Assembly: GCA_008638005.1 (NCBI GenBank)
Contig: VTPE01000001.1
Location: 1 to 64,000 of the forward strand
Source of the DNA: Pelagibacteraceae bacterium
GTDB taxonomy: Bacteria > Pseudomonadota > Alphaproteobacteria > Pelagibacterales > Pelagibacteraceae
Reading direction: 5' to 3'
Length of the DNA stretch: 64,000 nt
Positions within the stretch are counted from its first letter, which is position 1. Every line of letters starts with the position of its first letter. Positions 1-64,000 of this stretch are shown piece after piece. Position numbers and translations under genes: made by a program. The notes under the pieces were generated by a model. That model had not been told where the DNA came from, did no database searches, and was given only the letters and a program-made list of their open reading frames with translations.

Positions 1-419
1 GATAACTCATTTTCATTAATATTATTTTTTATATTAGGGTATTTTGGACCAATATATCTCTCGACAAGATCTTTGAAATAATGATTAGCAAAAACGTAAA
101 GTAGGGTCGCGCCGATTGTAAAAGACAAAATAGAAAGTAAAGATCCAAGAATAGTCCCGAAAGCAAAACCAGCGAAAATTACTAGAGGCGTTCCAAAACC
201 CATTAAAAAAACCCAAATGATAGAAAATATAAAGTAACAAATACTTATTAAAAAAATATTTTGATCTCTTAATTCAAATATTTTGCTTTTATTTTCTATT
301 AAAAATGAAGGGCTTAAAAATGTTTCTGCTCCAAAATAAAAAAAAGCTAGCACGACTGCAGCTACAATTGATAAATAGATCAAACCTAAAAAAATTTTTA
401 TTTTTGATAGTCTATTCAT
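1..419 (-). CDS. TVP38/TMEM64 (VTT-domain) membrane protein, C-terminus cut by window edge
   Basis: Reading the minus strand from the ATG at 419 gives about 139 residues before the window ends, so the C-terminus is missing. The N-terminus has one hydrophobic segment (about residues 7-29). A second hydrophobic block (about 55-112) contains a Gly-rich stretch, FGTPLVIFAGFAFG, followed by GSLLSILSFTIGATLLYVFA. This is the usual core of the TVP38/TMEM64, or SNARE-associated/VTT, family of inner-membrane proteins related to DedA, whose proposed roles include lipid scrambling and envelope homeostasis. It is divergent from rpmH with a 75-bp gap. Family assignment is by pattern only and the substrate is unknown. 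Confidence 0.72.
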   Translation of the reverse strand, partial: MNRLSKIKIFLGLIYLSIVAAVVLAFFYFGAETFLSPSFLIENKSKIFELRDQNIFLISICYFIFSIIWVFLMGFGTPLVIFAGFAFGTILGSLLSILSFTIGATLLYVFANHYFKDLVERYIGPKYPNIKNNINENEL

Positions 420-494
420 GAGTATTGGTGCCAATTATTTTTACTGTACATCTAAATAAGAATTTCTTATAAGTGCCCAAAATTAATTATAGCA

Positions 495-629
495 ATGAAA
501 AGAACTTATCAACCAAGTAAAAAAGTAAGGGCCAGAAGACACGGATTTAAGTCTAGAATGTCTACAAAGAATGGTCGAAAAGTATTAGCTAGACGTAGAG
601 CTAAGGGTAGAAAAAGAATCTCAGCTTAA
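495..629 (+). CDS. rpmH: 50S ribosomal protein L34
   Basis: This 44-residue basic protein begins [18 protein letters not shown] and ends GRKRISA, which is the L34 sequence along its whole length, so identification is secure. It binds 23S rRNA in the large subunit. It is followed 3 bp later by rnpA, the classic rpmH-rnpA-yidD-yidC order of bacteria. No strong Shine-Dalgarno sequence is visible; the region just upstream is AT-rich with possible -10-like hexamers but no convincing full promoter. Confidence 0.97.
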
Positions 630-632
630 TCA

Positions 633-986
633 ATGTCATCAAAACTTGCCTTCCAGAGTTTGAGTGGAAGTGAAGAATTTAAATATGTACTATCTGGTAA
701 AAAGCTAAGTACACCCCTGTTTACTATTTATTATAAAGAAAAAAAAAATGACGATAAAGTAAACTCTATTATGCTTAGCTGCGTTGCTGCTAAAAAGTTA
801 GGAAACGCGGTTAAAAGAAATAAAATGAGAAGAAGGTTAAAGATGGCGACTAGAAAAGCTATAACAGAAATTAAAAAAAGTTTTCAAACTAGATTTAAAT
901 ACGCGATCTTTGCAAAGCCAAAGATTTACGATGAAAAGTTTCAAAATATCGTAGATCAACTAGTTATAAAATTTAAATCAATCTAA
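633..986 (+). CDS. rnpA: Ribonuclease P protein component
   Basis: The 117-residue product is the protein subunit of RNase P, which with the RNA subunit (not in this window) removes 5' leaders from pre-tRNAs. The diagnostic RNR signature appears at about residues 58-70 (NAVKRNKMRRRLK), preceded by the strand with VAAKKLG. Length fits the family (about 110-125). The ATG lies 3 bp after the rpmH stop and yidD starts 5 bp after its end, so the genes are almost certainly co-transcribed. Its presence matters for the tRNA-Leu gene at 26350, whose promoter may leave little or no 5' leader. Confidence 0.95.
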   Translation: MSSKLAFQSLSGSEEFKYVLSGKKLSTPLFTIYYKEKKNDDKVNSIMLSCVAAKKLGNAVKRNKMRRRLKMATRKAITEIKKSFQTRFKYAIFAKPKIYDEKFQNIVDQLVIKFKSI

Positions 987-991
987 AAAGA

Positions 992-1243
992 ATGATCACT
1001 AAAATCTTATCTAAAATAATCATCACGATCATTAAGACGTATAAATATTTAATTTCACCCCTGATTGGACATAATTGTCGTTTTTTGCCAACATGTTCTG
1101 ACTATTTTATAGAATCTCTTCAAAAAAAAGGTTTTTTAAATGGAATGTATTCGGGTATTAAAAGGATTTTAAAATGTCATCCAATAACTTTTTTGGGTGG
1201 GAACTCTGGGTATGACCCAGTGGAGAAAAAAAATGGAAAATAA
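992..1243 (+). CDS. yidD: Membrane protein insertion efficiency factor YidD
   Basis: This 83-residue protein matches the YidD (DUF37/haemolytic) family: a hydrophobic or amphipathic N-terminus (residues 1-25), conserved Cys29, Cys35 and Cys62 in the contexts HNCRFLPTCSDYF and ILKCHP, and the C-terminal GYDPV motif at 73-77. The family is thought to sit at the inner face of the cytoplasmic membrane and assist YidC/Sec insertion. The end of the gene overlaps the start of yidC by 11 bp, supporting coupled translation. The function is inferred from family and operon position. Confidence 0.94.
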   Translation: MITKILSKIIITIIKTYKYLISPLIGHNCRFLPTCSDYFIESLQKKGFLNGMYSGIKRILKCHPITFLGGNSGYDPVEKKNGK

Positions 1244-2915
1244 AAATGTTCTTGCTGCTGTTGTTCTATCGACTGTAATCATTATGATGTGGCAGTTCTG
1301 GTACGGAGAGCCTGTTCCACAAAACCAAAATCAAGAACAAGTTCAAGAGCAACAGTTAAAAGGTGATAAACCCTTAGCTCCCGCTATTACCCAAAAAAAA
1401 ATTGAAACAAAATTAACAAGAACAGATGCTATAAACGAAGGTGATAGATTAATAATAGAAAACAAAAATATTAAAGGCTCTATATCTTTAACAGGTGCAT
1501 TGATTGATGATTTAACGTTAAAAAATTATAATCAAGAAAATAACTCTGATACAAAAAAAGTAATTTTACTCAATCCAAAAAAATATGAACAAGCATATTT
1601 TTTAGAAACAGGCTGGGCAACTTCAGGTAATGAAATTGTTCCAGATAACCAATCTAAATGGAGTGTCAAAGGTAATAAAGTTTTAACCCCCAATAATCCT
1701 GTAACTCTAGAATGGGAAAATGGAAATGGCCTAACATTCATTAAAAATTTTAATATTGATGATCAATACTTAATTACAGTTAATGAAGAAGTAAAAAATA
1801 CATCAACCCAAACCGTAAGTCTTTTTCATTACGCTCAGGTAACAAGGCAACAAAAACCGGATGTACAAAATTTTTATATTTTGCATGAAGGTTTAATTGG
1901 CGTTGTTGATGAATCTTTAAATGAAGAAAATTATGATGATGTTCAAGATAAGAAAAAAAGTTACACAGGATCAAAAGGTTGGGTAGGTATAACAGACAAA
2001 TATTGGTTAACTGCGGTTGTTCCAGAGAAAGGTAAAAATTTTAATGCAGAATTTGTTTATGACAAAGCATTCAAAGCAAATTATATCATCACGGATCCAA
2101 CTGTTATAAATGTAAATCAAACTGGCTCAAATACATCTAGTCTTTTCGTAGGTGCAAAAGAAGTATCTATCGTTGATGGATATGCTGAAAATCTTGGGTT
2201 CCATAAGTTTGATTTAGCAATTGACTGGGGATGGTTCCATTTTTTCACAAAGCCTTTGTTTTTTGTCATTGATTATTTATTCAAGTTAAGCGGTAACTTT
2301 GGAATAGCAATTATTCTATTAACTGCTGCAATTAGATTATTATTTTTCCCACTTGCAAATTACTCTTTTGCATCAATGGCAAAAATGAAAGCGCTTCAAC
2401 CAGAAATGCAAAGAATTAAGGATCTTTACAAGGACGACAAACAAAAAATTCAAATGGAAATGATGAGTTTGTATAAAAAAGAAAAAGTCAATCCAGTCTC
2501 AGGTTGCTTGCCGATTTTGATACAAATTCCTTTTTTCTTTGCAATCTACAAAATGCTTTTTGTTACCATTGAAATGAGACACGCTCCATTTTATGGATGG
2601 ATCCAAGATTTATCAGCGCCTGATCCAACAAGTATATTTAATTTTTTTGGTTTAATTCCATGGGATCCACCAAGTTTTCTAATGATTGGAGCTTGGCCCA
2701 TTATTATGGGAATTACAATGTATGTTCAGCAAAAACTAAACCCAGCACCGCCTGATCCTATTCAGGCAAAAATTTTTGCTTTTTTCCCTTTATTTTTAAC
2801 AGTGCTATTAGCCTCTTTTCCTTCAGGGCTAGTAATTTACTGGTCAATAAATAACGTTCTGACCATGGCGCAGCAATATGTCATTATCAAGAAGACAAAA
2901 ATAAAAACTGCATAA
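1233..2915 (+). CDS. yidC: Membrane protein insertase YidC
   Basis: YidC inserts and folds inner-membrane proteins alone or with SecYEG. I choose the ATG at 1233 (560 residues, MENKNVLAAVV) rather than an in-frame ATG at 1197, because the family starts with a short tail directly before the first membrane helix (about residues 6-22) and the earlier start lies deep in yidD. A large periplasmic domain (about 45-320) follows. The conserved insertase core starts near residue 331 (WGWFHFFTKPLF) and includes the groove arginine in AAIRLLFFPL. The stop overlaps the argB start by one base (TAATG). Confidence 0.95.
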   Translation: MENKNVLAAVVLSTVIIMMWQFWYGEPVPQNQNQEQVQEQQLKGDKPLAPAITQKKIETKLTRTDAINEGDRLIIENKNIKGSISLTGALIDDLTLKNYNQENNSDTKKVILLNPKKYEQAYFLETGWATSGNEIVPDNQSKWSVKGNKVLTPNNPVTLEWENGNGLTFIKNFNIDDQYLITVNEEVKNTSTQTVSLFHYAQVTRQQKPDVQNFYILHEGLIGVVDESLNEENYDDVQDKKKSYTGSKGWVGITDKYWLTAVVPEKGKNFNAEFVYDKAFKANYIITDPTVINVNQTGSNTSSLFVGAKEVSIVDGYAENLGFHKFDLAIDWGWFHFFTKPLFFVIDYLFKLSGNFGIAIILLTAAIRLLFFPLANYSFASMAKMKALQPEMQRIKDLYKDDKQKIQMEMMSLYKKEKVNPVSGCLPILIQIPFFFAIYKMLFVTIEMRHAPFYGWIQDLSAPDPTSIFNFFGLIPWDPPSFLMIGAWPIIMGITMYVQQKLNPAPPDPIQAKIFAFFPLFLTVLLASFPSGLVIYWSINNVLTMAQQYVIIKKTKIKTA

Positions 2916-3775
2916 TGAACTTGGAAGACTTTTGGCCTCAAAAAGATGCGCCTGCTTTATCAAATGCAAAACAATTTATAGAATTTTACAAAAATAAAAA
3001 AATTGTTTTAAAATATGGCGGTCAAGTCATGGCAAGTGATCAACTTACTAAAGCTTTTGCACAAGATGCAGCCATTTGTAATTTAGTTGGAATCAAAAAT
3101 TTAGTGATCCATGGTGGTGGCCCTCAAATACAAAAAAAGCTCCAAGCTCAAAATATACAAAGTAAATTTATTCTTGGCTTAAGAGTCACAGACGAAAATG
3201 TAATTAAAGTTGTTGAAGATGTACTATTGAATGAAATTAATCCTGAATTAGTTAATACAATAAACCATTATAAAGCCAATGCAGAATCCGTAACCGCAAG
3301 AAATAAAAATAGTATTCTCAAAGTTAAAAAAGCAAAAAATCCTGAACTTGGATTTGTTGCCGATCCAGAAGAAATTGATGTTGAAAAACTTATAAATATT
3401 ATTGATCAAAATAAAGTACCTGTCATAGCTCCAATGGGTTTAGGTGATAATGATCAAGTTTATAATATTAATGCCGATACTGCCGCTGGTTCCATTGCCA
3501 TTAAAATAAAAGCTGAGAGACTTTTGCTTATGACAGACGTTCCTGGAGTTAAAGACAAAAATGGTAAATATATTTCAAAATTAACCACTTCTGAGGCACA
3601 AGAACTTATCGATAATGAAACAATCACAGGTGGAATGATACCAAAAATTCAAACTTGTATTTCAGCGGTAAAAAATGGTGTTGGTGGAGTTGTAATTATT
3701 GATGGAACTAAACCCCACGCTGTTCTTCATGAGTTGTTTACAAATGAAGGTGCTGGTACATTAATTATTGAATGA
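2915..3775 (+). CDS. argB: Acetylglutamate kinase
   Basis: ArgB phosphorylates N-acetylglutamate in the second step of arginine synthesis. The 286-residue protein shows amino-acid-kinase motifs: IVLKYGGQVM near residue 30, the nucleotide loop VIHGGGPQIQKKL near 65, the INADTAAG segment near 188 and GGMIPKI near 238. Start and stop overlap both neighbours (TAATG with yidC, ATGA with the HAD gene), so translation is probably coupled. In many alphaproteobacteria the GTPase gene engB/ysxC lies between yidC and argB; here there is no room for it. Confidence 0.95.
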   Translation: MNLEDFWPQKDAPALSNAKQFIEFYKNKKIVLKYGGQVMASDQLTKAFAQDAAICNLVGIKNLVIHGGGPQIQKKLQAQNIQSKFILGLRVTDENVIKVVEDVLLNEINPELVNTINHYKANAESVTARNKNSILKVKKAKNPELGFVADPEEIDVEKLINIIDQNKVPVIAPMGLGDNDQVYNINADTAAGSIAIKIKAERLLLMTDVPGVKDKNGKYISKLTTSEAQELIDNETITGGMIPKIQTCISAVKNGVGGVVIIDGTKPHAVLHELFTNEGAGTLIIE

Positions 3776-4443
3776 AAGAACTCGCAGCTATCAAACATTG
3801 GATATTTGATTTAGACAATACACTGTATTCCTCAACTACAAATGTATTTGGAAAAATTGATAAGAAAATGTGTGAATTTATAATGGAAAATTTAAATGTC
3901 TCTAGAGAAGAGGCATTAAAAATCAAAAACAATTATTTTCATGCGCACGGTACAACATTGAATGGATTAATGAAAAAACATGACATTGATGCTCATCATT
4001 TTTTAGAGTTTGTTCATGATATAGATTATAGTTTTTTAAAAAAAAATCCTGAATTAAATCAAGAAATTAAAAATTTACCTGGCGATAAAATAATTTTTAC
4101 AAATGGATCGAAAAAACATGCTGAGAGAGTTATTGATAGACTTGGTATTCAAAATAATTTTGATAAAATATTTGATATTGCTGATTGTGATTTTATTCCA
4201 AAACCAGAGATCGAACCTTATCAAAAACTTATCTCTAGATATAATATTGAATGTGAGAAAAGTATATTTGTTGAAGATATTGCTAAAAATTTAGAACCTG
4301 CTCATAAACTTGGAATGAAAACAGCCTGGATTGAAAATGATGATCCTTACTGTAAAAAAGGATTTGATGGAAATCACGTACATTATAAGGTAAAGGATCT
4401 TACGGATTTTTTAAAACAAACTAATAAAATAATAGGTCAATAA
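3772..4443 (+). CDS. HAD-superfamily pyrimidine 5'-nucleotidase-like phosphatase
   Basis: The 223-residue protein is a HAD hydrolase of the Sdt1/YjjG pyrimidine 5'-nucleotidase type. Motif I is DLDNTLY near residues 14-20, with nucleophile and acid/base aspartates; motif II is FTNGS near 109; a lysine follows in PKPEIEPY; motif III is [11 protein letters not shown] near 168. The alpha-helical cap sits between motifs I and II. It is cytoplasmic and most likely dephosphorylates nucleoside monophosphates or other small phosphates, though the substrate cannot be read from sequence. It overlaps argB by 4 bp and dapD by 1 bp. Confidence 0.83.
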
Positions 4444-5252
4444 TGGAAAAGATTATCAACGAAGCTTGGGATAACAGAGATCAAATAAGCGGCAATTCAG
4501 ATCCTTCTATCTTAAATGCAATAAAAGAAACTATTTTGAAAGTTGATCAAGGAGAATTGAGAGTAGCTGAAAAAAAAGGTAGCGAATGGATTGTTCACCA
4601 GTGGATCAAAAAAGCAATATTATTAAGTTTTAGAACAAACGAAATGGAAGCAATAAGCGGTCCATATGCTGTTTGGTGGGATAAAGTTAAAGGTAAAACA
4701 AGTGGATGGGAAAAGTCTGATTTTATTAAAGCAGGATTTAGAAAAGTTCCAAATGCAGTCGTTAGACATGGATCATTTATTGCTAAAAATGTTGTGCTCA
4801 TGCCATCATTTGTAAATGTGGGAGCTTATGTAGACGAAGGAACGATGATTGATACGTGGGCGTCTGTAGGTTCATGCGCACAAGTTGGAAAAAATTGTCA
4901 TGTTTCAGGTGGAGCGGGTATTGGCGGTGTATTAGAGCCAATGCAAGCAAATCCAACCATTATTGAAGATAACTGTTTTATTGGAGCTAGATCAGAAATT
5001 GTTGAGGGTGTAATCGTTGGAGAGGGATCTGTGATTTCTATGGGTGTATTTATTGGTCAATCAACAAAAATTGTAAACAGGGAAAGCGGTGAAACTATTT
5101 ATGGAAAAATTCCACCCTACTCAGTTGTTGTTCCGGGCTCTCTTCCAGATAAAAATGGAAAAGGACCAAGTTTATACTGCGCGGTTATAGTTAAAACGGT
5201 TGATGAAAAAACTAGAAGTAAAACTTCAATTAACGATTTATTGAGAGACTAG
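4443..5252 (+). CDS. dapD: Tetrahydrodipicolinate N-succinyltransferase
   Basis: DapD succinylates tetrahydrodipicolinate using succinyl-CoA in the succinylase route to meso-diaminopimelate and lysine. The 269-residue length is typical. An N-terminal helical region is followed by a left-handed beta-helix of hexapeptide repeats from about residue 105 to 225 (for example [20 protein letters not shown] and [13 protein letters not shown]), then the [12 protein letters not shown] segment. It starts one base inside the upstream HAD gene and is followed 3 bp later by dapE, giving two consecutive pathway steps. Confidence 0.96.
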
Positions 5253-5255
5253 TCT

Positions 5256-6416
5256 ATGAGTAAGCTAATTGATGAAATTAGATTTACTCAAGAGTTAATC
5301 AAAAAACCTAGTGTTACTCCTAAAGATTATGGAGCAATCAAAGTTGTCGCAAACCATTTAAAAAAATTAGGTTTCAAATGTAAATTTATGTCTTTTCAAG
5401 AAAAAGGCACAGATAAAATAATTAATCTTTATGCAAAATTGGGGAGTCAATCTCCTAATTTATGTTTTGCGGGGCACACCGATGTTGTGCCAGTTGGTGA
5501 TCTACCATCATGGACCACAAATCCATTTGGTGCAAAAATTAAAAAAGGTTTTCTTTATGGACGCGGTGTAAGCGATATGAAAGGTGGAATTGGATGCTTT
5601 GTTGCTGCTGTAAGTGAATTTTTACATAAAAATAAAAAATTTAAAGGCTCAATAAGTTTTTTAATCACAGGCGATGAAGAGGGAATTGCAGTTAATGGAA
5701 CAAAAAAAGTTGTCGAATATTTAAAAAAGAAAAAAGAAAAAATCGATTTTTGTATTGTTGGAGAACCATCAAATAGAAAAAAATTGGGACAAATGATCAA
5801 AATCGGTAGAAGAGGAAGTATTACAACTCATCTTACCGTCAAGGGAAAGCAAGGCCATATCGCTTATCCCTTTGAGGCGTTAAATCCATCTACACCCTTA
5901 ATCAAAATTCTAGACGAATTAAAATCAAAACCACTGGATAAGGGAAATAAAAATTTTCAACCATCAAATTTAGAAATTACTAAAATACAAATAAATAATA
6001 GTGCTGATAATGTGATTCCTGCAAGAGCAACAGCTACATTTAATATTAGATACAACAACCTTCATACTTTTAGTTCACTAAAAAAATATATTTTAAAGAT
6101 CATTAATAAATTTGAAAAAAAATATAAATGCAAAACTGAAACTAAGTTTATCGGAACAGGAACTGCTTTTCTTACTAAACCTAATAATACTGTTAAAAAT
6201 ATTCAAAAAATTATTCAAAAGGAAACAGGACAAAAAACATTATTATCAACCACTGGCGGTACCTCTGATGCTAGATTTATAAAGGATATTGCCCCGTGTA
6301 TTGAATTTGGCCTTGTTGGAAATACTATGCACCAAGTTGATGAAAGATCGTCAATTAAAGATATGAAAAAATTAAAACAAGTTTATTTAAAAATTATTAA
6401 AAATTTTTTTAATTGA
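5256..6416 (+). CDS. dapE: Succinyl-diaminopimelate desuccinylase
   Basis: This M20-family dinuclear zinc amidohydrolase (386 residues) removes the succinyl group in lysine/DAP synthesis. Metal and catalytic motifs are visible: GHTDVVPVGD near residue 73, GRGVSDMKGG near 104, GDEEG near 140 with the catalytic Glu, and the C-terminal HQVDE near 353. The dimerisation domain lies at about 180-290 and opens with GRRGSITTHLTVKGKQGHIA. Together with dapD just upstream it marks the succinylase variant of the pathway. Its stop overlaps the TTG start of the next gene. Confidence 0.96.
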   Translation: MSKLIDEIRFTQELIKKPSVTPKDYGAIKVVANHLKKLGFKCKFMSFQEKGTDKIINLYAKLGSQSPNLCFAGHTDVVPVGDLPSWTTNPFGAKIKKGFLYGRGVSDMKGGIGCFVAAVSEFLHKNKKFKGSISFLITGDEEGIAVNGTKKVVEYLKKKKEKIDFCIVGEPSNRKKLGQMIKIGRRGSITTHLTVKGKQGHIAYPFEALNPSTPLIKILDELKSKPLDKGNKNFQPSNLEITKIQINNSADNVIPARATATFNIRYNNLHTFSSLKKYILKIINKFEKKYKCKTETKFIGTGTAFLTKPNNTVKNIQKIIQKETGQKTLLSTTGGTSDARFIKDIAPCIEFGLVGNTMHQVDERSSIKDMKKLKQVYLKIIKNFFN

Positions 6417-7336
6417 AAACTTCTATAATCACATCAAATACTTATCAAAATCACAATACTGGCGCTGGTCATCCTGAAAGAGTGGATAGAGTTAAAGTTG
6501 TAAATGAAGAATTAAAAAAATTTGATAAGCAAGTAAAATGGTTTGAACCTGAGGCTTATGACCATACAATAATTGAAAAAGTTCATAGTAAAAATTATCT
6601 TGATAACTTATCAAAATCATTTCCTGAGAGTGGTATTCAATTTTTAGATGGAGATACCGTTGTGTCTCCCGGTTCACATCATGCAGCTTTAGATGCCGTA
6701 GGATCTATTATTTTAGGTATCGACCAAGTGATTAATAAAAAATTTAAAAATAGTTTTTGCTCTGTTAGGCCTCCAGGCCATCATGCGGAAAGTAATAAAG
6801 CAATGGGCTTTTGTATTTATAACAATGTTGCTATAGGTGCTGCTTATCTTTTACACGAGCATAAATATAAAAAAGTTGCAATTATTGATTATGACGTCCA
6901 CCATGGAAATGGTACGCAGGAGATATTTTATAACAATCCAAATGTTCTTTATATTTCTACACATCAATACCCCTTTTATCCTGGTACAGGTTCGCAAAAA
7001 GAGACAGGATTGGATGATAACATTTTAAATATACCCCTGGAATCGGGAACGAATTCAAAAGATTATTTTAATAGTTTTGAGAATGTCTTAAAAAAAATTA
7101 AATTATATAAACCAGATTTTATTTTACTTTCTTCTGGTTTTGATGCTCACATGGACGATCCGTTGGCTCAAATTAATTTAAAATCTCAAGATTTTTATGA
7201 AATTACTAAAAGAATTTTAATAGTTGCAAATGAGGTCTGTGATGGACGAGTTGTTTCAATCTTAGAGGGCGGCTATAACCTTGATGCTTTAAGAGAAAGT
7301 GCATACATGCATGTAAAAGCATTATTGGAGATCTAG
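6413..7336 (+). CDS. Histone deacetylase-fold (AcuC/acetylpolyamine amidohydrolase) family protein
   Basis: The 307-residue protein starts at a TTG that overlaps the dapE stop by 4 bp. Arginase/deacetylase-fold motifs are complete: GHPERVDR near residue 19, RPPGHHAE near 119 with paired histidines, the zinc-binding DYDVHHGNGTQE near 159, GFDAHMDDPLA near 240 supplying the further zinc aspartate, and EGGYN near 285. It should therefore be an active zinc-dependent amidohydrolase. Bacterial members act on acetylated small amines, acetoin-linked targets or acetyl-lysine; the substrate here is unknown. Tight linkage to dapDE suggests it may act on an N-acylated amine, which is inference. Confidence 0.85.
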   Translation: MKTSIITSNTYQNHNTGAGHPERVDRVKVVNEELKKFDKQVKWFEPEAYDHTIIEKVHSKNYLDNLSKSFPESGIQFLDGDTVVSPGSHHAALDAVGSIILGIDQVINKKFKNSFCSVRPPGHHAESNKAMGFCIYNNVAIGAAYLLHEHKYKKVAIIDYDVHHGNGTQEIFYNNPNVLYISTHQYPFYPGTGSQKETGLDDNILNIPLESGTNSKDYFNSFENVLKKIKLYKPDFILLSSGFDAHMDDPLAQINLKSQDFYEITKRILIVANEVCDGRVVSILEGGYNLDALRESAYMHVKALLEI

Positions 7337-9265
7337 ATTTTTAAAATAATCTAATGCTTCTGGATTAGCTAAGGCTTCAACATTTGTAATTGTTTCTTTA
7401 TTTAATATTTTTCGAACTGCAATTTCAACAATTTTGCCACTTTTAGTTCTTGGAATATCTGGGCAATTTTTAATAACAGATGGAACATGGCGCGGAGAAC
7501 AGTTTGTTCTAATTTTAGATTTAATTTTTTTAACAAAGTCTTCAGTAAGTTCAAAATTTTCTCTTAATTTAACAAACAAAACAATTCTGACATCATCGTT
7601 ATAGTTCTGCCCTACAACCAAAGCTTCAGTCACTTCATCAAAACTTTCTACCTGTCGATAAATTTCTGCAGTTCCAATTCTTACTCCACCTGGTTTTAAA
7701 GTGGCATCTGACCTACCATGAATAATAAAACCATCATTTTTAGTTTTCTGAATGTAATCTGCATGGTGCCAAGTATTTTGATATTTTTCAAAATAAGCTG
7801 ACAAAATTTTCTTTTCACCTGGATCATTCCAAAACATTACAGGCATTGATGGAAATGGCTGTTTAACAACCAGCTCTCCTTTTTCATAATCGTTAATGGA
7901 TTTTCCACTATCATCAAAAATATCAATATCGATACCAAGACTAGGTCCTTGAATTTCTCCAGAAAAAACAGGTTGAAAAATATTGCCAATAACCAAACAG
8001 CCAACTACATCTGTTCCTCCGCTTATAGATGATAAATGTAAATCTTGCTTTATATGTTTGTAAACGTAATCAAAACTTTCACTGACTAACGGTGAACCTG
8101 TTGAGGTGATTGTTCTAAGATTTGATAAATCAAATTGTTTTGAATTAAATTTTTCATTTTTTAAATGATCAATATATTTAGCCCCAACGCCAAATAAGGT
8201 AAATTTATATATTGATGCATAATCTATTAATCTATCAATTGATGGGAAGAATGGAGATCCATCATATAGATAAATACTAGCTCCACATGATAAAGCGGCG
8301 ACTTGCCAATTCCACATCATCCATCCTGTTGTTGTAAAATAAAATACACGGTCATTTTCTTTTACATCACAGTGAATAGATAACTCTTTTTTTTGCTCAA
8401 TTAATGCATTACCGCTTCCGTGAACTATACATTTTGGCACTCCTGTAGTTCCGCTGGAATAAAGAATATAAACAGGATGGTTAAACTCAAACTTCTCAAA
8501 CTCTTCATTCAAATTAGATGTTTCTAAAATTTTATAAAAATTCTCATATTCATGATTTGAGCTTTCATTCTTATCATAATTAAAAACAATAACTTTCTTG
8601 ATTGAAGGTATTGCTTCCAAAATAGCTGGGATACGATTTAAGATATCTATTTTTTTTCCATTATAATTATATTGATCACACGTAACTAAAATTTTAGGTT
8701 CAATTTGTTTAAAGCGATCTATTACGCCTTGAATGCCAAAATCCGGTGAACAACTAGACCAAATTAACCCATTTTTTGATGTTGCTAAAAAGCTAACAAT
8801 TGTTTCAATAGTATTTGGGACATATCCCGCAATTCGATCTCCTTTTTTAAGATCAAAAAATTTAAAAAAAGAAGATAATTTTTTTACATAAATATTTAAT
8901 TGTTCCCACGATATATTTTCATGCTCTCCATTTTCTTTTAAGCTGTGAATGGCTATCTCATCATTATTTTTACTAAGTAAATTCTCAGCAAAATTTAATT
9001 TTGAATCTTTGAAAAATTTATTTCTGTGAAAGATTTTATCTTTTGAAATTATTTGAGAACCCTTATCACCTTTGATCTCGCCAAAATCCCAATACTCGCT
9101 CCAAAATTTTTCAAGATTATTTACTGACCATTTGTGAAATTTTTGAAAGTTATTTTCAAAATTAATATTGTATTTTTTTTCTATTAAGTTTGAAAATTTT
9201 TTTATATTAGAATTTTTTATAGTTTCTGAACTAGCTGTCCAAAGTTGAGTGTTTTTTTTATTCAT
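7322..9265 (-). CDS. Acetoacetyl-CoA synthetase (acetoacetate-CoA ligase)
   Basis: This 647-residue AMP-forming ligase belongs to the acetoacetyl-CoA synthetase subfamily. It has the N-terminal ACS domain (WSVNNLEKFWSEYWDF near residue 46), the P-loop YSSGTTGVPK near 267, GWMMWNWQVAAL near 315 and GGTDVVGC near 417. A C-terminal domain carries GRSDATLKPGGVRIGTAEIY and ends with the catalytic Lys in RTKSGK near 616. It would activate acetoacetate, or a related short acid, to its CoA ester. It is last in the dnaX-to-truA run and overlaps truA by 8 bp; its 3' end overlaps the convergent deacetylase gene by 15 bp. Confidence 0.9.
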   Translation of the reverse strand: MNKKNTQLWTASSETIKNSNIKKFSNLIEKKYNINFENNFQKFHKWSVNNLEKFWSEYWDFGEIKGDKGSQIISKDKIFHRNKFFKDSKLNFAENLLSKNNDEIAIHSLKENGEHENISWEQLNIYVKKLSSFFKFFDLKKGDRIAGYVPNTIETIVSFLATSKNGLIWSSCSPDFGIQGVIDRFKQIEPKILVTCDQYNYNGKKIDILNRIPAILEAIPSIKKVIVFNYDKNESSNHEYENFYKILETSNLNEEFEKFEFNHPVYILYSSGTTGVPKCIVHGSGNALIEQKKELSIHCDVKENDRVFYFTTTGWMMWNWQVAALSCGASIYLYDGSPFFPSIDRLIDYASIYKFTLFGVGAKYIDHLKNEKFNSKQFDLSNLRTITSTGSPLVSESFDYVYKHIKQDLHLSSISGGTDVVGCLVIGNIFQPVFSGEIQGPSLGIDIDIFDDSGKSINDYEKGELVVKQPFPSMPVMFWNDPGEKKILSAYFEKYQNTWHHADYIQKTKNDGFIIHGRSDATLKPGGVRIGTAEIYRQVESFDEVTEALVVGQNYNDDVRIVLFVKLRENFELTEDFVKKIKSKIRTNCSPRHVPSVIKNCPDIPRTKSGKIVEIAVRKILNKETITNVEALANPEALDYFKNLDLQ

Positions 9266-9998
9266 ATTGAACGTTTTCTAAATAAAGACCACAAGCTGGA
9301 GCTGGGCTAGCACAGTTTTTTCTATTTTTTGATAATAATGATTTTTTAAGATCGTTTAAAGACCATTTTTTTTCACCTACATTTTTAATTGCCCCTACAA
9401 TTGATCTCACCTGATGTTGTAAAAAAGATCTTGATTTAATGCGATAAATAATTTCATCACCTTTTTTTTCTATTTGTGAATGAATAATTTCTCGTATTGG
9501 AGAATTTGCTTCACATGAAGAAGAACGGAATGTTGTAAAATCATGTACTCCTAAGAAAACTGAAGCAGCTTCGTTCATTAAGTCAAAATCCAATTTCTTG
9601 CTGATATGCCAAGCTTTTTGCTCCAAAATAGCGGGTGGTGATGTTCTATTTAATATTTTATAAAAATACGTTCTTAATATAGCACTTCTTCTTGCATCAA
9701 AATTTTTTTCAACTCTTTCTATTTTTAAAATACTGATATGATTTTTTTTTAAAAAGTGATTTAAACTATTGGTGACTTTGCCACTTTCAATTTCTAAATT
9801 AATATCAAAATGAAAAACTTGTCCAAGCGCATGAACACCAGAGTCAGTTCTTCCGGATCCAAAAATTTCAATTTTACCAAGACTTATTTCTTTAAATGAG
9901 TTTTGAATACACTGTTGAATTGTATTTCCATTAGGTTGAGATTGCCAACCATTAAAACCTGATCCATCATATTCTACAACAGCCTTGTAACGATACAT
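9258..9998 (-). CDS. truA: tRNA pseudouridine(38-40) synthase TruA
   Basis: TruA isomerises uridines 38-40 in the anticodon arm of tRNAs. The 246-residue protein has the catalytic signature GSGRTDSGVHALGQV with the nucleophilic Asp52, the early EYDGSGFNGWQ segment near residue 9, and the C-terminal SFLQHQVRSIVGAI block. Its start shares one base with the fmt stop and its end overlaps acetoacetyl-CoA synthetase. The def-fmt-truA order is common in alphaproteobacteria. Confidence 0.95.
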   Translation of the reverse strand: MYRYKAVVEYDGSGFNGWQSQPNGNTIQQCIQNSFKEISLGKIEIFGSGRTDSGVHALGQVFHFDINLEIESGKVTNSLNHFLKKNHISILKIERVEKNFDARRSAILRTYFYKILNRTSPPAILEQKAWHISKKLDFDLMNEAASVFLGVHDFTTFRSSSCEANSPIREIIHSQIEKKGDEIIYRIKSRSFLQHQVRSIVGAIKNVGEKKWSLNDLKKSLLSKNRKNCASPAPACGLYLENVQYE

Positions 9999-10888
9999 TA
10001 ATTAAAGTTATAACCCTTCAAAAATTCTTTTACTGGCTGCTTATTCTTTCCAGGCTTTTGGATTTCTAAGACTTCAATTGATCCATTTCTACAACCAATT
10101 AATAAAGTTTCTTTATCGCAAAAAATTTTTCCGGGTTTCTCTATATTTTTTTTTGATATTTTGCACTCAAATATTTTTAACTTTTCATCGTTATATAAAA
10201 AATAAGCACCAGGCTTTGGTGAGAGACCATGTATCTTTGCAACAATATTTTCTGCATTTAAATTCCAATCAATAAACTCATCATCCTTTGTAATTTTTTT
10301 TGCATAACTTGCATGGATGTGATCTTGCTCTTCAAATTCGTATTGGTTCGTTTTTATGATATTGACAGCTTGAACTATTAAATCTGCACCTAATTGAGAT
10401 AAATTTTCCTCAGTTTCTCCATGTTTCGAATCTAAATTAATCGGAATACTTTTTTTAATTAAAACTGGTCCCGCATCAAGCTCCTTAACAATTTTCATAA
10501 TTGATATTCCTGTTTTAGAATCTCTATTCATAATTGATCTCTGAATAGGAGCAGCTCCTCTCCATTTAGGCAATAATGAAGCATGAATATTAATAAATAA
10601 ACATTGTTTTAAAAAATTATCGGGTATGATTTGTCCATATGCTGCAACGATAACAAGATCAAAATTTTTAATTTTAAAAAACTCAAAATCATCTTTTAAA
10701 AATTTTGGTATTCTAACTTCAATATTTAGTTGATTGGATACCTGGTGTATTGGACTTAAAATTTCTTTCATTCCACGATTTGACTTTTTGGGTGGTTGAG
10801 TAAAAACTGTATCTACTGTGAAAGTGTGATGTAACTTTTCTAAAGCAGATACTGCAAAATTTGGGGTTCCCATGAATGCAATTTTCAT
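9998..10888 (-). CDS. fmt: Methionyl-tRNA formyltransferase
   Basis: Fmt formylates initiator Met-tRNA using 10-formyl-tetrahydrofolate. I use the ATG at 10888 (296 residues, MKIAFMGTPNFAVSAL), which matches the family N-terminus; a TTG at 10897 would add three residues and cannot be excluded. The formyltransferase domain includes the folate-binding motif HASLLPKWRGAAPIQ near residue 104 with its Asn/His neighbourhood, then LDAGPVL. The C-terminal tRNA-binding domain starts near 205 (LSPKPGAYF). It is followed by truA and preceded by def, which acts later on the formylated product. Confidence 0.95.
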   Translation of the reverse strand: MKIAFMGTPNFAVSALEKLHHTFTVDTVFTQPPKKSNRGMKEILSPIHQVSNQLNIEVRIPKFLKDDFEFFKIKNFDLVIVAAYGQIIPDNFLKQCLFINIHASLLPKWRGAAPIQRSIMNRDSKTGISIMKIVKELDAGPVLIKKSIPINLDSKHGETEENLSQLGADLIVQAVNIIKTNQYEFEEQDHIHASYAKKITKDDEFIDWNLNAENIVAKIHGLSPKPGAYFLYNDEKLKIFECKISKKNIEKPGKIFCDKETLLIGCRNGSIEVLEIQKPGKNKQPVKEFLKGYNFN

Positions 10889-10898
10889 AGTATGCAAA

Positions 10899-11417
10899 CT
10901 AGTTCGTTTCTTCTTCCTTTTTGGCTTTCACTAATTTTTTTATTATCATATCTTTTTTTAGTTTTGATAAGTAGTCTATAAATAGAATACCGTCACAATG
11001 ATCTACCTCGTGCTGAATGCACGTTGATAATAAATCATCCGCTTCTATCTCTTTTTGTTTTCCATTATAATCCAAAAATTGTAATTTACATTTTTTAGGT
11101 CTTGTTACTTCCGCATAATGCCCTGGGATAGATAAACACCCTTCTTCACGTGTATTAAGCTCTTCAGACTTCCATAAAATTTTTGGGTTAATTATAAATA
11201 AAGGTTTTTTTGGCTCATCTTCTTTGGCCAGATCAATCACAATAATTTTTTTTAATACACCTACTTGAGGTGCTGCCAATCCTATGCCTGGCGCCTGGTA
11301 CATTGTTTCTAACATGCTATCCATTAGTTTTTTTGTTTCTTGATTTATAGTTTCTACTTCAGAAGATTTTTTTCTTAAAATAGGATCAGGTTCTTTTAGA
11401 ATGTTTAATATTGTCAT
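10899..11417 (-). CDS. def: Peptide deformylase
   Basis: Def removes the N-formyl group from nascent proteins. The 172-residue sequence has all three family motifs: GIGLAAPQVG at 44-53, EEGCLSIPG with metal ligand Cys94, and QHEVDH with metal ligands His136 and His140 and catalytic Glu137. The length is typical. It overlaps recR upstream by 4 bp and is followed by fmt after about 10 bp, pairing the enzymes that add and remove formyl. Confidence 0.96.
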   Translation of the reverse strand: MTILNILKEPDPILRKKSSEVETINQETKKLMDSMLETMYQAPGIGLAAPQVGVLKKIIVIDLAKEDEPKKPLFIINPKILWKSEELNTREEGCLSIPGHYAEVTRPKKCKLQFLDYNGKQKEIEADDLLSTCIQHEVDHCDGILFIDYLSKLKKDMIIKKLVKAKKEEETN

Positions 11418-12034
11418 TTATTATCATTTACAGAATTTCGATATTTGAAAGCTGAAAATAATGTTCCATCATCTAAATATTCAATCTCACTTCCTACAGG
11501 AAGGCCATGTGCTAGCTTAGTTACTTTTATGCCAAGACTTTTTAAACTATCATTTATATAAAAGGCTGTTGTTTGACCCTCAATAGTCGCTGAGGTTGCT
11601 ATAATAACTTCATTTATGTTATTTTTTTTTACCCTATCAATTAAAGAGTCAATTAATAAAGCCTGTGGATCGGATCCGTTCATAGCAGATAATGTTCCAC
11701 CCAAAATGTGATAATGGCCTTTATAAATATTTGTAGCCTCCATTGCCCACATATCAGCAATATTTTCTACAACACATAACTGATCGTAGGAATTATTAAT
11801 ATAATGGCATTTAGTAATAGTGCAATTTACATCTAAAGATTTTATGGCTCCACAAATACTACACCTTGAAATTTTAGTATGGGCATTAGCTAATGCATCG
11901 GAAAGTGGCTTCATTAAATTTTCTTTATTTTTTAACAAATGCAGAGCTATCCTTCTGGCTGATTTTGGTCCTAACCCAGGTAAACGTGAAATTAAATTTA
12001 TAAGATTATCTAATGAAGGTTCGCTTAATTTCAT
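11414..12034 (-). CDS. recR: Recombination mediator protein RecR
   Basis: RecR works with RecO/RecF to load RecA at single-stranded gaps. The 206-residue protein has an N-terminal helix-hairpin-helix (residues 9-32, LISRLPGLGPKSARRIALHL), a four-cysteine zinc motif (Cys58, 61, 71, 76), a Toprim domain (about 85-175, including VVENIADMWAME) and the C-terminal AHGLPVGSEIEYLDDGTL segment. The dnaX-ybaB-recR order is highly conserved in bacteria and here the genes are separated by 1-2 bp. Confidence 0.96.
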   Translation of the reverse strand: MKLSEPSLDNLINLISRLPGLGPKSARRIALHLLKNKENLMKPLSDALANAHTKISRCSICGAIKSLDVNCTITKCHYINNSYDQLCVVENIADMWAMEATNIYKGHYHILGGTLSAMNGSDPQALLIDSLIDRVKKNNINEVIIATSATIEGQTTAFYINDSLKSLGIKVTKLAHGLPVGSEIEYLDDGTLFSAFKYRNSVNDNK

Positions 12035-12035
12035 T

Positions 12036-12353
12036 TTACATTGGAAATTTAAATCCTGGCGGCATTTTTATACCACCAGTTAATTTAGACATCTCTTCTT
12101 GTGTTTTACCTTCAACTTCTTTTTTTGCATTATTAGTTGCAGCTACTATCAAATCCTCAACTACACCCTTTTCTTCTTTTAAAATTTCATCGCTAATATC
12201 AACTTTAACTAGCTCAAAATGACCATTCATTTGTACTTTAACAGAACCTCCGCCTGCAACACCTTCGGCTATAACATTTTTTAATCCATCTTTTGCTTCC
12301 ATCATCTTTTGTTGCATTTCTTGGGCCTGTTTGAGCATTTTACTAAAATCCAT
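12036..12353 (-). CDS. YbaB/EbfC family nucleoid-associated protein
   Basis: The 105-residue protein matches YbaB/EbfC, a dimeric DNA-binding, nucleoid-associated family. The N-terminal coiled region is MDFSKMLKQAQEMQQKMMEAK; the central strand GSVKVQMNGHFELVKVDIS and the later LIVAATNNAKKEVE are also typical. It lies between dnaX and recR, the usual location, with gaps of 1-2 bp. Its exact cellular role is not settled even in model species. Confidence 0.93.
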   Translation of the reverse strand: MDFSKMLKQAQEMQQKMMEAKDGLKNVIAEGVAGGGSVKVQMNGHFELVKVDISDEILKEEKGVVEDLIVAATNNAKKEVEGKTQEEMSKLTGGIKMPPGFKFPM

Positions 12354-12355
12354 GA

Positions 12356-14020
12356 CTACTCCTCATCATCTTTATTTAATTTTTTATATTCAATTAACTC
12401 CGCTTCTGGAAATAACTCTTTTACTTTTTTATATACTTCTGTTTGTTTTGCCTTTTCAAAAAGCTCTTCTTTTAACTTATTTTTTTTTTCATAAATTGTT
12501 TCTTCACCTAAATCTTTGGATAAAGTTATGATCCATCTATTACCTGTCCATTCTAATAACTTTGAAGTTAAGTTTTTAATGAAATGTTTTGATAATTTTT
12601 CATTAAAAGCAATATCTATTTTACCTTGAGAAAATTTAACTAATCTTACATTTCTTTCTAAATCAAATTTTAGTTCTATCTCTTTATTCTTTTCAACAAG
12701 GTTTACTAAATCTTGAAAACTATCAATTTTTGATGTGATTGGATTGTTACTTATTTTTGTTTGTGGCCTTTCAAGTTCTTGTGAAATATTTTTAATTTGA
12801 GTTGTGGGCTCATTATTTATTTTTGATGTTACTGATCCTAATTTTTGACTCTCATTATTTTCATTTATACTTTCTTCGCTTGACCCAAGAATTGCTTGAG
12901 GGTCTGGCATATTTTTTAAATGACACAACCTTGTTAAAAGCATTTGAAAAGCTATCGATAAATTTGGATAAAGATTTAAATCTTCTAAACCTTTAAGTAA
13001 GAAATGCCATAACATGGTTAAATATGTTAAATCCAGATCCTTAACCAGATGATTTAATCTATCTGCGTCAGCTTCTGAAACGCTCAAATCTTTAGAGATT
13101 TTTCCCAAAGTTTTAGTTCGCGTCATTAAATAACAAATCTCTAAAAGACTATGAAGAACAAGTTTGGGGTCTGCTCCAATATCAAAAATTTCCTCAACTG
13201 TGCTTACAGATTTTTCAACATTACCTTCAACAACATTTGTCATTAAATCAATAATCTTAGATGTATCAGCAAGTCCAAGCATTTCTCTAACTTTGTCCTC
13301 TGTAACCTTCGCTCCCATTAAATTATAAGTAATGATTGATTGATCTAAAATTGAGAGCGCATCTCTGACTGATCCCTCTGAAGATTTTGCAATTAGACTT
13401 AAAGAGTTATCATCAACATCTGCTTTTTCTTTTTCACAAATTTTAGAAAGAAAATCTTTCATTTCATCTACTTTAATTCTTCTAAGATCAAATCGTTGAC
13501 ATCTCGATAGAATGGTTACTGGGATTTTTTTTACTTCTGTGGTTGCTAGAATAAATTTTAAGTGAGGTGGTGGCTCCTCCAAAGTTTTTAATAAAGCATT
13601 AAAAGCTTGTTTCGATAACATATGTACCTCGTCAATAATAAAAACTTTGTACTCCGCAGTGGAGGGATGATACTTTGAAGCTTCTAAAATTTCTCTAATA
13701 TCATCTATTCCAGTTTTTGATGCTGCATCCATTTCAAGAATATCAATATGATTTGAGTTAGTAATAGAATCGCAATGACAAAAATCTCCGTCTTTACACT
13801 TTTCATTAGTGGAAAAATCCACATTACAATTGATGGCTTTTGCTATAATTCTTGCGGTTGTTGTTTTGCCTGTTCCTCGTATACCCGTTAACAAGTAAGC
13901 ATTTGGTAGTCTTTTTAATTTTATCGCATTTTGAATAGATAGAACCATGGACTCTTGTCCTATAAGTTCACCAAATTTTTGAGGTCTATACTTTAACGCT
14001 AGTGGTTTTCTATTTGTCAT
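12356..14020 (-). CDS. dnaX: DNA polymerase III subunit gamma/tau
   Basis: DnaX is the ATPase of the clamp loader. In the 554 residues I see Walker A GIRGTGKTT at about 46-54, a zinc module (Cys65, 75, 81, 83), DEVH Walker B at 130-133, the sensor region TTEVKKIPVTILSRCQRF and clamp-loader domain III to about 360. A variable linker (about 375-440) and tau-like C-terminal domain follow. A run of ten A residues in the sense strand (12480-12489, residue about 511) would bring a TAA into frame if slippage occurred, shortening the C-terminus. The ATG is only 9 nt after the SRP RNA. Confidence 0.95.
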   Translation of the reverse strand: MTNRKPLALKYRPQKFGELIGQESMVLSIQNAIKLKRLPNAYLLTGIRGTGKTTTARIIAKAINCNVDFSTNEKCKDGDFCHCDSITNSNHIDILEMDAASKTGIDDIREILEASKYHPSTAEYKVFIIDEVHMLSKQAFNALLKTLEEPPPHLKFILATTEVKKIPVTILSRCQRFDLRRIKVDEMKDFLSKICEKEKADVDDNSLSLIAKSSEGSVRDALSILDQSIITYNLMGAKVTEDKVREMLGLADTSKIIDLMTNVVEGNVEKSVSTVEEIFDIGADPKLVLHSLLEICYLMTRTKTLGKISKDLSVSEADADRLNHLVKDLDLTYLTMLWHFLLKGLEDLNLYPNLSIAFQMLLTRLCHLKNMPDPQAILGSSEESINENNESQKLGSVTSKINNEPTTQIKNISQELERPQTKISNNPITSKIDSFQDLVNLVEKNKEIELKFDLERNVRLVKFSQGKIDIAFNEKLSKHFIKNLTSKLLEWTGNRWIITLSKDLGEETIYEKKNKLKEELFEKAKQTEVYKKVKELFPEAELIEYKKLNKDDEE

Positions 14021-14029
14021 AGTTTTAAC

Positions 14030-14124
14030 GGGGAACTGAATAACAACCTGAAAAATTCACGGTACGGCTGCTTTCTTTCGAACCTGACCGGATTAACGTA
14101 ACATCCACCTGCTATCAATTCCCC
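14030..14124 (-). ncRNA. ffs: Bacterial SRP RNA (4.5S RNA)
   Basis: Read on the minus strand, the 95-nt segment opens with GGGGAA and closes with TTCCCC, and these ends pair. Its centre holds the SRP domain IV core: GGTCAGG, a short TTCG-type apex, then AAAGCAGCC, equivalent to the Ffh-binding asymmetric loop of E. coli 4.5S RNA. Placement just before dnaX is common in proteobacteria. There is no T-tract terminator between its 3' end and dnaX, so the RNA and the dnaX mRNA are probably made as one transcript and separated by processing. Confidence 0.92.
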
Positions 14125-14129
14125 TCTTT

Positions 14130-14135
14130 AATATA
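14130..14135 (-). promoter_or_regulatory. Candidate -10 box of the SRP RNA gene
   Basis: On the minus strand the hexamer TATATT ends five bases before the first G of the SRP RNA (14124), the right distance for transcription to begin at or beside the mature 5' end. I cannot find a good -35 at 16-18 bp spacing, so this is a partial promoter call. Confidence 0.5.
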
Positions 14136-14152
14136 ACAAGTTAAGCTAAAAT

Positions 14153-14172
14153 CTACAGAGTTGAATCTGTGG
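14153..14172 (-). terminator. Weak hairpin just after pheA
   Basis: Immediately after the pheA stop the arms ACAGA and TCTGT (plus an outer pair) can form a small stem around a six-base loop, followed on the minus strand by ATTTTAG. It may partly terminate the kdsB-pheA transcript before the SRP RNA gene. The stem is short, so confidence is low. Confidence 0.35.
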
Positions 14173-14173
14173 A

Positions 14174-15019
14174 CTAGTGATTAATTCTATAATCCGAAGC
14201 TTGATAAACTCCCAAAATATCAAGAGTTTCAGTATTTTTTTTTAAAATATCTAAAGACGCTTTCACACCCTCTTCTTCATCATGTCCTTCAATATCCAAG
14301 TAAAACAAAGCCTGATCAAATGTATTGTTCACTGTAAAACTTTCTAGTTTAGTTAGGTTGACTGAATGTGATGCAAATCCACCTAGAGAATTATAAAGTG
14401 CAGCTGGTGTACTTTTTAATTTAAAAATACATGTTGTGATAAACTTTTGATTTTTATCATAATTAATTTTTTTTGTTTCATTAGATGACATAATTAAAAA
14501 TCGAGTAGTATTTCCTTTAACATCCTCAAAGTCTTTTTCTAAAATATCTAATTGATATATTTCAGCTGCTAATTCTGATGCAATAACTGCAACATCATTA
14601 CGGTTTTCTTCACTAAGTTTTTTTGCAGAACCAGCAGTGTCTGCCTCGATAATAGGAGAGAGGTTATATTTATTTATTTTTTCTTGGCACTGTCCTATTG
14701 CATGAGAATGGCTTTTAACAATTTTAATATTTTTTAAATCATTTCCTCTTGTTGCTAATAGACAATGATTAACAACGTGAAAAGACTCACCGATAATTTT
14801 CAATTTATACTTTGGTAATAAAAAGTGAACGTCTGCCACTCTTCCTGCAATAGAATTTTCAATAGGAATAACAGCAACAATATCTTTATTTTTTTTGACC
14901 AGATTCAAAGTATCGTTAAATGTCTTGCATGGAATTACTTCTGGATCTTTGTAAATTTTATTTGAAGCTAAATGTGAATAGGATCCCAATTCACCTTGTA
15001 TTGCAATTTTTTGTTTCAT
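14174..15019 (-). CDS. pheA: Prephenate dehydratase
   Basis: This enzyme converts prephenate to phenylpyruvate in phenylalanine synthesis. It is the monofunctional form (281 residues, no chorismate mutase domain). The N-terminal catalytic domain begins KIAIQGELGSYSHLAS and includes the PIENSIAGRV motif near residue 95 and the catalytic TTRFLIMS near 167. A C-terminal ACT domain (about 190-275, LYNSLGGFASHSVNLTKLES) implies feedback regulation by phenylalanine. It overlaps kdsB by 4 bp. The partner enzyme for tyrosine, tyrA, is elsewhere in this window. Confidence 0.95.
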   Translation of the reverse strand: MKQKIAIQGELGSYSHLASNKIYKDPEVIPCKTFNDTLNLVKKNKDIVAVIPIENSIAGRVADVHFLLPKYKLKIIGESFHVVNHCLLATRGNDLKNIKIVKSHSHAIGQCQEKINKYNLSPIIEADTAGSAKKLSEENRNDVAVIASELAAEIYQLDILEKDFEDVKGNTTRFLIMSSNETKKINYDKNQKFITTCIFKLKSTPAALYNSLGGFASHSVNLTKLESFTVNNTFDQALFYLDIEGHDEEEGVKASLDILKKNTETLDILGVYQASDYRINH

Positions 15020-15735
15020 ATCATTTTTCTAATTTTTTCTAGGTCTTCCTGTGTATCAACACTTAACGGACTATCTTTAGTATAACCAACAAAAATATCT
15101 ATATTATTATCTAAAAATCGCATTTGCTCAAGGCTTCTCTCTTTTTCATTTGCTGTTCTATCTAGTCTAATAAACTTTTCTAATACCTCTTTTTTATAAC
15201 TATAAAGACCAATATGATGATAAAAAAATTCTTCATTATTTATTTTTCTCACAAAATTCTTTGCTTGAGAAAAACTGTCCATTTTTAATTCTTGAGCAGT
15301 GACTGCTTTGACAACATTTAAATCTTTTATTTCTTCTTTTTCAATTTTACTGGCAACAGTTGCAACTGAAACATTGGGGTTAGAAATCATAAAGTTTTTT
15401 AACATGTTAATTGTATCAGGATTAATTGTAGGCATATCACCTTGGACATTAATTATAATATCATGATCTAAGCTTAAATTTTGAATTGCCTCATAAATTC
15501 TATCACTTCCTGTCGTATGGTCTTTGCGAGTCATAATCGCTTGACCTCCGTTACTTTTGATTTCTTCTAAAATTTCTTGATCTGCGGTTGCAACAAATAC
15601 ATCGTCAACCTCAGATAATTTTGCTCTCTCCCATACATGTAAAATCATAGATTTATTTCTAATTTTTAATAGAGGTTTGTTTGGAAGTCTTTTTGCAGCT
15701 AGATGGCTTGGTATTATTATTGCTGTTTTATTCAT
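15016..15735 (-). CDS. kdsB: 3-deoxy-manno-octulosonate cytidylyltransferase
   Basis: KdsB activates Kdo to CMP-Kdo for the lipopolysaccharide inner core. The 239-residue protein has the nucleotidyltransferase opening IIPSHLAAKRLPNKPL (residues 7-22), the TTGSDRIYEA segment near 74, the metal-binding NVQGDMP near 96 and the C-terminal VDTQEDLEKIRKMI. It implies that the organism makes a Kdo-containing envelope. It heads a two-gene unit with pheA and is divergent from the cytochrome c gene, with an 81-bp gap that should hold both promoters. Confidence 0.94.
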   Translation of the reverse strand: MNKTAIIIPSHLAAKRLPNKPLLKIRNKSMILHVWERAKLSEVDDVFVATADQEILEEIKSNGGQAIMTRKDHTTGSDRIYEAIQNLSLDHDIIINVQGDMPTINPDTINMLKNFMISNPNVSVATVASKIEKEEIKDLNVVKAVTAQELKMDSFSQAKNFVRKINNEEFFYHHIGLYSYKKEVLEKFIRLDRTANEKERSLEQMRFLDNNIDIFVGYTKDSPLSVDTQEDLEKIRKMI

Positions 15736-15816
15736 AGTTGAAAGTGCGACAACTGTTACATAATTTTATACTCTAAATCTGCAAAAAAATAATATAAGAA
15801 TTTAAAGATTAATTTA

Positions 15817-16359
15817 ATGGACAGTTTTGAATTTAACAAAATAGCGGCAGCTTTTCTCACAACCGCCCTTGTTTTTATAGGCATCAAAGAGCTTGGGGAT
15901 GCAATTTATCATGTCGAAAAGCCAAAAAAATCTGCATACATAGTTGAGGGAGTAGCTGAAACAAATTCGGCTGCTAAAGTTGAAAAAAAAGTAGAAGAAC
16001 AACTTGCTTCCATAACTCCACTATTAGCATCTGCTTCGATTGACTCGGGAGCTAAAGTTTTTAAAAAATGTGCAGCATGTCATAACATTGATAAAGGTGG
16101 AGCTAATAAAGTTGGTCCTGGTCTTTGGGGCATTGTAAATCAAAAAGTTGGTGCAGTTGAAGGCTTCAAGTACTCTGCTGCTCTAAGTGGTTATGGTAAA
16201 AATTGGACTTTTGAAGAATTAAACGGATTTCTTCATAAACCAATGAAATACATCAAAGGTACAAAAATGGGTTTTGCTGGACTCAAAAAAGATCAAGATA
16301 GAGCTGATGTAATAGCATATATGAACAGCAAAAGTGATGCTCCAGCACCTTTAAAATAA
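15817..16359 (+). CDS. Membrane-anchored c-type cytochrome (CycM/c552 type)
   Basis: The 180-residue protein has an N-terminal uncleaved hydrophobic anchor (about residues 9-24), a flexible linker rich in Val, Glu and Lys, then a class I cytochrome c domain. The heme-binding motif is CAACH at 85-89 and the axial methionine is probably Met151 in GTKMGFAGL, with the usual KVGPGLWGIV segment after the heme site. This matches alphaproteobacterial CycM, which carries electrons between the bc1 complex and a terminal oxidase on the periplasmic face of the inner membrane. Confidence 0.9.
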   Translation: MDSFEFNKIAAAFLTTALVFIGIKELGDAIYHVEKPKKSAYIVEGVAETNSAAKVEKKVEEQLASITPLLASASIDSGAKVFKKCAACHNIDKGGANKVGPGLWGIVNQKVGAVEGFKYSAALSGYGKNWTFEELNGFLHKPMKYIKGTKMGFAGLKKDQDRADVIAYMNSKSDAPAPLK

Positions 16360-16395
16360 TTAAAACTCCTTTAAGATCCAAATTAACTTGAAATC

Positions 16396-17868
16396 ATGAT
16401 TAAGGATCTTTCTATTTTTTTTAAAAAAGAAACACTTGTTATGGGCGGTTTAGGCTTTTCAGCAGGACTTCCAATTATGCTTGTTTTTTCAACACTGTCT
16501 GTCTGGCTAGTAAAGGCTGGCGTTGAAAGAAGCACCGTCACTTTATTTAGTTGGGCAGGGTTTGCTTATTCTTTTAAATTTTTATGGAGTCCTATTGTAG
16601 ATAAATTTAGACTACCAATATTAAATCAATACGGACACAGAAGAAGCTGGCTTTTTTTTAGTCAAATTTTAATTATTATTTCAATTTTACTTGCTTCATT
16701 ATCTGATCCACAAAAAAATCTTTCATTTATGGCAATCTCAATTGTCTTAATTGCATTTTCGAGTGCCACACAAGATATTATTATCGACGCTTTTCGTATC
16801 GAGTCTGCACCAGAAAAAAAGCAAGGTCCATTAGCATCAATGTATCTTGCAGGTTATAGAGTGGCTATGATTGTTTCAGGTGCTGGAAGTTTATGGCTTG
16901 CTTCACATTTTAGCGGTTCTGTTTATCAGTTAGAAGTATGGAAAAATGTATATCAAATAATTAGTCTTTTTATGTTGATTGGTTTGATTTCTACTTTTTT
17001 TGCAAAAGAACCATTAATGCTAAAAAAGAATAATATTAAAAATTTTGAGCAGATAAAATTTACTGTATCTACAGTTTCATCAATAGTAATTTTTTTTATT
17101 GTCTACCTGAGTATTCCAGCAATCAATGAACTTAATTACTTTTTAAGTTTTTTATTAAATTTAGTTAAAATTTTACTTTCTTTTATGTCTTCATTATTTT
17201 TCTTATTTATAATGGAAAAAATTAATTTTTTGCCAAAAAAACAATCAAGAGAAATTTTTATAGGCCCAATATTAGATTTTTTCTCAAGATATAAAAAAAT
17301 TGCACTTTTCATGTTGCTCCTCATCGGTCTTTATAGAATTGCCGATGTTGTAATGGGAGTCATGGCAAATATTTTTTATCTTGAGAAAGGATATGAAATC
17401 AAAGATATAGCAACATACTCAAAATTTTTTGGACTTATAGCTACTATCATTGGAGGTTTTTTGGGTGGTGCTTTTTCAATGAAACTTGGCACTTATAAGA
17501 GTTTACTTATTGGTGCAATAGCCGCGGCACTTACCAATTTATTATTTGCATTACTTGCGGTTATTGAAAAGGACTTGCTATATTTGGCCATGATCATCAT
17601 AGCAGATAACTTGGCCAGTGGATTTGCTGGTGCCGCCTTTGTTGTTTATCTGTCTTCATTAACTTCAATTAAATTTACAGCAACCCAATATGCCCTTTTT
17701 AGCTCCCTAATGTTATTTGTTCCAAAATTACTAGCTGGATACTCTGGATCTATTGTAGACTTTATTGGCTATCCAAATTTTTTTATTTTTACAGCAATAC
17801 TGGGCATACCTGTAATTTTTTTAATTCTGTCGTTAAAAAAAATTAAATTAAAGTTTTACACACATTAG
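16396..17868 (+). CDS. AmpG-family muropeptide permease (MFS)
   Basis: This 490-residue polytopic protein has about 12-14 hydrophobic segments and resembles AmpG, which imports anhydro-muropeptides for cell-wall recycling. Recognisable features are LGFSAGLPIMLVFSTLSVWL near residue 20, SPIVDKFRLPILNQYGHRRSW near 66 (the MFS loop 2-3 signature) and SATQDIIIDAFRIE near 125. A second-half repeat has IGGFLGGAFSMKLG. It lies 36 bp after the cytochrome gene. The match to AmpG is good by pattern, but MFS substrates are hard to fix from sequence alone. Confidence 0.8.
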   Translation: MIKDLSIFFKKETLVMGGLGFSAGLPIMLVFSTLSVWLVKAGVERSTVTLFSWAGFAYSFKFLWSPIVDKFRLPILNQYGHRRSWLFFSQILIIISILLASLSDPQKNLSFMAISIVLIAFSSATQDIIIDAFRIESAPEKKQGPLASMYLAGYRVAMIVSGAGSLWLASHFSGSVYQLEVWKNVYQIISLFMLIGLISTFFAKEPLMLKKNNIKNFEQIKFTVSTVSSIVIFFIVYLSIPAINELNYFLSFLLNLVKILLSFMSSLFFLFIMEKINFLPKKQSREIFIGPILDFFSRYKKIALFMLLLIGLYRIADVVMGVMANIFYLEKGYEIKDIATYSKFFGLIATIIGGFLGGAFSMKLGTYKSLLIGAIAAALTNLLFALLAVIEKDLLYLAMIIIADNLASGFAGAAFVVYLSSLTSIKFTATQYALFSSLMLFVPKLLAGYSGSIVDFIGYPNFFIFTAILGIPVIFLILSLKKIKLKFYTH

Positions 17869-17888
17869 CCTCGATGTTACCAATAACG

Positions 17889-18218
17889 ATGCGTTTTTTT
17901 ACATTTATATTGGTAACAATAACATTGTTCTCGAACGATGTTTTTGCAGAGTTTAAAGAAATCTCAAAAAAAGAATTTTTAGACAGTAATTTAAAGGCTC
18001 TCGAAAAAAGGTTTGATCAAATTGATACTAATAAAGATCAAAAAATAGACGCAAAAGAAAATGAAGCCTGGAGGCAAAAGGTTATAAAAGCCAGAAAAGA
18101 AAGGGCGGCGGCAATTCAAAAGCAACAAGCCGAAATTAGAAAAAAAGTAGACATAAATAAAGATGGTAAAATTTCAAAAGAAGAAATTGAAATTTACAAA
18201 AAAAATCAAAAAAATTAA
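17889..18218 (+). CDS. Secreted EF-hand protein
   Basis: I choose the ATG at 17889 (109 residues, MRFFTFILVTITLFSNDVFA), which gives a clean signal peptide with likely cleavage after VFA at residue 20; an ATG five codons upstream would only lengthen the n-region. The mature part is a charged helix-rich protein with two calcium-binding loops, DTNKDQKIDAKE at 46-57 and DINKDGKISKEE at 88-99. It is probably a small periplasmic calcium-binding protein of unknown role. Its end overlaps the convergent TauE-type gene by 4 bp. Confidence 0.8.
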   Translation: MRFFTFILVTITLFSNDVFAEFKEISKKEFLDSNLKALEKRFDQIDTNKDQKIDAKENEAWRQKVIKARKERAAAIQKQQAEIRKKVDINKDGKISKEEIEIYKKNQKN

Positions 18219-18973
18219 AAAGCTATTTTCATTACCAATAAACAGCCCATTAAAATTAGCATTAGATTAAAAAAAGTTTTAAACAAAGTTTCGCTAATTT
18301 TTTTTCTTAATCGATTACCAATATAAACACCAATTAAGATTGGGATACAAGAAGACAAAGATAATAATATTTTATCAAAATTTATCATACCTTGAGAACT
18401 AAATAACAAAAATTGAAAAACCGAAAAAATAAAAAAAGAAAGTCCCATGAGTTGTATAACTTTATCTTTTGAATAATTTAATGACTGAATAAGAAATATA
18501 AATGGCATAGTATATATACTTGTCACTCCAGTAGTCATTCCAGTTAGAGAGCCAATGATAAATTGTGTTAATTTTGATTTATAACTTTTTATTGTTATTG
18601 CTTTTTTTGAAAGCGATAAAATAGAATTGAAAACTAAAAGTGTAGCTAAAATTAATAAAATATTATCTGATTTTAAAACTATTAAAAAATAAAAACCTGG
18701 AAATATAAATAAAACAGAACCTACTAAAAAGTAAAATACATCTTTAAAAATAATTTTTAGATATTTTCCATCGAGCATCTGGTATAGATTTGTAAAAATA
18801 ATAGGTATTAAAATTATTGATATTGACTCTTTGATATCCATTAAAAAACTTAAAAGTGTTAAAGTAACAGTGGGTAGGCCAACACCTATTAACCCTTTAA
18901 CTAATCCACCAGCTAAAAAGATTAAAATGACTTGAATTAAAATTATGGAATCGATATTTGATAAAAGCAACAT
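18215..18973 (-). CDS. TauE/SafE family membrane permease
   Basis: The 252-residue protein has about eight hydrophobic segments and an early Gly-rich helix, LAGGLVKGLIGVGLPTVTL near residue 20, repeated in weaker form as GSLTGMTTGVTSIYTMPFIF near 140. This duplicated arrangement is typical of TauE/SafE (DUF81) permeases, proposed to move sulfite, sulfoacetate or other organic anions across the inner membrane. The substrate is not readable here. It is divergent from the zinc-ribbon gene with only 14 bp between start codons. Confidence 0.8.
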   Translation of the reverse strand: MLLLSNIDSIILIQVILIFLAGGLVKGLIGVGLPTVTLTLLSFLMDIKESISIILIPIIFTNLYQMLDGKYLKIIFKDVFYFLVGSVLFIFPGFYFLIVLKSDNILLILATLLVFNSILSLSKKAITIKSYKSKLTQFIIGSLTGMTTGVTSIYTMPFIFLIQSLNYSKDKVIQLMGLSFFIFSVFQFLLFSSQGMINFDKILLSLSSCIPILIGVYIGNRLRKKISETLFKTFFNLMLILMGCLLVMKIAF

Positions 18974-18987
18974 ACTAAATAATTAAA

Positions 18988-19374
18988 ATGATTATTGATT
19001 GTAAGTGTAAGAAATACAAGTTTAAAATTCCTCAACAAGATATCACTTCTACCGGTCGAAATGTTATATGTGAAATTTGCAAAGAAGAATGGTTTCAACC
19101 ATTTAGTGATCCGAAAAATAATTTAATTGATAAAATGAATCCGTCATCAATTAAAAATACTTCAAAAGAAAAATTAATAAAAAAAGAAAGGTCATTAATA
19201 TTACCTATAACTTTATTATTTTTAATAATTATTTTTTTAGCGTATCAAATTATGATTGCATACAAGTTTTATATTTTATCTACTTATCCAAGTATGATAA
19301 ATTTTTATGAATCTTTAGAAATTTTAATTGAAATTATAAAAGCAAATTTTAATTTTTTAAAAGAAATTTTTTAA
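18988..19374 (+). CDS. Zinc-ribbon single-pass membrane protein (MJ0042-like)
   Basis: This 128-residue protein has an N-terminal zinc ribbon with ligands Cys5, Cys7, Cys28 and Cys31 in the arrangement CKC...KIPQ...GRNVICEIC, which fits the MJ0042-type zinc finger found at the start of many alphaproteobacterial membrane proteins. One strong transmembrane helix follows at about 70-92, and the rest is a short tail. Zinc binding and membrane anchoring are well supported; the function is unknown. It is followed 12 bp later by the NlpC/P60 gene. Confidence 0.65.
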   Translation: MIIDCKCKKYKFKIPQQDITSTGRNVICEICKEEWFQPFSDPKNNLIDKMNPSSIKNTSKEKLIKKERSLILPITLLFLIIIFLAYQIMIAYKFYILSTYPSMINFYESLEILIEIIKANFNFLKEIF

Positions 19375-19386
19375 TAAAATAAAACT

Positions 19387-20139
19387 ATGAAAATAAAATT
19401 GGAGTGTAAACGAAATTGCACAGGGTTATTTAAAAAACCAAATATAAAATCTGAAAGACAAAAAGAGATTTTATTTGGTGAACAATTTATCGTTACTAAA
19501 AAATTTAAAAAGTTTTTTTATGGGTATTCAGCTTATGAACGTTACCATGGTTATGTTGCAAAAAAAGACCTGACCATTACATCAAATCAAAATAATTATA
19601 TTGTTCAAAAAGGTAAGGCTTTTTTATATAAAAAGAATAATAATAAATCCAAAATCAATAAGTTCCTTTATTTAAACTCAAGAGTATATATTCCAAAATT
19701 AGGTAAAAACTTCTCTCAAATAAACCAATATTGGATCAAGAATGAAGATATCAAAAAAATAAAAAGGAAAAAAAATACTAATTTTATTCAATCTTTAAAA
19801 TATTTTAAAAATACAAAATATGTTTGGGGAGGAAATACTTGCGATGGTATAGATTGCTCTGGATTAGTGCAAGAAATGCTTAAAAATATATTTTTAAAAT
19901 GTCCACGAGATAGCAAAGATCAAGAAAAATTTTTTAAAAAAAAAATTAAAATTAATCAAATCAAAAAAGGAGATTTATTATTTTGGAAGGGCCATGTAGC
20001 TATAGCATTAAATAAAAATGAGTCTGTCCATGCTTATGGTCCCAAAAAAAAAGTAATAAGAATGAAAACAAAAAAAATAATTTCTGATTTATTAAAAAAA
20101 TCTTTAAAATTAAGTTCGATTAGAAGGCCAATAAATTAA
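19387..20139 (+). CDS. NlpC/P60 family cysteine peptidase (peptidoglycan hydrolase)
   Basis: The 250-residue protein looks like a C40 cell-wall peptidase. An N-terminal bacterial SH3-like part (about 1-125) contains GYVAKKDL. The C-terminal catalytic domain has WGGNTCDGIDCSGLVQ with nucleophile Cys157, then GDLLFWKGHVAIAL with His203 and the third polar residue His215 in VHAYG. Alphaproteobacterial relatives of this layout cleave between D-Glu and DAP in peptidoglycan stem peptides. There is no obvious signal peptide, which is common in this subgroup and suggests action on recycled muropeptides, consistent with the AmpG-like permease nearby (inference). Confidence 0.85.
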   Translation: MKIKLECKRNCTGLFKKPNIKSERQKEILFGEQFIVTKKFKKFFYGYSAYERYHGYVAKKDLTITSNQNNYIVQKGKAFLYKKNNNKSKINKFLYLNSRVYIPKLGKNFSQINQYWIKNEDIKKIKRKKNTNFIQSLKYFKNTKYVWGGNTCDGIDCSGLVQEMLKNIFLKCPRDSKDQEKFFKKKIKINQIKKGDLLFWKGHVAIALNKNESVHAYGPKKKVIRMKTKKIISDLLKKSLKLSSIRRPIN

Positions 20140-20185
20140 AATGAGAACATTTTTTTAGTTGATTCGATCTCTTTTTATCCATAGT

Positions 20186-20213
20186 TTGTTCTAGAGCTAT
20201 ATCAAAATATAGT
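20186..20213 (+). promoter_or_regulatory. Candidate promoter for the SUV3-like helicase
   Basis: TTGTTC (20186-20191) and TATAGT (20208-20213) are separated by 16 bp. Transcription would start around 20220, about eight bases before the ATG at 20228, giving a very short leader. Matches are reasonable, but AT-rich DNA yields chance hits. Confidence 0.5.
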
Positions 20214-20227
20214 AGGTCAAAAATTAC

Positions 20228-22699
20228 ATGCCACTAGAGAACAATAATCAAATTTTAGCAATCCTCGGGCCTACCAATACAGGGAAAACTTTTTTAGCGA
20301 TTGAAAGAATGCTTGAATATGGAAATGGGGTAATTGGTTTTCCACTTAGATTATTAGCAAGAGAAGTTTATGACAAAATTGTTTTAAAAATTGGCTACGA
20401 ACGTGTTGCTCTTGTAACTGGTGAAGAAAAAATTATTCCGCCAAAGGCTGACTATTATCTTTGCACTGTAGAATCTATGCCTCAAGATATTAACTTCGAA
20501 TTTGCAGCAATTGATGAGATTCAAATGTGTGCAGATCCTGAACGTGGTCATATTTTTACAGATAGATTGATGAATTATAGAGGTGATAAACTAACAATGT
20601 TTTTAGGATCAGACACAATAAAAAAATTGCTAACTGAACTTGTTCCAGAAACTGAGTTTATTTATAGGGAAAGATTATCAAAATTAACTTATTCGGGTTA
20701 TAAAAAAATATCTAGGATTAAGCCTCGAAGTGCAATCATCGCATTTTCAGTTGATGACGTTTACGCGCTAGCCGAATTCGTAAGAAGACAAAAAGGTGGT
20801 GCAGCTGTAGTAATGGGGTCACTAAGTCCAAAAACAAGAAATTCTCAAGTTGAAATTTATCAATCTGGTGATGTTGATTTCTTAATTGCAACAGACGCAA
20901 TTGGCATGGGCATTAATATGGATATCGATAATGTCTATTTTAGTGGATTAAAAAAATATGATGGTAAAAAAATTAGAGATTTAAGAGACAGTGAAATTGG
21001 TCAAATCAGTGGTCGAGCGGGAAGATATATGAATGATGGATCGTTTGGTACTACCGGAGATTGCGAAAGACTTACTGATGAACAAATTGATAAAGTTGAA
21101 AATCATAGGTTTGATGATGTCTTAAATATTTTTTGGAGAAATAGTAATTTAGACTTCACTTCTAGTCAAAATTTAATTCAAAGCCTAAGTGTAAGACCGC
21201 CTCAAGATAATCTACAAAGAAATAAGGATTTAATTGATGAAACAACATTCAGATTTTTAGTATCAGAAAAATCAAATCTCAACTTTAATAATCATCAAAA
21301 CTTTGTGAAATTACTATGGGAGTGTTGTCAAATTCCAGATTTTACAAAAAGCTCTTATAATGAGCACACTGATATCATCTACAAAGTGTTTTCGTTTTTA
21401 TCTTCTGATAAGGGAAAAATAACAAATGATTGGATGAAACAACAACTCAGTAATTTAAATAATTATGAGGGCAATATTGACAGTTTAGCTAATAGAATTT
21501 CTTATATTAGAACTTGGTCATACGTTTCTAATAAAAGTAACTGGGTAGAAAATGCTGACTATTGGATCGCAAAAACTAAGGAGATTGAAGATAGACTCTC
21601 AGAAAAACTTCATGAAGAACTTTCAAAAAGTTTTGTTGATAAAAGAATAAGCGTTTTATCGAGGGGTTTAAAACAAGATATTGAATTAAACACAAAAATC
21701 ATTGATACAAATAAAATTTATATTAATGAACATTATATTGGCAAAATAAATGGTCTTAAAATCGAATTAGATTATTCGTCAACAAATCTAGATACTGATA
21801 TAAAATCTTTAAAAAAAGCAGCTAGATCCGGTGCCCAACAAGAATTAAAAAATAGAATAGAAAAAATAATCAATCATCAAGAATTACTTGAACTTAAAGA
21901 AGATTTAAAAATCTATTGGCAAGATAGTAAAATCGCCGAGATTAAGCCTGGTAAGAATTATTTAAATCCTATTATTAAACTTTTTATTGATGACACTCTT
22001 GAAGATAATGATTTTTCAAACCTTAAATTAACAATTGAAAATTGGATAGAAAAAGAAAAGCAAAAACATTTAAGTGATCTTATTTCTATTGAAAAAACTT
22101 CTTTAAAGAATTCACTTGCAAGAGGATTGGCCTACCAGTTATTTGAAAATAATGGAGTTTTGAACCGAGAAACTGCCAGCAATATGATTAAAAATTTAAA
22201 TAAAGAGGAAAGGTATGAATTAAGAAAAAAAGGCATAAAAATCGGAAAGTACCATATATATCAGCCCAGAATGATCAGACCCAATGCTATTAAATTTAAA
22301 ACGATATTATGGAAATGCTTTAATAGCACAAAAGAAATGTCATATCCAAACTTCGGCATAAATTTTTTAAAAAATTTTAAAAACAAAAATAAAAATTTTT
22401 TAAGAATTTGTGGATTTGAAACTTTTGGAAATTTTATTATACGAGTTGATATTTTGGAAAGACTTTTTATTGAAATTATCAATCGATCTAAAGATTATAA
22501 GTTTAAATTAGACTCAAAAATCCTGAATCTACTTGGGTGTACAAAAGACGATTTTGTAAATTTTATTAAATTAATTGGCTATAAAGTTATAAATGAAGAA
22601 AATGAACCTGAGTTCAAATATTTGCCAAAAAAAATAAGAAAAAATAAAGAGAAAAAAGCGACTAATGCATTTTCAGTTTTAGAAAATTACAAAATTTAA
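20228..22699 (+). CDS. SUV3-like DEAD/H-box RNA helicase
   Basis: The 823-residue protein is a superfamily 2 helicase of the Suv3 type, the bacterial relative of the mitochondrial degradosome helicase. It has Walker A GPTNTGKT at 14-21, the Suv3-like motif II DEIQMC near 97, motif III LGSDTI near 126, ATDAIGMGINMDID near 222, and motif VI QISGRAGRY near 258. The long, Lys- and Asn-rich C-terminal half (about 330-823) has no motif I recognise. It probably unwinds structured RNA for turnover. It is followed 3 bp later by a TerB-like gene, then fdxA and carD. Confidence 0.87.
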   Translation: MPLENNNQILAILGPTNTGKTFLAIERMLEYGNGVIGFPLRLLAREVYDKIVLKIGYERVALVTGEEKIIPPKADYYLCTVESMPQDINFEFAAIDEIQMCADPERGHIFTDRLMNYRGDKLTMFLGSDTIKKLLTELVPETEFIYRERLSKLTYSGYKKISRIKPRSAIIAFSVDDVYALAEFVRRQKGGAAVVMGSLSPKTRNSQVEIYQSGDVDFLIATDAIGMGINMDIDNVYFSGLKKYDGKKIRDLRDSEIGQISGRAGRYMNDGSFGTTGDCERLTDEQIDKVENHRFDDVLNIFWRNSNLDFTSSQNLIQSLSVRPPQDNLQRNKDLIDETTFRFLVSEKSNLNFNNHQNFVKLLWECCQIPDFTKSSYNEHTDIIYKVFSFLSSDKGKITNDWMKQQLSNLNNYEGNIDSLANRISYIRTWSYVSNKSNWVENADYWIAKTKEIEDRLSEKLHEELSKSFVDKRISVLSRGLKQDIELNTKIIDTNKIYINEHYIGKINGLKIELDYSSTNLDTDIKSLKKAARSGAQQELKNRIEKIINHQELLELKEDLKIYWQDSKIAEIKPGKNYLNPIIKLFIDDTLEDNDFSNLKLTIENWIEKEKQKHLSDLISIEKTSLKNSLARGLAYQLFENNGVLNRETASNMIKNLNKEERYELRKKGIKIGKYHIYQPRMIRPNAIKFKTILWKCFNSTKEMSYPNFGINFLKNFKNKNKNFLRICGFETFGNFIIRVDILERLFIEIINRSKDYKFKLDSKILNLLGCTKDDFVNFIKLIGYKVINEENEPEFKYLPKKIRKNKEKKATNAFSVLENYKI

Positions 22700-22702
22700 A
22701 TT

Positions 22703-23128
22703 ATGTTTTGGAATAAAAAAAAAGAACAACAAGAAAAATTTAAAAGCTTAGAAATGGCAATATGTACGCTTTTAATTCATGCTGCAAAAGCTGATGGTAA
22801 ATTTGAAGATCAAGAAAAAAAATTAATTAGAAAATTTTTAATAGAGTTGGAAATAAAAGATGAAAATTACCTAGACGAACTTATTAATTTTTGCATTAAG
22901 AAAGAAGAGCAATCCATTGAAATTCTTAATATGACAAAAGAAATAAAAAAATTAAAATATGAAGAGCGTCTTTACATTATTGAATTGATAGTCAAAATAA
23001 TATATTCAGACCAACAACTCTGTCATTTCGAAGATAGATTATTAAGAAAAATTTCGGGATTAATCTATATTGAGGATCAAGACTTAGGAATTATTAAAAA
23101 AAATATAAAAAATGACGTACATCGTTAA
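22703..23128 (+). CDS. TerB-like (tellurite-resistance/DjlA domain) protein
   Basis: The 141-residue helical protein carries the TerB signature near the N-terminus: an alanine-rich helix [20 protein letters not shown] (about residues 21-40), followed by a second related half ([25 protein letters not shown] near 93). TerB domains are found alone or in DjlA-like proteins and may bind metal ions or membranes; no function is established for stand-alone alphaproteobacterial copies. It overlaps fdxA by 17 bp. In many relatives I would expect a small S4 RNA-binding protein at this position. Confidence 0.72.
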
Positions 23129-23435
23129 CGAAAAATGTATAAAATGTAAGTTAACAGACTGTGTAGAAGTATGCCCAGTTGATTGTTTTTATGAAGGAGA
23201 AAATATGCTCGTTATCAACCCTGATGAGTGCATAGATTGCGGTGTGTGCGAACCTGAATGTCCTATTGATGCCATTGAACCTGACACAAATGCAAATACC
23301 GAAGAAATGTTACTCGTTAATAAAGAGTATTCTGAAAAGTGGCCAAATATTTCGAAGAAGAAAGATCCTCTTCCAGATTGGGAAAGTTTTAAAGACGAAA
23401 AGGACAAATTTAATAAGTATTTTGAAAAAAAATAA
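23112..23435 (+). CDS. fdxA: 7Fe ferredoxin FdxA
   Basis: The 107-residue protein is a two-cluster ferredoxin of the FdxA type. The first cysteine set is [17 protein letters not shown] near residues 9-25 and the second is [12 protein letters not shown] near 40-51, the pattern for one 3Fe-4S and one 4Fe-4S cluster. The conserved C-terminal half includes [11 protein letters not shown]. It is a cytoplasmic electron carrier; partners cannot be read from sequence. Its start lies inside the TerB-like gene and carD follows after about 60 bp with its own likely promoter. Confidence 0.94.
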
Positions 23436-23458
23436 AATTTATTAAACCGTAATATGGA

Positions 23459-23485
23459 TTGAAAATTATCTATTAATAATATAAT
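23459..23485 (+). promoter_or_regulatory. Candidate carD promoter with very short leader
   Basis: A perfect TATAAT (23480-23485) is preceded at 15 bp by TTGAAA (23459-23464). The carD ATG at 23497 is 11 bases after the -10, so the transcript would have about five bases, or none, ahead of the start codon. The 15-bp spacer is shorter than ideal. Confidence 0.6.
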
Positions 23486-23496
23486 TCACAGCATCT

Positions 23497-24261
23497 ATGC
23501 CAAAGAAAACTAAAGCAAAACCTAAAGCTAAAAAAACCACTAAAAAAACACCTAGTAAAAAAGTCACAAAAAAAGTAGTAAAAAAAAGTAATAAAAAGGT
23601 TGCCACAAAAGTAGTTTTAGAAAAAAAAATTAAAACTAAAGTTAAAGAAGAAAAAAAAGAAAATTTAGCTCCACAGAATTTTCAAACAAGAACTAGTGCA
23701 CAAAATGATCTCATTGAAATAAAAAAAATAAAAAAACAAGAAACAGAAAAAAGAGTATATAAAGTTAAGGACTATGTGATTTACCCCAAGCATGGTATTG
23801 GACAGATTATTTCAGTCGATAAACTGACGATTGCAGGAATAGACGTTAGTGTTTACAAAATTGAAATTACAAAAGATAAACTCAATTTAACAATTCCAAC
23901 AAATCAACAAAATCATTTAAGACCTTTATCTAGTTTGAATCAGATTAATAAAGCTCTTTCAATTTTAAAAGGTAAGGCCAAAATTAAAAGAACTATGTGG
24001 AGCAGAAGAGCTGCAGAATATGAACAAAAAATTAATTCTGGAGATATTTATCAAATTGCCGAGGTGGTTAGAGATTTAAATAAAAATACAGATATGCCAA
24101 TTGATCAGTCATACAGTGAACGTCAGCTTTTTGAAAAGGCGTATGATCGACTACTTGGAGAAGTTTCAATTGTTTTAAAAATTTCCGAGGATGAAGGTAA
24201 AGTTCGATTAAATAAATCGCTTGGTAAAAAAATCGAAGAACCGGCTAATCAAAGCGCATAA
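23497..24261 (+). CDS. carD: CarD/CdnL-family transcription regulator with Lys-rich N-terminal tail
   Basis: The 254-residue protein combines two parts. Residues 1 to about 85 are a low-complexity tail of Lys, Ala, Thr and Val (KAKPKAKKTTKKTPSKKV is part of it), resembling histone H1 tails. From about 86 comes a CarD domain (RVYKVKDYVIYPKHGIGQI), with the RNA-polymerase-interacting Tudor-like fold, then the helical DNA-contacting C-terminus (TMWSRRAAEYEQKINSGD). CarD/CdnL proteins stabilise RNA polymerase open complexes. Most family members are about 150-170 residues, so the tail is an addition. A strong terminator follows directly. Confidence 0.92.
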   Translation: MPKKTKAKPKAKKTTKKTPSKKVTKKVVKKSNKKVATKVVLEKKIKTKVKEEKKENLAPQNFQTRTSAQNDLIEIKKIKKQETEKRVYKVKDYVIYPKHGIGQIISVDKLTIAGIDVSVYKIEITKDKLNLTIPTNQQNHLRPLSSLNQINKALSILKGKAKIKRTMWSRRAAEYEQKINSGDIYQIAEVVRDLNKNTDMPIDQSYSERQLFEKAYDRLLGEVSIVLKISEDEGKVRLNKSLGKKIEEPANQSA

Positions 24262-24297
24262 AAAAAACGCCCTTCCGGATGAGAAGAGCGTTTTTTT
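24261..24297 (+). terminator. Strong, probably bidirectional Rho-independent terminator
   Basis: The arms ACGCCCTTC (24267-24275) and GAAGAGCGT (24283-24291) form a nine-position stem with one mismatch and a seven-base loop. It is flanked by a run of A on the left and seven T on the right, so it can stop carD on the plus strand and the small Lys-rich gene on the minus strand. It is the only classical terminator I find between convergent genes in this window. Confidence 0.9.
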
Positions 24298-24324
24298 CTA
24301 AAAAGTTTTTCTAAAATTAAAAAA

Positions 24325-24432
24325 CTATCTTTTTCTTCTTTTAGTAGCTTTTTTCTTTTTAGCTTTCTTCTTAGTAGCTTTTTTGGCTTTTTTCTTAGTA
24401 GCCTTTTTAGCTTTTTTTCTTTTTTTTGCCAT
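24325..24432 (-). CDS. 35-residue Lys/Ala-rich histone-H1-like protein
   Basis: From the ATG at 24432 the minus strand encodes 35 residues, about 70% Lys plus Arg, with the rest Ala and Thr after the initial Met. It begins MAKKRKKAKKATKKKA, has two tandem copies of the eight-residue unit KKATKKKA (24-bp DNA repeats, 24361-24408) and ends ATKRRKR. A strong Shine-Dalgarno, GAGAGGAA, lies about 8 bp before the ATG, which is rare in this window and argues for real translation. It resembles the tails of bacterial histone-H1-like (HC1/AlgP-type) proteins and should bind DNA or RNA. It faces carD across a shared terminator. Confidence 0.78.
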   Translation of the reverse strand: MAKKRKKAKKATKKKAKKATKKKAKKKKATKRRKR

Positions 24433-24503
24433 CTCCGTTCCTCTCTTTAATTTAAAGTTTGGAGTATCACACAAAATTAATTATGTGATTCGTTATTAAC
24501 TAA

Positions 24504-24532
24504 TTTAAAAACGAATTCGTTATTAAAGTCAA
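24504..24532 (-). promoter_or_regulatory. Candidate promoter with palindrome for the Lys-rich gene
   Basis: On the minus strand TTGACT (24527-24532) and TTTAAA (24504-24509) are separated by 17 bp, and the spacer contains a perfect 12-bp palindrome, AACGAATTCGTT (24510-24521). A 12-bp direct repeat, ATTCGTTATTAA, occurs at 24515-24526 and again at 24488-24499. This is a plausible operator overlapping a promoter. The rest of the 221-bp gap (24433-24653) is AT-rich with nothing else I recognise. Confidence 0.45.
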
Positions 24533-24653
24533 ACGTTAAAAATTTTATAAATTTCTTCAAAAAATATTTTTTGATTTTAAAAAAATATTTTTAGTTCTAA
24601 TGATAAAACAAAATTTTTTTTTAGTTAAAAAGTCAATGTTTTTAGTAACTTTT

Positions 24654-26345
24654 TTAGTATTTATAAAATTTTTCTAACTCAATTTTATATTTTGACTTAA
24701 TTTTATGTCTTCTTATTTTCATTGTTGGTGTTAACAATTCATTTTCAATTGTAAATTCCTCATCAAGAGTTTTAAATTTTTTTATTTTTTCAATAGCAGT
24801 TAAGCTTTTATTTGTTTTATCAATCAGTAATTGTATTTGTGTATTATCTAATTTAATATTTTTGTTTAGCACAAGCAAACAGGATAAATACTTTTCATTA
24901 TCACCGTGTACATATGCCTGTTCGATTTCGTCATGCAAACATAAAAGATTTTCAATTTTAGATGGAGAAATATTATCTCCTCCTAAAGTTACAATAATAT
25001 CTTTTTTTCTGTCAGTAATTTTTAAATAACCTTCAGAATCAAGTTCTCCAATATCCCCTGTATGCAACCATCCATTTTGAATAACTTCTGCAGTTGCTTT
25101 TGGATTATGCCAGTATTCTAACATCACGTTCTCACCTTTAACTAATATTTCTCCATCATCTGCTATTTTCACAAGGTTATTTGAAAATACCTTTCCTACA
25201 GTATCTATTCTAATATCATCTACAGGATTACAGGATACCACTGGTGAAGTTTCTGTAAGACCATAACCTTGTAAAGTTTTTAACCCTAGGGAGTTTAAAA
25301 ATAACCCAACGTTTTTATCTAGAGGACCACCACCTGAAACGAAGGCTTTTAAATTTCCTCCAAAATTATTAATTATCTTTTTTCTAACAATTTTATCTAA
25401 AATTTTATTTAAGATATTTTCAAAAACACTAAGTTTTTCTTTTTTAAATTTTTTTGCACCAAGTTCTAAGGTTTTAAAAAATAACGATCTTTTGATGACT
25501 GATGATTTTTTTACAGATGATGACATTTTATTATACAAATTATTATAAAATCTCGGCACCGCAGTCATTACGTGTGGTTTAGCAATTTTAATATTTTCAA
25601 GAAGTTTTTCAATTATGGGCGAATAGTAAATTTGCGCTCCCAGAGAAATCTGAACAAATTGAACGGTGTGTTCGTAAGAATGTGATAATGGTAGCCAGGT
25701 TAAAAACCTCGGTTGTTTAATTTCTAATTTATCAACTAAATTTTTAGCATCCTCACAATTAGATAATATACCTCCATGGCTCAAGACTACTCCTTTAGGG
25801 TTACCTTGAGTACCCGAGGTATAAATAATACACGCTGGATCTTTTCTTTTAGCTTCAGAGGTAAAATTATTTTGTTCAGTTTCAGTTAATTGATTAATAT
25901 TTAAAATATTTTCTATTTCTTCGAAACTGATAATGAATTTAAAGTTGTAATTAATTTTTTTTGCAGCTGAACTTACAGTGTCAAAAAGTTTAGTATTTGA
26001 CACAATTAATCCTTTGGGTTGACAGTCGTTTAAAATATATTCAAAATCTTTTTCGGTATAGGTTGTGTAATTTGGAACTGTAATTGCATTAACTGCCAAA
26101 ATTGAAAGATCGCTAATCATCCACTCTGGCCTGCCCTCTGATAACAGCATCACTCTATCACCTTTACTTACAGATTGTTTGGCTAAATATTGAGCGAGTA
26201 AATTAATTTGCCTTGAAGTTTCGACCCATGTTAATGCATTGGTAGATTTGTCTTTATTGATCCTAAATAAAAAAGGGCTATCTTTAAATTTATCAGCCTG
26301 AGATTGATATAACTCATACAAATTATTTAATGATTTAAATTCCAT
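24654..26345 (-). CDS. Long-chain fatty acid-CoA ligase (AMP-binding)
   Basis: This 563-residue adenylating enzyme fits the long-chain acyl-CoA synthetase family: P-loop IIYTSGTQGNPKGVVLSHGG near residue 172, LPLSHSYEHT near 216, the long-chain-type GGGPLDKNVGLFLNSLGL near 338, QGYGLTETSPVV near 360, GWLHTGDIGELDSEGYL near 422 and DRKKDIIVTLGGDNISPSKIE near 443. It would activate fatty acids for lipid synthesis or oxidation. It has no usable Shine-Dalgarno: the ATG is four bases after the 3' CCA of tRNA-Leu, so its mRNA is presumably produced by tRNA processing. Confidence 0.9.
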   Translation of the reverse strand: MEFKSLNNLYELYQSQADKFKDSPFLFRINKDKSTNALTWVETSRQINLLAQYLAKQSVSKGDRVMLLSEGRPEWMISDLSILAVNAITVPNYTTYTEKDFEYILNDCQPKGLIVSNTKLFDTVSSAAKKINYNFKFIISFEEIENILNINQLTETEQNNFTSEAKRKDPACIIYTSGTQGNPKGVVLSHGGILSNCEDAKNLVDKLEIKQPRFLTWLPLSHSYEHTVQFVQISLGAQIYYSPIIEKLLENIKIAKPHVMTAVPRFYNNLYNKMSSSVKKSSVIKRSLFFKTLELGAKKFKKEKLSVFENILNKILDKIVRKKIINNFGGNLKAFVSGGGPLDKNVGLFLNSLGLKTLQGYGLTETSPVVSCNPVDDIRIDTVGKVFSNNLVKIADDGEILVKGENVMLEYWHNPKATAEVIQNGWLHTGDIGELDSEGYLKITDRKKDIIVTLGGDNISPSKIENLLCLHDEIEQAYVHGDNEKYLSCLLVLNKNIKLDNTQIQLLIDKTNKSLTAIEKIKKFKTLDEEFTIENELLTPTMKIRRHKIKSKYKIELEKFYKY

Positions 26346-26349
26346 ATTT

Positions 26350-26432
26350 TGGTGGGCGAAAAGGGAGTCGAACCCTTAAGGTTTCCCGGCGGATTTTGAG
26401 TCCGCTGCGTCTACCAATTCCGCCATTCGCCC
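26350..26432 (-). tRNA. tRNA-Leu (anticodon CAA)
   Basis: The minus strand folds as a class II tRNA. The acceptor GGGCGAA pairs with TTCGCCC, followed by A and encoded CCA (26350-26352). The D arm has TTGGTAGACGC, the anticodon stem is GCGGA/TCCGC around loop CTCAAAA (anticodon CAA, codon UUG), there is a long variable arm, and the T arm is AAGGG/CCCTT around TTCGACT. The 83-nt length including CCA fits. The gene lies 4 bp upstream of the acyl-CoA ligase start. Confidence 0.96.
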
Positions 26433-26437
26433 CTCAC

Positions 26438-26466
26438 ATTATAATTTTTAAATTCTACATTGTTAT
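26438..26466 (-). promoter_or_regulatory. Promoter of tRNA-Leu
   Basis: On the minus strand ATAACA (26461-26466, four of six consensus) and a perfect TATAAT (26438-26443) are 17 bp apart. Only five bases separate the -10 from the first G of the mature tRNA, so transcription likely starts within a base or two of the mature 5' end. No second promoter for the downstream ligase gene fits in the 4-bp gap. Confidence 0.7.
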
Positions 26467-26573
26467 AAACGCCAATTAAAAAACTTCAATTGTTTCTGAA
26501 TTGATAGCCAAGATTAAACTTAATCCTTTTTGTATGGTGTTTTAAGTTTGGATAGATATAATTTTATCAACTA

Positions 26574-27188
26574 ATGTTTAAAAACTTATTTAACAAAACT
26601 GTAGCACTTGCAGCACACAAAAGTGCTAGATTTTTTTTATCATTTATATGCATAATTGAGAGTATTTTTTTTCCAATTCCTCCCGATGTCATGATTATTC
26701 CGATGACATTAGCTAAAAAAAAGAAGTGGTTACAAATTGCTACAATCGCAACTGTCTCTTCTGTCGTAGGAGGTATTATTGGCTATGCAATAGGTTTTTT
26801 CTTTTATAATGAAATAGGTATCCATATTTTTGAATTTTACGGATTTGAGGGTTTTAATAATTTCAGAGACCAAGTATCGGTAGGAAGAGGGTTTTGGGCT
26901 TGGATTATTCTTTTGGCTATCGCTGGATTTACACCGGTTCCATTCAAACTTTTGACAATTTCAAGTGGACTAATTCATTTTAACTTTTTTATATTTATCA
27001 TTGTCGCAACACTAACCAGAGGTTCTAGATTTTTTATTTTATCAGGATTACTGAGCTTCTTCGGTCATAAAATTCTACCTTATTTTGACAAATTTTCTGG
27101 AAAAATTTTAATCATTCTTACGTTTTTATTGTTACTCGGTTTTTATATAGCTTACTTAATATATAATAACTATGAAACATTTTTTTAG
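26574..27188 (+). CDS. YqaA/DedA-like membrane protein (VTT domain)
   Basis: The 204-residue protein has about five hydrophobic segments and matches the YqaA branch of the DedA/VTT family: SFICIIESIFFPIPPDVMIIPM near residue 24, GGIIGYAIGFFFYNEIG near 63, and the conserved GFTPVPFKLLTISSGLI near 117 followed by TRGSRFFI. DedA-family proteins support membrane lipid homeostasis. A TATAAT (26557-26562) lies 11 bases before the ATG, the same geometry as at carD, without a clear -35. It starts an operon with dsbB and coq7. Confidence 0.82.
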   Translation: MFKNLFNKTVALAAHKSARFFLSFICIIESIFFPIPPDVMIIPMTLAKKKKWLQIATIATVSSVVGGIIGYAIGFFFYNEIGIHIFEFYGFEGFNNFRDQVSVGRGFWAWIILLAIAGFTPVPFKLLTISSGLIHFNFFIFIIVATLTRGSRFFILSGLLSFFGHKILPYFDKFSGKILIILTFLLLLGFYIAYLIYNNYETFF

Positions 27189-27190
27189 TA

Positions 27191-27661
27191 ATGCTAAAGA
27201 CTAAAAATATTTTTAAATATCTTTTAGCTGCTCATATATTAATCATTATTGCAGTTTATTATATTGAGTACATTTTAGATGTTTATGCTTGCAATCTTTG
27301 TAAATATCAAAGGCTACCTTTTTTTTTAAATATTATAGCTTTAACCTTTTTAATTATTAACAAAGAAAAATTTTTTAAATTTTTCTATATTTTCATTTTT
27401 TCAGTATTCATAAATATAGGTATTGCTACTTACCACGTGGGAATTGAGCAAAAAATATTCAATGAAAGTAAAGTATGTAAAATTGACAATAATGTTAATA
27501 ATAAAGAACAATTATTAATGGAGTTGTACAAAAAAAATAAACCAGGTTGTTCAGAAGTAACTTTTAAATTACTAGGTTTTTCACTATCTTCACTAAATTT
27601 AATGACTAATATTGTATTTTTACTAATAAGCGCTCATATATATAGAAATGAAAAAAAATAA
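27191..27661 (+). CDS. dsbB: Disulfide bond formation protein B
   Basis: The 156-residue protein has four hydrophobic segments with two cysteine pairs placed as in DsbB: Cys34 and Cys37 in CNLCKYQR, just after the first periplasmic turn, and Cys96 and Cys120 in the second periplasmic loop. The CxxCxxQR arrangement is diagnostic. DsbB passes electrons from DsbA to the quinone pool, reoxidising the periplasmic disulfide system. It starts 2 bp after the YqaA-like gene and overlaps coq7 by 14 bp, which links it to a ubiquinone biosynthesis gene. Confidence 0.88.
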   Translation: MLKTKNIFKYLLAAHILIIIAVYYIEYILDVYACNLCKYQRLPFFLNIIALTFLIINKEKFFKFFYIFIFSVFINIGIATYHVGIEQKIFNESKVCKIDNNVNNKEQLLMELYKKNKPGCSEVTFKLLGFSLSSLNLMTNIVFLLISAHIYRNEKK

Positions 27662-28184
27662 AACTATTGAAGAAATAATAAGAGTAGATCACGCTGGAGA
27701 AAGAGGTGCGGTCAACATTTATGATGGACAGCTCATGGCGCTTCAACTTTTAAAGTCAGATCCGGAAATGGAAAAAAAAATATCTGAAATGAAAGAGCAT
27801 GAAAAAGAGCACTTAAAATATTTTGAGCAACAGTTAGCTGAAAGAAAAGTTAGGCCTACATTATTATTACCAATGTGGGATCTGTTAGGTGTTAGTTTAG
27901 GTTTTGTTACTGGTCTTATGGGTAAGAAAGCTACAATGCTATGTACCGCTTCTGTTGAAGAAGTAATAGATAAGCATTATCAATCTCAAATTGAACATCT
28001 TGAAAGGGAAGAAAAGCAAGAAAAAGATCTCATAAAAAAAATTAAAAAATTTAGACAAGATGAACTTGATCATAGGGATTTAGCTTATGAAGAAGGCGCA
28101 ACTAAAAAAGGTGCTTTTGGTCTTTTAGATATGGCTATAAAAACAGGTTCTAGAATTGCTATTGAAGTAGCTAAAAGAATATAA
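27648..28184 (+). CDS. coq7: 3-demethoxyubiquinol 3-hydroxylase (COQ7)
   Basis: This di-iron monooxygenase (178 residues) adds the last hydroxyl in ubiquinone synthesis. Iron-binding motifs are in place: IRVDHAGERGAVNIY with Glu18, the ExxH pair at residues 52-55 in EHEKEHLKYF, SVEEVIDKHY near 105 with the third Glu, and DELDHRDLAYEEG near 145 with the second ExxH. Alphaproteobacteria commonly use COQ7 instead of UbiF for this step. It overlaps dsbB and its stop abuts the convergent HNH gene with no gap. Confidence 0.94.
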   Translation: MKKNKTIEEIIRVDHAGERGAVNIYDGQLMALQLLKSDPEMEKKISEMKEHEKEHLKYFEQQLAERKVRPTLLLPMWDLLGVSLGFVTGLMGKKATMLCTASVEEVIDKHYQSQIEHLEREEKQEKDLIKKIKKFRQDELDHRDLAYEEGATKKGAFGLLDMAIKTGSRIAIEVAKRI

Positions 28185-28754
28185 TCACGGTTCTAATTTA
28201 ACATCCCAGTATAAGTAATCTAACCAGCTTTCATGTAAAAAATTTGGTGGAAAATATCTTCCATTTCTATGCAGTTGTTCTTCTGATGGTTTATATGGTT
28301 TGACCGAAGGTATCATCCCGCAAGCTTTTGGCATCTTACCTCCTTTTTTCACGTTACAAGGTGAGCAAGCTGTTGCTACATTCTCCCAAGTAGTCAATCC
28401 ACCTAAAGATTTTGGTATAACGTGATCAAATGTAAGATTTTTTTTATCACCACAGTACAAACAGGTAAATTTGTCTCTCAAGAAAACATTAAATCTAGTA
28501 AAATTTGGAAACTCTGAAGGTTTTACAAAACTTTTTAATGAAATTACACTTGGTAACTTCATTGTAAATGAAGGGCTTCTTATTTCTCTATCGTATTCTG
28601 AAACAATGTTTACCCTTTCAAGGAAAACATCTCTTATAGCATCTTGCCAGCTCCATAATGATAGTGGATAGTAACTTAGAGGTCTATAATCAGCATTTAG
28701 AACCAATGCAGGACATTTTTCAAGCGGAAGATTTTCACTTGATGAAGCAATCAT
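28185..28754 (-). CDS. HNH endonuclease
   Basis: The 189-residue protein contains an HNH nuclease domain. A zinc knuckle (Cys98, Cys101, Cys130, Cys133 in CLYCG...CSPCN) frames the catalytic TFDHVIPKSLGG (His111) and the TWENV strand. The N-terminal 90 residues, which include VLNADYRPLSYYPLSLWSWQDAI, are characteristic of a widely conserved, chromosomally encoded HNH family in alphaproteobacteria. There is no neighbouring methyltransferase or toxin partner, so a restriction role is unlikely. The biological function is unknown. Confidence 0.88.
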   Translation of the reverse strand: MIASSSENLPLEKCPALVLNADYRPLSYYPLSLWSWQDAIRDVFLERVNIVSEYDREIRSPSFTMKLPSVISLKSFVKPSEFPNFTRFNVFLRDKFTCLYCGDKKNLTFDHVIPKSLGGLTTWENVATACSPCNVKKGGKMPKACGMIPSVKPYKPSEEQLHRNGRYFPPNFLHESWLDYLYWDVKLEP

Positions 28755-28825
28755 GAGTAAAAAGTTATATAAATTTATAAATTAAAGCAAGTTAAAGTTT
28801 TATTAATAAACATCATCAAAATTTA

Positions 28826-29464
28826 TTATAAACTTTTTATAAAATTTAACCCCTCGCTTAATCCATCTGGTGAAATAGAATGTCCCAACCCTTCATAAAC
28901 ATGATAGTCTACTACAAAACCTTTTTGTTCTAAAAAATCATTAGATTTATACATTTCCTCAATCGGAACAATCTCATCACCATTACCATGAAATAGTTTA
29001 ATTCTTGGCTTAGATTTTAGTTCTTTATCAAATAAATCATAATCATAAATTTTTCCTGAATAACCGAGAACACCTGCAATATTTACTTTTTGTCTTATGG
29101 CATACTGAATACTCATCATTGTCCCTTGGGAAAAACCAACTAAAATCAAATCTTTGAGTTCAAGTTTTAGTTCATCAAGCTTAGTGGTAATACATTTATC
29201 TAGCTTATCTAAGGAAATCATAGTTTCTTTTCTTATTTGATCGTTATTTGTCTGCATGAGATCAAACCACTCAAATCCAGATGCATTAACTTGGCAAACA
29301 TTTGGGGCATTTGGAACGCAAAAATGGACGTCGGGTAAAAATCTTTGCCAATAATTTGCTATTGAAAACAAATCATTAGCGTCAGCTCCATAGCCATGTA
29401 ATATAAAAACTAATTTTTTAGTTTTTGATGATAAGCTTTTTAGTTCCAATATATTTAAACTCAT
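28826..29464 (-). CDS. Alpha/beta-hydrolase (phospholipase/carboxylesterase family)
   Basis: The 212-residue protein matches the carboxylesterase/phospholipase family related to acyl-protein thioesterases. The oxyanion motif is VFILHGYGADANDLFSIA near residue 19, the nucleophile elbow is GFSQG with Ser112, the acid is Asp163 in GNGDEIVP, and the base is His195 in EGLGHSIS. All catalytic residues are present and there is no signal peptide, so it is a cytoplasmic esterase of unknown substrate. It is divergent from a small membrane protein gene with a 42-bp gap. Confidence 0.87.
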   Translation of the reverse strand: MSLNILELKSLSSKTKKLVFILHGYGADANDLFSIANYWQRFLPDVHFCVPNAPNVCQVNASGFEWFDLMQTNNDQIRKETMISLDKLDKCITTKLDELKLELKDLILVGFSQGTMMSIQYAIRQKVNIAGVLGYSGKIYDYDLFDKELKSKPRIKLFHGNGDEIVPIEEMYKSNDFLEQKGFVVDYHVYEGLGHSISPDGLSEGLNFIKSL

Positions 29465-29506
29465 TTTTTATTATCTTTACGTCTATTATATGTTACAGAC
29501 ATTTCA

Positions 29507-29710
29507 ATGTCAGAAAATACTTTAAAATTTATTGCGATTATTGCAATGATTGCTGTAGCCGTAGTTCTAATCCGAGGACTTAAAACTTTTTTTGTTGGAG
29601 GAAATCTTGATAGTAAAAAGAAAAGTAACAAACTCATGCAGATGCGAATTATGCTACAGTTTTGTGCAATAGTAGTTCTTATGGCTCTAGCCTACATTAC
29701 TGGTAAGTAA
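29507..29710 (+). CDS. Twin-transmembrane HIG1-domain small protein
   Basis: This 67-residue protein consists of two hydrophobic helices (about residues 8-25 and 47-64) joined by a short basic hairpin (KSKKKSNKLMQMRIMLQ-like region with GGNLDSKKKSNKLM). This is the layout of the HIG1/hypoxia-induced family, whose alphaproteobacterial members associate with cytochrome oxidase assembly or supercomplexes and whose mitochondrial relatives are the Rcf/HIGD proteins. Family assignment is by pattern; the role is inferred. Its stop directly abuts the convergent TlpA gene. Confidence 0.75.
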   Translation: MSENTLKFIAIIAMIAVAVVLIRGLKTFFVGGNLDSKKKSNKLMQMRIMLQFCAIVVLMALAYITGK

Positions 29711-30241
29711 TTAAAAAGATTTTATCCAATTTACAAATTCTTCATTATTAAAATCAATATCGCCTAGAATTCTAGCAACCTCTTTCTTCTCCGAATTCAC
29801 CACAAGAGTGACTGGGACCCCCCTTAAACCAAGTGATCTTGTAAGTTTTAAATTTTTATCAAAATATGTGGTTAGATTTTTAATACCCAAATTATCTAAA
29901 AAAGATTTAACATCAGAATACTTTTTATTCTCAAGGTTAATTAAAACTATATTTAACTGCTTAGAATTTACACTGTTTGCAAGTTTATCTAAAAGTGGAA
30001 GTTCTTTTTTACATGGCGCACACCATGTTGCCCAAAAATTTATTAAAGTCACTTTAGAGCTTAATTTTTCTAAAATAATTTTTTGTGATTTAATGTTTTC
30101 AATTTCTAAAATTGGCAAATCTCTTGGGCTTTGATGTATGACAATATTTGTAAATGTTTTATTGATATTGGCTTGTGAATGTATGCTATTAGTATTAAGA
30201 ATAAAAAATATTGTTATAAAAAATAAAAAAAAACGAAACAT
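29711..30241 (-). CDS. TlpA-like thiol-disulfide oxidoreductase
   Basis: The 176-residue protein has an N-terminal signal or anchor helix (about residues 3-19) and a thioredoxin-fold domain of the TlpA/ResA type. The active site is WATWCAPCKKEL with Cys74 and Cys77 and the cis-proline loop is GLRGVPVTLV near 140. It probably acts in the periplasm as a reductant, for example in cytochrome c or oxidase maturation. It is divergent from argH with only 19 bp between the start codons, so its promoter must overlap argH or that short gap. Confidence 0.9.
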   Translation of the reverse strand: MFRFFLFFITIFFILNTNSIHSQANINKTFTNIVIHQSPRDLPILEIENIKSQKIILEKLSSKVTLINFWATWCAPCKKELPLLDKLANSVNSKQLNIVLINLENKKYSDVKSFLDNLGIKNLTTYFDKNLKLTRSLGLRGVPVTLVVNSEKKEVARILGDIDFNNEEFVNWIKSF

Positions 30242-30260
30242 TGAATTATTTTAAATCAAA

Positions 30261-31649
30261 ATGACCAAAACAAAAACAAATAAAGTCTGGGGTGAGAGAA
30301 TGAAATCTAAACCTTCAAAACTTTTAACAGAAATTAATGCTTCCATAGATATAGATCAAGAATTGTATATTCAAGATATACAAGGATCTATCGTACATTG
30401 CAAAATGTTAGCAAAACAAAAAATTATAGATCAAAATATCTCCAAAAAAATTGTTAAAGGATTAGAAAAAATAAAAAAAGAAATTGAAAATAATAAATTT
30501 ATATTTTCTAAATTAGACGAGGATATTCATCTAAATATTGAAAAAAGATTATTTGATATCATCGGCCCTGAAGCTGGTTTTTTACATATAGCAAGATCAA
30601 GAAACGACCAAGTTACTACAGACTTTAAACTCTGGGTGATGGATTCATCAAAAAAACTAAATGTTGAAATAAAAAATCTTATCAAAGCAATAATTAAATT
30701 AGCTGACAAACATAAAGATATTATCATGCCAGGTTTTACACATTTAAAAAATGCACAACCTGTTTTGTTTTCTCACTATCTTCTCGCTTACGTTGAGATG
30801 TTTAAAAGAGATTATAAAAAATACTTAAATGTAATTAAAAACACATCTGAGAATCCACTCGGATCAGCTGCTCTTGCAGGGACAAGTTTTAATTTAGACA
30901 GAAATTATACGTCCAGTAATTTAGGTTTTAATAAACCAACTGATAACTCGATAGATGGAGTATCAGATAGAGATTATGCATTAGAATTTTTGTTTGTATC
31001 TAGTTTGTGCTCAATGCATTTATCAAGATTAGCTGAAGAGATTGTTTTATGGAACTCTGACATTGTTAAAATGATAAGTATCAAAGATAAAATGCTAACA
31101 GGCTCTTCGATCATGCCTCAGAAAAAAAATCCTGATGGTGCTGAATTGCTAAGAGGCAAAACTGGTTCTGTTTATTCAAATTTACAATCTTTATTAGTTA
31201 CAATGAAAGGACTTCCCCTTTCATATTTTAAAGATATGCAAGAAGATAAAAAGCCCGTATTTGAAACATACCATACTGTAAAATTAAATCTTAGAATCGC
31301 CAAAGAACTTATCGACTCTATTACTCCTAATAAAAAAGTTATGAGAAAATTTGCAAATGATGGATACACAACTGCTACAGACTTTGCTGACTACTTGGTT
31401 AAAAAAGGATTAAGTTTTAGAGAGGCGCATAAAAAATCTGCAAAACTTGTAAATATTGCTGAAAAAAAAGGGATGACCTTGGATCAATTAAAATTTAAAG
31501 AAATTCAATCTATTGATAAACTAATTGATAAAGATGTTTTAAAAATCCTTACGGTGGAAAATTCTGTAAATTCAAAAATATCTTACGGTGGTACTTCGAA
31601 AAGAAATGTAGTTAAAATGATTAATAAATTAAAAAAGGAATTTAAATGA
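30261..31649 (+). CDS. argH: Argininosuccinate lyase
   Basis: ArgH splits argininosuccinate into arginine and fumarate, the last step of arginine synthesis. The 462-residue protein has the family opening KVWGERMKSKPSKLLTEIN, DVHLNIE-like DEDIHLNIEKRL near residue 84, SRNDQVTTDFKLW near 113 and the superfamily signature GSSIMPQKKNPDGAE near 281 with the catalytic Ser. Its TGA overlaps the ATG of a small lipoprotein gene (ATGA), then lysA follows. The argH-lipoprotein-lysA order is typical of proteobacteria. Confidence 0.96.
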   Translation: MTKTKTNKVWGERMKSKPSKLLTEINASIDIDQELYIQDIQGSIVHCKMLAKQKIIDQNISKKIVKGLEKIKKEIENNKFIFSKLDEDIHLNIEKRLFDIIGPEAGFLHIARSRNDQVTTDFKLWVMDSSKKLNVEIKNLIKAIIKLADKHKDIIMPGFTHLKNAQPVLFSHYLLAYVEMFKRDYKKYLNVIKNTSENPLGSAALAGTSFNLDRNYTSSNLGFNKPTDNSIDGVSDRDYALEFLFVSSLCSMHLSRLAEEIVLWNSDIVKMISIKDKMLTGSSIMPQKKNPDGAELLRGKTGSVYSNLQSLLVTMKGLPLSYFKDMQEDKKPVFETYHTVKLNLRIAKELIDSITPNKKVMRKFANDGYTTATDFADYLVKKGLSFREAHKKSAKLVNIAEKKGMTLDQLKFKEIQSIDKLIDKDVLKILTVENSVNSKISYGGTSKRNVVKMINKLKKEFK

Positions 31650-31762
31650 AAAAAATAATAACTCTATTTGTTTCTATATTATTTATTTTTACAGCATCTT
31701 GCGGGAAAAAAGGTCCACCAGTTTATCAAGAAAAATCTAAAGTAAATATTGATAGATCTTAA
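31646..31762 (+). CDS. lptM: LptM-like small lipoprotein
   Basis: The gene encodes 38 residues: a signal peptide (MKKIITLFVSILFIFTA), a lipobox SCGKKGPP with the lipidated Cys19 and a short polar tail. GKKGP after the lipid-modified cysteine is the mark of the LptM (formerly YifL) family, which helps the LPS translocon LptD to mature. It sits between argH and lysA with a 4-bp overlap with argH; that location is conserved in many proteobacteria and supports the call despite the small size. Confidence 0.85.
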   Translation: MKKIITLFVSILFIFTASCGKKGPPVYQEKSKVNIDRS

Positions 31763-31770
31763 AATTTTAA

Positions 31771-33003
31771 ATGGATTTTTTAAAATTTAAAAATAACAAA
31801 CTATCAGTTAACAATATTGATTTAAAAAAAATTACAAAAAGTAAAAAAACTCCATATTATTTTTACTCATTTGACCAGCTAAACAAAAATATAATAAAAT
31901 TAAAATCTGCATTCAAATCTTCTAATCCATTAATTTGTTTTGCCGTCAAAGCTAATTCCAATATTGAAGTCATTAAAGAATTAAAAAATAAAGGTCTCGG
32001 GGCTGATGTTGTTTCTTTAGGAGAGCTAAAACTTGCTTTAAAAGCGGGTATCAAAGCGGAAAAAATAGTTTTTTCGGGGGTTGGAAAATCAATAGATGAG
32101 ATAGAATTTGCTATAAAAAAAGGAATTTTATCAATTAACGCAGAATCAAAAAATGAGATTGATTTAATTAATGCTGTTTCTCAAAAATTAAAAAAAATAA
32201 TCAATATCGGGATAAGAATTAATCCAAATATAAAAGCTGATACTAATAAAAAAATTACAACAGGTGATAAAATCAATAAGTTTGGAATTAGTATAGATGA
32301 TTTTTATAAAATTATAAAATCTAAGTCGCATTATAAAAACATAAATATAAATTTACTTAGTGTTCATATAGGCAGTCAAATTAAAGATATTATTTTTTAT
32401 AAAAAATTATTAATCGTAATTGAAAAAATTCTAAAAAATTTAAAAAAACAAAATCATATCGTTCAATATGTCGATCTTGGTGGTGGAATGGGAATTCCTT
32501 ATTTTAAAACAGACAAAGAATTTAATATTAAAAAATTTGGAAAAATGGTGGATCAGTTTTACCGTAAACAAAAGATAAAGATCATATTTGAAATTGGTAG
32601 ATATCTTGTTGGCAATATTGGCGCAATTATATCTAAAGTTATTTACGTAAAAAAAACTAAAGATCGATATTTTATTATTTTAGATACAGGCATGAATGAT
32701 ATGGCTAGATCGGCAATTTACGAAGCTTTCCATGAAATACTACCTTTAGAAAAAAATACAAAAAAATTTAAAATTAAAGTTGAATTTGTTGGGCCAATTT
32801 GTGAAAGCAGTGATACTTTTGGTTTATACAAATCTTATCCTATTTTAAAAGACGGAGATTTTGTATGCATTACTAATTGTGGAGCCTACGGAAGAACATT
32901 GAGTTCAAATTATAATATGCGACCTCTAATTGAAGAATTAGTTATTAAAAGAAATAAGATTAAAACAGTGAGAAAAAGACAAAAAATTGAAAATATAATT
33001 TAA
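31771..33003 (+). CDS. lysA: Diaminopimelate decarboxylase
   Basis: LysA decarboxylates meso-DAP to lysine using PLP. The 410-residue protein has the PLP lysine in CFAVKANSN (Lys60), HIGSQI near residue 203, the GGGMGIPY loop near 235, EIGRYLVGNIG near 276, and the C-terminal catalytic CESSDTFG segment near 349 with the Cys and the later NCGAYG. With dapD, dapE and asd elsewhere in the window it covers much of the lysine route. Unusually for LysA, the product is very lysine-rich, reflecting AT-rich codons. plsC begins directly at the next base. Confidence 0.95.
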   Translation: MDFLKFKNNKLSVNNIDLKKITKSKKTPYYFYSFDQLNKNIIKLKSAFKSSNPLICFAVKANSNIEVIKELKNKGLGADVVSLGELKLALKAGIKAEKIVFSGVGKSIDEIEFAIKKGILSINAESKNEIDLINAVSQKLKKIINIGIRINPNIKADTNKKITTGDKINKFGISIDDFYKIIKSKSHYKNININLLSVHIGSQIKDIIFYKKLLIVIEKILKNLKKQNHIVQYVDLGGGMGIPYFKTDKEFNIKKFGKMVDQFYRKQKIKIIFEIGRYLVGNIGAIISKVIYVKKTKDRYFIILDTGMNDMARSAIYEAFHEILPLEKNTKKFKIKVEFVGPICESSDTFGLYKSYPILKDGDFVCITNCGAYGRTLSSNYNMRPLIEELVIKRNKIKTVRKRQKIENII

Positions 33004-33690
33004 GTGATTTTTTTAAGATCTTTAATATTCAACATACTAATTTATTTAGGAATAATTTTTTCCTGCCTTATTGGTATTCCTCTATTAATTTTACCTTCAA
33101 TTTATTTAAGAAAATTAAGTAGTTTTCTGGGATGGTATTTTATTTTTATGTCCAGAGTTATTTTAAATGCCAAAGTTAATACATCTGGAATTGAAAAGTT
33201 GAATACAAGTCAAAAATTTTTTATTGCATCATCTCATCAATCAATGTTTGAGACTTTTGCATATAATTATTTTATTCCTAATGGTTTTTTTATTTTAAAA
33301 AAAGAATTAATGAACATTCCACTATTTGGCCTTTATTTAAAAAAATTAAATTGTGTTTCTATTGATCGTGGAAAAACTACTAAAGAAAATCTAAATTTTT
33401 CTGATAAAGTTATAAATAATATTAACAATGGTAAAACCTTAATTATTTTTCCTCAAGGAACTAGAGTGCCTCATAATGAACGTGTTCCTATTAAAAAAGG
33501 AGTTAGAAGAATTTATGAAAATTTAAAAATTTCATGTTTACCAATAAAATTAAATACTGGAAAAGTCTGGCCAAAAAATAGTTTTTTAAAATATCCCGGC
33601 GAAATAAACTTCATCTTTAAAGATATTATTGAACCAAACCTAACTGGGGATGATTTTATTAAAGCATTAGAATTTGCGCTTTATGAGTAA
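33004..33690 (+). CDS. plsC: 1-acyl-sn-glycerol-3-phosphate acyltransferase
   Basis: The 228-residue protein, starting at GTG immediately after the lysA stop, is a PlsC-type acyltransferase that makes phosphatidic acid at the inner membrane. It has an N-terminal hydrophobic region (about 5-50). Motif I is SSHQSMFET with His78; the usual Asp of the HX4D motif is Glu83 here, a variant I recall in alphaproteobacteria. Motif III is FPQGTR near residue 149. It is preceded by lysA and convergent with tyrA, with 2 bp between stops. Confidence 0.9.
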   Translation: MIFLRSLIFNILIYLGIIFSCLIGIPLLILPSIYLRKLSSFLGWYFIFMSRVILNAKVNTSGIEKLNTSQKFFIASSHQSMFETFAYNYFIPNGFFILKKELMNIPLFGLYLKKLNCVSIDRGKTTKENLNFSDKVINNINNGKTLIIFPQGTRVPHNERVPIKKGVRRIYENLKISCLPIKLNTGKVWPKNSFLKYPGEINFIFKDIIEPNLTGDDFIKALEFALYE

Positions 33691-33692
33691 CC

Positions 33693-34559
33693 TTACTCCA
33701 AACCTTCTTTTATAATTTTTTCTCTTATCTCTTTGGTCTTTTTAAACTTGTCATATAAGAACTTTCCATCATCATTCTGAATAGCTTCCATCACTTTCTT
33801 AAGGTCATTGTTAAATTTATTTAACATTGAGATAATTTCATTCTTATTACTGAGCATAATATCTCTCCACATTGTGGGGTCGGATGATGCTATTCTTGTA
33901 AAATCTCTAAATCCACTAGCGCTAAACTTAATAACTTCTGATTTGATATCCTCTTCAAGATCATTTGCGGTGCCTACAATATTATATGCAATTAAATGAG
34001 GGATATGACTTGTGATAGCCATAATTGAATCGTGATCTTTGGGACTCATAGTTTCAATTTGAGAACCAAAATTTTTCCAAAGATCGTTAATTTTTTTAAC
34101 ATGATTTTCTTCACATATTTCACAAGGTGTTGAGATAAACCATCTATCCTTAAATAATTCCTTAAAACCATTCTCAGGACCACTCTTTTCTGTACCTGCA
34201 ATCGGATGGCCAGGAACAAAAATTTTGTTCTTTAAAAATTTTTTTGCTTTTTCTATTACTTGAATTTTAGAAGAACCTACGTCTGTAATGATGCAATCAT
34301 CTAATTTAAGTTTATTTAATTCAAGAAAAATATTTTCGTAAGTACTGATAGGTGTACATATAAAAATAACTTCGGATTTCTCAAGTTCCTGATTAATGGC
34401 GGTATGATAAGAGTTACCCAAAGCTAAATGCTCACTTGATTTTAAATTACTCACATCTGAATCAACTATATTGATTTCCGTCTTATTATTAATATCTTTG
34501 ATCGCTCTAGCTATAGAAGATCCAATTAAACCAATTCCTATAATTGAAACATTATTCAT
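33693..34559 (-). CDS. tyrA: Prephenate/arogenate dehydrogenase (TyrA)
   Basis: The 288-residue protein is a TyrA-type dehydrogenase for tyrosine synthesis. The Rossmann motif is GIGLIGSSIARAI at residues 7-19, CTPIS near 69 marks the cofactor site, PGHPIAGTEKSGPENG near 117 is the conserved substrate loop with the catalytic His, and SHIPHLIAY near 190 is the second active-site segment. There is no ACT or chorismate mutase domain. It overlaps hisC by one base, giving an aminotransferase and dehydrogenase unit. Cyclohexadienyl specificity is typical in alphaproteobacteria but not provable here. Confidence 0.92.
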   Translation of the reverse strand: MNNVSIIGIGLIGSSIARAIKDINNKTEINIVDSDVSNLKSSEHLALGNSYHTAINQELEKSEVIFICTPISTYENIFLELNKLKLDDCIITDVGSSKIQVIEKAKKFLKNKIFVPGHPIAGTEKSGPENGFKELFKDRWFISTPCEICEENHVKKINDLWKNFGSQIETMSPKDHDSIMAITSHIPHLIAYNIVGTANDLEEDIKSEVIKFSASGFRDFTRIASSDPTMWRDIMLSNKNEIISMLNKFNNDLKKVMEAIQNDDGKFLYDKFKKTKEIREKIIKEGLE

Positions 34560-35632
34560 TAAAAATTATTTTCTAAAATATCTAAGAATTTGTTATTTTC
34601 CTCTTCAGTTCCAACAGTCAACCTTAAAGAGTTTTCAATATTATAAGCATTCATTTTTCTTAGTAAAATCTTATTATTTATAAAAATTTCAAAAGCTTTT
34701 TCTGAATTCACTTTTGCATTATTAAAATTTAGTAGTAAAAAATTTGCAACAGGCTCATTTGTCTTGATATTTTTCGATATAATTTTTTCGTACAATTTTT
34801 TTATCCATTTTTCATTATGCTCAATATTTTTATTAATCCAATCTTCATCTTGCAAAGCTATACTGCCTGCTTTCTCTGCTATTCCAGAAACATTAAAAGG
34901 AGGCTTAAAAGTATTTGCCGCTTTAATTATTTCTTTTGAACCATAGCCCCACCCTAACCTTAAATTTGCTAAACCAAATATTTTAGAAAAAGTCCTACAG
35001 ATAACTGTATTTTTTGAATCTTTAAATAATTCAAGACCATTTTTGTAATCCTTTTTTGTGACGTATTCAGCGTAAGCATCGTCAACCATTAATAGAATAT
35101 TTTCTGGTAATTTTTTTCTAAGGTTAATTAATTCATCAGCGTTTAAGTATGTACCTGTTGGATTGTTTGGATTGGCAATAAAAACAATTTTAGTTTTTGA
35201 TGAAAGAAGCTTCAAAGTTTCATCAATTGAAAATTTATTATTTATATTTTTAGCGAACTTAACATTTGCGCCATTTAACTGTGAGTAAATTCTGTACATC
35301 AAAAAAGACTCTTCAGCGACAATGACTTCGTCTTTTTCATTTAGAAATGACTGACAAATTAAACTTATAATCTCGTCAGATCCAGAGCCAATAATGATCT
35401 GATCAATATTTAAATTAAATTTTTTTGATATTGTTTCTTTAAGTTCATTACTATTTCCATCAGGATATTTCTTTAAATCCACATTATTTCTTAGCAATTC
35501 CAATACTTTCGGAGATGGCCCAAGAGCTGATTCATTTGCTGATAATTTTATAGGGTTATCTATATTATTAATTTTAGACAAACCGCCTACATATAAGTCA
35601 ACATTAACTGTTTTTGGTTTAGGTAAATTCAT
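34559..35632 (-). CDS. hisC: HisC-type aminotransferase (histidinol-phosphate or aromatic)
   Basis: This class II, PLP-dependent aminotransferase (357 residues) has LSANESALGPSP near residue 27, GSGSDEIISLICQSF near 82, ANPNNPTGTY near 153, the DDAYAEY loop near 180, and the PLP lysine in CRTFSKIFGLANLRLG near 216. The family makes histidinol phosphate and in many species also transaminates aromatic keto acids. Coupling to tyrA suggests an aromatic role here; there are no other his genes in the window. It is divergent from metX. Confidence 0.9.
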   Translation of the reverse strand: MNLPKPKTVNVDLYVGGLSKINNIDNPIKLSANESALGPSPKVLELLRNNVDLKKYPDGNSNELKETISKKFNLNIDQIIIGSGSDEIISLICQSFLNEKDEVIVAEESFLMYRIYSQLNGANVKFAKNINNKFSIDETLKLLSSKTKIVFIANPNNPTGTYLNADELINLRKKLPENILLMVDDAYAEYVTKKDYKNGLELFKDSKNTVICRTFSKIFGLANLRLGWGYGSKEIIKAANTFKPPFNVSGIAEKAGSIALQDEDWINKNIEHNEKWIKKLYEKIISKNIKTNEPVANFLLLNFNNAKVNSEKAFEIFINNKILLRKMNAYNIENSLRLTVGTEEENNKFLDILENNF

Positions 35633-35686
35633 TTTTTTTGGGTTTCATATAATACTTCTCAAATACAATCAAAAAAAGCTGATTAA

Positions 35687-35715
35687 TTGACAAAGAAATA
35701 GCCTTTTAGTACAAA
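35687..35715 (+). promoter_or_regulatory. Promoter of metX leader
   Basis: A perfect TTGACA (35687-35692) and TACAAA (35710-35715) are spaced 17 bp. Predicted transcription start is about 35722, exactly where the SAM-II aptamer begins, so promoter and riboswitch positions support each other. Confidence 0.72.
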
Positions 35716-35722
35716 ACCGACA

Positions 35723-35765
35723 CCGCCGATTTACCGAATTGCGGGCGATAACAGCTAAAGAGGAA
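35723..35765 (+). promoter_or_regulatory. SAM-II riboswitch upstream of metX
   Basis: The segment contains the conserved SAM-II elements in order: a GC stem arm (CCGCC), GATTTA, CCG, ATTGC, the returning arm GGGCG, then GCTAAAGAGG, in which the 3' pseudoknot strand overlaps the ribosome-binding AGAGG. This closely follows marine SAM-II aptamers found before metX. Binding of S-adenosylmethionine should sequester the AGAGG and lower metX translation. Location directly ahead of metX and at the predicted transcription start supports it. Confidence 0.87.
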
Positions 35766-35780
35766 ATCGCAAAGCGATTT
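35764..35780 (+). promoter_or_regulatory. Hairpin between the SAM-II RBS and metX start
   Basis: The 17-nt segment is a perfect inverted repeat, AAATCGC - AAA - GCGATTT. It begins one base after AGAGG (35759-35763) and ends six bases before the ATG. Without folding, the RBS is 23 bases from the start codon, too far for normal initiation; with the hairpin formed, the effective spacing is six bases. Confidence 0.65.
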
Positions 35781-35786
35781 AAAAGA

Positions 35787-36926
35787 ATGAACATTGATTA
35801 TAGTAAAGTAAACAAAATTACCATCAACCAATCTTTAAAACTTGATTGTGGAGTTACTTTAGAAAAATTTGATATAGCTTATGAAACTTACGGTACTTTA
35901 GATGAAACAAAATCTAATGCTATCTTAGTATTTCACGCTCTATCCGGAGATCAATTTGTTACTGGAACTAACAAATTAACAGGACGAGAGGGATGGTGGA
36001 ATTTAGCTGTGGGACCTAATCTAGCCATTGATACTAATAAATATTTTGTAATTTGTGCAAATGTTTTAGGCGGTTGCATGGGTAGTACGGGCCCTAAGGA
36101 AATCAATCCAGAAACAAACAAACCTTACGGATTATCTTTTCCAGTTATAACAATAAAAGATATGGTGAGTGCTCAGATTCATCTTTTGGATTTTCTTGGT
36201 ATCAAAAAAACGTTAAGTGTTCTTGGAGGATCAATGGGGGGTATGCAAGCACTGCAATTTTGTTCTTTATTTCCAGATAGAACCTTTTCTTCCATTCCAA
36301 TTGCTTGTGCAGCAAGTCATTCAGCTCAAAATATTGCTTTTAATGAACTTGCCAGACAAGCTATCATGGCTGACCCGAACTGGGATTCTGGAAACTATTT
36401 TTTATCGGGCAAAGTCCCAAGGAATGGTTTAGCAGTTGCTAGAATGGCTGGTCATATCAGTTATTTATCTGAACAAGGTTTGCAAAATAGATTTGGAAGA
36501 AAGTTACAAGAAGGTCAGGGTTTAAACTTCTCCTTTGATGCAGACTTTCAAGTTGAGAGCTACCTTAAATATCAGGGATACGCTTTTGTTGATCGCTTTG
36601 ATGCAAATTCATATCTTTATATTACTAGAGCTATGGATTACTTTGATCTTTATAGATTAAATAATGGTGATTTATCAAAAGCTTTTAAAGGTACTAATGT
36701 TAAATTTTGCATTATATCATTTTCAACAGATTGGCTCTATACGACTGAAGAAAGTAAAAAAATTGTAATTGCTCTGAATTCAATCGGAGCCCAAGTAAGC
36801 TTTGTTAATATTATTACTAATAATGGTCATGACTCATTTTTAGTTAATGAACCGGAGTTTTTTCAAACTTTAAAAGGATTTTTAGATTCTACATACGAGG
36901 AGTTCAAGAGTGAAAATTCAAGATGA
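35787..36926 (+). CDS. metX: Homoserine O-acetyltransferase
   Basis: MetX acetylates homoserine for methionine synthesis. I choose the ATG at 35787 (379 residues, MNIDYSKVNKI); a longer reading from TTG at 35739 would start inside the riboswitch and is unlikely. The alpha/beta-hydrolase features are clear: AYETYGTL near residue 31, HALSGD near 50, the nucleophile elbow LGGSMGGMQA near 145 with its Ser, and the C-terminal GHDSFL near 346 with the catalytic His; the Asp is in STDWLY. It is followed by metW, overlapping by 17 bp. Confidence 0.94.
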   Translation: MNIDYSKVNKITINQSLKLDCGVTLEKFDIAYETYGTLDETKSNAILVFHALSGDQFVTGTNKLTGREGWWNLAVGPNLAIDTNKYFVICANVLGGCMGSTGPKEINPETNKPYGLSFPVITIKDMVSAQIHLLDFLGIKKTLSVLGGSMGGMQALQFCSLFPDRTFSSIPIACAASHSAQNIAFNELARQAIMADPNWDSGNYFLSGKVPRNGLAVARMAGHISYLSEQGLQNRFGRKLQEGQGLNFSFDADFQVESYLKYQGYAFVDRFDANSYLYITRAMDYFDLYRLNNGDLSKAFKGTNVKFCIISFSTDWLYTTEESKKIVIALNSIGAQVSFVNIITNNGHDSFLVNEPEFFQTLKGFLDSTYEEFKSENSR

Positions 36927-37506
36927 TGTACTAGCCGGGTTAATAGATATTAACTCAAGAGTGCTAGACGTTGGGTGTGGTGACGGAAGTTTACTTTTAT
37001 ACCTAAAAAAAAATAAAAGAGTCGATGGTAGAGGATTGGAAATTAATCAAAAAAATGTCCAAGAATGCCTTGCAAGAGGTCTGGCTGTAATTGAAGGCGA
37101 TGCAGAAAAGGATTTAATTAATTATCCAGATAACTCATTCGATACAGCTATTTTGAACCAGGCCATTCAACAGTTTTATGAACCCAGAAAGGTTCTCAAT
37201 GAATTATTAAGGATTGCTAAAAAAGCAATAATTACAATTCCAAATTTTGGCTATTGGAAAGTACGTTTAAGTCTTCTTTTGAAAGGAACAATGCCTGTAA
37301 CAAAAACATTACCCCATTCATGGTATGATACGCCCAATTTACATATGAGTTCGATAAAGGATTTTTATAATCTTTGCTCATTAGATAATATTAAGGTTAT
37401 TAAATCTATTTCTATAACATCAGATAAGATTAGTGATATCAAGACGAACAACCTTGAAGTAAAAAATTTGATTTCAGAGCTTGGAGTTTTTTTAGTAAGT
37501 AAATAA
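36910..37506 (+). CDS. metW: Methionine biosynthesis protein MetW
   Basis: The 198-residue protein is a small methyltransferase-fold protein of the MetW family. It starts at GTG inside the 3' end of metX. The SAM-binding loop is RVLDVGCGDGSLLLYLKK near residues 17-34, then EGDAEKDL near 58, FDTAILNQAIQQFYEP near 78 and the characteristic GYWKVRLSLLLKGTMPVTK near 117. MetW is thought to work with MetX in homoserine acetylation. The metX-metW pair under a SAM-sensing leader is a coherent methionine unit. Confidence 0.93.
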   Translation: MKIQDDVLAGLIDINSRVLDVGCGDGSLLLYLKKNKRVDGRGLEINQKNVQECLARGLAVIEGDAEKDLINYPDNSFDTAILNQAIQQFYEPRKVLNELLRIAKKAIITIPNFGYWKVRLSLLLKGTMPVTKTLPHSWYDTPNLHMSSIKDFYNLCSLDNIKVIKSISITSDKISDIKTNNLEVKNLISELGVFLVSK

Positions 37507-37507
37507 C

Positions 37508-38218
37508 TTATAGACCTTTTACTATTTTTTTCACTAAACTACTTTTTTCAAACTGCCTATTATTAATATTTGCATATAGTCTCTTTTTCATAACACATAA
37601 AAAAACACCATTAAAATATCTAAAAAAAATTGAACCAAATTTTTCAATTAAAAACTTATTTTTATCAATTAGGCCAAAATTTAAGTTTGGAAAATAAATT
37701 AAACGATCAATAAGCTGTGTTTCAAAAAAACTATCATTTAAAATATTATTTATTTGTTTTTTAGAAAAACCTAAACCAGTGGAGAAAGGACTTTTGTCTG
37801 ATAAATACCATGATGATTTTTTATTTGGTATTAAAAGATATACTTTTCCCTCAGGTGCTAAAGTTCTCCAAATTTCTCGTAAACATAATTTAATATTTTG
37901 GGTATTTTCTAAATAATGGATCAAAAATACATGATCAAAATACGAGTCTTCAAATGGAATTTTTTCCTCGTCGATCAATATATTATTTTGAGTTTGATTA
38001 TTGTTAGAGATACCAACTTTTTTTGAATAACAATTAATACTTTTAGAAGAGTAATTCTTTATAAATTTTGTATGTGGATGAGAAAAACCAAAACATCCGA
38101 CATTTTGATTTTCATATAAAAAACAATATTTTTTTAATTTAAGCTCTAAAAAACTAGAAATTGAATTTCCAATGGTACTATTATAAAAATTTTGGTACTG
38201 TAAATAATCTAAATACAT
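37508..38218 (-). CDS. SAM-dependent methyltransferase (type 11-like)
   Basis: The 236-residue protein looks like a degenerate class I methyltransferase. The N-terminal half has CFGFSHPH where a glycine-rich SAM loop would be, and a typical later block, DSYFDHVFLIHYLENTQNIKLCLREIWRTLAPEGKVYLLIPNK (motif IV to post-motif region), lies at about 90-135. The first motif is poorly conserved, so activity is uncertain. It is divergent from gloB, with a single base between the two start codons; this pair is often neighbours in alphaproteobacteria. Its stop is 1 bp from that of metW. Confidence 0.72.
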   Translation of the reverse strand: MYLDYLQYQNFYNSTIGNSISSFLELKLKKYCFLYENQNVGCFGFSHPHTKFIKNYSSKSINCYSKKVGISNNNQTQNNILIDEEKIPFEDSYFDHVFLIHYLENTQNIKLCLREIWRTLAPEGKVYLLIPNKKSSWYLSDKSPFSTGLGFSKKQINNILNDSFFETQLIDRLIYFPNLNFGLIDKNKFLIEKFGSIFFRYFNGVFLCVMKKRLYANINNRQFEKSSLVKKIVKGL

Positions 38219-38219
38219 T

Positions 38220-38990
38220 ATGAGCTCACTCCAAGTAAAACTTGTTAAATGTTTAAGCGATAATTATTCATATATTATTTACAATCCAATTTCAAAAAAT
38301 GCTTTGGTTGTTGATCCGGCAGAAGCAGAGCCTATTTCTAAAGAGATTGATATTCTTGGACTTAAATTAAATTTTATACTTATTACGCATCATCATCAGG
38401 ATCACATTGGGGGTAATATTGATTTAAAAAATTTGTATCAATGTAAAATTATTGGATACGAGGAGGATGCATCGAGAATAAACGGAATAGATATAAAGTT
38501 AAAAAATAGAGAGATTTATAGATTTGAAGACGAGGAAATTGAAATTAACTTTGCACCCGGTCATACAAGCGGTCATGTTTTTTATTTTTTTAAAAAAAAT
38601 AAATTTGCTTTTGTTGGAGACATAGTTTTTTCGCTAGGCTGCGGTAGAATTTTTGAAGGTAATTCTTCCCAAATGTTTAATTCTGTAATGCAAATAAAAT
38701 CTTTACCTGATGAAACTAAAATTTTCTGTGGTCATGAATATACTGAAAATAATTTAAAATTTTGTTTAGCGTTTGATAAACAAAATAATGATCTTAAAGA
38801 TAAAGCTTTAGAAATTAAAAATTTAAGAAAAAAGGGACTGCCTACAATACCGACAGATGTACTGTCTGAGAAAAAAAATAATATTTTCTTTAGATGTGAT
38901 AATCCTGAAATTTCAACCAATCTTGAAATGAGAGGTGAAACGCCAGAAAAAATCTTTGAAAAGCTTAGGGAATTAAAGGATAATTTTTAG
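38220..38990 (+). CDS. gloB: Hydroxyacylglutathione hydrolase (glyoxalase II)
   Basis: The 256-residue metallo-beta-lactamase-fold protein has the metal-binding THHHQDHIGG near residues 56-65, the second-shell PGHTSGHV near 115, FVGDIVFSLGCGRIFEG near 137 with the bridging Asp and the glyoxalase II signature CGR.FEG, and FCGHEYTENNL near 172. It hydrolyses S-D-lactoylglutathione in methylglyoxal detoxification. The C-terminal domain (about 190-256, RGETPEKIFEKLRELK) is typical of the family. Confidence 0.93.
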   Translation: MSSLQVKLVKCLSDNYSYIIYNPISKNALVVDPAEAEPISKEIDILGLKLNFILITHHHQDHIGGNIDLKNLYQCKIIGYEEDASRINGIDIKLKNREIYRFEDEEIEINFAPGHTSGHVFYFFKKNKFAFVGDIVFSLGCGRIFEGNSSQMFNSVMQIKSLPDETKIFCGHEYTENNLKFCLAFDKQNNDLKDKALEIKNLRKKGLPTIPTDVLSEKKNNIFFRCDNPEISTNLEMRGETPEKIFEKLRELKDNF

Positions 38991-39009
38991 CTAAAAGGTT
39001 TCGGTATTC

Positions 39010-39037
39010 TTGACATAGATCAAGCTGTAGCTATATT
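39010..39037 (+). promoter_or_regulatory. Strong promoter of rplU-rpmA
   Basis: A perfect TTGACA (39010-39015) is followed after 16 bp by TATATT (39032-39037). The L21 ATG is at 39054, so the leader is about ten bases with no Shine-Dalgarno. It lies just after the gloB stop and would drive rplU-rpmA and perhaps the genes beyond. Confidence 0.8.
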
Positions 39038-39053
39038 GCGCCAAACTAAAATT

Positions 39054-39446
39054 ATGACATTTGCAGTAATCAATACAGGCGGCAAGCAATATAAAGTAAG
39101 CGCCAACGACAAATTAAGAATTGAAAAATTGCCTGAAGACGAAGGTAAGGTAGTAGAATTTAAAGAAGTTCTGTTGATTAATAACGATAAGGATATGGAA
39201 CTAGGATCACCATTAATAGAAGGTGCAAAAGTAGAAGGTAAGATTGTAAAACAAACTAAAAATAAAACTGTTTTAATATTTAAAAAAAGAAGAAGACATA
39301 ATTCAAGAAGAAAAAATGGCCATAGACAAAAAATTAGTGTTATTCAAATAACAAAAATTTTTGGCAAAGGCGGAAAATTGTTATCAGAGGCTAAAGAAAA
39401 AACGGAGCAAAAAAAGGATAAAACAACTACAAAAAAAAGTGCGTAG
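39054..39446 (+). CDS. rplU: 50S ribosomal protein L21
   Basis: I use the ATG at 39054 (MTFAVINTGGKQYKVS, 130 residues); an upstream in-frame start would lie within the promoter. The L21 core spans about residues 1-103, including the RNA-binding KKRRRHNSRRKNGHRQ near 80. Beyond the usual end of about 103 residues there is a Lys/Thr/Glu-rich C-terminal extension (SEAKEKTEQKKDKTTTKKSA), probably disordered. It is directly followed by rpmA, as in nearly all bacteria. Confidence 0.96.
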   Translation: MTFAVINTGGKQYKVSANDKLRIEKLPEDEGKVVEFKEVLLINNDKDMELGSPLIEGAKVEGKIVKQTKNKTVLIFKKRRRHNSRRKNGHRQKISVIQITKIFGKGGKLLSEAKEKTEQKKDKTTTKKSA

Positions 39447-39460
39447 TGATATAAATAATT

Positions 39461-41830
<2,370 letters not shown>

Positions 41831-41831
41831 A

Positions 41832-43091
41832 ATGAATAAATTAAAATATATAGAAACTTTAGGAATAAAGGCCAAAAAAGCTTCGGAGGAATTAATTAAC
41901 ATATCCGAAAAAAAAAAGAACCAAGTTCTAAAAACCTTTTATTCAAAAATTAAAACTAACTCAGACAAAATTCTTAAAGCGAATAAATTAGATATTCAAA
42001 ATAGTAAAAAAAATAAGCTTAAAGACAATCTTATCGACAGAAGTATGCTTAATGAAGATAGAATTAAATCTATTTTGAAATCTATTCAAGAAGTCATTTC
42101 ATTTAAAGATCCAAGCAATAAAATTATTGCAAAATGGAGAAGGCCTAATGGTCTTATAATCAATAGAGTTACAATTCCAATAGGAGTTTTAGGTGTTATC
42201 TATGAAGCAAGACCGAATGTAACTTCTGATGTATCAATTCTTAGCTTCAAATCCGGTAACGCCGCAATCTTAAGGGGAGGAAAAGAATCGATAAGATCCA
42301 ATTTAGTGATATCTAATTTTTTTAGAGAAAGCTTAAAACAAAATAAAATTAATCCAAATTGTATTCAATTAGTAAATAATACTGATAGAAAATTTGTAGA
42401 TCTAATGCTCTCAAAAATGAGTAACTATATAGATATAATTATTCCAAGGGGCGGCAAAAGTTTAGTTAAAAAGGTAATGGATATATCTAATGTACCAATT
42501 ATTGGTCACTTAGAAGGTCTGTGCCATATATATCTTGATTCAAATTTTAACTTTGAGAAAGCAAAAAAAATTATTCTTAATTCAAAAATGAGAAGGACAA
42601 GCATCTGTGGGGCAGCTGAAACATTACTAATTCACGAATCTATTTCAAAAAATAAAGTATTTAAAATTTTAAATCATCTAAATGAATCTGGTTGCACTAT
42701 TATTGGAGACAAAAAAACAAATAAAATTTTTAAAAAATCATTAATTGCTAAAGAGAGTGATTGGAAAACTGAATATTTAGAGTCAAAAATTTCAGTTAAA
42801 ATTGTTAAAAATATTAATGAAGCAATTGATCATATTAAAAAATATGGAACAAATCATACAGAATGTATCATTTCAAAAGATAAAAAAAGGATCGAGCAAT
42901 TCACAAAAAGTATTCAAAGCTCTATCATAATGACCAATACATCTACACAATTTGCCGATGGATATGAATTTGGTCTGGGGTCAGAAGTGGGAATTTCAAC
43001 TAATAAAATGCACCCGCGCGGACCAGTTGGTTTGGAACAATTAGTTACTTATAAATATGTTGTAAAAGGCAATGGTCAAATCCGCCCTTAA
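41832..43091 (+). CDS. proA: Gamma-glutamyl phosphate reductase
   Basis: ProA reduces glutamyl-5-phosphate to the semialdehyde. The 419-residue aldehyde-dehydrogenase-like protein has IPIGVLGVIYEARPNVTSD near residue 116, GNAAILRGGKESI near 140, PRGGKSLV near 205, and the active-site Cys in TSICGAAETLL near 258. The C-terminus has TQFADGYEFGLGSEVGIST near 375 and MHPRGPVGLEQL. It pairs with proB and its end overlaps nadD by 20 bp. Confidence 0.95.
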   Translation: MNKLKYIETLGIKAKKASEELINISEKKKNQVLKTFYSKIKTNSDKILKANKLDIQNSKKNKLKDNLIDRSMLNEDRIKSILKSIQEVISFKDPSNKIIAKWRRPNGLIINRVTIPIGVLGVIYEARPNVTSDVSILSFKSGNAAILRGGKESIRSNLVISNFFRESLKQNKINPNCIQLVNNTDRKFVDLMLSKMSNYIDIIIPRGGKSLVKKVMDISNVPIIGHLEGLCHIYLDSNFNFEKAKKIILNSKMRRTSICGAAETLLIHESISKNKVFKILNHLNESGCTIIGDKKTNKIFKKSLIAKESDWKTEYLESKISVKIVKNINEAIDHIKKYGTNHTECIISKDKKRIEQFTKSIQSSIIMTNTSTQFADGYEFGLGSEVGISTNKMHPRGPVGLEQLVTYKYVVKGNGQIRP

Positions 43092-43668
43092 AATAAATAA
43101 AAAGGACCGTTTAGGAATCTTTAGTGGGTCTTTTGACCCTCCTCATAAAGGTCACCTCTATATTTCAAAAATTTTTATTAAAAAAATAAAATTAAAAAAT
43201 TTAATATGGTCAGTTTCTAAAAAAAATCCTTTAGTAGAAAAAAGTTATTTTTATAATCACAACCAAAGAATTAATTTATCGAAAAAAATAACAAAAAATA
43301 TCAGTAAAATTTTTATAAATAATTTTGACAAAAAGTATTCTTACCAACTAATCAACTCGATAAAAAAGAAATATAAAAATAATAAAATTTTTTTTTTAAT
43401 TGGTGCAGATAATATTAAATATTTTCATTTATGGAAAAATTATAAAAAAATTTTAAGTGATTGTACGCTTGTCATTATAAGTAGGCCAGGATACCAAAAA
43501 GAAATTAAAAGATCTCAATTCTTTAAAAAAAATCAAAAATATTTGTTAAAAAATTATGACAAATTGAATATTTTCCCCGACAAAACATGGATTTATATTA
43601 AAGATAAGGGAATAAAAATATCTTCATCAAATATTAAAAATAGACTATATAAAAAGAAGCTTGATTAA
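43072..43668 (+). CDS. nadD: Nicotinate-nucleotide adenylyltransferase
   Basis: The 198-residue protein transfers adenylate to nicotinate mononucleotide in NAD synthesis. The nucleotidyltransferase HxGH-type motif is GIFSGSFDPPHKGHLYIS near residues 15-32, LIGADNIKYFHLWKNYKKI near 105 is the substrate segment, and ISSSNIKNRL near 184 is the C-terminal ISSTxIR-like motif. The start overlaps proA by 20 bp; a slightly later start is possible but there is no good alternative before the catalytic motif. It is very Lys/Ile/Asn-rich. Confidence 0.91.
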   Translation: MVKSALKINKKDRLGIFSGSFDPPHKGHLYISKIFIKKIKLKNLIWSVSKKNPLVEKSYFYNHNQRINLSKKITKNISKIFINNFDKKYSYQLINSIKKKYKNNKIFFLIGADNIKYFHLWKNYKKILSDCTLVIISRPGYQKEIKRSQFFKKNQKYLLKNYDKLNIFPDKTWIYIKDKGIKISSSNIKNRLYKKKLD

Positions 43669-44020
43669 AAATATAAATAAAAATCATATAGTAAAAACCA
43701 TTCATCAAATTTTAGACGATAATAAAGCTCAAGATATAGTTGTGATTGACTTAAAAGATAAAAGTTCAATTGCAGATTTTATGATTGTTGCGAGTGGCAC
43801 TTCATCTAGACATATCCAAGCCATTTCTGAAAATACCTCTCAAAAACTAAAGTCTTTAGGTATCGAGGATTGTAGAATTGAAGGTAAGGAAAGTGATGAC
43901 TGGAAACTTATAGATGCGATAGAAGTTATAATTCACATATTCCACCCAGAAAAAAGATCTTCATACAATTTAGAAAAAATGTGGGAAGATATATTGCCTA
44001 AACAGCAAATCACTGTTTAA
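43661..44020 (+). CDS. rsfS: Ribosome silencing factor RsfS
   Basis: The 119-residue protein (TTG start inside nadD) is a RsfS/Iojap-family factor that binds L14 and blocks subunit joining under nutrient limitation. Signature segments are DIVVIDLKDKSSIADFMIVASG near residue 25 and GTSSRHIQAISENTSQKLK near 46, with the later WKLIDAIEVIIHIFHPEKRS near 84. The nadD-rsfS-rlmH order is conserved widely in bacteria. A one-base overlap joins it to rlmH. Confidence 0.93.
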   Translation: MIKNINKNHIVKTIHQILDDNKAQDIVVIDLKDKSSIADFMIVASGTSSRHIQAISENTSQKLKSLGIEDCRIEGKESDDWKLIDAIEVIIHIFHPEKRSSYNLEKMWEDILPKQQITV

Positions 44021-44448
44021 TGAAAATATCCATTCTGTGTGAGGGCAGGCTTAATAAAGGTATAGAAAATGATCTATGCAAATTATATCTAGATAGAATT
44101 TTATCATTAAAAAATAGTGGAATATTAAATATCGAAATTAAAAAAATTTCAGAGAAAAAAGAGATTAATAAAAATAAAAATATAAAAAATATTATTTTAG
44201 ATGAGAATGGTGAAAACCTAACAACATTATCTTTATCTAAAAAAATTAGTGAACTAAATAATCAGAGAGTGGAATTTTTAAATTTCTATATAGGTAATCC
44301 TGAAGGTTTCAAAAATAGTGTTGATAAGTTTGAGAAATTATCACTTGGAAAGATGACTTTTCCCCACTCTTTAGCTAGAGTTATTTTGTGCGAGCAAATT
44401 TATCGATGTGCAACTTTATTAACCAACCATCCATATCATAAAAGCTGA
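44020..44448 (+). CDS. rlmH: 23S rRNA pseudouridine-1915 N3-methyltransferase
   Basis: RlmH methylates pseudouridine 1915 in helix 69 of 23S rRNA on assembled ribosomes. The 142-residue SPOUT-fold protein has LDENGENLTTLSLSKKI near residue 66, the knot segment FYIGNPEGFKNSV near 91 and FPHSLARVILCEQIYRC near 114, the conserved C-terminal block. It is one of a run of overlapping genes (nadD, rsfS, rlmH, ctpA), each joined by overlaps of 1-8 bp. Confidence 0.94.
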   Translation: MKISILCEGRLNKGIENDLCKLYLDRILSLKNSGILNIEIKKISEKKEINKNKNIKNIILDENGENLTTLSLSKKISELNNQRVEFLNFYIGNPEGFKNSVDKFEKLSLGKMTFPHSLARVILCEQIYRCATLLTNHPYHKS

Positions 44449-45584
44449 TGAAATATTTTTTTAAGAAAACATATATATTTATAGTTCTTATTCTTTTTAC
44501 TAATCATGCCTATGCTAATCCAAATGATAAATTATATGAAAAGTTAGATTTATTTAGTGATGTTCTTAATACTTTAAAAAATGAATATGTTGAGGATATT
44601 GAAAAAAGCGAAGTTATTGACTCTGCTATTAATGGAATGTTGCAATCATTAGACCCATATTCTGCATACATGTCACCCGAGTCATTCAAAAATATGGATA
44701 ATGATACTAAGGGTGAATTTGGCGGTTTAGGAATAGAAATTACGATGGAAGCTGGACTTGTAAAAATTATTACACCAATTGAGGGAACGCCTGCTGACGA
44801 AGCTGGTGTTCAAGCTGGAGATTTTATTGTTAAGATTGATGGTAAGCAAGTAAAAGGTATGAGCTTACTTGATGCAGTTAATTTAATGCGAGGTAAGGTT
44901 GGTACTGATATTGAAATTACAGTTAGAAGACCTGAGGTTGAAGATGAATTAGTTTTTAAAATCACGAGAGATATCATTAAGATCAGAGAAGTTTCAGCAG
45001 AAGTAAAAGATAATACCGGCTATATAAGGCTTAGAGCCTTTAACGAACAAACAACTAATCAGCTTACTAAACAACTAAATAAACTTCCTAAAAATCTTGA
45101 TGGGTATATTTTAGATTTAAGAAATAACCCTGGAGGACTTCTGTCCCAAGCAATAAAGGTTACTGAAACATTTTTAGATGGTGGGGAAATTGTGTCTACT
45201 CGTGGAAGAGATAAAAATGATATTAAAATATTTAATGCAAAAAAAGGTGATAAAATTAATAATAAACCTTTGATCGTTTTGATTAACCAGGGTTCAGCAT
45301 CCGCGTCAGAAATTGTTTCGGGTGCTTTAAAAGATCACAAAAGAGCTATTTTACTTGGAGAAAAAAGTTTTGGAAAAGGTTCAGTCCAATCAATTATACC
45401 ATTAAAAAATCAAGGAGGTTTGAGACTTACAACAGCCAGATATTACCTGCCTTCTGGTGAGTCTATCCATGAAAAAGGTGTGGAGCCCGATATAACTGTT
45501 AAAAGAAATAAGGAAGATTTTAAAATAAATACTAAGACTGATAATCAATTAAATTACGCTCTTAAACTTTTTAAAAACTCATGA
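44448..45584 (+). CDS. ctpA: C-terminal processing protease (S41 family)
   Basis: The 378-residue protein has a signal peptide (about residues 1-24, ending HAYA), a PDZ domain (about 85-165, GGLGIEITMEAGLVKIITP), and an S41 protease domain with the catalytic Ser in NQGSASASEIVSGALKDH near 284 and the Lys in SFGKGSVQS near 309. It acts in the periplasm, trimming C-termini of envelope proteins. In alphaproteobacteria ctpA lies beside rlmH and rppH as here, and overlap with both supports an operon. Confidence 0.93.
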   Translation: MKYFFKKTYIFIVLILFTNHAYANPNDKLYEKLDLFSDVLNTLKNEYVEDIEKSEVIDSAINGMLQSLDPYSAYMSPESFKNMDNDTKGEFGGLGIEITMEAGLVKIITPIEGTPADEAGVQAGDFIVKIDGKQVKGMSLLDAVNLMRGKVGTDIEITVRRPEVEDELVFKITRDIIKIREVSAEVKDNTGYIRLRAFNEQTTNQLTKQLNKLPKNLDGYILDLRNNPGGLLSQAIKVTETFLDGGEIVSTRGRDKNDIKIFNAKKGDKINNKPLIVLINQGSASASEIVSGALKDHKRAILLGEKSFGKGSVQSIIPLKNQGGLRLTTARYYLPSGESIHEKGVEPDITVKRNKEDFKINTKTDNQLNYALKLFKNS

Positions 45585-46048
45585 AAGATCTAAAAAATCT
45601 ACCTTACCGTCATGGTGTTGGAATGATGGTATTTAATGATAAAAAACAAATTTTTGTTGGAAAAAGAATTGATAATCAAGAAGCTTGGCAAATGCCACAG
45701 GGTGGCGTTGATAAGGGAGAAAATGTTGAGGTTGCTGCAAAAAGAGAGCTTTATGAAGAAACAGGAATTCAATCAATTAGAATTATTAAGAAATCAGATA
45801 AGGAATATATTTATGATCTTCCTGATCATTTATTAGGTAAAATATGGAAAGGAAAATACAAAGGTCAAAAACAAACCTGGTATCTTATGAAATTCCTTGG
45901 ACCTGATAGTGAAATCAATATTCATCAGAAACATCCTGAGTTTAATGAGTGGAAATGGGTCAGTATTGATGAATTGCCTAACTTAATCGTCAGCTTTAAA
46001 AAAGATTTATATCAAGCTGTAATCGCTGAATTTACAAACTCTATTTAG
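45581..46048 (+). CDS. rppH: RNA pyrophosphohydrolase RppH
   Basis: The 155-residue Nudix protein removes pyrophosphate from 5' triphosphate ends of mRNAs and so starts 5'-dependent decay. The Nudix box GGVDKGENVEVAAKRELYEE lies near residues 41-60, and the family-typical YRHGVGMMVFNDKKQIFVGKR and WYLMKFLG segments flank it. It overlaps ctpA by 4 bp and its 3' end overlaps the convergent atpC by 8 bp. In a genome rich in short-leader mRNAs it may be a key 5'-end factor, which is inference. Confidence 0.94.
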   Translation: MKDLKNLPYRHGVGMMVFNDKKQIFVGKRIDNQEAWQMPQGGVDKGENVEVAAKRELYEETGIQSIRIIKKSDKEYIYDLPDHLLGKIWKGKYKGQKQTWYLMKFLGPDSEINIHQKHPEFNEWKWVSIDELPNLIVSFKKDLYQAVIAEFTNSI

Positions 46049-46424
46049 ATTGAAGTAAATTTAACTCATCAATCATTGTATTAGCAATAAACAAGTCATG
46101 GTCAGTTGAGTCTTGATCTTTAATTTTATTTGATGCCCTATCTTTAAGCTCATTGATTTTTTCATTTGATAAATCTTTTATATCAAAAACCTCTTGGCAC
46201 AATATACTGAGAGCATTATCTTTAAAATCGACTACCCCACCTGTTGTAAAAAAATACTTATTTTCATTTTTTTCAACATTAATAACTCCAGGTTTTAAAA
46301 AAGTAACAACTGGTAAATGCTGATCTAATATTCCCATTTGACCTTCAATACCTGGTACGGTTACCATAGATATTTCTTTTTCTGAGAAAAGAACTCTTTC
46401 TGGTGTTACAATATCAACTTGCAT
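46041..46424 (-). CDS. atpC: ATP synthase F1 subunit epsilon
   Basis: The 127-residue protein has the epsilon beta-sandwich: QVDIVTPERVLFSEKEISMV near residue 2 and VPGIEGQMGILDQHLPVVTFL near 23, followed by the GGVVDFKDNALSILCQEV strand and a C-terminal helical hairpin. It is last in the F1 operon and overlaps rppH on the other strand by 8 bp, without a terminator. Confidence 0.95.
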   Translation of the reverse strand: MQVDIVTPERVLFSEKEISMVTVPGIEGQMGILDQHLPVVTFLKPGVINVEKNENKYFFTTGGVVDFKDNALSILCQEVFDIKDLSNEKINELKDRASNKIKDQDSTDHDLFIANTMIDELNLLQSK

Positions 46425-46432
46425 ATTTATTT

Positions 46433-48750
<2,318 letters not shown>

Positions 48751-48751
48751 T

Positions 48752-50284
48752 TTATTTTAAAAAGTCTTTCTTAAAATTATCGATAAACTCTTTAAGTTTA
48801 GTTTCATTTTCATCATCAAGTTTACCAGAAGAAACAATATTTTTTAAAATTTCAGGTGCCTGAGATTTAATTGAACTTAATAACTGTTCTTCAAAATCTT
48901 TAATTTTAGAATTTTCGATATCATCTAAATAACCTTTAACTCCAGTAAAAATTGAAACTACTTGTTCTTCAACTTTTAATGGTGAATATTGACCTTGTTT
49001 TAATAGTTCAGTCAATTTAGATCCACGATTTAATAATTTTTGAGTTGAGGCATCTAAATCAGAACCAAACTGTGCAAACGCTGCCATTTCTCTATACTGC
49101 GCAAGTTCAAGTTTAATAGAACCGGCAACTTGTTTCATCGCTTTAATCTGAGCCGCAGATCCAACTCTTGATACCGAAATACCTACGTTTACTGCTGGTC
49201 TTACACCCTGAAAGAAAAGCTCTGTTTCTAAGAAAATTTGACCATCAGTAATTGAAATAACGTTTGTTGGAATATAAGCTGATACATCACTCGCTTGAGT
49301 TTCAATGATTGGTAAAGCCGTTAATGAACCCCCACCATTTTCATCATTTAATTTTGCAGCCCTTTCCAATAATCTACTATGAAGATAAAACACGTCTCCT
49401 GGGAAAGCTTCTCGTCCTGGAGGCCTTCTTAATAGTAATGACATTTGTCTATAAGCAACAGCTTGTTTTGATAAATCATCATAAACAATCAATCCATGCA
49501 TTCCATTATCTCTAAAAAACTCACCCATGGTGCATCCTGTATAAGGAGCTAAAAACTGTAAAGGTGCTGGGTCTGAAGCAGTTGCAGCAACAACTATCGA
49601 ATATTCCATTGCTCCTGAGTCTTCTAAAGTTTTAACTATTTGCGCAACTGTTGATCTTTTTTGTCCAATCGCAACATACACGCAATACAATTTTTTAGAC
49701 TCATCATTTGATTTATTAATTTCTTTTTGATTTATAATTGTATCGATAGCAATGGCTGTTTTGCCTGTTTGTCTATCACCAATAATCAACTCTCTTTGAC
49801 CTCTTCCAATTGGAATTAAACTATCAATTGCCTTTAAACCTGTCTGCATTGGTTCACTCACAGACTTTCTAGGAATAATTCCAGGCGCTTTAACCTCTAC
49901 TCTTTTTCTTTCTTTCGAATTTATTGGTCCTTTACCATCAATTGGATTTCCTAAACCGTCAACCACTCTACCCAAAAGTTCTTTTCCAACGGGCACATCA
50001 ACAATTTCTCCCGTTCTTTTAACTGTATCGCCTTCTTTAATATGAGAATCATCACCAAAAATAACAACTCCAACGTTGTCAGTTTCAAGGTTTAATGCCA
50101 TTCCTTTAGTTCCCTCAGAAAACTCAACCATCTCACCGGCTTCAACATTATCTAAACCATAAATTCTAGCAATTCCGTCTCCGACAGAAAGTACTTGTCC
50201 TACTTCAGAAACCTCAGCATCTTTACCAAAGTTTTTTATCTGATCCTTAATGACTTTTGTTATTTCAGATGGGTTTATGTCCAT
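48752..50284 (-). CDS. atpA: ATP synthase F1 subunit alpha
   Basis: The 510-residue subunit carries the nucleotide-binding [15 protein letters not shown] near residue 170, the [15 protein letters not shown] segment near 235, [41 protein letters not shown] near 271 and the [14 protein letters not shown] motif near 370 with the arginine finger region. Length and order are standard. The gene is flanked by atpH and atpG in the usual H-A-G-D-C order on the minus strand. Confidence 0.98.
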
Positions 50285-50293
50285 TATTTTCTC

Positions 50294-50842
50294 CTACAAG
50301 TTATTTAAAATTTTATTGAATTTTGATTTTGCTGTATCGTCAACCATTAAACTTCCAATTTGTAGCTTTGCTCCAGATATAAGACTTGGATCAAACTTAA
50401 AGTTTAAATTTATCTTTTTTTTAAGGGTTTCGTTTAACATATTTTCAATTTCTTTTATTTGAGAATTCGACATTTTTGTTGGCATTGAAACTACAGCATT
50501 AAGCTCGCCACGGTAATCTGAAGTTACATCTTTGAATTTTTTAACAATTTTTTCTAAAAAAAAAATACGATTTTTATTAACTAAAACTTTTAAAAAATTA
50601 ACAAAAAGATTATGGAAACTATTTTTCTTAGCTAATTCATTGATAACACTCAATCTATCAATTTTATTGATTGTTGGATTAGTTATAAACTTTTTAAAAT
50701 CTTCTGATTGTAAAAACGCTTGCTCTATAAATTTTACATTGTTCTCAACTTGATCAAGAGCTTTTTCTTCATTACTTATCTCAAATAATGATAAAGCATA
50801 TCTGCCTGCAGCATCAGAAAATATTTGATTATTTTGCGTCAA
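50294..50842 (-). CDS. atpH: ATP synthase F1 subunit delta
   Basis: The 182-residue subunit links F1 to the b-type stalk. The N-terminal helix bundle includes AAGRYALSLFEISNEEKALDQ near residue 11, and the C-terminal part has VVSMPTKMSNSQIKEIENML and FDPSLISGAKLQIGSLMVDD near 155. The start is TTG at 50842, with AGGGA about 6 bases upstream as ribosome-binding site; no in-frame ATG is nearby. It follows priA with a 79-bp gap that should hold the F1 operon promoter. No F0 genes are in the window. Confidence 0.94.
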   Translation of the reverse strand: MTQNNQIFSDAAGRYALSLFEISNEEKALDQVENNVKFIEQAFLQSEDFKKFITNPTINKIDRLSVINELAKKNSFHNLFVNFLKVLVNKNRIFFLEKIVKKFKDVTSDYRGELNAVVSMPTKMSNSQIKEIENMLNETLKKKINLNFKFDPSLISGAKLQIGSLMVDDTAKSKFNKILNNL

Positions 50843-50921
50843 AATTATCCCTTTTTTTGCGGTGTAATTACCATTGCGATAAGATCATATCAAGCCAGTT
50901 ATAACGGACATGATGTCATCT

Positions 50922-52892
50922 TTATGCAAAATTCACAGGATCAACGTCAACTTGAAGTTTTAATTGCTTTGGAATTTTAACCTGATTCAAAGTATTTTTT
51001 ATAAATGATTGAGGAGTAACTTTAGGGTTGTATTTGATCAATATTTTTACTCGATAATCATACTTAATTTTATAAATTGTAGCCGATACTGGCCCATAAA
51101 TATTTATGAGTTCATTTTTTGGTAAAGATTGTTTTAACTTTAAAGCAAACTTTTCGACTTCATATAAATTTCTACCCGATAAGATAATTGATATGAATTT
51201 AAAAAATGGCGGCAAGTTTGCTTCTTTTCTAAATTTGATTTCATTTTGATAAAAGCTTTTTGGGTCGAATTTTCTTAGTGCATCAAAAATTTTATTTTTA
51301 TCATCAAATGTTTGCAGAATAATTTTTGATTTTTTATTAAATCGTCCCGCTCTACCTGATAATTGATAAAGAAGTTGATAATTTTTTTCTGATGATCGTA
51401 TATCATTACCTAAAAAAGAAGTGTCACAATTTACAGCTACAATCAAATTAAGATTTTTGAAATTAAAACCTTTAGAAATCATTTGAGTTGCTACAATTAT
51501 TTTTGTTTGATTTTTTTCAATTTTTTTAAGCTGATCTGAAAATTTTTGATAGTCACTTAAGTCGCTAGAAAGCGCTTCTACTTCATAATCAGGAAATTTA
51601 TTTTTTACTTCATCATAAATTTTCTCTAATCCCAATCCATATAATTTGAAGTTACACTTTTGGTCATCATTACATTTTCTTTCTAATTTTGAATTAAAAT
51701 TACAATAATGACAAACGGCTATGTTTTTTTTCTTATGATATACCAATCCAACTGAGCATGAAGGACATTCTAAACGTTTCATGCACTTGTAACAAAACAA
51801 AAAAGTAGAATGACCTCTTCGATTTAAAAAGAACAGAACTTGATTATCTGACTTTAAGTATGCTTTTACCTCATTCGTAATTTTATCAGATAAGAAATTG
51901 TTGTCAGATATATTATCTCTATTTAATTTAACTGTTTGGATAATTGGTAGTTCCGACTCATTGTATCTTGTTGTTAAATTAAATGAGTTATATTTTTTTT
52001 GCTCAACATTATTATAGGTTTCTACAGATGGAGTAGCACTTACTAAATAAATCGGAAATTTTTCTATGGATGCCATTAATATCGACATATCTCTCGCATT
52101 ATAACAAATTCCCTCATCCTGCTTATAAGAACCGTCATGTTCTTCATCAATTATAATCAGTTTTAATTTTTGAAATGGTAGAAACATTGCTGATCTGGCG
52201 CCAAGAACAAGTTTAATTTTATTTTTAAAAACTCCTTTCCAAATTTTCTTTTTATCTTTATCTTTAATTCCTGAATGCCAAATAGCTGGTTGGTAATTAA
52301 AAAATGACTTAAATCTTTCGGCAATCTGTTCGCTCAAACCTTTTTCAGGTAACATGACCAAAACCTGAGCATTTTCTTTTAATGCTTTTTTAATAATCTC
52401 AAAATAAACGTGAGTTTTCCCAGAGCCTGGAATACCTTGTAATAAATTTGTAGAGTAATCAGAAGGTTTTACTTTTCGATCAATTTCTTGCAAAATTTTT
52501 TTTTGCTCTGAATTGAGTGATGATTTTGTTGTAATACTTGGGGAATATTCAGAAAAATCCTGAATTTTTTTTAAACCTTTATCAATACTTTTAAATCCAT
52601 TTTTATATAAAAATAAATTTAAAACCAAACCTAAGTTTACTAGATTATAATTAGATATCTTTTCAATTAAAGAAATTCGATTTTTAGAAAGAGGCGGAAT
52701 ATCAAAAAATTTAGAAATTTTTTTTATTTTAATTTTTTTATCTAGTGACTTAGAATTTAATTTCCAGATTACTCCGGTTATCTCCTTATTTTTAAAATTA
52801 ATACTTACAAAGCTTCCAATTTTAACCTTTTTGTTAGTTTCATATGTGAAACTTCGATCAAAATTTAATGGTAACAGAACATCAACAAGCAT
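50922..52892 (-). CDS. priA: Primosomal replication protein N' (PriA helicase)
   Basis: PriA restarts stalled replication forks. The 656-residue protein has the N-terminal DNA-binding domain (about 1-110), Walker A GIPGSGKTHVYFEI near 151, DEEHDGSYKQDEG near 247, SATPSVETY near 279, then a zinc region rich in Cys (CYKCMKRLECPSCSVGL and CHYCNF near 370-400), and QLSGRAGRF near 515. Its position just before atpH is typical in alphaproteobacteria. It is divergent from the transaldolase gene with a 41-bp gap. Confidence 0.95.
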   Translation of the reverse strand: MLVDVLLPLNFDRSFTYETNKKVKIGSFVSINFKNKEITGVIWKLNSKSLDKKIKIKKISKFFDIPPLSKNRISLIEKISNYNLVNLGLVLNLFLYKNGFKSIDKGLKKIQDFSEYSPSITTKSSLNSEQKKILQEIDRKVKPSDYSTNLLQGIPGSGKTHVYFEIIKKALKENAQVLVMLPEKGLSEQIAERFKSFFNYQPAIWHSGIKDKDKKKIWKGVFKNKIKLVLGARSAMFLPFQKLKLIIIDEEHDGSYKQDEGICYNARDMSILMASIEKFPIYLVSATPSVETYNNVEQKKYNSFNLTTRYNESELPIIQTVKLNRDNISDNNFLSDKITNEVKAYLKSDNQVLFFLNRRGHSTFLFCYKCMKRLECPSCSVGLVYHKKKNIAVCHYCNFNSKLERKCNDDQKCNFKLYGLGLEKIYDEVKNKFPDYEVEALSSDLSDYQKFSDQLKKIEKNQTKIIVATQMISKGFNFKNLNLIVAVNCDTSFLGNDIRSSEKNYQLLYQLSGRAGRFNKKSKIILQTFDDKNKIFDALRKFDPKSFYQNEIKFRKEANLPPFFKFISIILSGRNLYEVEKFALKLKQSLPKNELINIYGPVSATIYKIKYDYRVKILIKYNPKVTPQSFIKNTLNQVKIPKQLKLQVDVDPVNFA

Positions 52893-52933
52893 AATAAATT
52901 TGTATTTTCACTAAAAAGTTATAAATTTTAATT

Positions 52934-53590
52934 ATGAAGATATACATTGACTCATCAGATATTAAAGAAATCAAAGAGATTAATAAAACACAATTAGTTG
53001 ACGGTATAACTACTAATCCATCGTTAATTGCTAAGCAAAATAAAGATATTAAAGTTATCTTAAAAGAAATTTGTAAAGAGATTAAGGGACCTGTTAGTGC
53101 TGAAGTAACGGCTACGCAAGCAAAGCAAATGATTGAGGAAGCTAAAGTTCTTCAGAAAATTTCTAAAAATATTGTTATTAAATTACCTTTGACCTTTGAA
53201 GGTCTAAAAGCATGTTCTCATTTGACTAAAAAGGGGTATAAAACAAATGTCACTTTATGTTTTTCGGTAACACAGGCTCTATTAGCTGCAAAAGCTGGAG
53301 CTACTTATATCTCGCCCTTTGTCGGTAGGTTAGATGACATTGGAGAGAGCGGTATAGAACTTATAAAAGATATCAGAAAAGTATTTGATAATTATAAAGA
53401 TTTAAAAACTAAAATTCTCTCAGCTTCAGTCAGAAATGCTGAACATGTCAAAGAAGTTGCTAAAGCTGGTTCAGATATTGCAACAATTCCACCTAAAGTT
53501 TTTCATGAACTATACAAACATGATTTAACTGACAAAGGGTTAAAAATTTTTTTAGAAGATTGGAATAAAACTAATCAAAAAATTAGTTAA
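52934..53590 (+). CDS. tal: Transaldolase (TalC/fructose-6-phosphate aldolase type)
   Basis: The 218-residue protein is a short-form transaldolase: [14 protein letters not shown] near residue 3, [13 protein letters not shown] near 22, the Schiff-base Lys in [15 protein letters not shown] near 84, [17 protein letters not shown] near 108, FVGRLDDIG near 133 and [10 protein letters not shown] near 165. It works in the non-oxidative pentose phosphate pathway; a fructose-6-phosphate aldolase activity is possible for this size class. A TATAAA (52920-52925) is eight bases before the ATG, suggesting a leaderless transcript. It is convergent with lpd with a 3-bp gap. Confidence 0.92.
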
Positions 53591-53593
53591 AAT

Positions 53594-54991
53594 TTACATA
53601 TGTATTGGTCGTTTATCAACTGCCAATGCTGCTTCTTTTATAGCCTCAGTTAAAGTTGGGTGGGCATGACACGTTCTAGCTATATCCTCTGAACTTGCCC
53701 CAAACTCCATAGCTAAAGATAATTCCGCTATTAAATTTCCCGCATCAGGTCCAACAATGTGTACACCTAAAACTTTATCGGTTTTCTTATCAGCTAAAAT
53801 TTTTACAAAACCATCTGCCTCGTCATTAACTTTAGCTCTAGAATTTGCCATGAAAGGAAATTTGCCTACATTGTATTCTATGGATTGTTTTTTAAGCTCT
53901 TCTTCTGTTTTTCCTACAGATGCTATTTCTGGATGGGTATAAACGACATTTGGTATGACATCATAATTAACATGACCATATTTTCCACTGATCATTTCAG
54001 CAACGGCAATTCCTTCTTCTTCAGCTTTATGAGCTAACATTGGTCCTACTACTACATCGCCGATAGCATAAACATTTTTAACATTTGTTTTAAAATTTTT
54101 ATCAATTTTTACTCTTCCTTTGTCATCTTGCTCAACTCCTATAGAGTCTAGTTTTAATCCATCTGTATTTGGTTTTCTGCCAACACATACTAAAACTGCA
54201 TCAGCTTCTAAATTATGATTTGTCCCATCTTTTTCAAATTCAACGATTGCTTTATTTCCATTATTTTTCACTGAATTTACTTTAGATGACAAATTAAATT
54301 TCACTCCCTGTCTTTTTAAAATTTTATGAAAACTATCAGAAACCTCTTTGTCCATTCCAGGAAGAATGTGATCCATATACTCAATTACCTCAACTTCTGC
54401 ACCTAGCTTCATCCACACTGACCCAAGCTCTAATCCAATAACACCTCCGCCAATTACTACGAGTTTCTGAGGTACTTTTTCAAGAGATAATGCTCCAGTT
54501 GAAGATACAATTATTTTTTCATCAATTTCAATGTTTGGAAGTGTCGAAACTGATGATCCGGTAGCTATGATAATATTCTTCCCTTTGATCTGGGTATCAG
54601 AACCATCGGAACTTTTAATATTAATAGTATCGTTTGAATCAAAACTTCCATGTCCTTTGAAATAAGTTACCTTGTTTTTTTTAAAAAGAAATTCAATACC
54701 TTTTGTTAACCCATCGACTGTTTTTGTTTTTTGACTCATCATTTTAGAAAGGTCTAAGGATAAGCCGCTGGTCATAATACCTATTTTATCAAATTCTTTA
54801 TTTGCTTTGTGATACATTTCAGCAGAGTGAAGCAAATATTTAGATGGAATACATCCAACATTTAAACATGTTCCACCTAAAGAACCCCTAGACTCAATAC
54901 AAGCTGTTTTATGTCCTAACTGTGCCGCTCTTATTGCACAAACATAACCGCCAGGACCACCCCCAATAACTATAATGTCAAATTCTTCCAT
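53594..54991 (-). CDS. lpdA: Dihydrolipoyl dehydrogenase (E3)
   Basis: E3 reoxidises the lipoyl group of the 2-oxoglutarate (and other) dehydrogenase complexes. The 465-residue flavoprotein has FAD loop [14 protein letters not shown] (residues 7-20), redox-active Cys42 and Cys47 in [13 protein letters not shown], the NAD site [16 protein letters not shown] near 178, [20 protein letters not shown] near 310 and the catalytic His in [11 protein letters not shown] near 443. It is the last gene of the mdh-sucCDAB-lpd operon, one base after sucB. Confidence 0.96.
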
Positions 54992-54992
54992 T

Positions 54993-56219
54993 TTATAAAT
55001 TTAAAAATAATCTTCTTGGATCTTCTAAAATTTCTTTAACTCTAACTAAAAAAGATACAGCTTCTTTTCCATCAATAATTCTATGGTCATATGATAAAGC
55101 TAAATACATCATAGGACGTATTTCAATTTTTCCATCGATTACTATTGGTCTCTGAACAATATTATGCATTCCTAATACACCAGATTGTGGAGGATTCAGT
55201 ATTGGAGTAGACAACATTGATCCATAAATACCTCCATTGGTAATTGTAAATGTTCCACCTTGAAGTTCATCAATAGACAACTGTCCATTTCTTGCTTTTC
55301 CACCCAAGGTTATAATTTCTTTTTCAATATCAGCAAAAGACATTTGATCTGCACCTCTTACAACCGGCACAACCAAACCTTTATCTGTTCCTACGGCAAC
55401 ACCTATATTATAATAATTTTTATAAACTATTTCCTCACCTTGAATTTCTGCATTTACAGCCGTGAAAGTTTGTAATGCGTTTACGCAAGCTTTGACAAAA
55501 AAAGACATAAAGCCAAGTTTAACTCCATACATTTTTTCAAACTCATCTTTATTATCTTTTCTTATTTGCATGATCATAGACATATCAATTTCATTAAATG
55601 TTGTGAGCATGGCAGCTGTATTTTGAGCTTCTTTAAGTCTTTTAGCTATTGTGGCCCTTAACCTTGACATTTTTACACGTTCTTCAGGTCCTTTTTCTTG
55701 AAACTTTTTATCTAAACCAGGATTTACTCCCATTAAACCAATCAAATCACTTTTTAGTATTTGGCCCCTTCTTCCAGTGCCGTGCACAGAAGAAATATCA
55801 ATTTTATTTTCTTCTATGATTCTCTTTGCGGCAGGAGAAGGTTCTGATTTTCTCTCTACATTTAATTGAATAACTTTTTCTTCTTTTTCTTTTTTTGGCT
55901 TTGGTTTAATTTCCTGTTCAACTTCAATTTTCTCAATTTTTGGCTTTTCACTTTCTTCTGGCTGGGTTGCTACTTTTGCTCCACTTTCACCTATAAGTCC
56001 AAGTTGAGCACCAACTTCAACTGTTTGTCCTTCTTGGACCGTAATTTCAGTTATCACACCTGTTTTTGGAGATGTAACCTCGACACTTACCTTGTCAGTT
56101 TCTAATTCAATTATTGGTTCATCTTCGTTAACTGTATCGCCAGATTTTTTTAACCATTTAGCTACTGTTGCTTCAGTAACCGATTCACCTAGTGTAGGAA
56201 CTAAAATTGGAGCGCTCAT
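54993..56219 (-). CDS. sucB: Dihydrolipoyl succinyltransferase (E2 of 2-oxoglutarate dehydrogenase)
   Basis: The 408-residue protein has one lipoyl domain (Lys43 in ETDKVSVEV), a Glu/Lys-rich linker (about 85-130), the peripheral-subunit-binding domain ([20 protein letters not shown] near 130), and the acyltransferase core ending in [16 protein letters not shown] with His379 and Asp383. The 2-oxoglutarate specificity follows from sequence type and its place between sucA and lpd. It shares one base with the end of sucA. Confidence 0.96.
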
Positions 56220-59152
56220 TAAATCGTTATAGCTTTATTAACTATTTCCAGTTGTTGGGCAAGATGTTTTTTTAGAAAGCCTGTAGCCGGTGATGCTGAA
56301 GGAGTTCGACCAGTATAAATTACTTTTGTTGAATTAGCTTTAATATATTCTAACGTTCTATTTATATACGGCTCAACATGATTCCAAGCCCCCATATTAT
56401 AAGGCTCTTCCTGACACCAAACAAATTTTTTAGCATTTTTAAAACGACTTATATGTCTTGCTAATGTTTTAACTGGGAAAGGATATAGCTGTTCAATTCT
56501 TACGATTTGAACTTTATTAGCTTTTAAATTTTCTCTTTCATCAACTAAGTCAAAATATACTTTACCGCTACACAAAATAACTTTTTCAATTTCATCATCT
56601 TTTGCTAAAGGAATTAAATTATACGCTGAGTATTCAGCGCGATCAGATAAAACTCTATGAAAAGAATTTTGTTTTGTAAAATCTTCAATTTCAGAAATGC
56701 AACGTTTATGTCTTAATAAAGACTTTGGTGTGAAAACAACCAAGGGTTTTCTAAAAGTTCTATGTATTTGTCTTCTTAAGACATGAAAGTAATTTGCAGG
56801 CGTTGTACAATTTACAACTTGAATATTTTCTTGAGCACATGCTTGCAAATACCTTTCTAATCTTGCTGAAGAATGTTCTGGTCCTTGTCCTTCATAACCA
56901 TGAGGTAACAACATCACTAATCCACTTGCTCTAGTCCATTTTTTTTCTCCAGAACTAATAAACTGATCAAAGATAACTTGAGCACCATTTGCAAAATCTC
57001 CAAATTGAGCTTCCCATAACACTAAAGTATCAGGATCGGTTAATGAGTATCCATACTCAAAACCCAAAACACCCATCTCAGATAATAAACTGTCAATAAT
57101 TTCAACTTGACCTTGTTCATTAGAAATATGCTTAAGTGGATAATATCTCTCGCCTGTAACCTGATCATTGATAGCGGCATGTCTTTGACTAAAAGTTCCC
57201 CTTACAGAGTCCTGCCCAACCAACCTCACTCCGTAACCTTCATCAACAAGACTTGCAAACGCCAAGGTTTCGGCCATTGCCCAATCAAAATCCTTTCCTG
57301 TTTCAAACATTTTAGATCTTGCGTCGTAAATTCTAGAAATTGTTTTATGCGCATTAAATCCTTCCGGAATATGAGCTAATTTTTTTCCCAAGTTTTTAAT
57401 TTTTTCAATTTCAATTCCTGTGTCACCTCGTCGATCATGACCTAATTCTGTAGTAAATTTTGACCATACACCTGTAAACCAGTCGTGCTCATTTGAAATA
57501 TAACTTTTTGATGCCTCAAATTCCTCATCTAGTCTTTTTTGATAAGCATTCTTTTCGTCTTCAAATTCTTCTTTTGTTAAAACCTTTTCACTAATCAGTC
57601 TATCTGCAAATTTTTGCAATGTTGATGGATGTTCTTTTATTTTTTTATACATTAAAGGCTGCGTGAAAGAAGGTTCATCTCCTTCATTGTGTCCATATTT
57701 TCTGTAACAAAAAATATCTAGTACAACATCTCTTTTAAATTTTTGTCTATATTCAGTTGCAACCTTAGCACAATATGTGACAGCTTCAGGATCATCTCCA
57801 TTGACATGAAAAATTGGAGCTTGAACCATCTTTGCAACTTCCGACGGATAAGGTGACGATCTTGAAAATTCAGGCTGAGTAGTAAAACCAATTTGATTGT
57901 TAACTATAATATGAATTGTTCCCCCAATGTTGTGTCCTGTCAAACCTGACATAGCAAAACACTCTGCAACAATACCTTGTCCTGCAAAGGCAGCGTCTCC
58001 ATGTAATAATATTGGAATTACTTTATTCCTTTCAGCATCATCATGATAATCTTGCTTAGCTCTTACTTGACCTAAAACAACTGGATTGACCGCTTCTAAA
58101 TGTGAAGGGTTAGCTGTTAAACTAACGTGAACTAAATTATTATCAAATTCACGGTTAGCAGAAGCTCCTAAATGGTATTTAACATCACCAGAAACACCTC
58201 CGCTTGCAATTCCAGGATCACCTGAGAATTCTTTAAAAATTTTCTTTAAAGGTTTTTGAATAACATTAGTTAAAATATTTAATCTTCCTCTATGAGGCAT
58301 TCCAATTTTAACCTCTTTGCAACCAAGTGCACCACCACGTTTTATAATCTGTTCCATTGCTGGAATTAAAGACTCACATCCATCTAATCCAAATCTTTTT
58401 GTTCCAACATATTTTTTTGCTAAATATTTTTCAAAACCTTCTGCTTCAATTAATCTATTTAAAATTGCTTTTCTTCCTCGCTCGGTAAATTGTATTTCTT
58501 TATCTTTTCCCTCTATTCTTTGCTGTATCCAGCTTTTTTCTTCTGGATCAGTCATATGCATAAACTCAATACCAATATTAGAACAATAAGTTCGATTTAA
58601 TATTTCTAAAATTTCTCGCAAAGTTGCATATTTTAAACCTAACACTTCATCTAAAAATATTTTTTTATCTAGATCATTTTCTGTAAAACCATAAGTTTCT
58701 GGTAACAACTCAGGGCAATTTTCTTTTTTAATTAATCCCAGTGGATCTAGGTCTGCTTGTAAATGACCTCTGATTCTGTAAGCTCTTATCATCATAATTG
58801 CTCTTACAGAATCTTTTGTACTTTGCTCTAATTCGATAGGTGAACTTTGTGGTTTTTCTTTTTTAATTTTTTCTTCAATAGAATAAGATAAATTTGAAGG
58901 AATAAACTTCTCGTAAGAATCTAAATCAATATCCACATTTGATTTTATTTTTTTTGGAGCCCAGGAAGCACCATTTGTTTCTTTATTAATTAATTCTTTT
59001 TCTTCACCAAGCGCATCAAAATATTGTTTCCAACTATCTGGTAATTGGTTTGGATCATTACAGAATTTTTCATACATTTGTTCAATGTATGAAGAATTAG
59101 ATTTACTTAAAAAAGATGTTGTTTGAAAAACTTTATTCTTAGAAGCTGACAT
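56219..59152 (-). CDS. sucA: 2-oxoglutarate dehydrogenase E1
   Basis: This thiamine-diphosphate enzyme (977 residues) decarboxylates 2-oxoglutarate. It has the N-terminal segment [20 protein letters not shown] near residue 22, [18 protein letters not shown] near 122, [14 protein letters not shown] near 286, [13 protein letters not shown] near 388, and the ThDP GDPEAV...NEGDEP region near 455-500. The C-terminal E1 half begins near 620 and includes [14 protein letters not shown]. Length fits the family. It follows sucD by 20 bp in the TCA operon. Confidence 0.97.
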
Positions 59153-59172
59153 ATTTATTGAAAATCATTATA

Positions 59173-60048
59173 TCAACCCTTCAATACAGATTTCAACGTT
59201 TTTCCAATATCAGCAGGTGAATCAGTAACTATAATTCCGCATTCTTTCATTTTATCAATCTTATCTTGCGCACCACCCTTGCCTCCGGCAATAATAGCTC
59301 CTGCATGGCCCATTCGTCTGCCCGGGGGTGCTGTAATTCCAGCTATAAAACCAACCGTTGGTTTTTTAATTGTATTTGTTTTCAAAAACTCAGCAGCTTC
59401 CTCTTCTGCAGTACCGCCAATTTCACCAATCATAATTATAGATTCGGTCTCATCATCTTTTAAAAATAGGTCTAAACAGTCAATAAAATTTGTTCCATTT
59501 ACTGGGTCACCACCGATACCAATGCAGGTAGACTGGCCTAACCCTTCCGCTGTTGTTTGGGCAACGGCTTCATAAGTTAAAGTTCCAGATCGAGACACAA
59601 TTCCAACTGATCCTTTTTTATGGATATGCCCTGGCATAATACCAATTTTACATTCATCTGGAGTAATAATTCCTGGGCAGTTTGGGCCTATAAGTCTTGA
59701 AGATGAATTTCTTAGTTTTGATTTAACTCTAATCATATCTAAAATGGGTATTCCTTCAGTGATACAAACTATTAAAGGGATTTTTGCATCAATAGCCTCC
59801 TCAATTGCAGCAGCAGCAAATTTTGCAGGAACATAAATCATTGTCGCATCAGCCCCTGTTTCTTTAACAGCTTCAATAACTGTATTAAAAACAGGTTTAC
59901 CTAGATGAGTTTGTCCACCTTTTTTAGGGGTAACACCACCAACTAAATTTGTTCCATAAGCAAGCGCTTGTTCAGAATGAAATGTTCCATGCGCTCCAGT
60001 AAAACCTTGGCAAATTAATTTAGTATTTTTGTTAACTAAAACAGACAT
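59173..60048 (-). CDS. sucD: Succinyl-CoA synthetase subunit alpha
   Basis: The 291-residue subunit carries the CoA-binding and phosphohistidine functions. It has [22 protein letters not shown] near residue 11, [10 protein letters not shown] near 37, [10 protein letters not shown] near 122, and the active-site His in [17 protein letters not shown] near 246. It follows sucC by one base. Together they convert succinyl-CoA to succinate with ATP or GTP formation, directly after the 2-oxoglutarate dehydrogenase step. Confidence 0.97.
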
Positions 60049-60049
60049 A

Positions 60050-61210
60050 CTATTTAATTGCCTCGACTATTTTTTTTGCAGCGTCGTTTAAATCATCTGC
60101 CGGAATAATTTTTAAATCAGATTTATTTAAAATTTCTTTTCCTTTTTCAAAATTAGTCCCCGCTAATCTTACAACTAATGGAACTTTTAATTCAGTCTCT
60201 TTTGCTGCAGCTATTACACCCTCTGCAATTACATCACATCTCATAATTCCACCAAAAATATTAACTAAAATTCCTTTAACATTTTTATCACTTAAAATTA
60301 TTTTAAATGCTGCTGAAACTTTTTCTTTCGAAGCTCCTCCTCCAACATCTAAAAAATTTGCTGGTTCTGATCCATATAATTTAATGATATCCATTGTAGC
60401 CATTGCTAATCCAGCACCATTCACCATACACCCAATTTCACCATCTAATTTAATATATGCAAGATCATGCTTACTGGCCTCAATCTCCATAGGATCTTCT
60501 TCGTTTAAATCTCTAAGTTCTAAAATATCTTGATGTCTAAATAATGCGTTTCCATCAAAATTTATTTTAGCGTCCAAACATATGACGCGCTTATCTTTTG
60601 TTAGGATAAGAGGGTTAACCTCTATCAAATTTGCATCAGTATTTGTAAGTGCTTTATAAATTGCTTGAATGATTACCTTTCCATCTTCAAGTGCTTGGCC
60701 TTCTAAATTGTAAGGTTTAAGAATACTAACAAGATCTTCATCAGATATCTTGTCAACTAGGCCAACTCTGGTTGTTATAATTTTATCAGGAGTTTTATGA
60801 GCAACTTCTTCAATATCCATTCCTCCTTCTGCGCTAGAAATAAATGCGATTTGTGAACTAGCTCTATCAACCAAACAAGAAAGGTAAAATTCTTTATCAA
60901 TCTCTGATGCATCTTCTAAATATAATCTTTTTACTTCTCTGCCTTGAGGGCCAGTTTGGTGAGTAACTAAAGTCTTACCAAAGAGTTCAGTAGCTTCTTT
61001 TTTTAATTCATCAAAATTATTTACAACCTTAACTCCTCCAGCTTTACCTCGACCACCTGCGTGAATTTGTGCTTTTAGAACTATTTTATCTGTTGTAATT
61101 TTTTTTGCAGCAGCCTCTAACTCTTCTAATTTATAAACTGGGCATCCATTCGGTACTGGAGCTCCAAACTTTTTTAATATTTCTTTGGCCTGATGTTCAT
61201 GAATGTTCAT
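60050..61210 (-). CDS. sucC: Succinyl-CoA synthetase subunit beta
   Basis: The 386-residue ATP-grasp subunit begins [20 protein letters not shown], has [17 protein letters not shown] near residue 46, [19 protein letters not shown] near 197, [16 protein letters not shown] near 263 and [18 protein letters not shown] near 316. It lies between mdh (3-bp gap) and sucD. The mdh-sucC-sucD-sucA-sucB-lpd order is characteristic of alphaproteobacteria. Confidence 0.97.
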
Positions 61211-61213
61211 TAA

Positions 61214-62209
<996 letters not shown>

Positions 62210-62257
62210 AGACTAAATTGATGCACCAGCCTCTAAAAGATTTAATTTAAAAGGCTT

Positions 62258-63379
62258 TTAGTTGTTTATAATTATTTTCAACATTCTTCTTAGTGGCTCA
62301 GCTGCTCCCCATAACAATTGATCACCTACAGTAAAAGCATTCAAATATTCATCACCTATATTTAATTTTCTTATTCTACCAACCGGAATATTAAGCGAAC
62401 CACTTACTTTTGCTGGGCTTAGCTCTTTAATCGTAATTTCTTTTTCATTTGGAATAACTTTTGACCAAGTGGTTCCTTCACTTATTATGTTCTCAATTTC
62501 ATCAATTGGAACATTTTTTTTTAATTTTATTGTTAAAGCTGCACTATGAGATCTCATGGCTCCAATTCTTACGCAAGTTCCGTCGATAGGTATTGGTGAA
62601 CTACCAGTTCCCAAAATTTTATTTGTTTCCGATATTGCTTTCCACTCTTCTCTAGATTGACCATTGTCCATGGGACTATCAATCCAAGGAATTAAACTAC
62701 CTGCAAGGGGTACACCAAAATGATCCTTTGGAAACTTTTCAGAGTTCATCTCATCATAAATTAGTTTATCAATTTGAAGTATTTCGGAAGATGGATCATC
62801 TAATAATTTTTTTACTCGTGTATTTAAGCTGCCCATTTGACTAATTAACTCTCTCATATGTTTAGCGCCTCCACCTGAAGCCGCCTGATAAGTCATTGAG
62901 GTCATCCACTCGACTAGGTTTTCTTTAAATAAACCTCCTATACCCATTAGCATACAACTAATCGTACAGTTTCCTCCAATAAAATCTTTTTTTCCTTCAG
63001 ATAAAGATTTTTTAATCAAATCATTGTTAATGGGATCAAGAACAATTGTACTATCATCATTCATTCTTAGATTAGAAGCTGCATCTATCCAATAACCATT
63101 CCAACCATTGTTTCTAAGTTCTTTGAAAATTTTTTTTGTATAGTCACTACCTTGGCATGTAAGTATTACATCCATTGATTTTAGTTGTTTTAAATCAAAT
63201 GCATCTTGCAATGGAGATGAGCCTTTTCCAAAATCTGGACCTGGTTGATTAGGTTGAGACGTTGTAAAAAAAACTGGCTCTTCTATTAAACTAAAATCAC
63301 TCTCTTCAACCATTCTGTTCATTAGAACAGAACCAACCATTCCTCTCCAACCTACAAAGCCAACGCGTTTAATTGTCAT
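62258..63379 (-). CDS. asd: Aspartate-semialdehyde dehydrogenase
   Basis: Asd makes aspartate semialdehyde for lysine, methionine and threonine synthesis. The 373-residue protein is the long, gammaproteobacterial-like form: [18 protein letters not shown] at residues 6-23, DAASNLRM near 99, the nucleophile Cys138 in [12 protein letters not shown], and [13 protein letters not shown] near 271 with the active-site His. A TATATT (63387-63392) lies seven bases before the ATG, so a leaderless transcript is plausible. It links to dapDE, lysA and metX elsewhere in the window. Confidence 0.94.
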
Positions 63380-63386
63380 AAGAATG

Positions 63387-63415
63387 AATATAAATTAGTT
63401 TTGTTTTTTTTGTAA
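63387..63415 (-). promoter_or_regulatory. Possible asd promoter
   Basis: On the minus strand TTACAA (63410-63415) and TATATT (63387-63392) are 17 bp apart, with seven bases from the -10 to the ATG. The -35 match is poor (three of six), so this rests mainly on the -10 and its position. Confidence 0.35.
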
Positions 63416-63430
63416 AAAAAATTGAATTAA

Positions 63431-64000
63431 TTATTTCATTGTTGGCATTATAAATTCAGGATTATCTTTAATTCCTGAGGGCCATCTTGAAGTAATTGTT
63501 TTTAATTTTGTATAAAATCTTACACCTTCAGGTCCATGCATATGCTGATCTCCAAATAAAGAACGTTTCCAACCACCAAAACTATGAAAAGCCATAGGAA
63601 CAGGTATTGGTATATTTACTCCAACCATACCCACTTTGATTTTACTTGCAAAAGTTCTAGCGCTGTCACCGTCTCTGGTAAAAATTGAGGTTCCATTTCC
63701 ATATTCATGATTATTTACTAAATCGACTGCAGTATTAAAATCTTCTACTCGAACGACTGACAATACAGGTCCAAAAATCTCTTCCTTATAAATTCTCATA
63801 TCTTCCTTCACATGATCAAATAAACAGCCGCCAATATAAAATCCATTTTCATAACCTTGTAACTTAAGATTTCTTCCATCCACTACTAATTTGGCACCTT
63901 CTTCTACTCCTAAATCAACGTATCCTTTTACTTTTTCTAGATGTTCTTTGGTTACCAATGGACCCATTTCAGATCCCTTATCCATACCGGGTCCTACTTT
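63431..64000 (-). CDS. mmsA: CoA-acylating methylmalonate-semialdehyde dehydrogenase, C-terminal part
   Basis: The reading frame is open to the window edge, so only about 189 C-terminal residues are seen; the N-terminus and the catalytic Cys lie outside. The visible part is an aldehyde dehydrogenase: [40 protein letters not shown], then [20 protein letters not shown] and [20 protein letters not shown]. The latter two are hallmarks of MmsA, which converts malonate or methylmalonate semialdehyde to acetyl- or propionyl-CoA in valine, inositol or beta-alanine catabolism. Gap to asd is 51 bp and contains an A8/T8 palindrome. Confidence 0.9.

Follow-up and report, generated by a model that had tools for sequence, protein, structure and literature searches.

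A tRNA-Leu(CAA) gene abutting an acyl-CoA ligase gene in SAR11 and the predicted release of a near-leaderless mRNA

How is a protein gene expressed when its start codon lies almost on the 3' end of a tRNA gene? This question is raised by a 64,000-nt stretch of Pelagibacteraceae (SAR11) DNA, hereafter the window, in which the only tRNA, a tRNA-Leu with anticodon CAA, is followed on the minus strand by the gene of an acyl-CoA ligase (Table 1). An earlier reading, made from the letters of the stretch alone, had pointed out a TATAAT, the tRNA, its encoded CCA, a gap of four bases and the ATG, and all of these positions proved correct when the sequence was re-read. It had further proposed that the ligase mRNA is a by-product of tRNA 3' processing and that its supply is tied to that of the tRNA, an interpretation that is partly supported by the present analysis. 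The pair is probably a two-cistron operon brought together by genome compaction, from which tRNA 3' processing is predicted to free an mRNA with almost no leader.

Table 1. Features of the window that bear on the tRNA-ligase junction, with their positions and the basis of each assignment.
Feature	Position	Strand	Basis
tRNA-Leu, anticodon CAA	26350-26432	-	ARAGORN; Rfam RF00005, 58.9 bits at 26353-26432
Encoded CCA of tRNA-Leu(CAA)	26352-26350	-	sequence
Spacer AAAT between CCA and ATG, 4 nt; predicted leader of the released mRNA	26346-26349	-	sequence
AMP-binding acyl-CoA ligase, 563 aa	24654-26345	-	ORF and PF00501; long-chain type by resemblance
TATAAT, candidate -10 of the sequence-only reading, 5 nt before the tRNA	26438-26443	-	sequence
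ATAACA, -35-like hexamer paired with TATAAT	26461-26466	-	consensus scan
TAGAAT, alternative -10 with its end 19 nt ahead of the tRNA	26452-26457	-	sequence
Divergent membrane-protein ORF, 204 aa	26574-27188	+	ORF
Bacterial small SRP RNA	14027-14124	-	RF00169, 52.7 bits; sole other Rfam match in the window

The first base of the tRNA, G1, is located at 26432, while the ligase ATG occupies 26345-26343 and its reading frame ends at 24654. The ligase matches PF00501 in Pfam (E 2.8e-70), and its resemblance to the long-chain acyl-CoA ligase models of NCBIfam lies below the cut-off of every model shown. Its frame stays open for 10 codons upstream of the ATG. No in-frame ATG, GTG or TTG was found in this stretch and an alternative upstream start is excluded, the first downstream alternative being a TTG eight codons in. 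On the other side of the tRNA, the divergent membrane-protein gene, whose product had no Pfam or NCBIfam match, starts 141 nt away and sets the upstream limit, so that the tRNA and the ligase form a unit of their own. Within this unit the two genes are co-directional, as in a tRNA-mRNA operon; no terminator was found on the minus strand in the junction region, and the 4-nt spacer is too small for a separate Shine-Dalgarno (SD) sequence or promoter. The statement of the sequence-only reading that no separate promoter fits the gap is thereby borne out, and the tRNA and ligase would share one transcript unless a promoter is present within the tRNA gene itself. In the predicted fold of such a precursor, the acceptor stem stays paired, with the ATG immediately downstream.

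The junction is not peculiar to the window. The ligase is present in 312 of the 397 genomes of the order, and 80 non-redundant SAR11 ligase loci from nine genera were compared. It can be observed in 74 of these, belonging to seven genera, that tRNA-Leu(CAA) lies 1-8 nt before the ligase start, indicating that the junction is a conserved feature rather than a product of chance; only ATG starts were considered in this count, and all 74 are ATG. The spacer measures 4 nt in 37 junctions, 7 nt in 18, 8 nt in 8 and 1 nt in 2, the last of these, CCA-T-ATG, occurring in the HIMB114 group. Lengths of 1, 4 or 7 nt make up 57 of the 74, a bias best ascribed to in-frame movement of the start together with shared ancestry; the idea of selection for a length of precisely 4 nt was rejected, since the spacers range from 1 to 8 nt. 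Pooled SAR11 spacers are 92% A+T, and no SD motif (AGGA, GGAG or GAGG) was found in the spacers of the 74 junctions. SAR11 ligases fall to 52-55% identity with that of the window and the tRNA sequences also vary, yet the junction is kept, which implies that the arrangement is old. Loss of the spacing among relatives had been named beforehand as an observation that would overturn the proposal; instead, a distance of 1-8 nt persists across approximately 45% protein divergence, although the exact number varies. In the sequence examined of 28 distant alphaproteobacterial loci (L103-L130), no tRNA was found upstream of the ligase.

Individual loci display how the pair can be parted. The tRNA and ligase are 1.4 kb apart in L018 and about 670 nt apart in L038 and L043 (both g3), a gene of opposite orientation appearing to lie between them in L043. 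In L008, another CDS stands 7 nt after tRNA-Leu(CAA), with the ligase behind it. In L070 (genus g9; 1-1101, reverse strand), an intact tRNA-Leu(CAA) is located about 0.8 kb ahead of a second copy, which has an intact 3' half and a degenerate 5' half and lies 7 nt before the ligase; this looks like the trace left by a duplication or an insertion event at the tRNA. L065 is uninformative, as only about 70 nt of sequence precede the ligase there.

Junctions of this kind are also found at other SAR11 tRNAs. In HIMB114 (G007), of which 1.2 of 1.24 Mb was surveyed, CCA is encoded in all 32 tRNAs, as in every SAR11 tRNA read in the other samples. A co-directional CDS lies behind 19 of the 32, and in 10 an ATG follows the CCA at 1-12 nt (1, 5, 5, 5, 5, 6, 7, 9, 10 and 12), with a clear break in the gaps, none of which falls between 12 and 39 nt. 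One of these genes is hisS, which starts 5 nt after tRNA-His (L143). An ATG at exactly 5 nt after tRNA-His is found in G000, G007 and G009; the assignment to hisS rests on a family search for the G007 gene only, the ORF of G000 (L192) has the same N-terminus, and that of G009 is 478 aa long. HisS and its substrate tRNA-His may be carried on one common transcript. Furthermore, in G005 the distance from tRNA-Leu(taa) to an NAD kinase gene is 6 nt, and trigger factor follows tRNA-Leu(tag) at 12 nt in HIMB114, the latter with an SD sequence, which is present in two of the nine tRNA-abutting HIMB114 genes tested. A gene resembling CCA tRNA nucleotidyltransferase, below the cut-off, is located 6 nt after tRNA-Gln in G007 (L151) and G000 (L201), although the SAR11 tRNA genes read already encode CCA. 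In G005 (L179), an ORF whose N-terminus appears integrase-like by eye lies 46 nt after tRNA-Met and possibly belongs to an integrated element.

In samples of about 30 tRNAs per genome, an ATG within 15 nt of the tRNA was observed in 9/30 (G007), 7/29 (G005) and 8/30 (G009) cases in SAR11, each of these genomes coming from a different genus; among outgroups, the corresponding values were 6/31 in the AT-rich, streamlined G426 and 0/29 in G424, an alphaproteobacterium with 68% GC and 4.6 Mb. In HIMB114, genes that converge on tRNAs likewise end at a distance of 0-8 nt, and the median gap between co-directional CDS is 2 nt, so the short junctions are explained by compaction. What needs explaining is therefore not the short gaps, but the working start codons at tRNA junctions. 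A supply control specific to the ligase is not borne out, because many SAR11 genes are placed alike and the slot behind the tRNA is taken in L008 by another CDS.

The promoter of the unit had been placed almost on the 5' end of the tRNA. The TATAAT there, paired with ATAACA at 17-nt spacing, matches the consensus at 10 of 12 positions; the consensus scan returned 15 promoter-like sites in the region, which is near the 12.3 expected by chance. In mononucleotide shuffles of the AT-rich intergenic region, the probability of an exact TATAAT this far from the tRNA is about 1.8%. The distances of -10-like sites were compared with expected counts in 65 upstream regions of SAR11 tRNAs. Such sites exceed expectation 16-23 nt upstream (28 versus 14.7 expected), most strongly in the bin at 16-19 nt (17 versus 7.3), while no enrichment was found at 4-7 nt (6 versus 7.4), and leaderless transcription of tRNAs from a -10 at 5-7 nt is not the usual SAR11 arrangement. 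Since 19 nt separate the end of TAGAAT (26457-26452) from the tRNA, a distance within the enriched range, this hexamer is the likelier candidate for the -10 than the TATAAT at 5 nt. A -10 at 5 nt was also rejected as an arrangement shared by relatives: in raw counts, taken with no shuffle control over 75 upstream regions of tRNA-Leu(CAA), a site is present at 3-8 nt in 16 and at 12-28 nt in 45, and its position varies among relatives of the junction. A tRNA transcript lacking a 5' leader is thus possible but not favoured.

Regarding translation, an SD motif precedes only about 12% of SAR11 CDS as against 4-5% in shuffles, percentages that are approximate because ORFs were taken by a simple longest-ORF rule. 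With roughly 88% of genes lacking a recognisable SD, the missing ribosome-binding site at the ligase junction represents the SAR11 norm. The earlier remark that no ribosome-binding site fits the gap accordingly holds as far as the spacer contains no SD, but describes nothing special to this gene. All 74 junctions combine an AUG start with the lack of an SD, as is expected of leaderless mRNAs. In HIMB114, no genome-wide peak of -10 sites was found at the distance from the ATG that leaderless mRNAs would produce. SAR11 is therefore not claimed to be generally leaderless, and the missing peak counts against the reading of a processed, near-leaderless ligase mRNA. Generally short leaders had been considered from a -10 at -17 from the ATG in 5 of 38 genes in the first 400 kb, a signal that was gone in the full data.

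The enzyme that would separate tRNA and mRNA was sought among the nucleases of tRNA 3' processing. No RNase Z (TIGR02651) was found above the cut-off in 13 genomes, where all matches are partial and score 33-50 bits against a cut-off of 293 bits; for two of the weakly matching proteins, one encoded beside tatD in SAR11 and the other from an outgroup, the best scores are those of other MBL-fold hydrolases. The absence rests on one model and is a search result rather than proof, as a diverged enzyme could escape it. RNase E/G, on the other hand, is above the cut-off in 10 of 10 genomes, and RNase Z, named by the sequence-only reading as a possible processing enzyme, is not supported in that role. 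RNase PH is above the cut-off in 6 of 10 genomes; it is present in g1, g3 and g4, and gave no match above the cut-off in any of four genomes from g2 (G003, G005, G011 and G026). Published maps place cuts a few nucleotides downstream of the encoded CCA in E. coli as well as in P. acnes, a bacterium with no obvious tRNase Z (PMC4681348, PMC3848588). Taken together, the presence of RNase E, the failure to find RNase Z and the published cuts near the CCA suggest RNase E as the leading candidate for the tRNA-ligase cut. The 1-nt spacer counts against it, leaving almost no single-stranded target for RNase E between CCA and AUG.

The most probable course of events can be described as follows. Genome streamlining would have squeezed a tRNA-ligase operon until the CCA nearly touched the start codon. 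RNA polymerase would start upstream of the tRNA and continue into the ligase, RNase P would trim any 5' leader of the tRNA precursor, and an endonuclease, most likely RNase E acting in the A/U spacer, would separate tRNA from ligase mRNA. Exonucleases would then trim the tRNA 3' end to the CCA, and the ligase mRNA would emerge with a leader of 1-8 nt to be translated without SD pairing. An unlikely, though not negligible, alternative is that ribosomes initiate on the uncut precursor with the folded tRNA still attached, its acceptor stem standing approximately at the place of the SD helix, so that cleavage comes later or is irrelevant to translation. The start of most SAR11 genes without an SD is consistent with this, as are the spacers of 4-8 nt, which leave 8-12 unpaired bases (discriminator, CCA and spacer) before the ATG; spacers of 1-3 nt also exist, however, with just 5-7 unpaired bases, and the ribosome would compete with the enzymes maturing an apparently single-copy tRNA-Leu(CAA). 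In particular, where the HIMB114 group has a 1-nt spacer, an uncut RNA would have its acceptor helix beginning 6 nt ahead of the ATG, which makes a cut that precedes translation more plausible than a start on the intact precursor.

It is improbable that a promoter inside the tRNA gene gives the ligase a primary transcript independent of tRNA maturation, with its start point in the spacer or within the 3' half of the tRNA. Internal promoters are common in compact genomes, and the AT-rich anticodon loop (TCAAAATC) matches a -10 at four of six positions, but the consensus scan displays no promoter-like site within the tRNA. Moreover, tRNA function limits what the sequence can accommodate, the most GC-rich stretch here is that of the T arm and acceptor strand, and the resulting leader would contain half a tRNA. 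Still more doubtful, to the point of being hardly expected, is dedicated regulation, in which the pairing was selected so that fatty-acid activation tracks the supply of tRNA-Leu, growth-rate control of tRNA promoters being one conceivable means. The tRNA-Leu(CAA)-ligase pair is kept in seven genera and tRNA-His with hisS looks functionally matched; against this, we know of no metabolic link between leucine decoding and an acyl-CoA ligase, unrelated genes sit alike behind other SAR11 tRNAs, the slot at 7 nt in L008 belongs to another CDS, the pair is separated in L018, L038 and L043, and the convergent gene ends at 0-8 nt from tRNAs point to compaction. The ligase junction is regarded as a side effect of compaction, arising in a lineage that makes little use of SD sequences, and not as a dedicated regulator of the ligase.

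The general pattern of tRNA-mRNA junctions in SAR11 is of greater interest than the single ligase junction. Tentatively, as a serious possibility towards which we do not yet lean, tRNA punctuation may be normal in SAR11: a quarter to a third of the tRNA genes would act as 5' processing signals that free near-leaderless mRNAs, those of the ligase, hisS and NAD kinase among them. With no recognisable RNase Z, the cut would fall to RNase E or another nuclease, and tRNA maturation and gene expression would be one step. Were this so, bacteria that rank among the most abundant of the ocean would make a set of mRNAs as mitochondria do, by excision of tRNAs, and would translate these from leaders of just 1-8 nt. 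They would offer a bacterial model for tRNA punctuation arising from genome compaction, in which one could test by what means RNA is cut between CCA and AUG, with both products kept, in a cell that has no recognisable RNase Z. Start codons and promoters in SAR11 should not be judged by SD sequences.

Among known systems, tRNA punctuation in animal mitochondria is similar in that a tRNA abuts the next ORF, here by 1-8 nt in 74/80 loci, and excision would leave an almost leaderless mRNA without an SD. It differs in that the SAR11 junctions concern single genes in a bacterial chromosome rather than a genome-length transcript, the CCA is encoded, cleavage is only predicted, and the ELAC-type RNase Z that performs the mitochondrial 3' cut had no TIGR02651 match above the cut-off in the 13 genomes. 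In E. coli, thrU-tyrU-glyT-thrT-tufB is a bacterial tRNA-mRNA operon, with tRNA genes upstream of a protein gene and an ordinary leader with an SD before tufB. The SAR11 unit resembles it in having a tRNA upstream of a protein gene within one unit, both products being needed, whereas the predicted leader at the ligase junction is only 1-8 nt; the SAR11 arrangement of tRNA-Tyr/tRNA-Gly before tuf has a spacer of 39-43 nt with an SD-like stretch. The leaderless mRNAs of Streptomyces, Mycobacterium and Propionibacterium, defined by a leader under 10 nt (PMC4681348), share the short leader predicted here, the AUG and the lack of an SD, but those counted in that study go back to transcription starts mapped on the AUG or close to it, while the SAR11 5' end is predicted from tRNA 3' processing. 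Maturation of E. coli tRNA 3' ends by RNase E and then RNase PH/T is alike in the encoded CCA, the presence of RNase E and the A/U-rich sequence next to the CCA; tRNAs of that type usually carry a trailer that is discarded, whereas tRNA-Leu(CAA) of SAR11 is followed by a conserved mRNA, and RNase PH was not above the cut-off in the g2 genomes. No published report of the SAR11 arrangement was found in the open-licence literature under tRNA punctuation in bacteria, SAR11 leaderless mRNAs or SAR11 RNase Z. The SAR11 junction is close in form to both mitochondrial tRNA punctuation and operons of the tufB type, and identical to neither.
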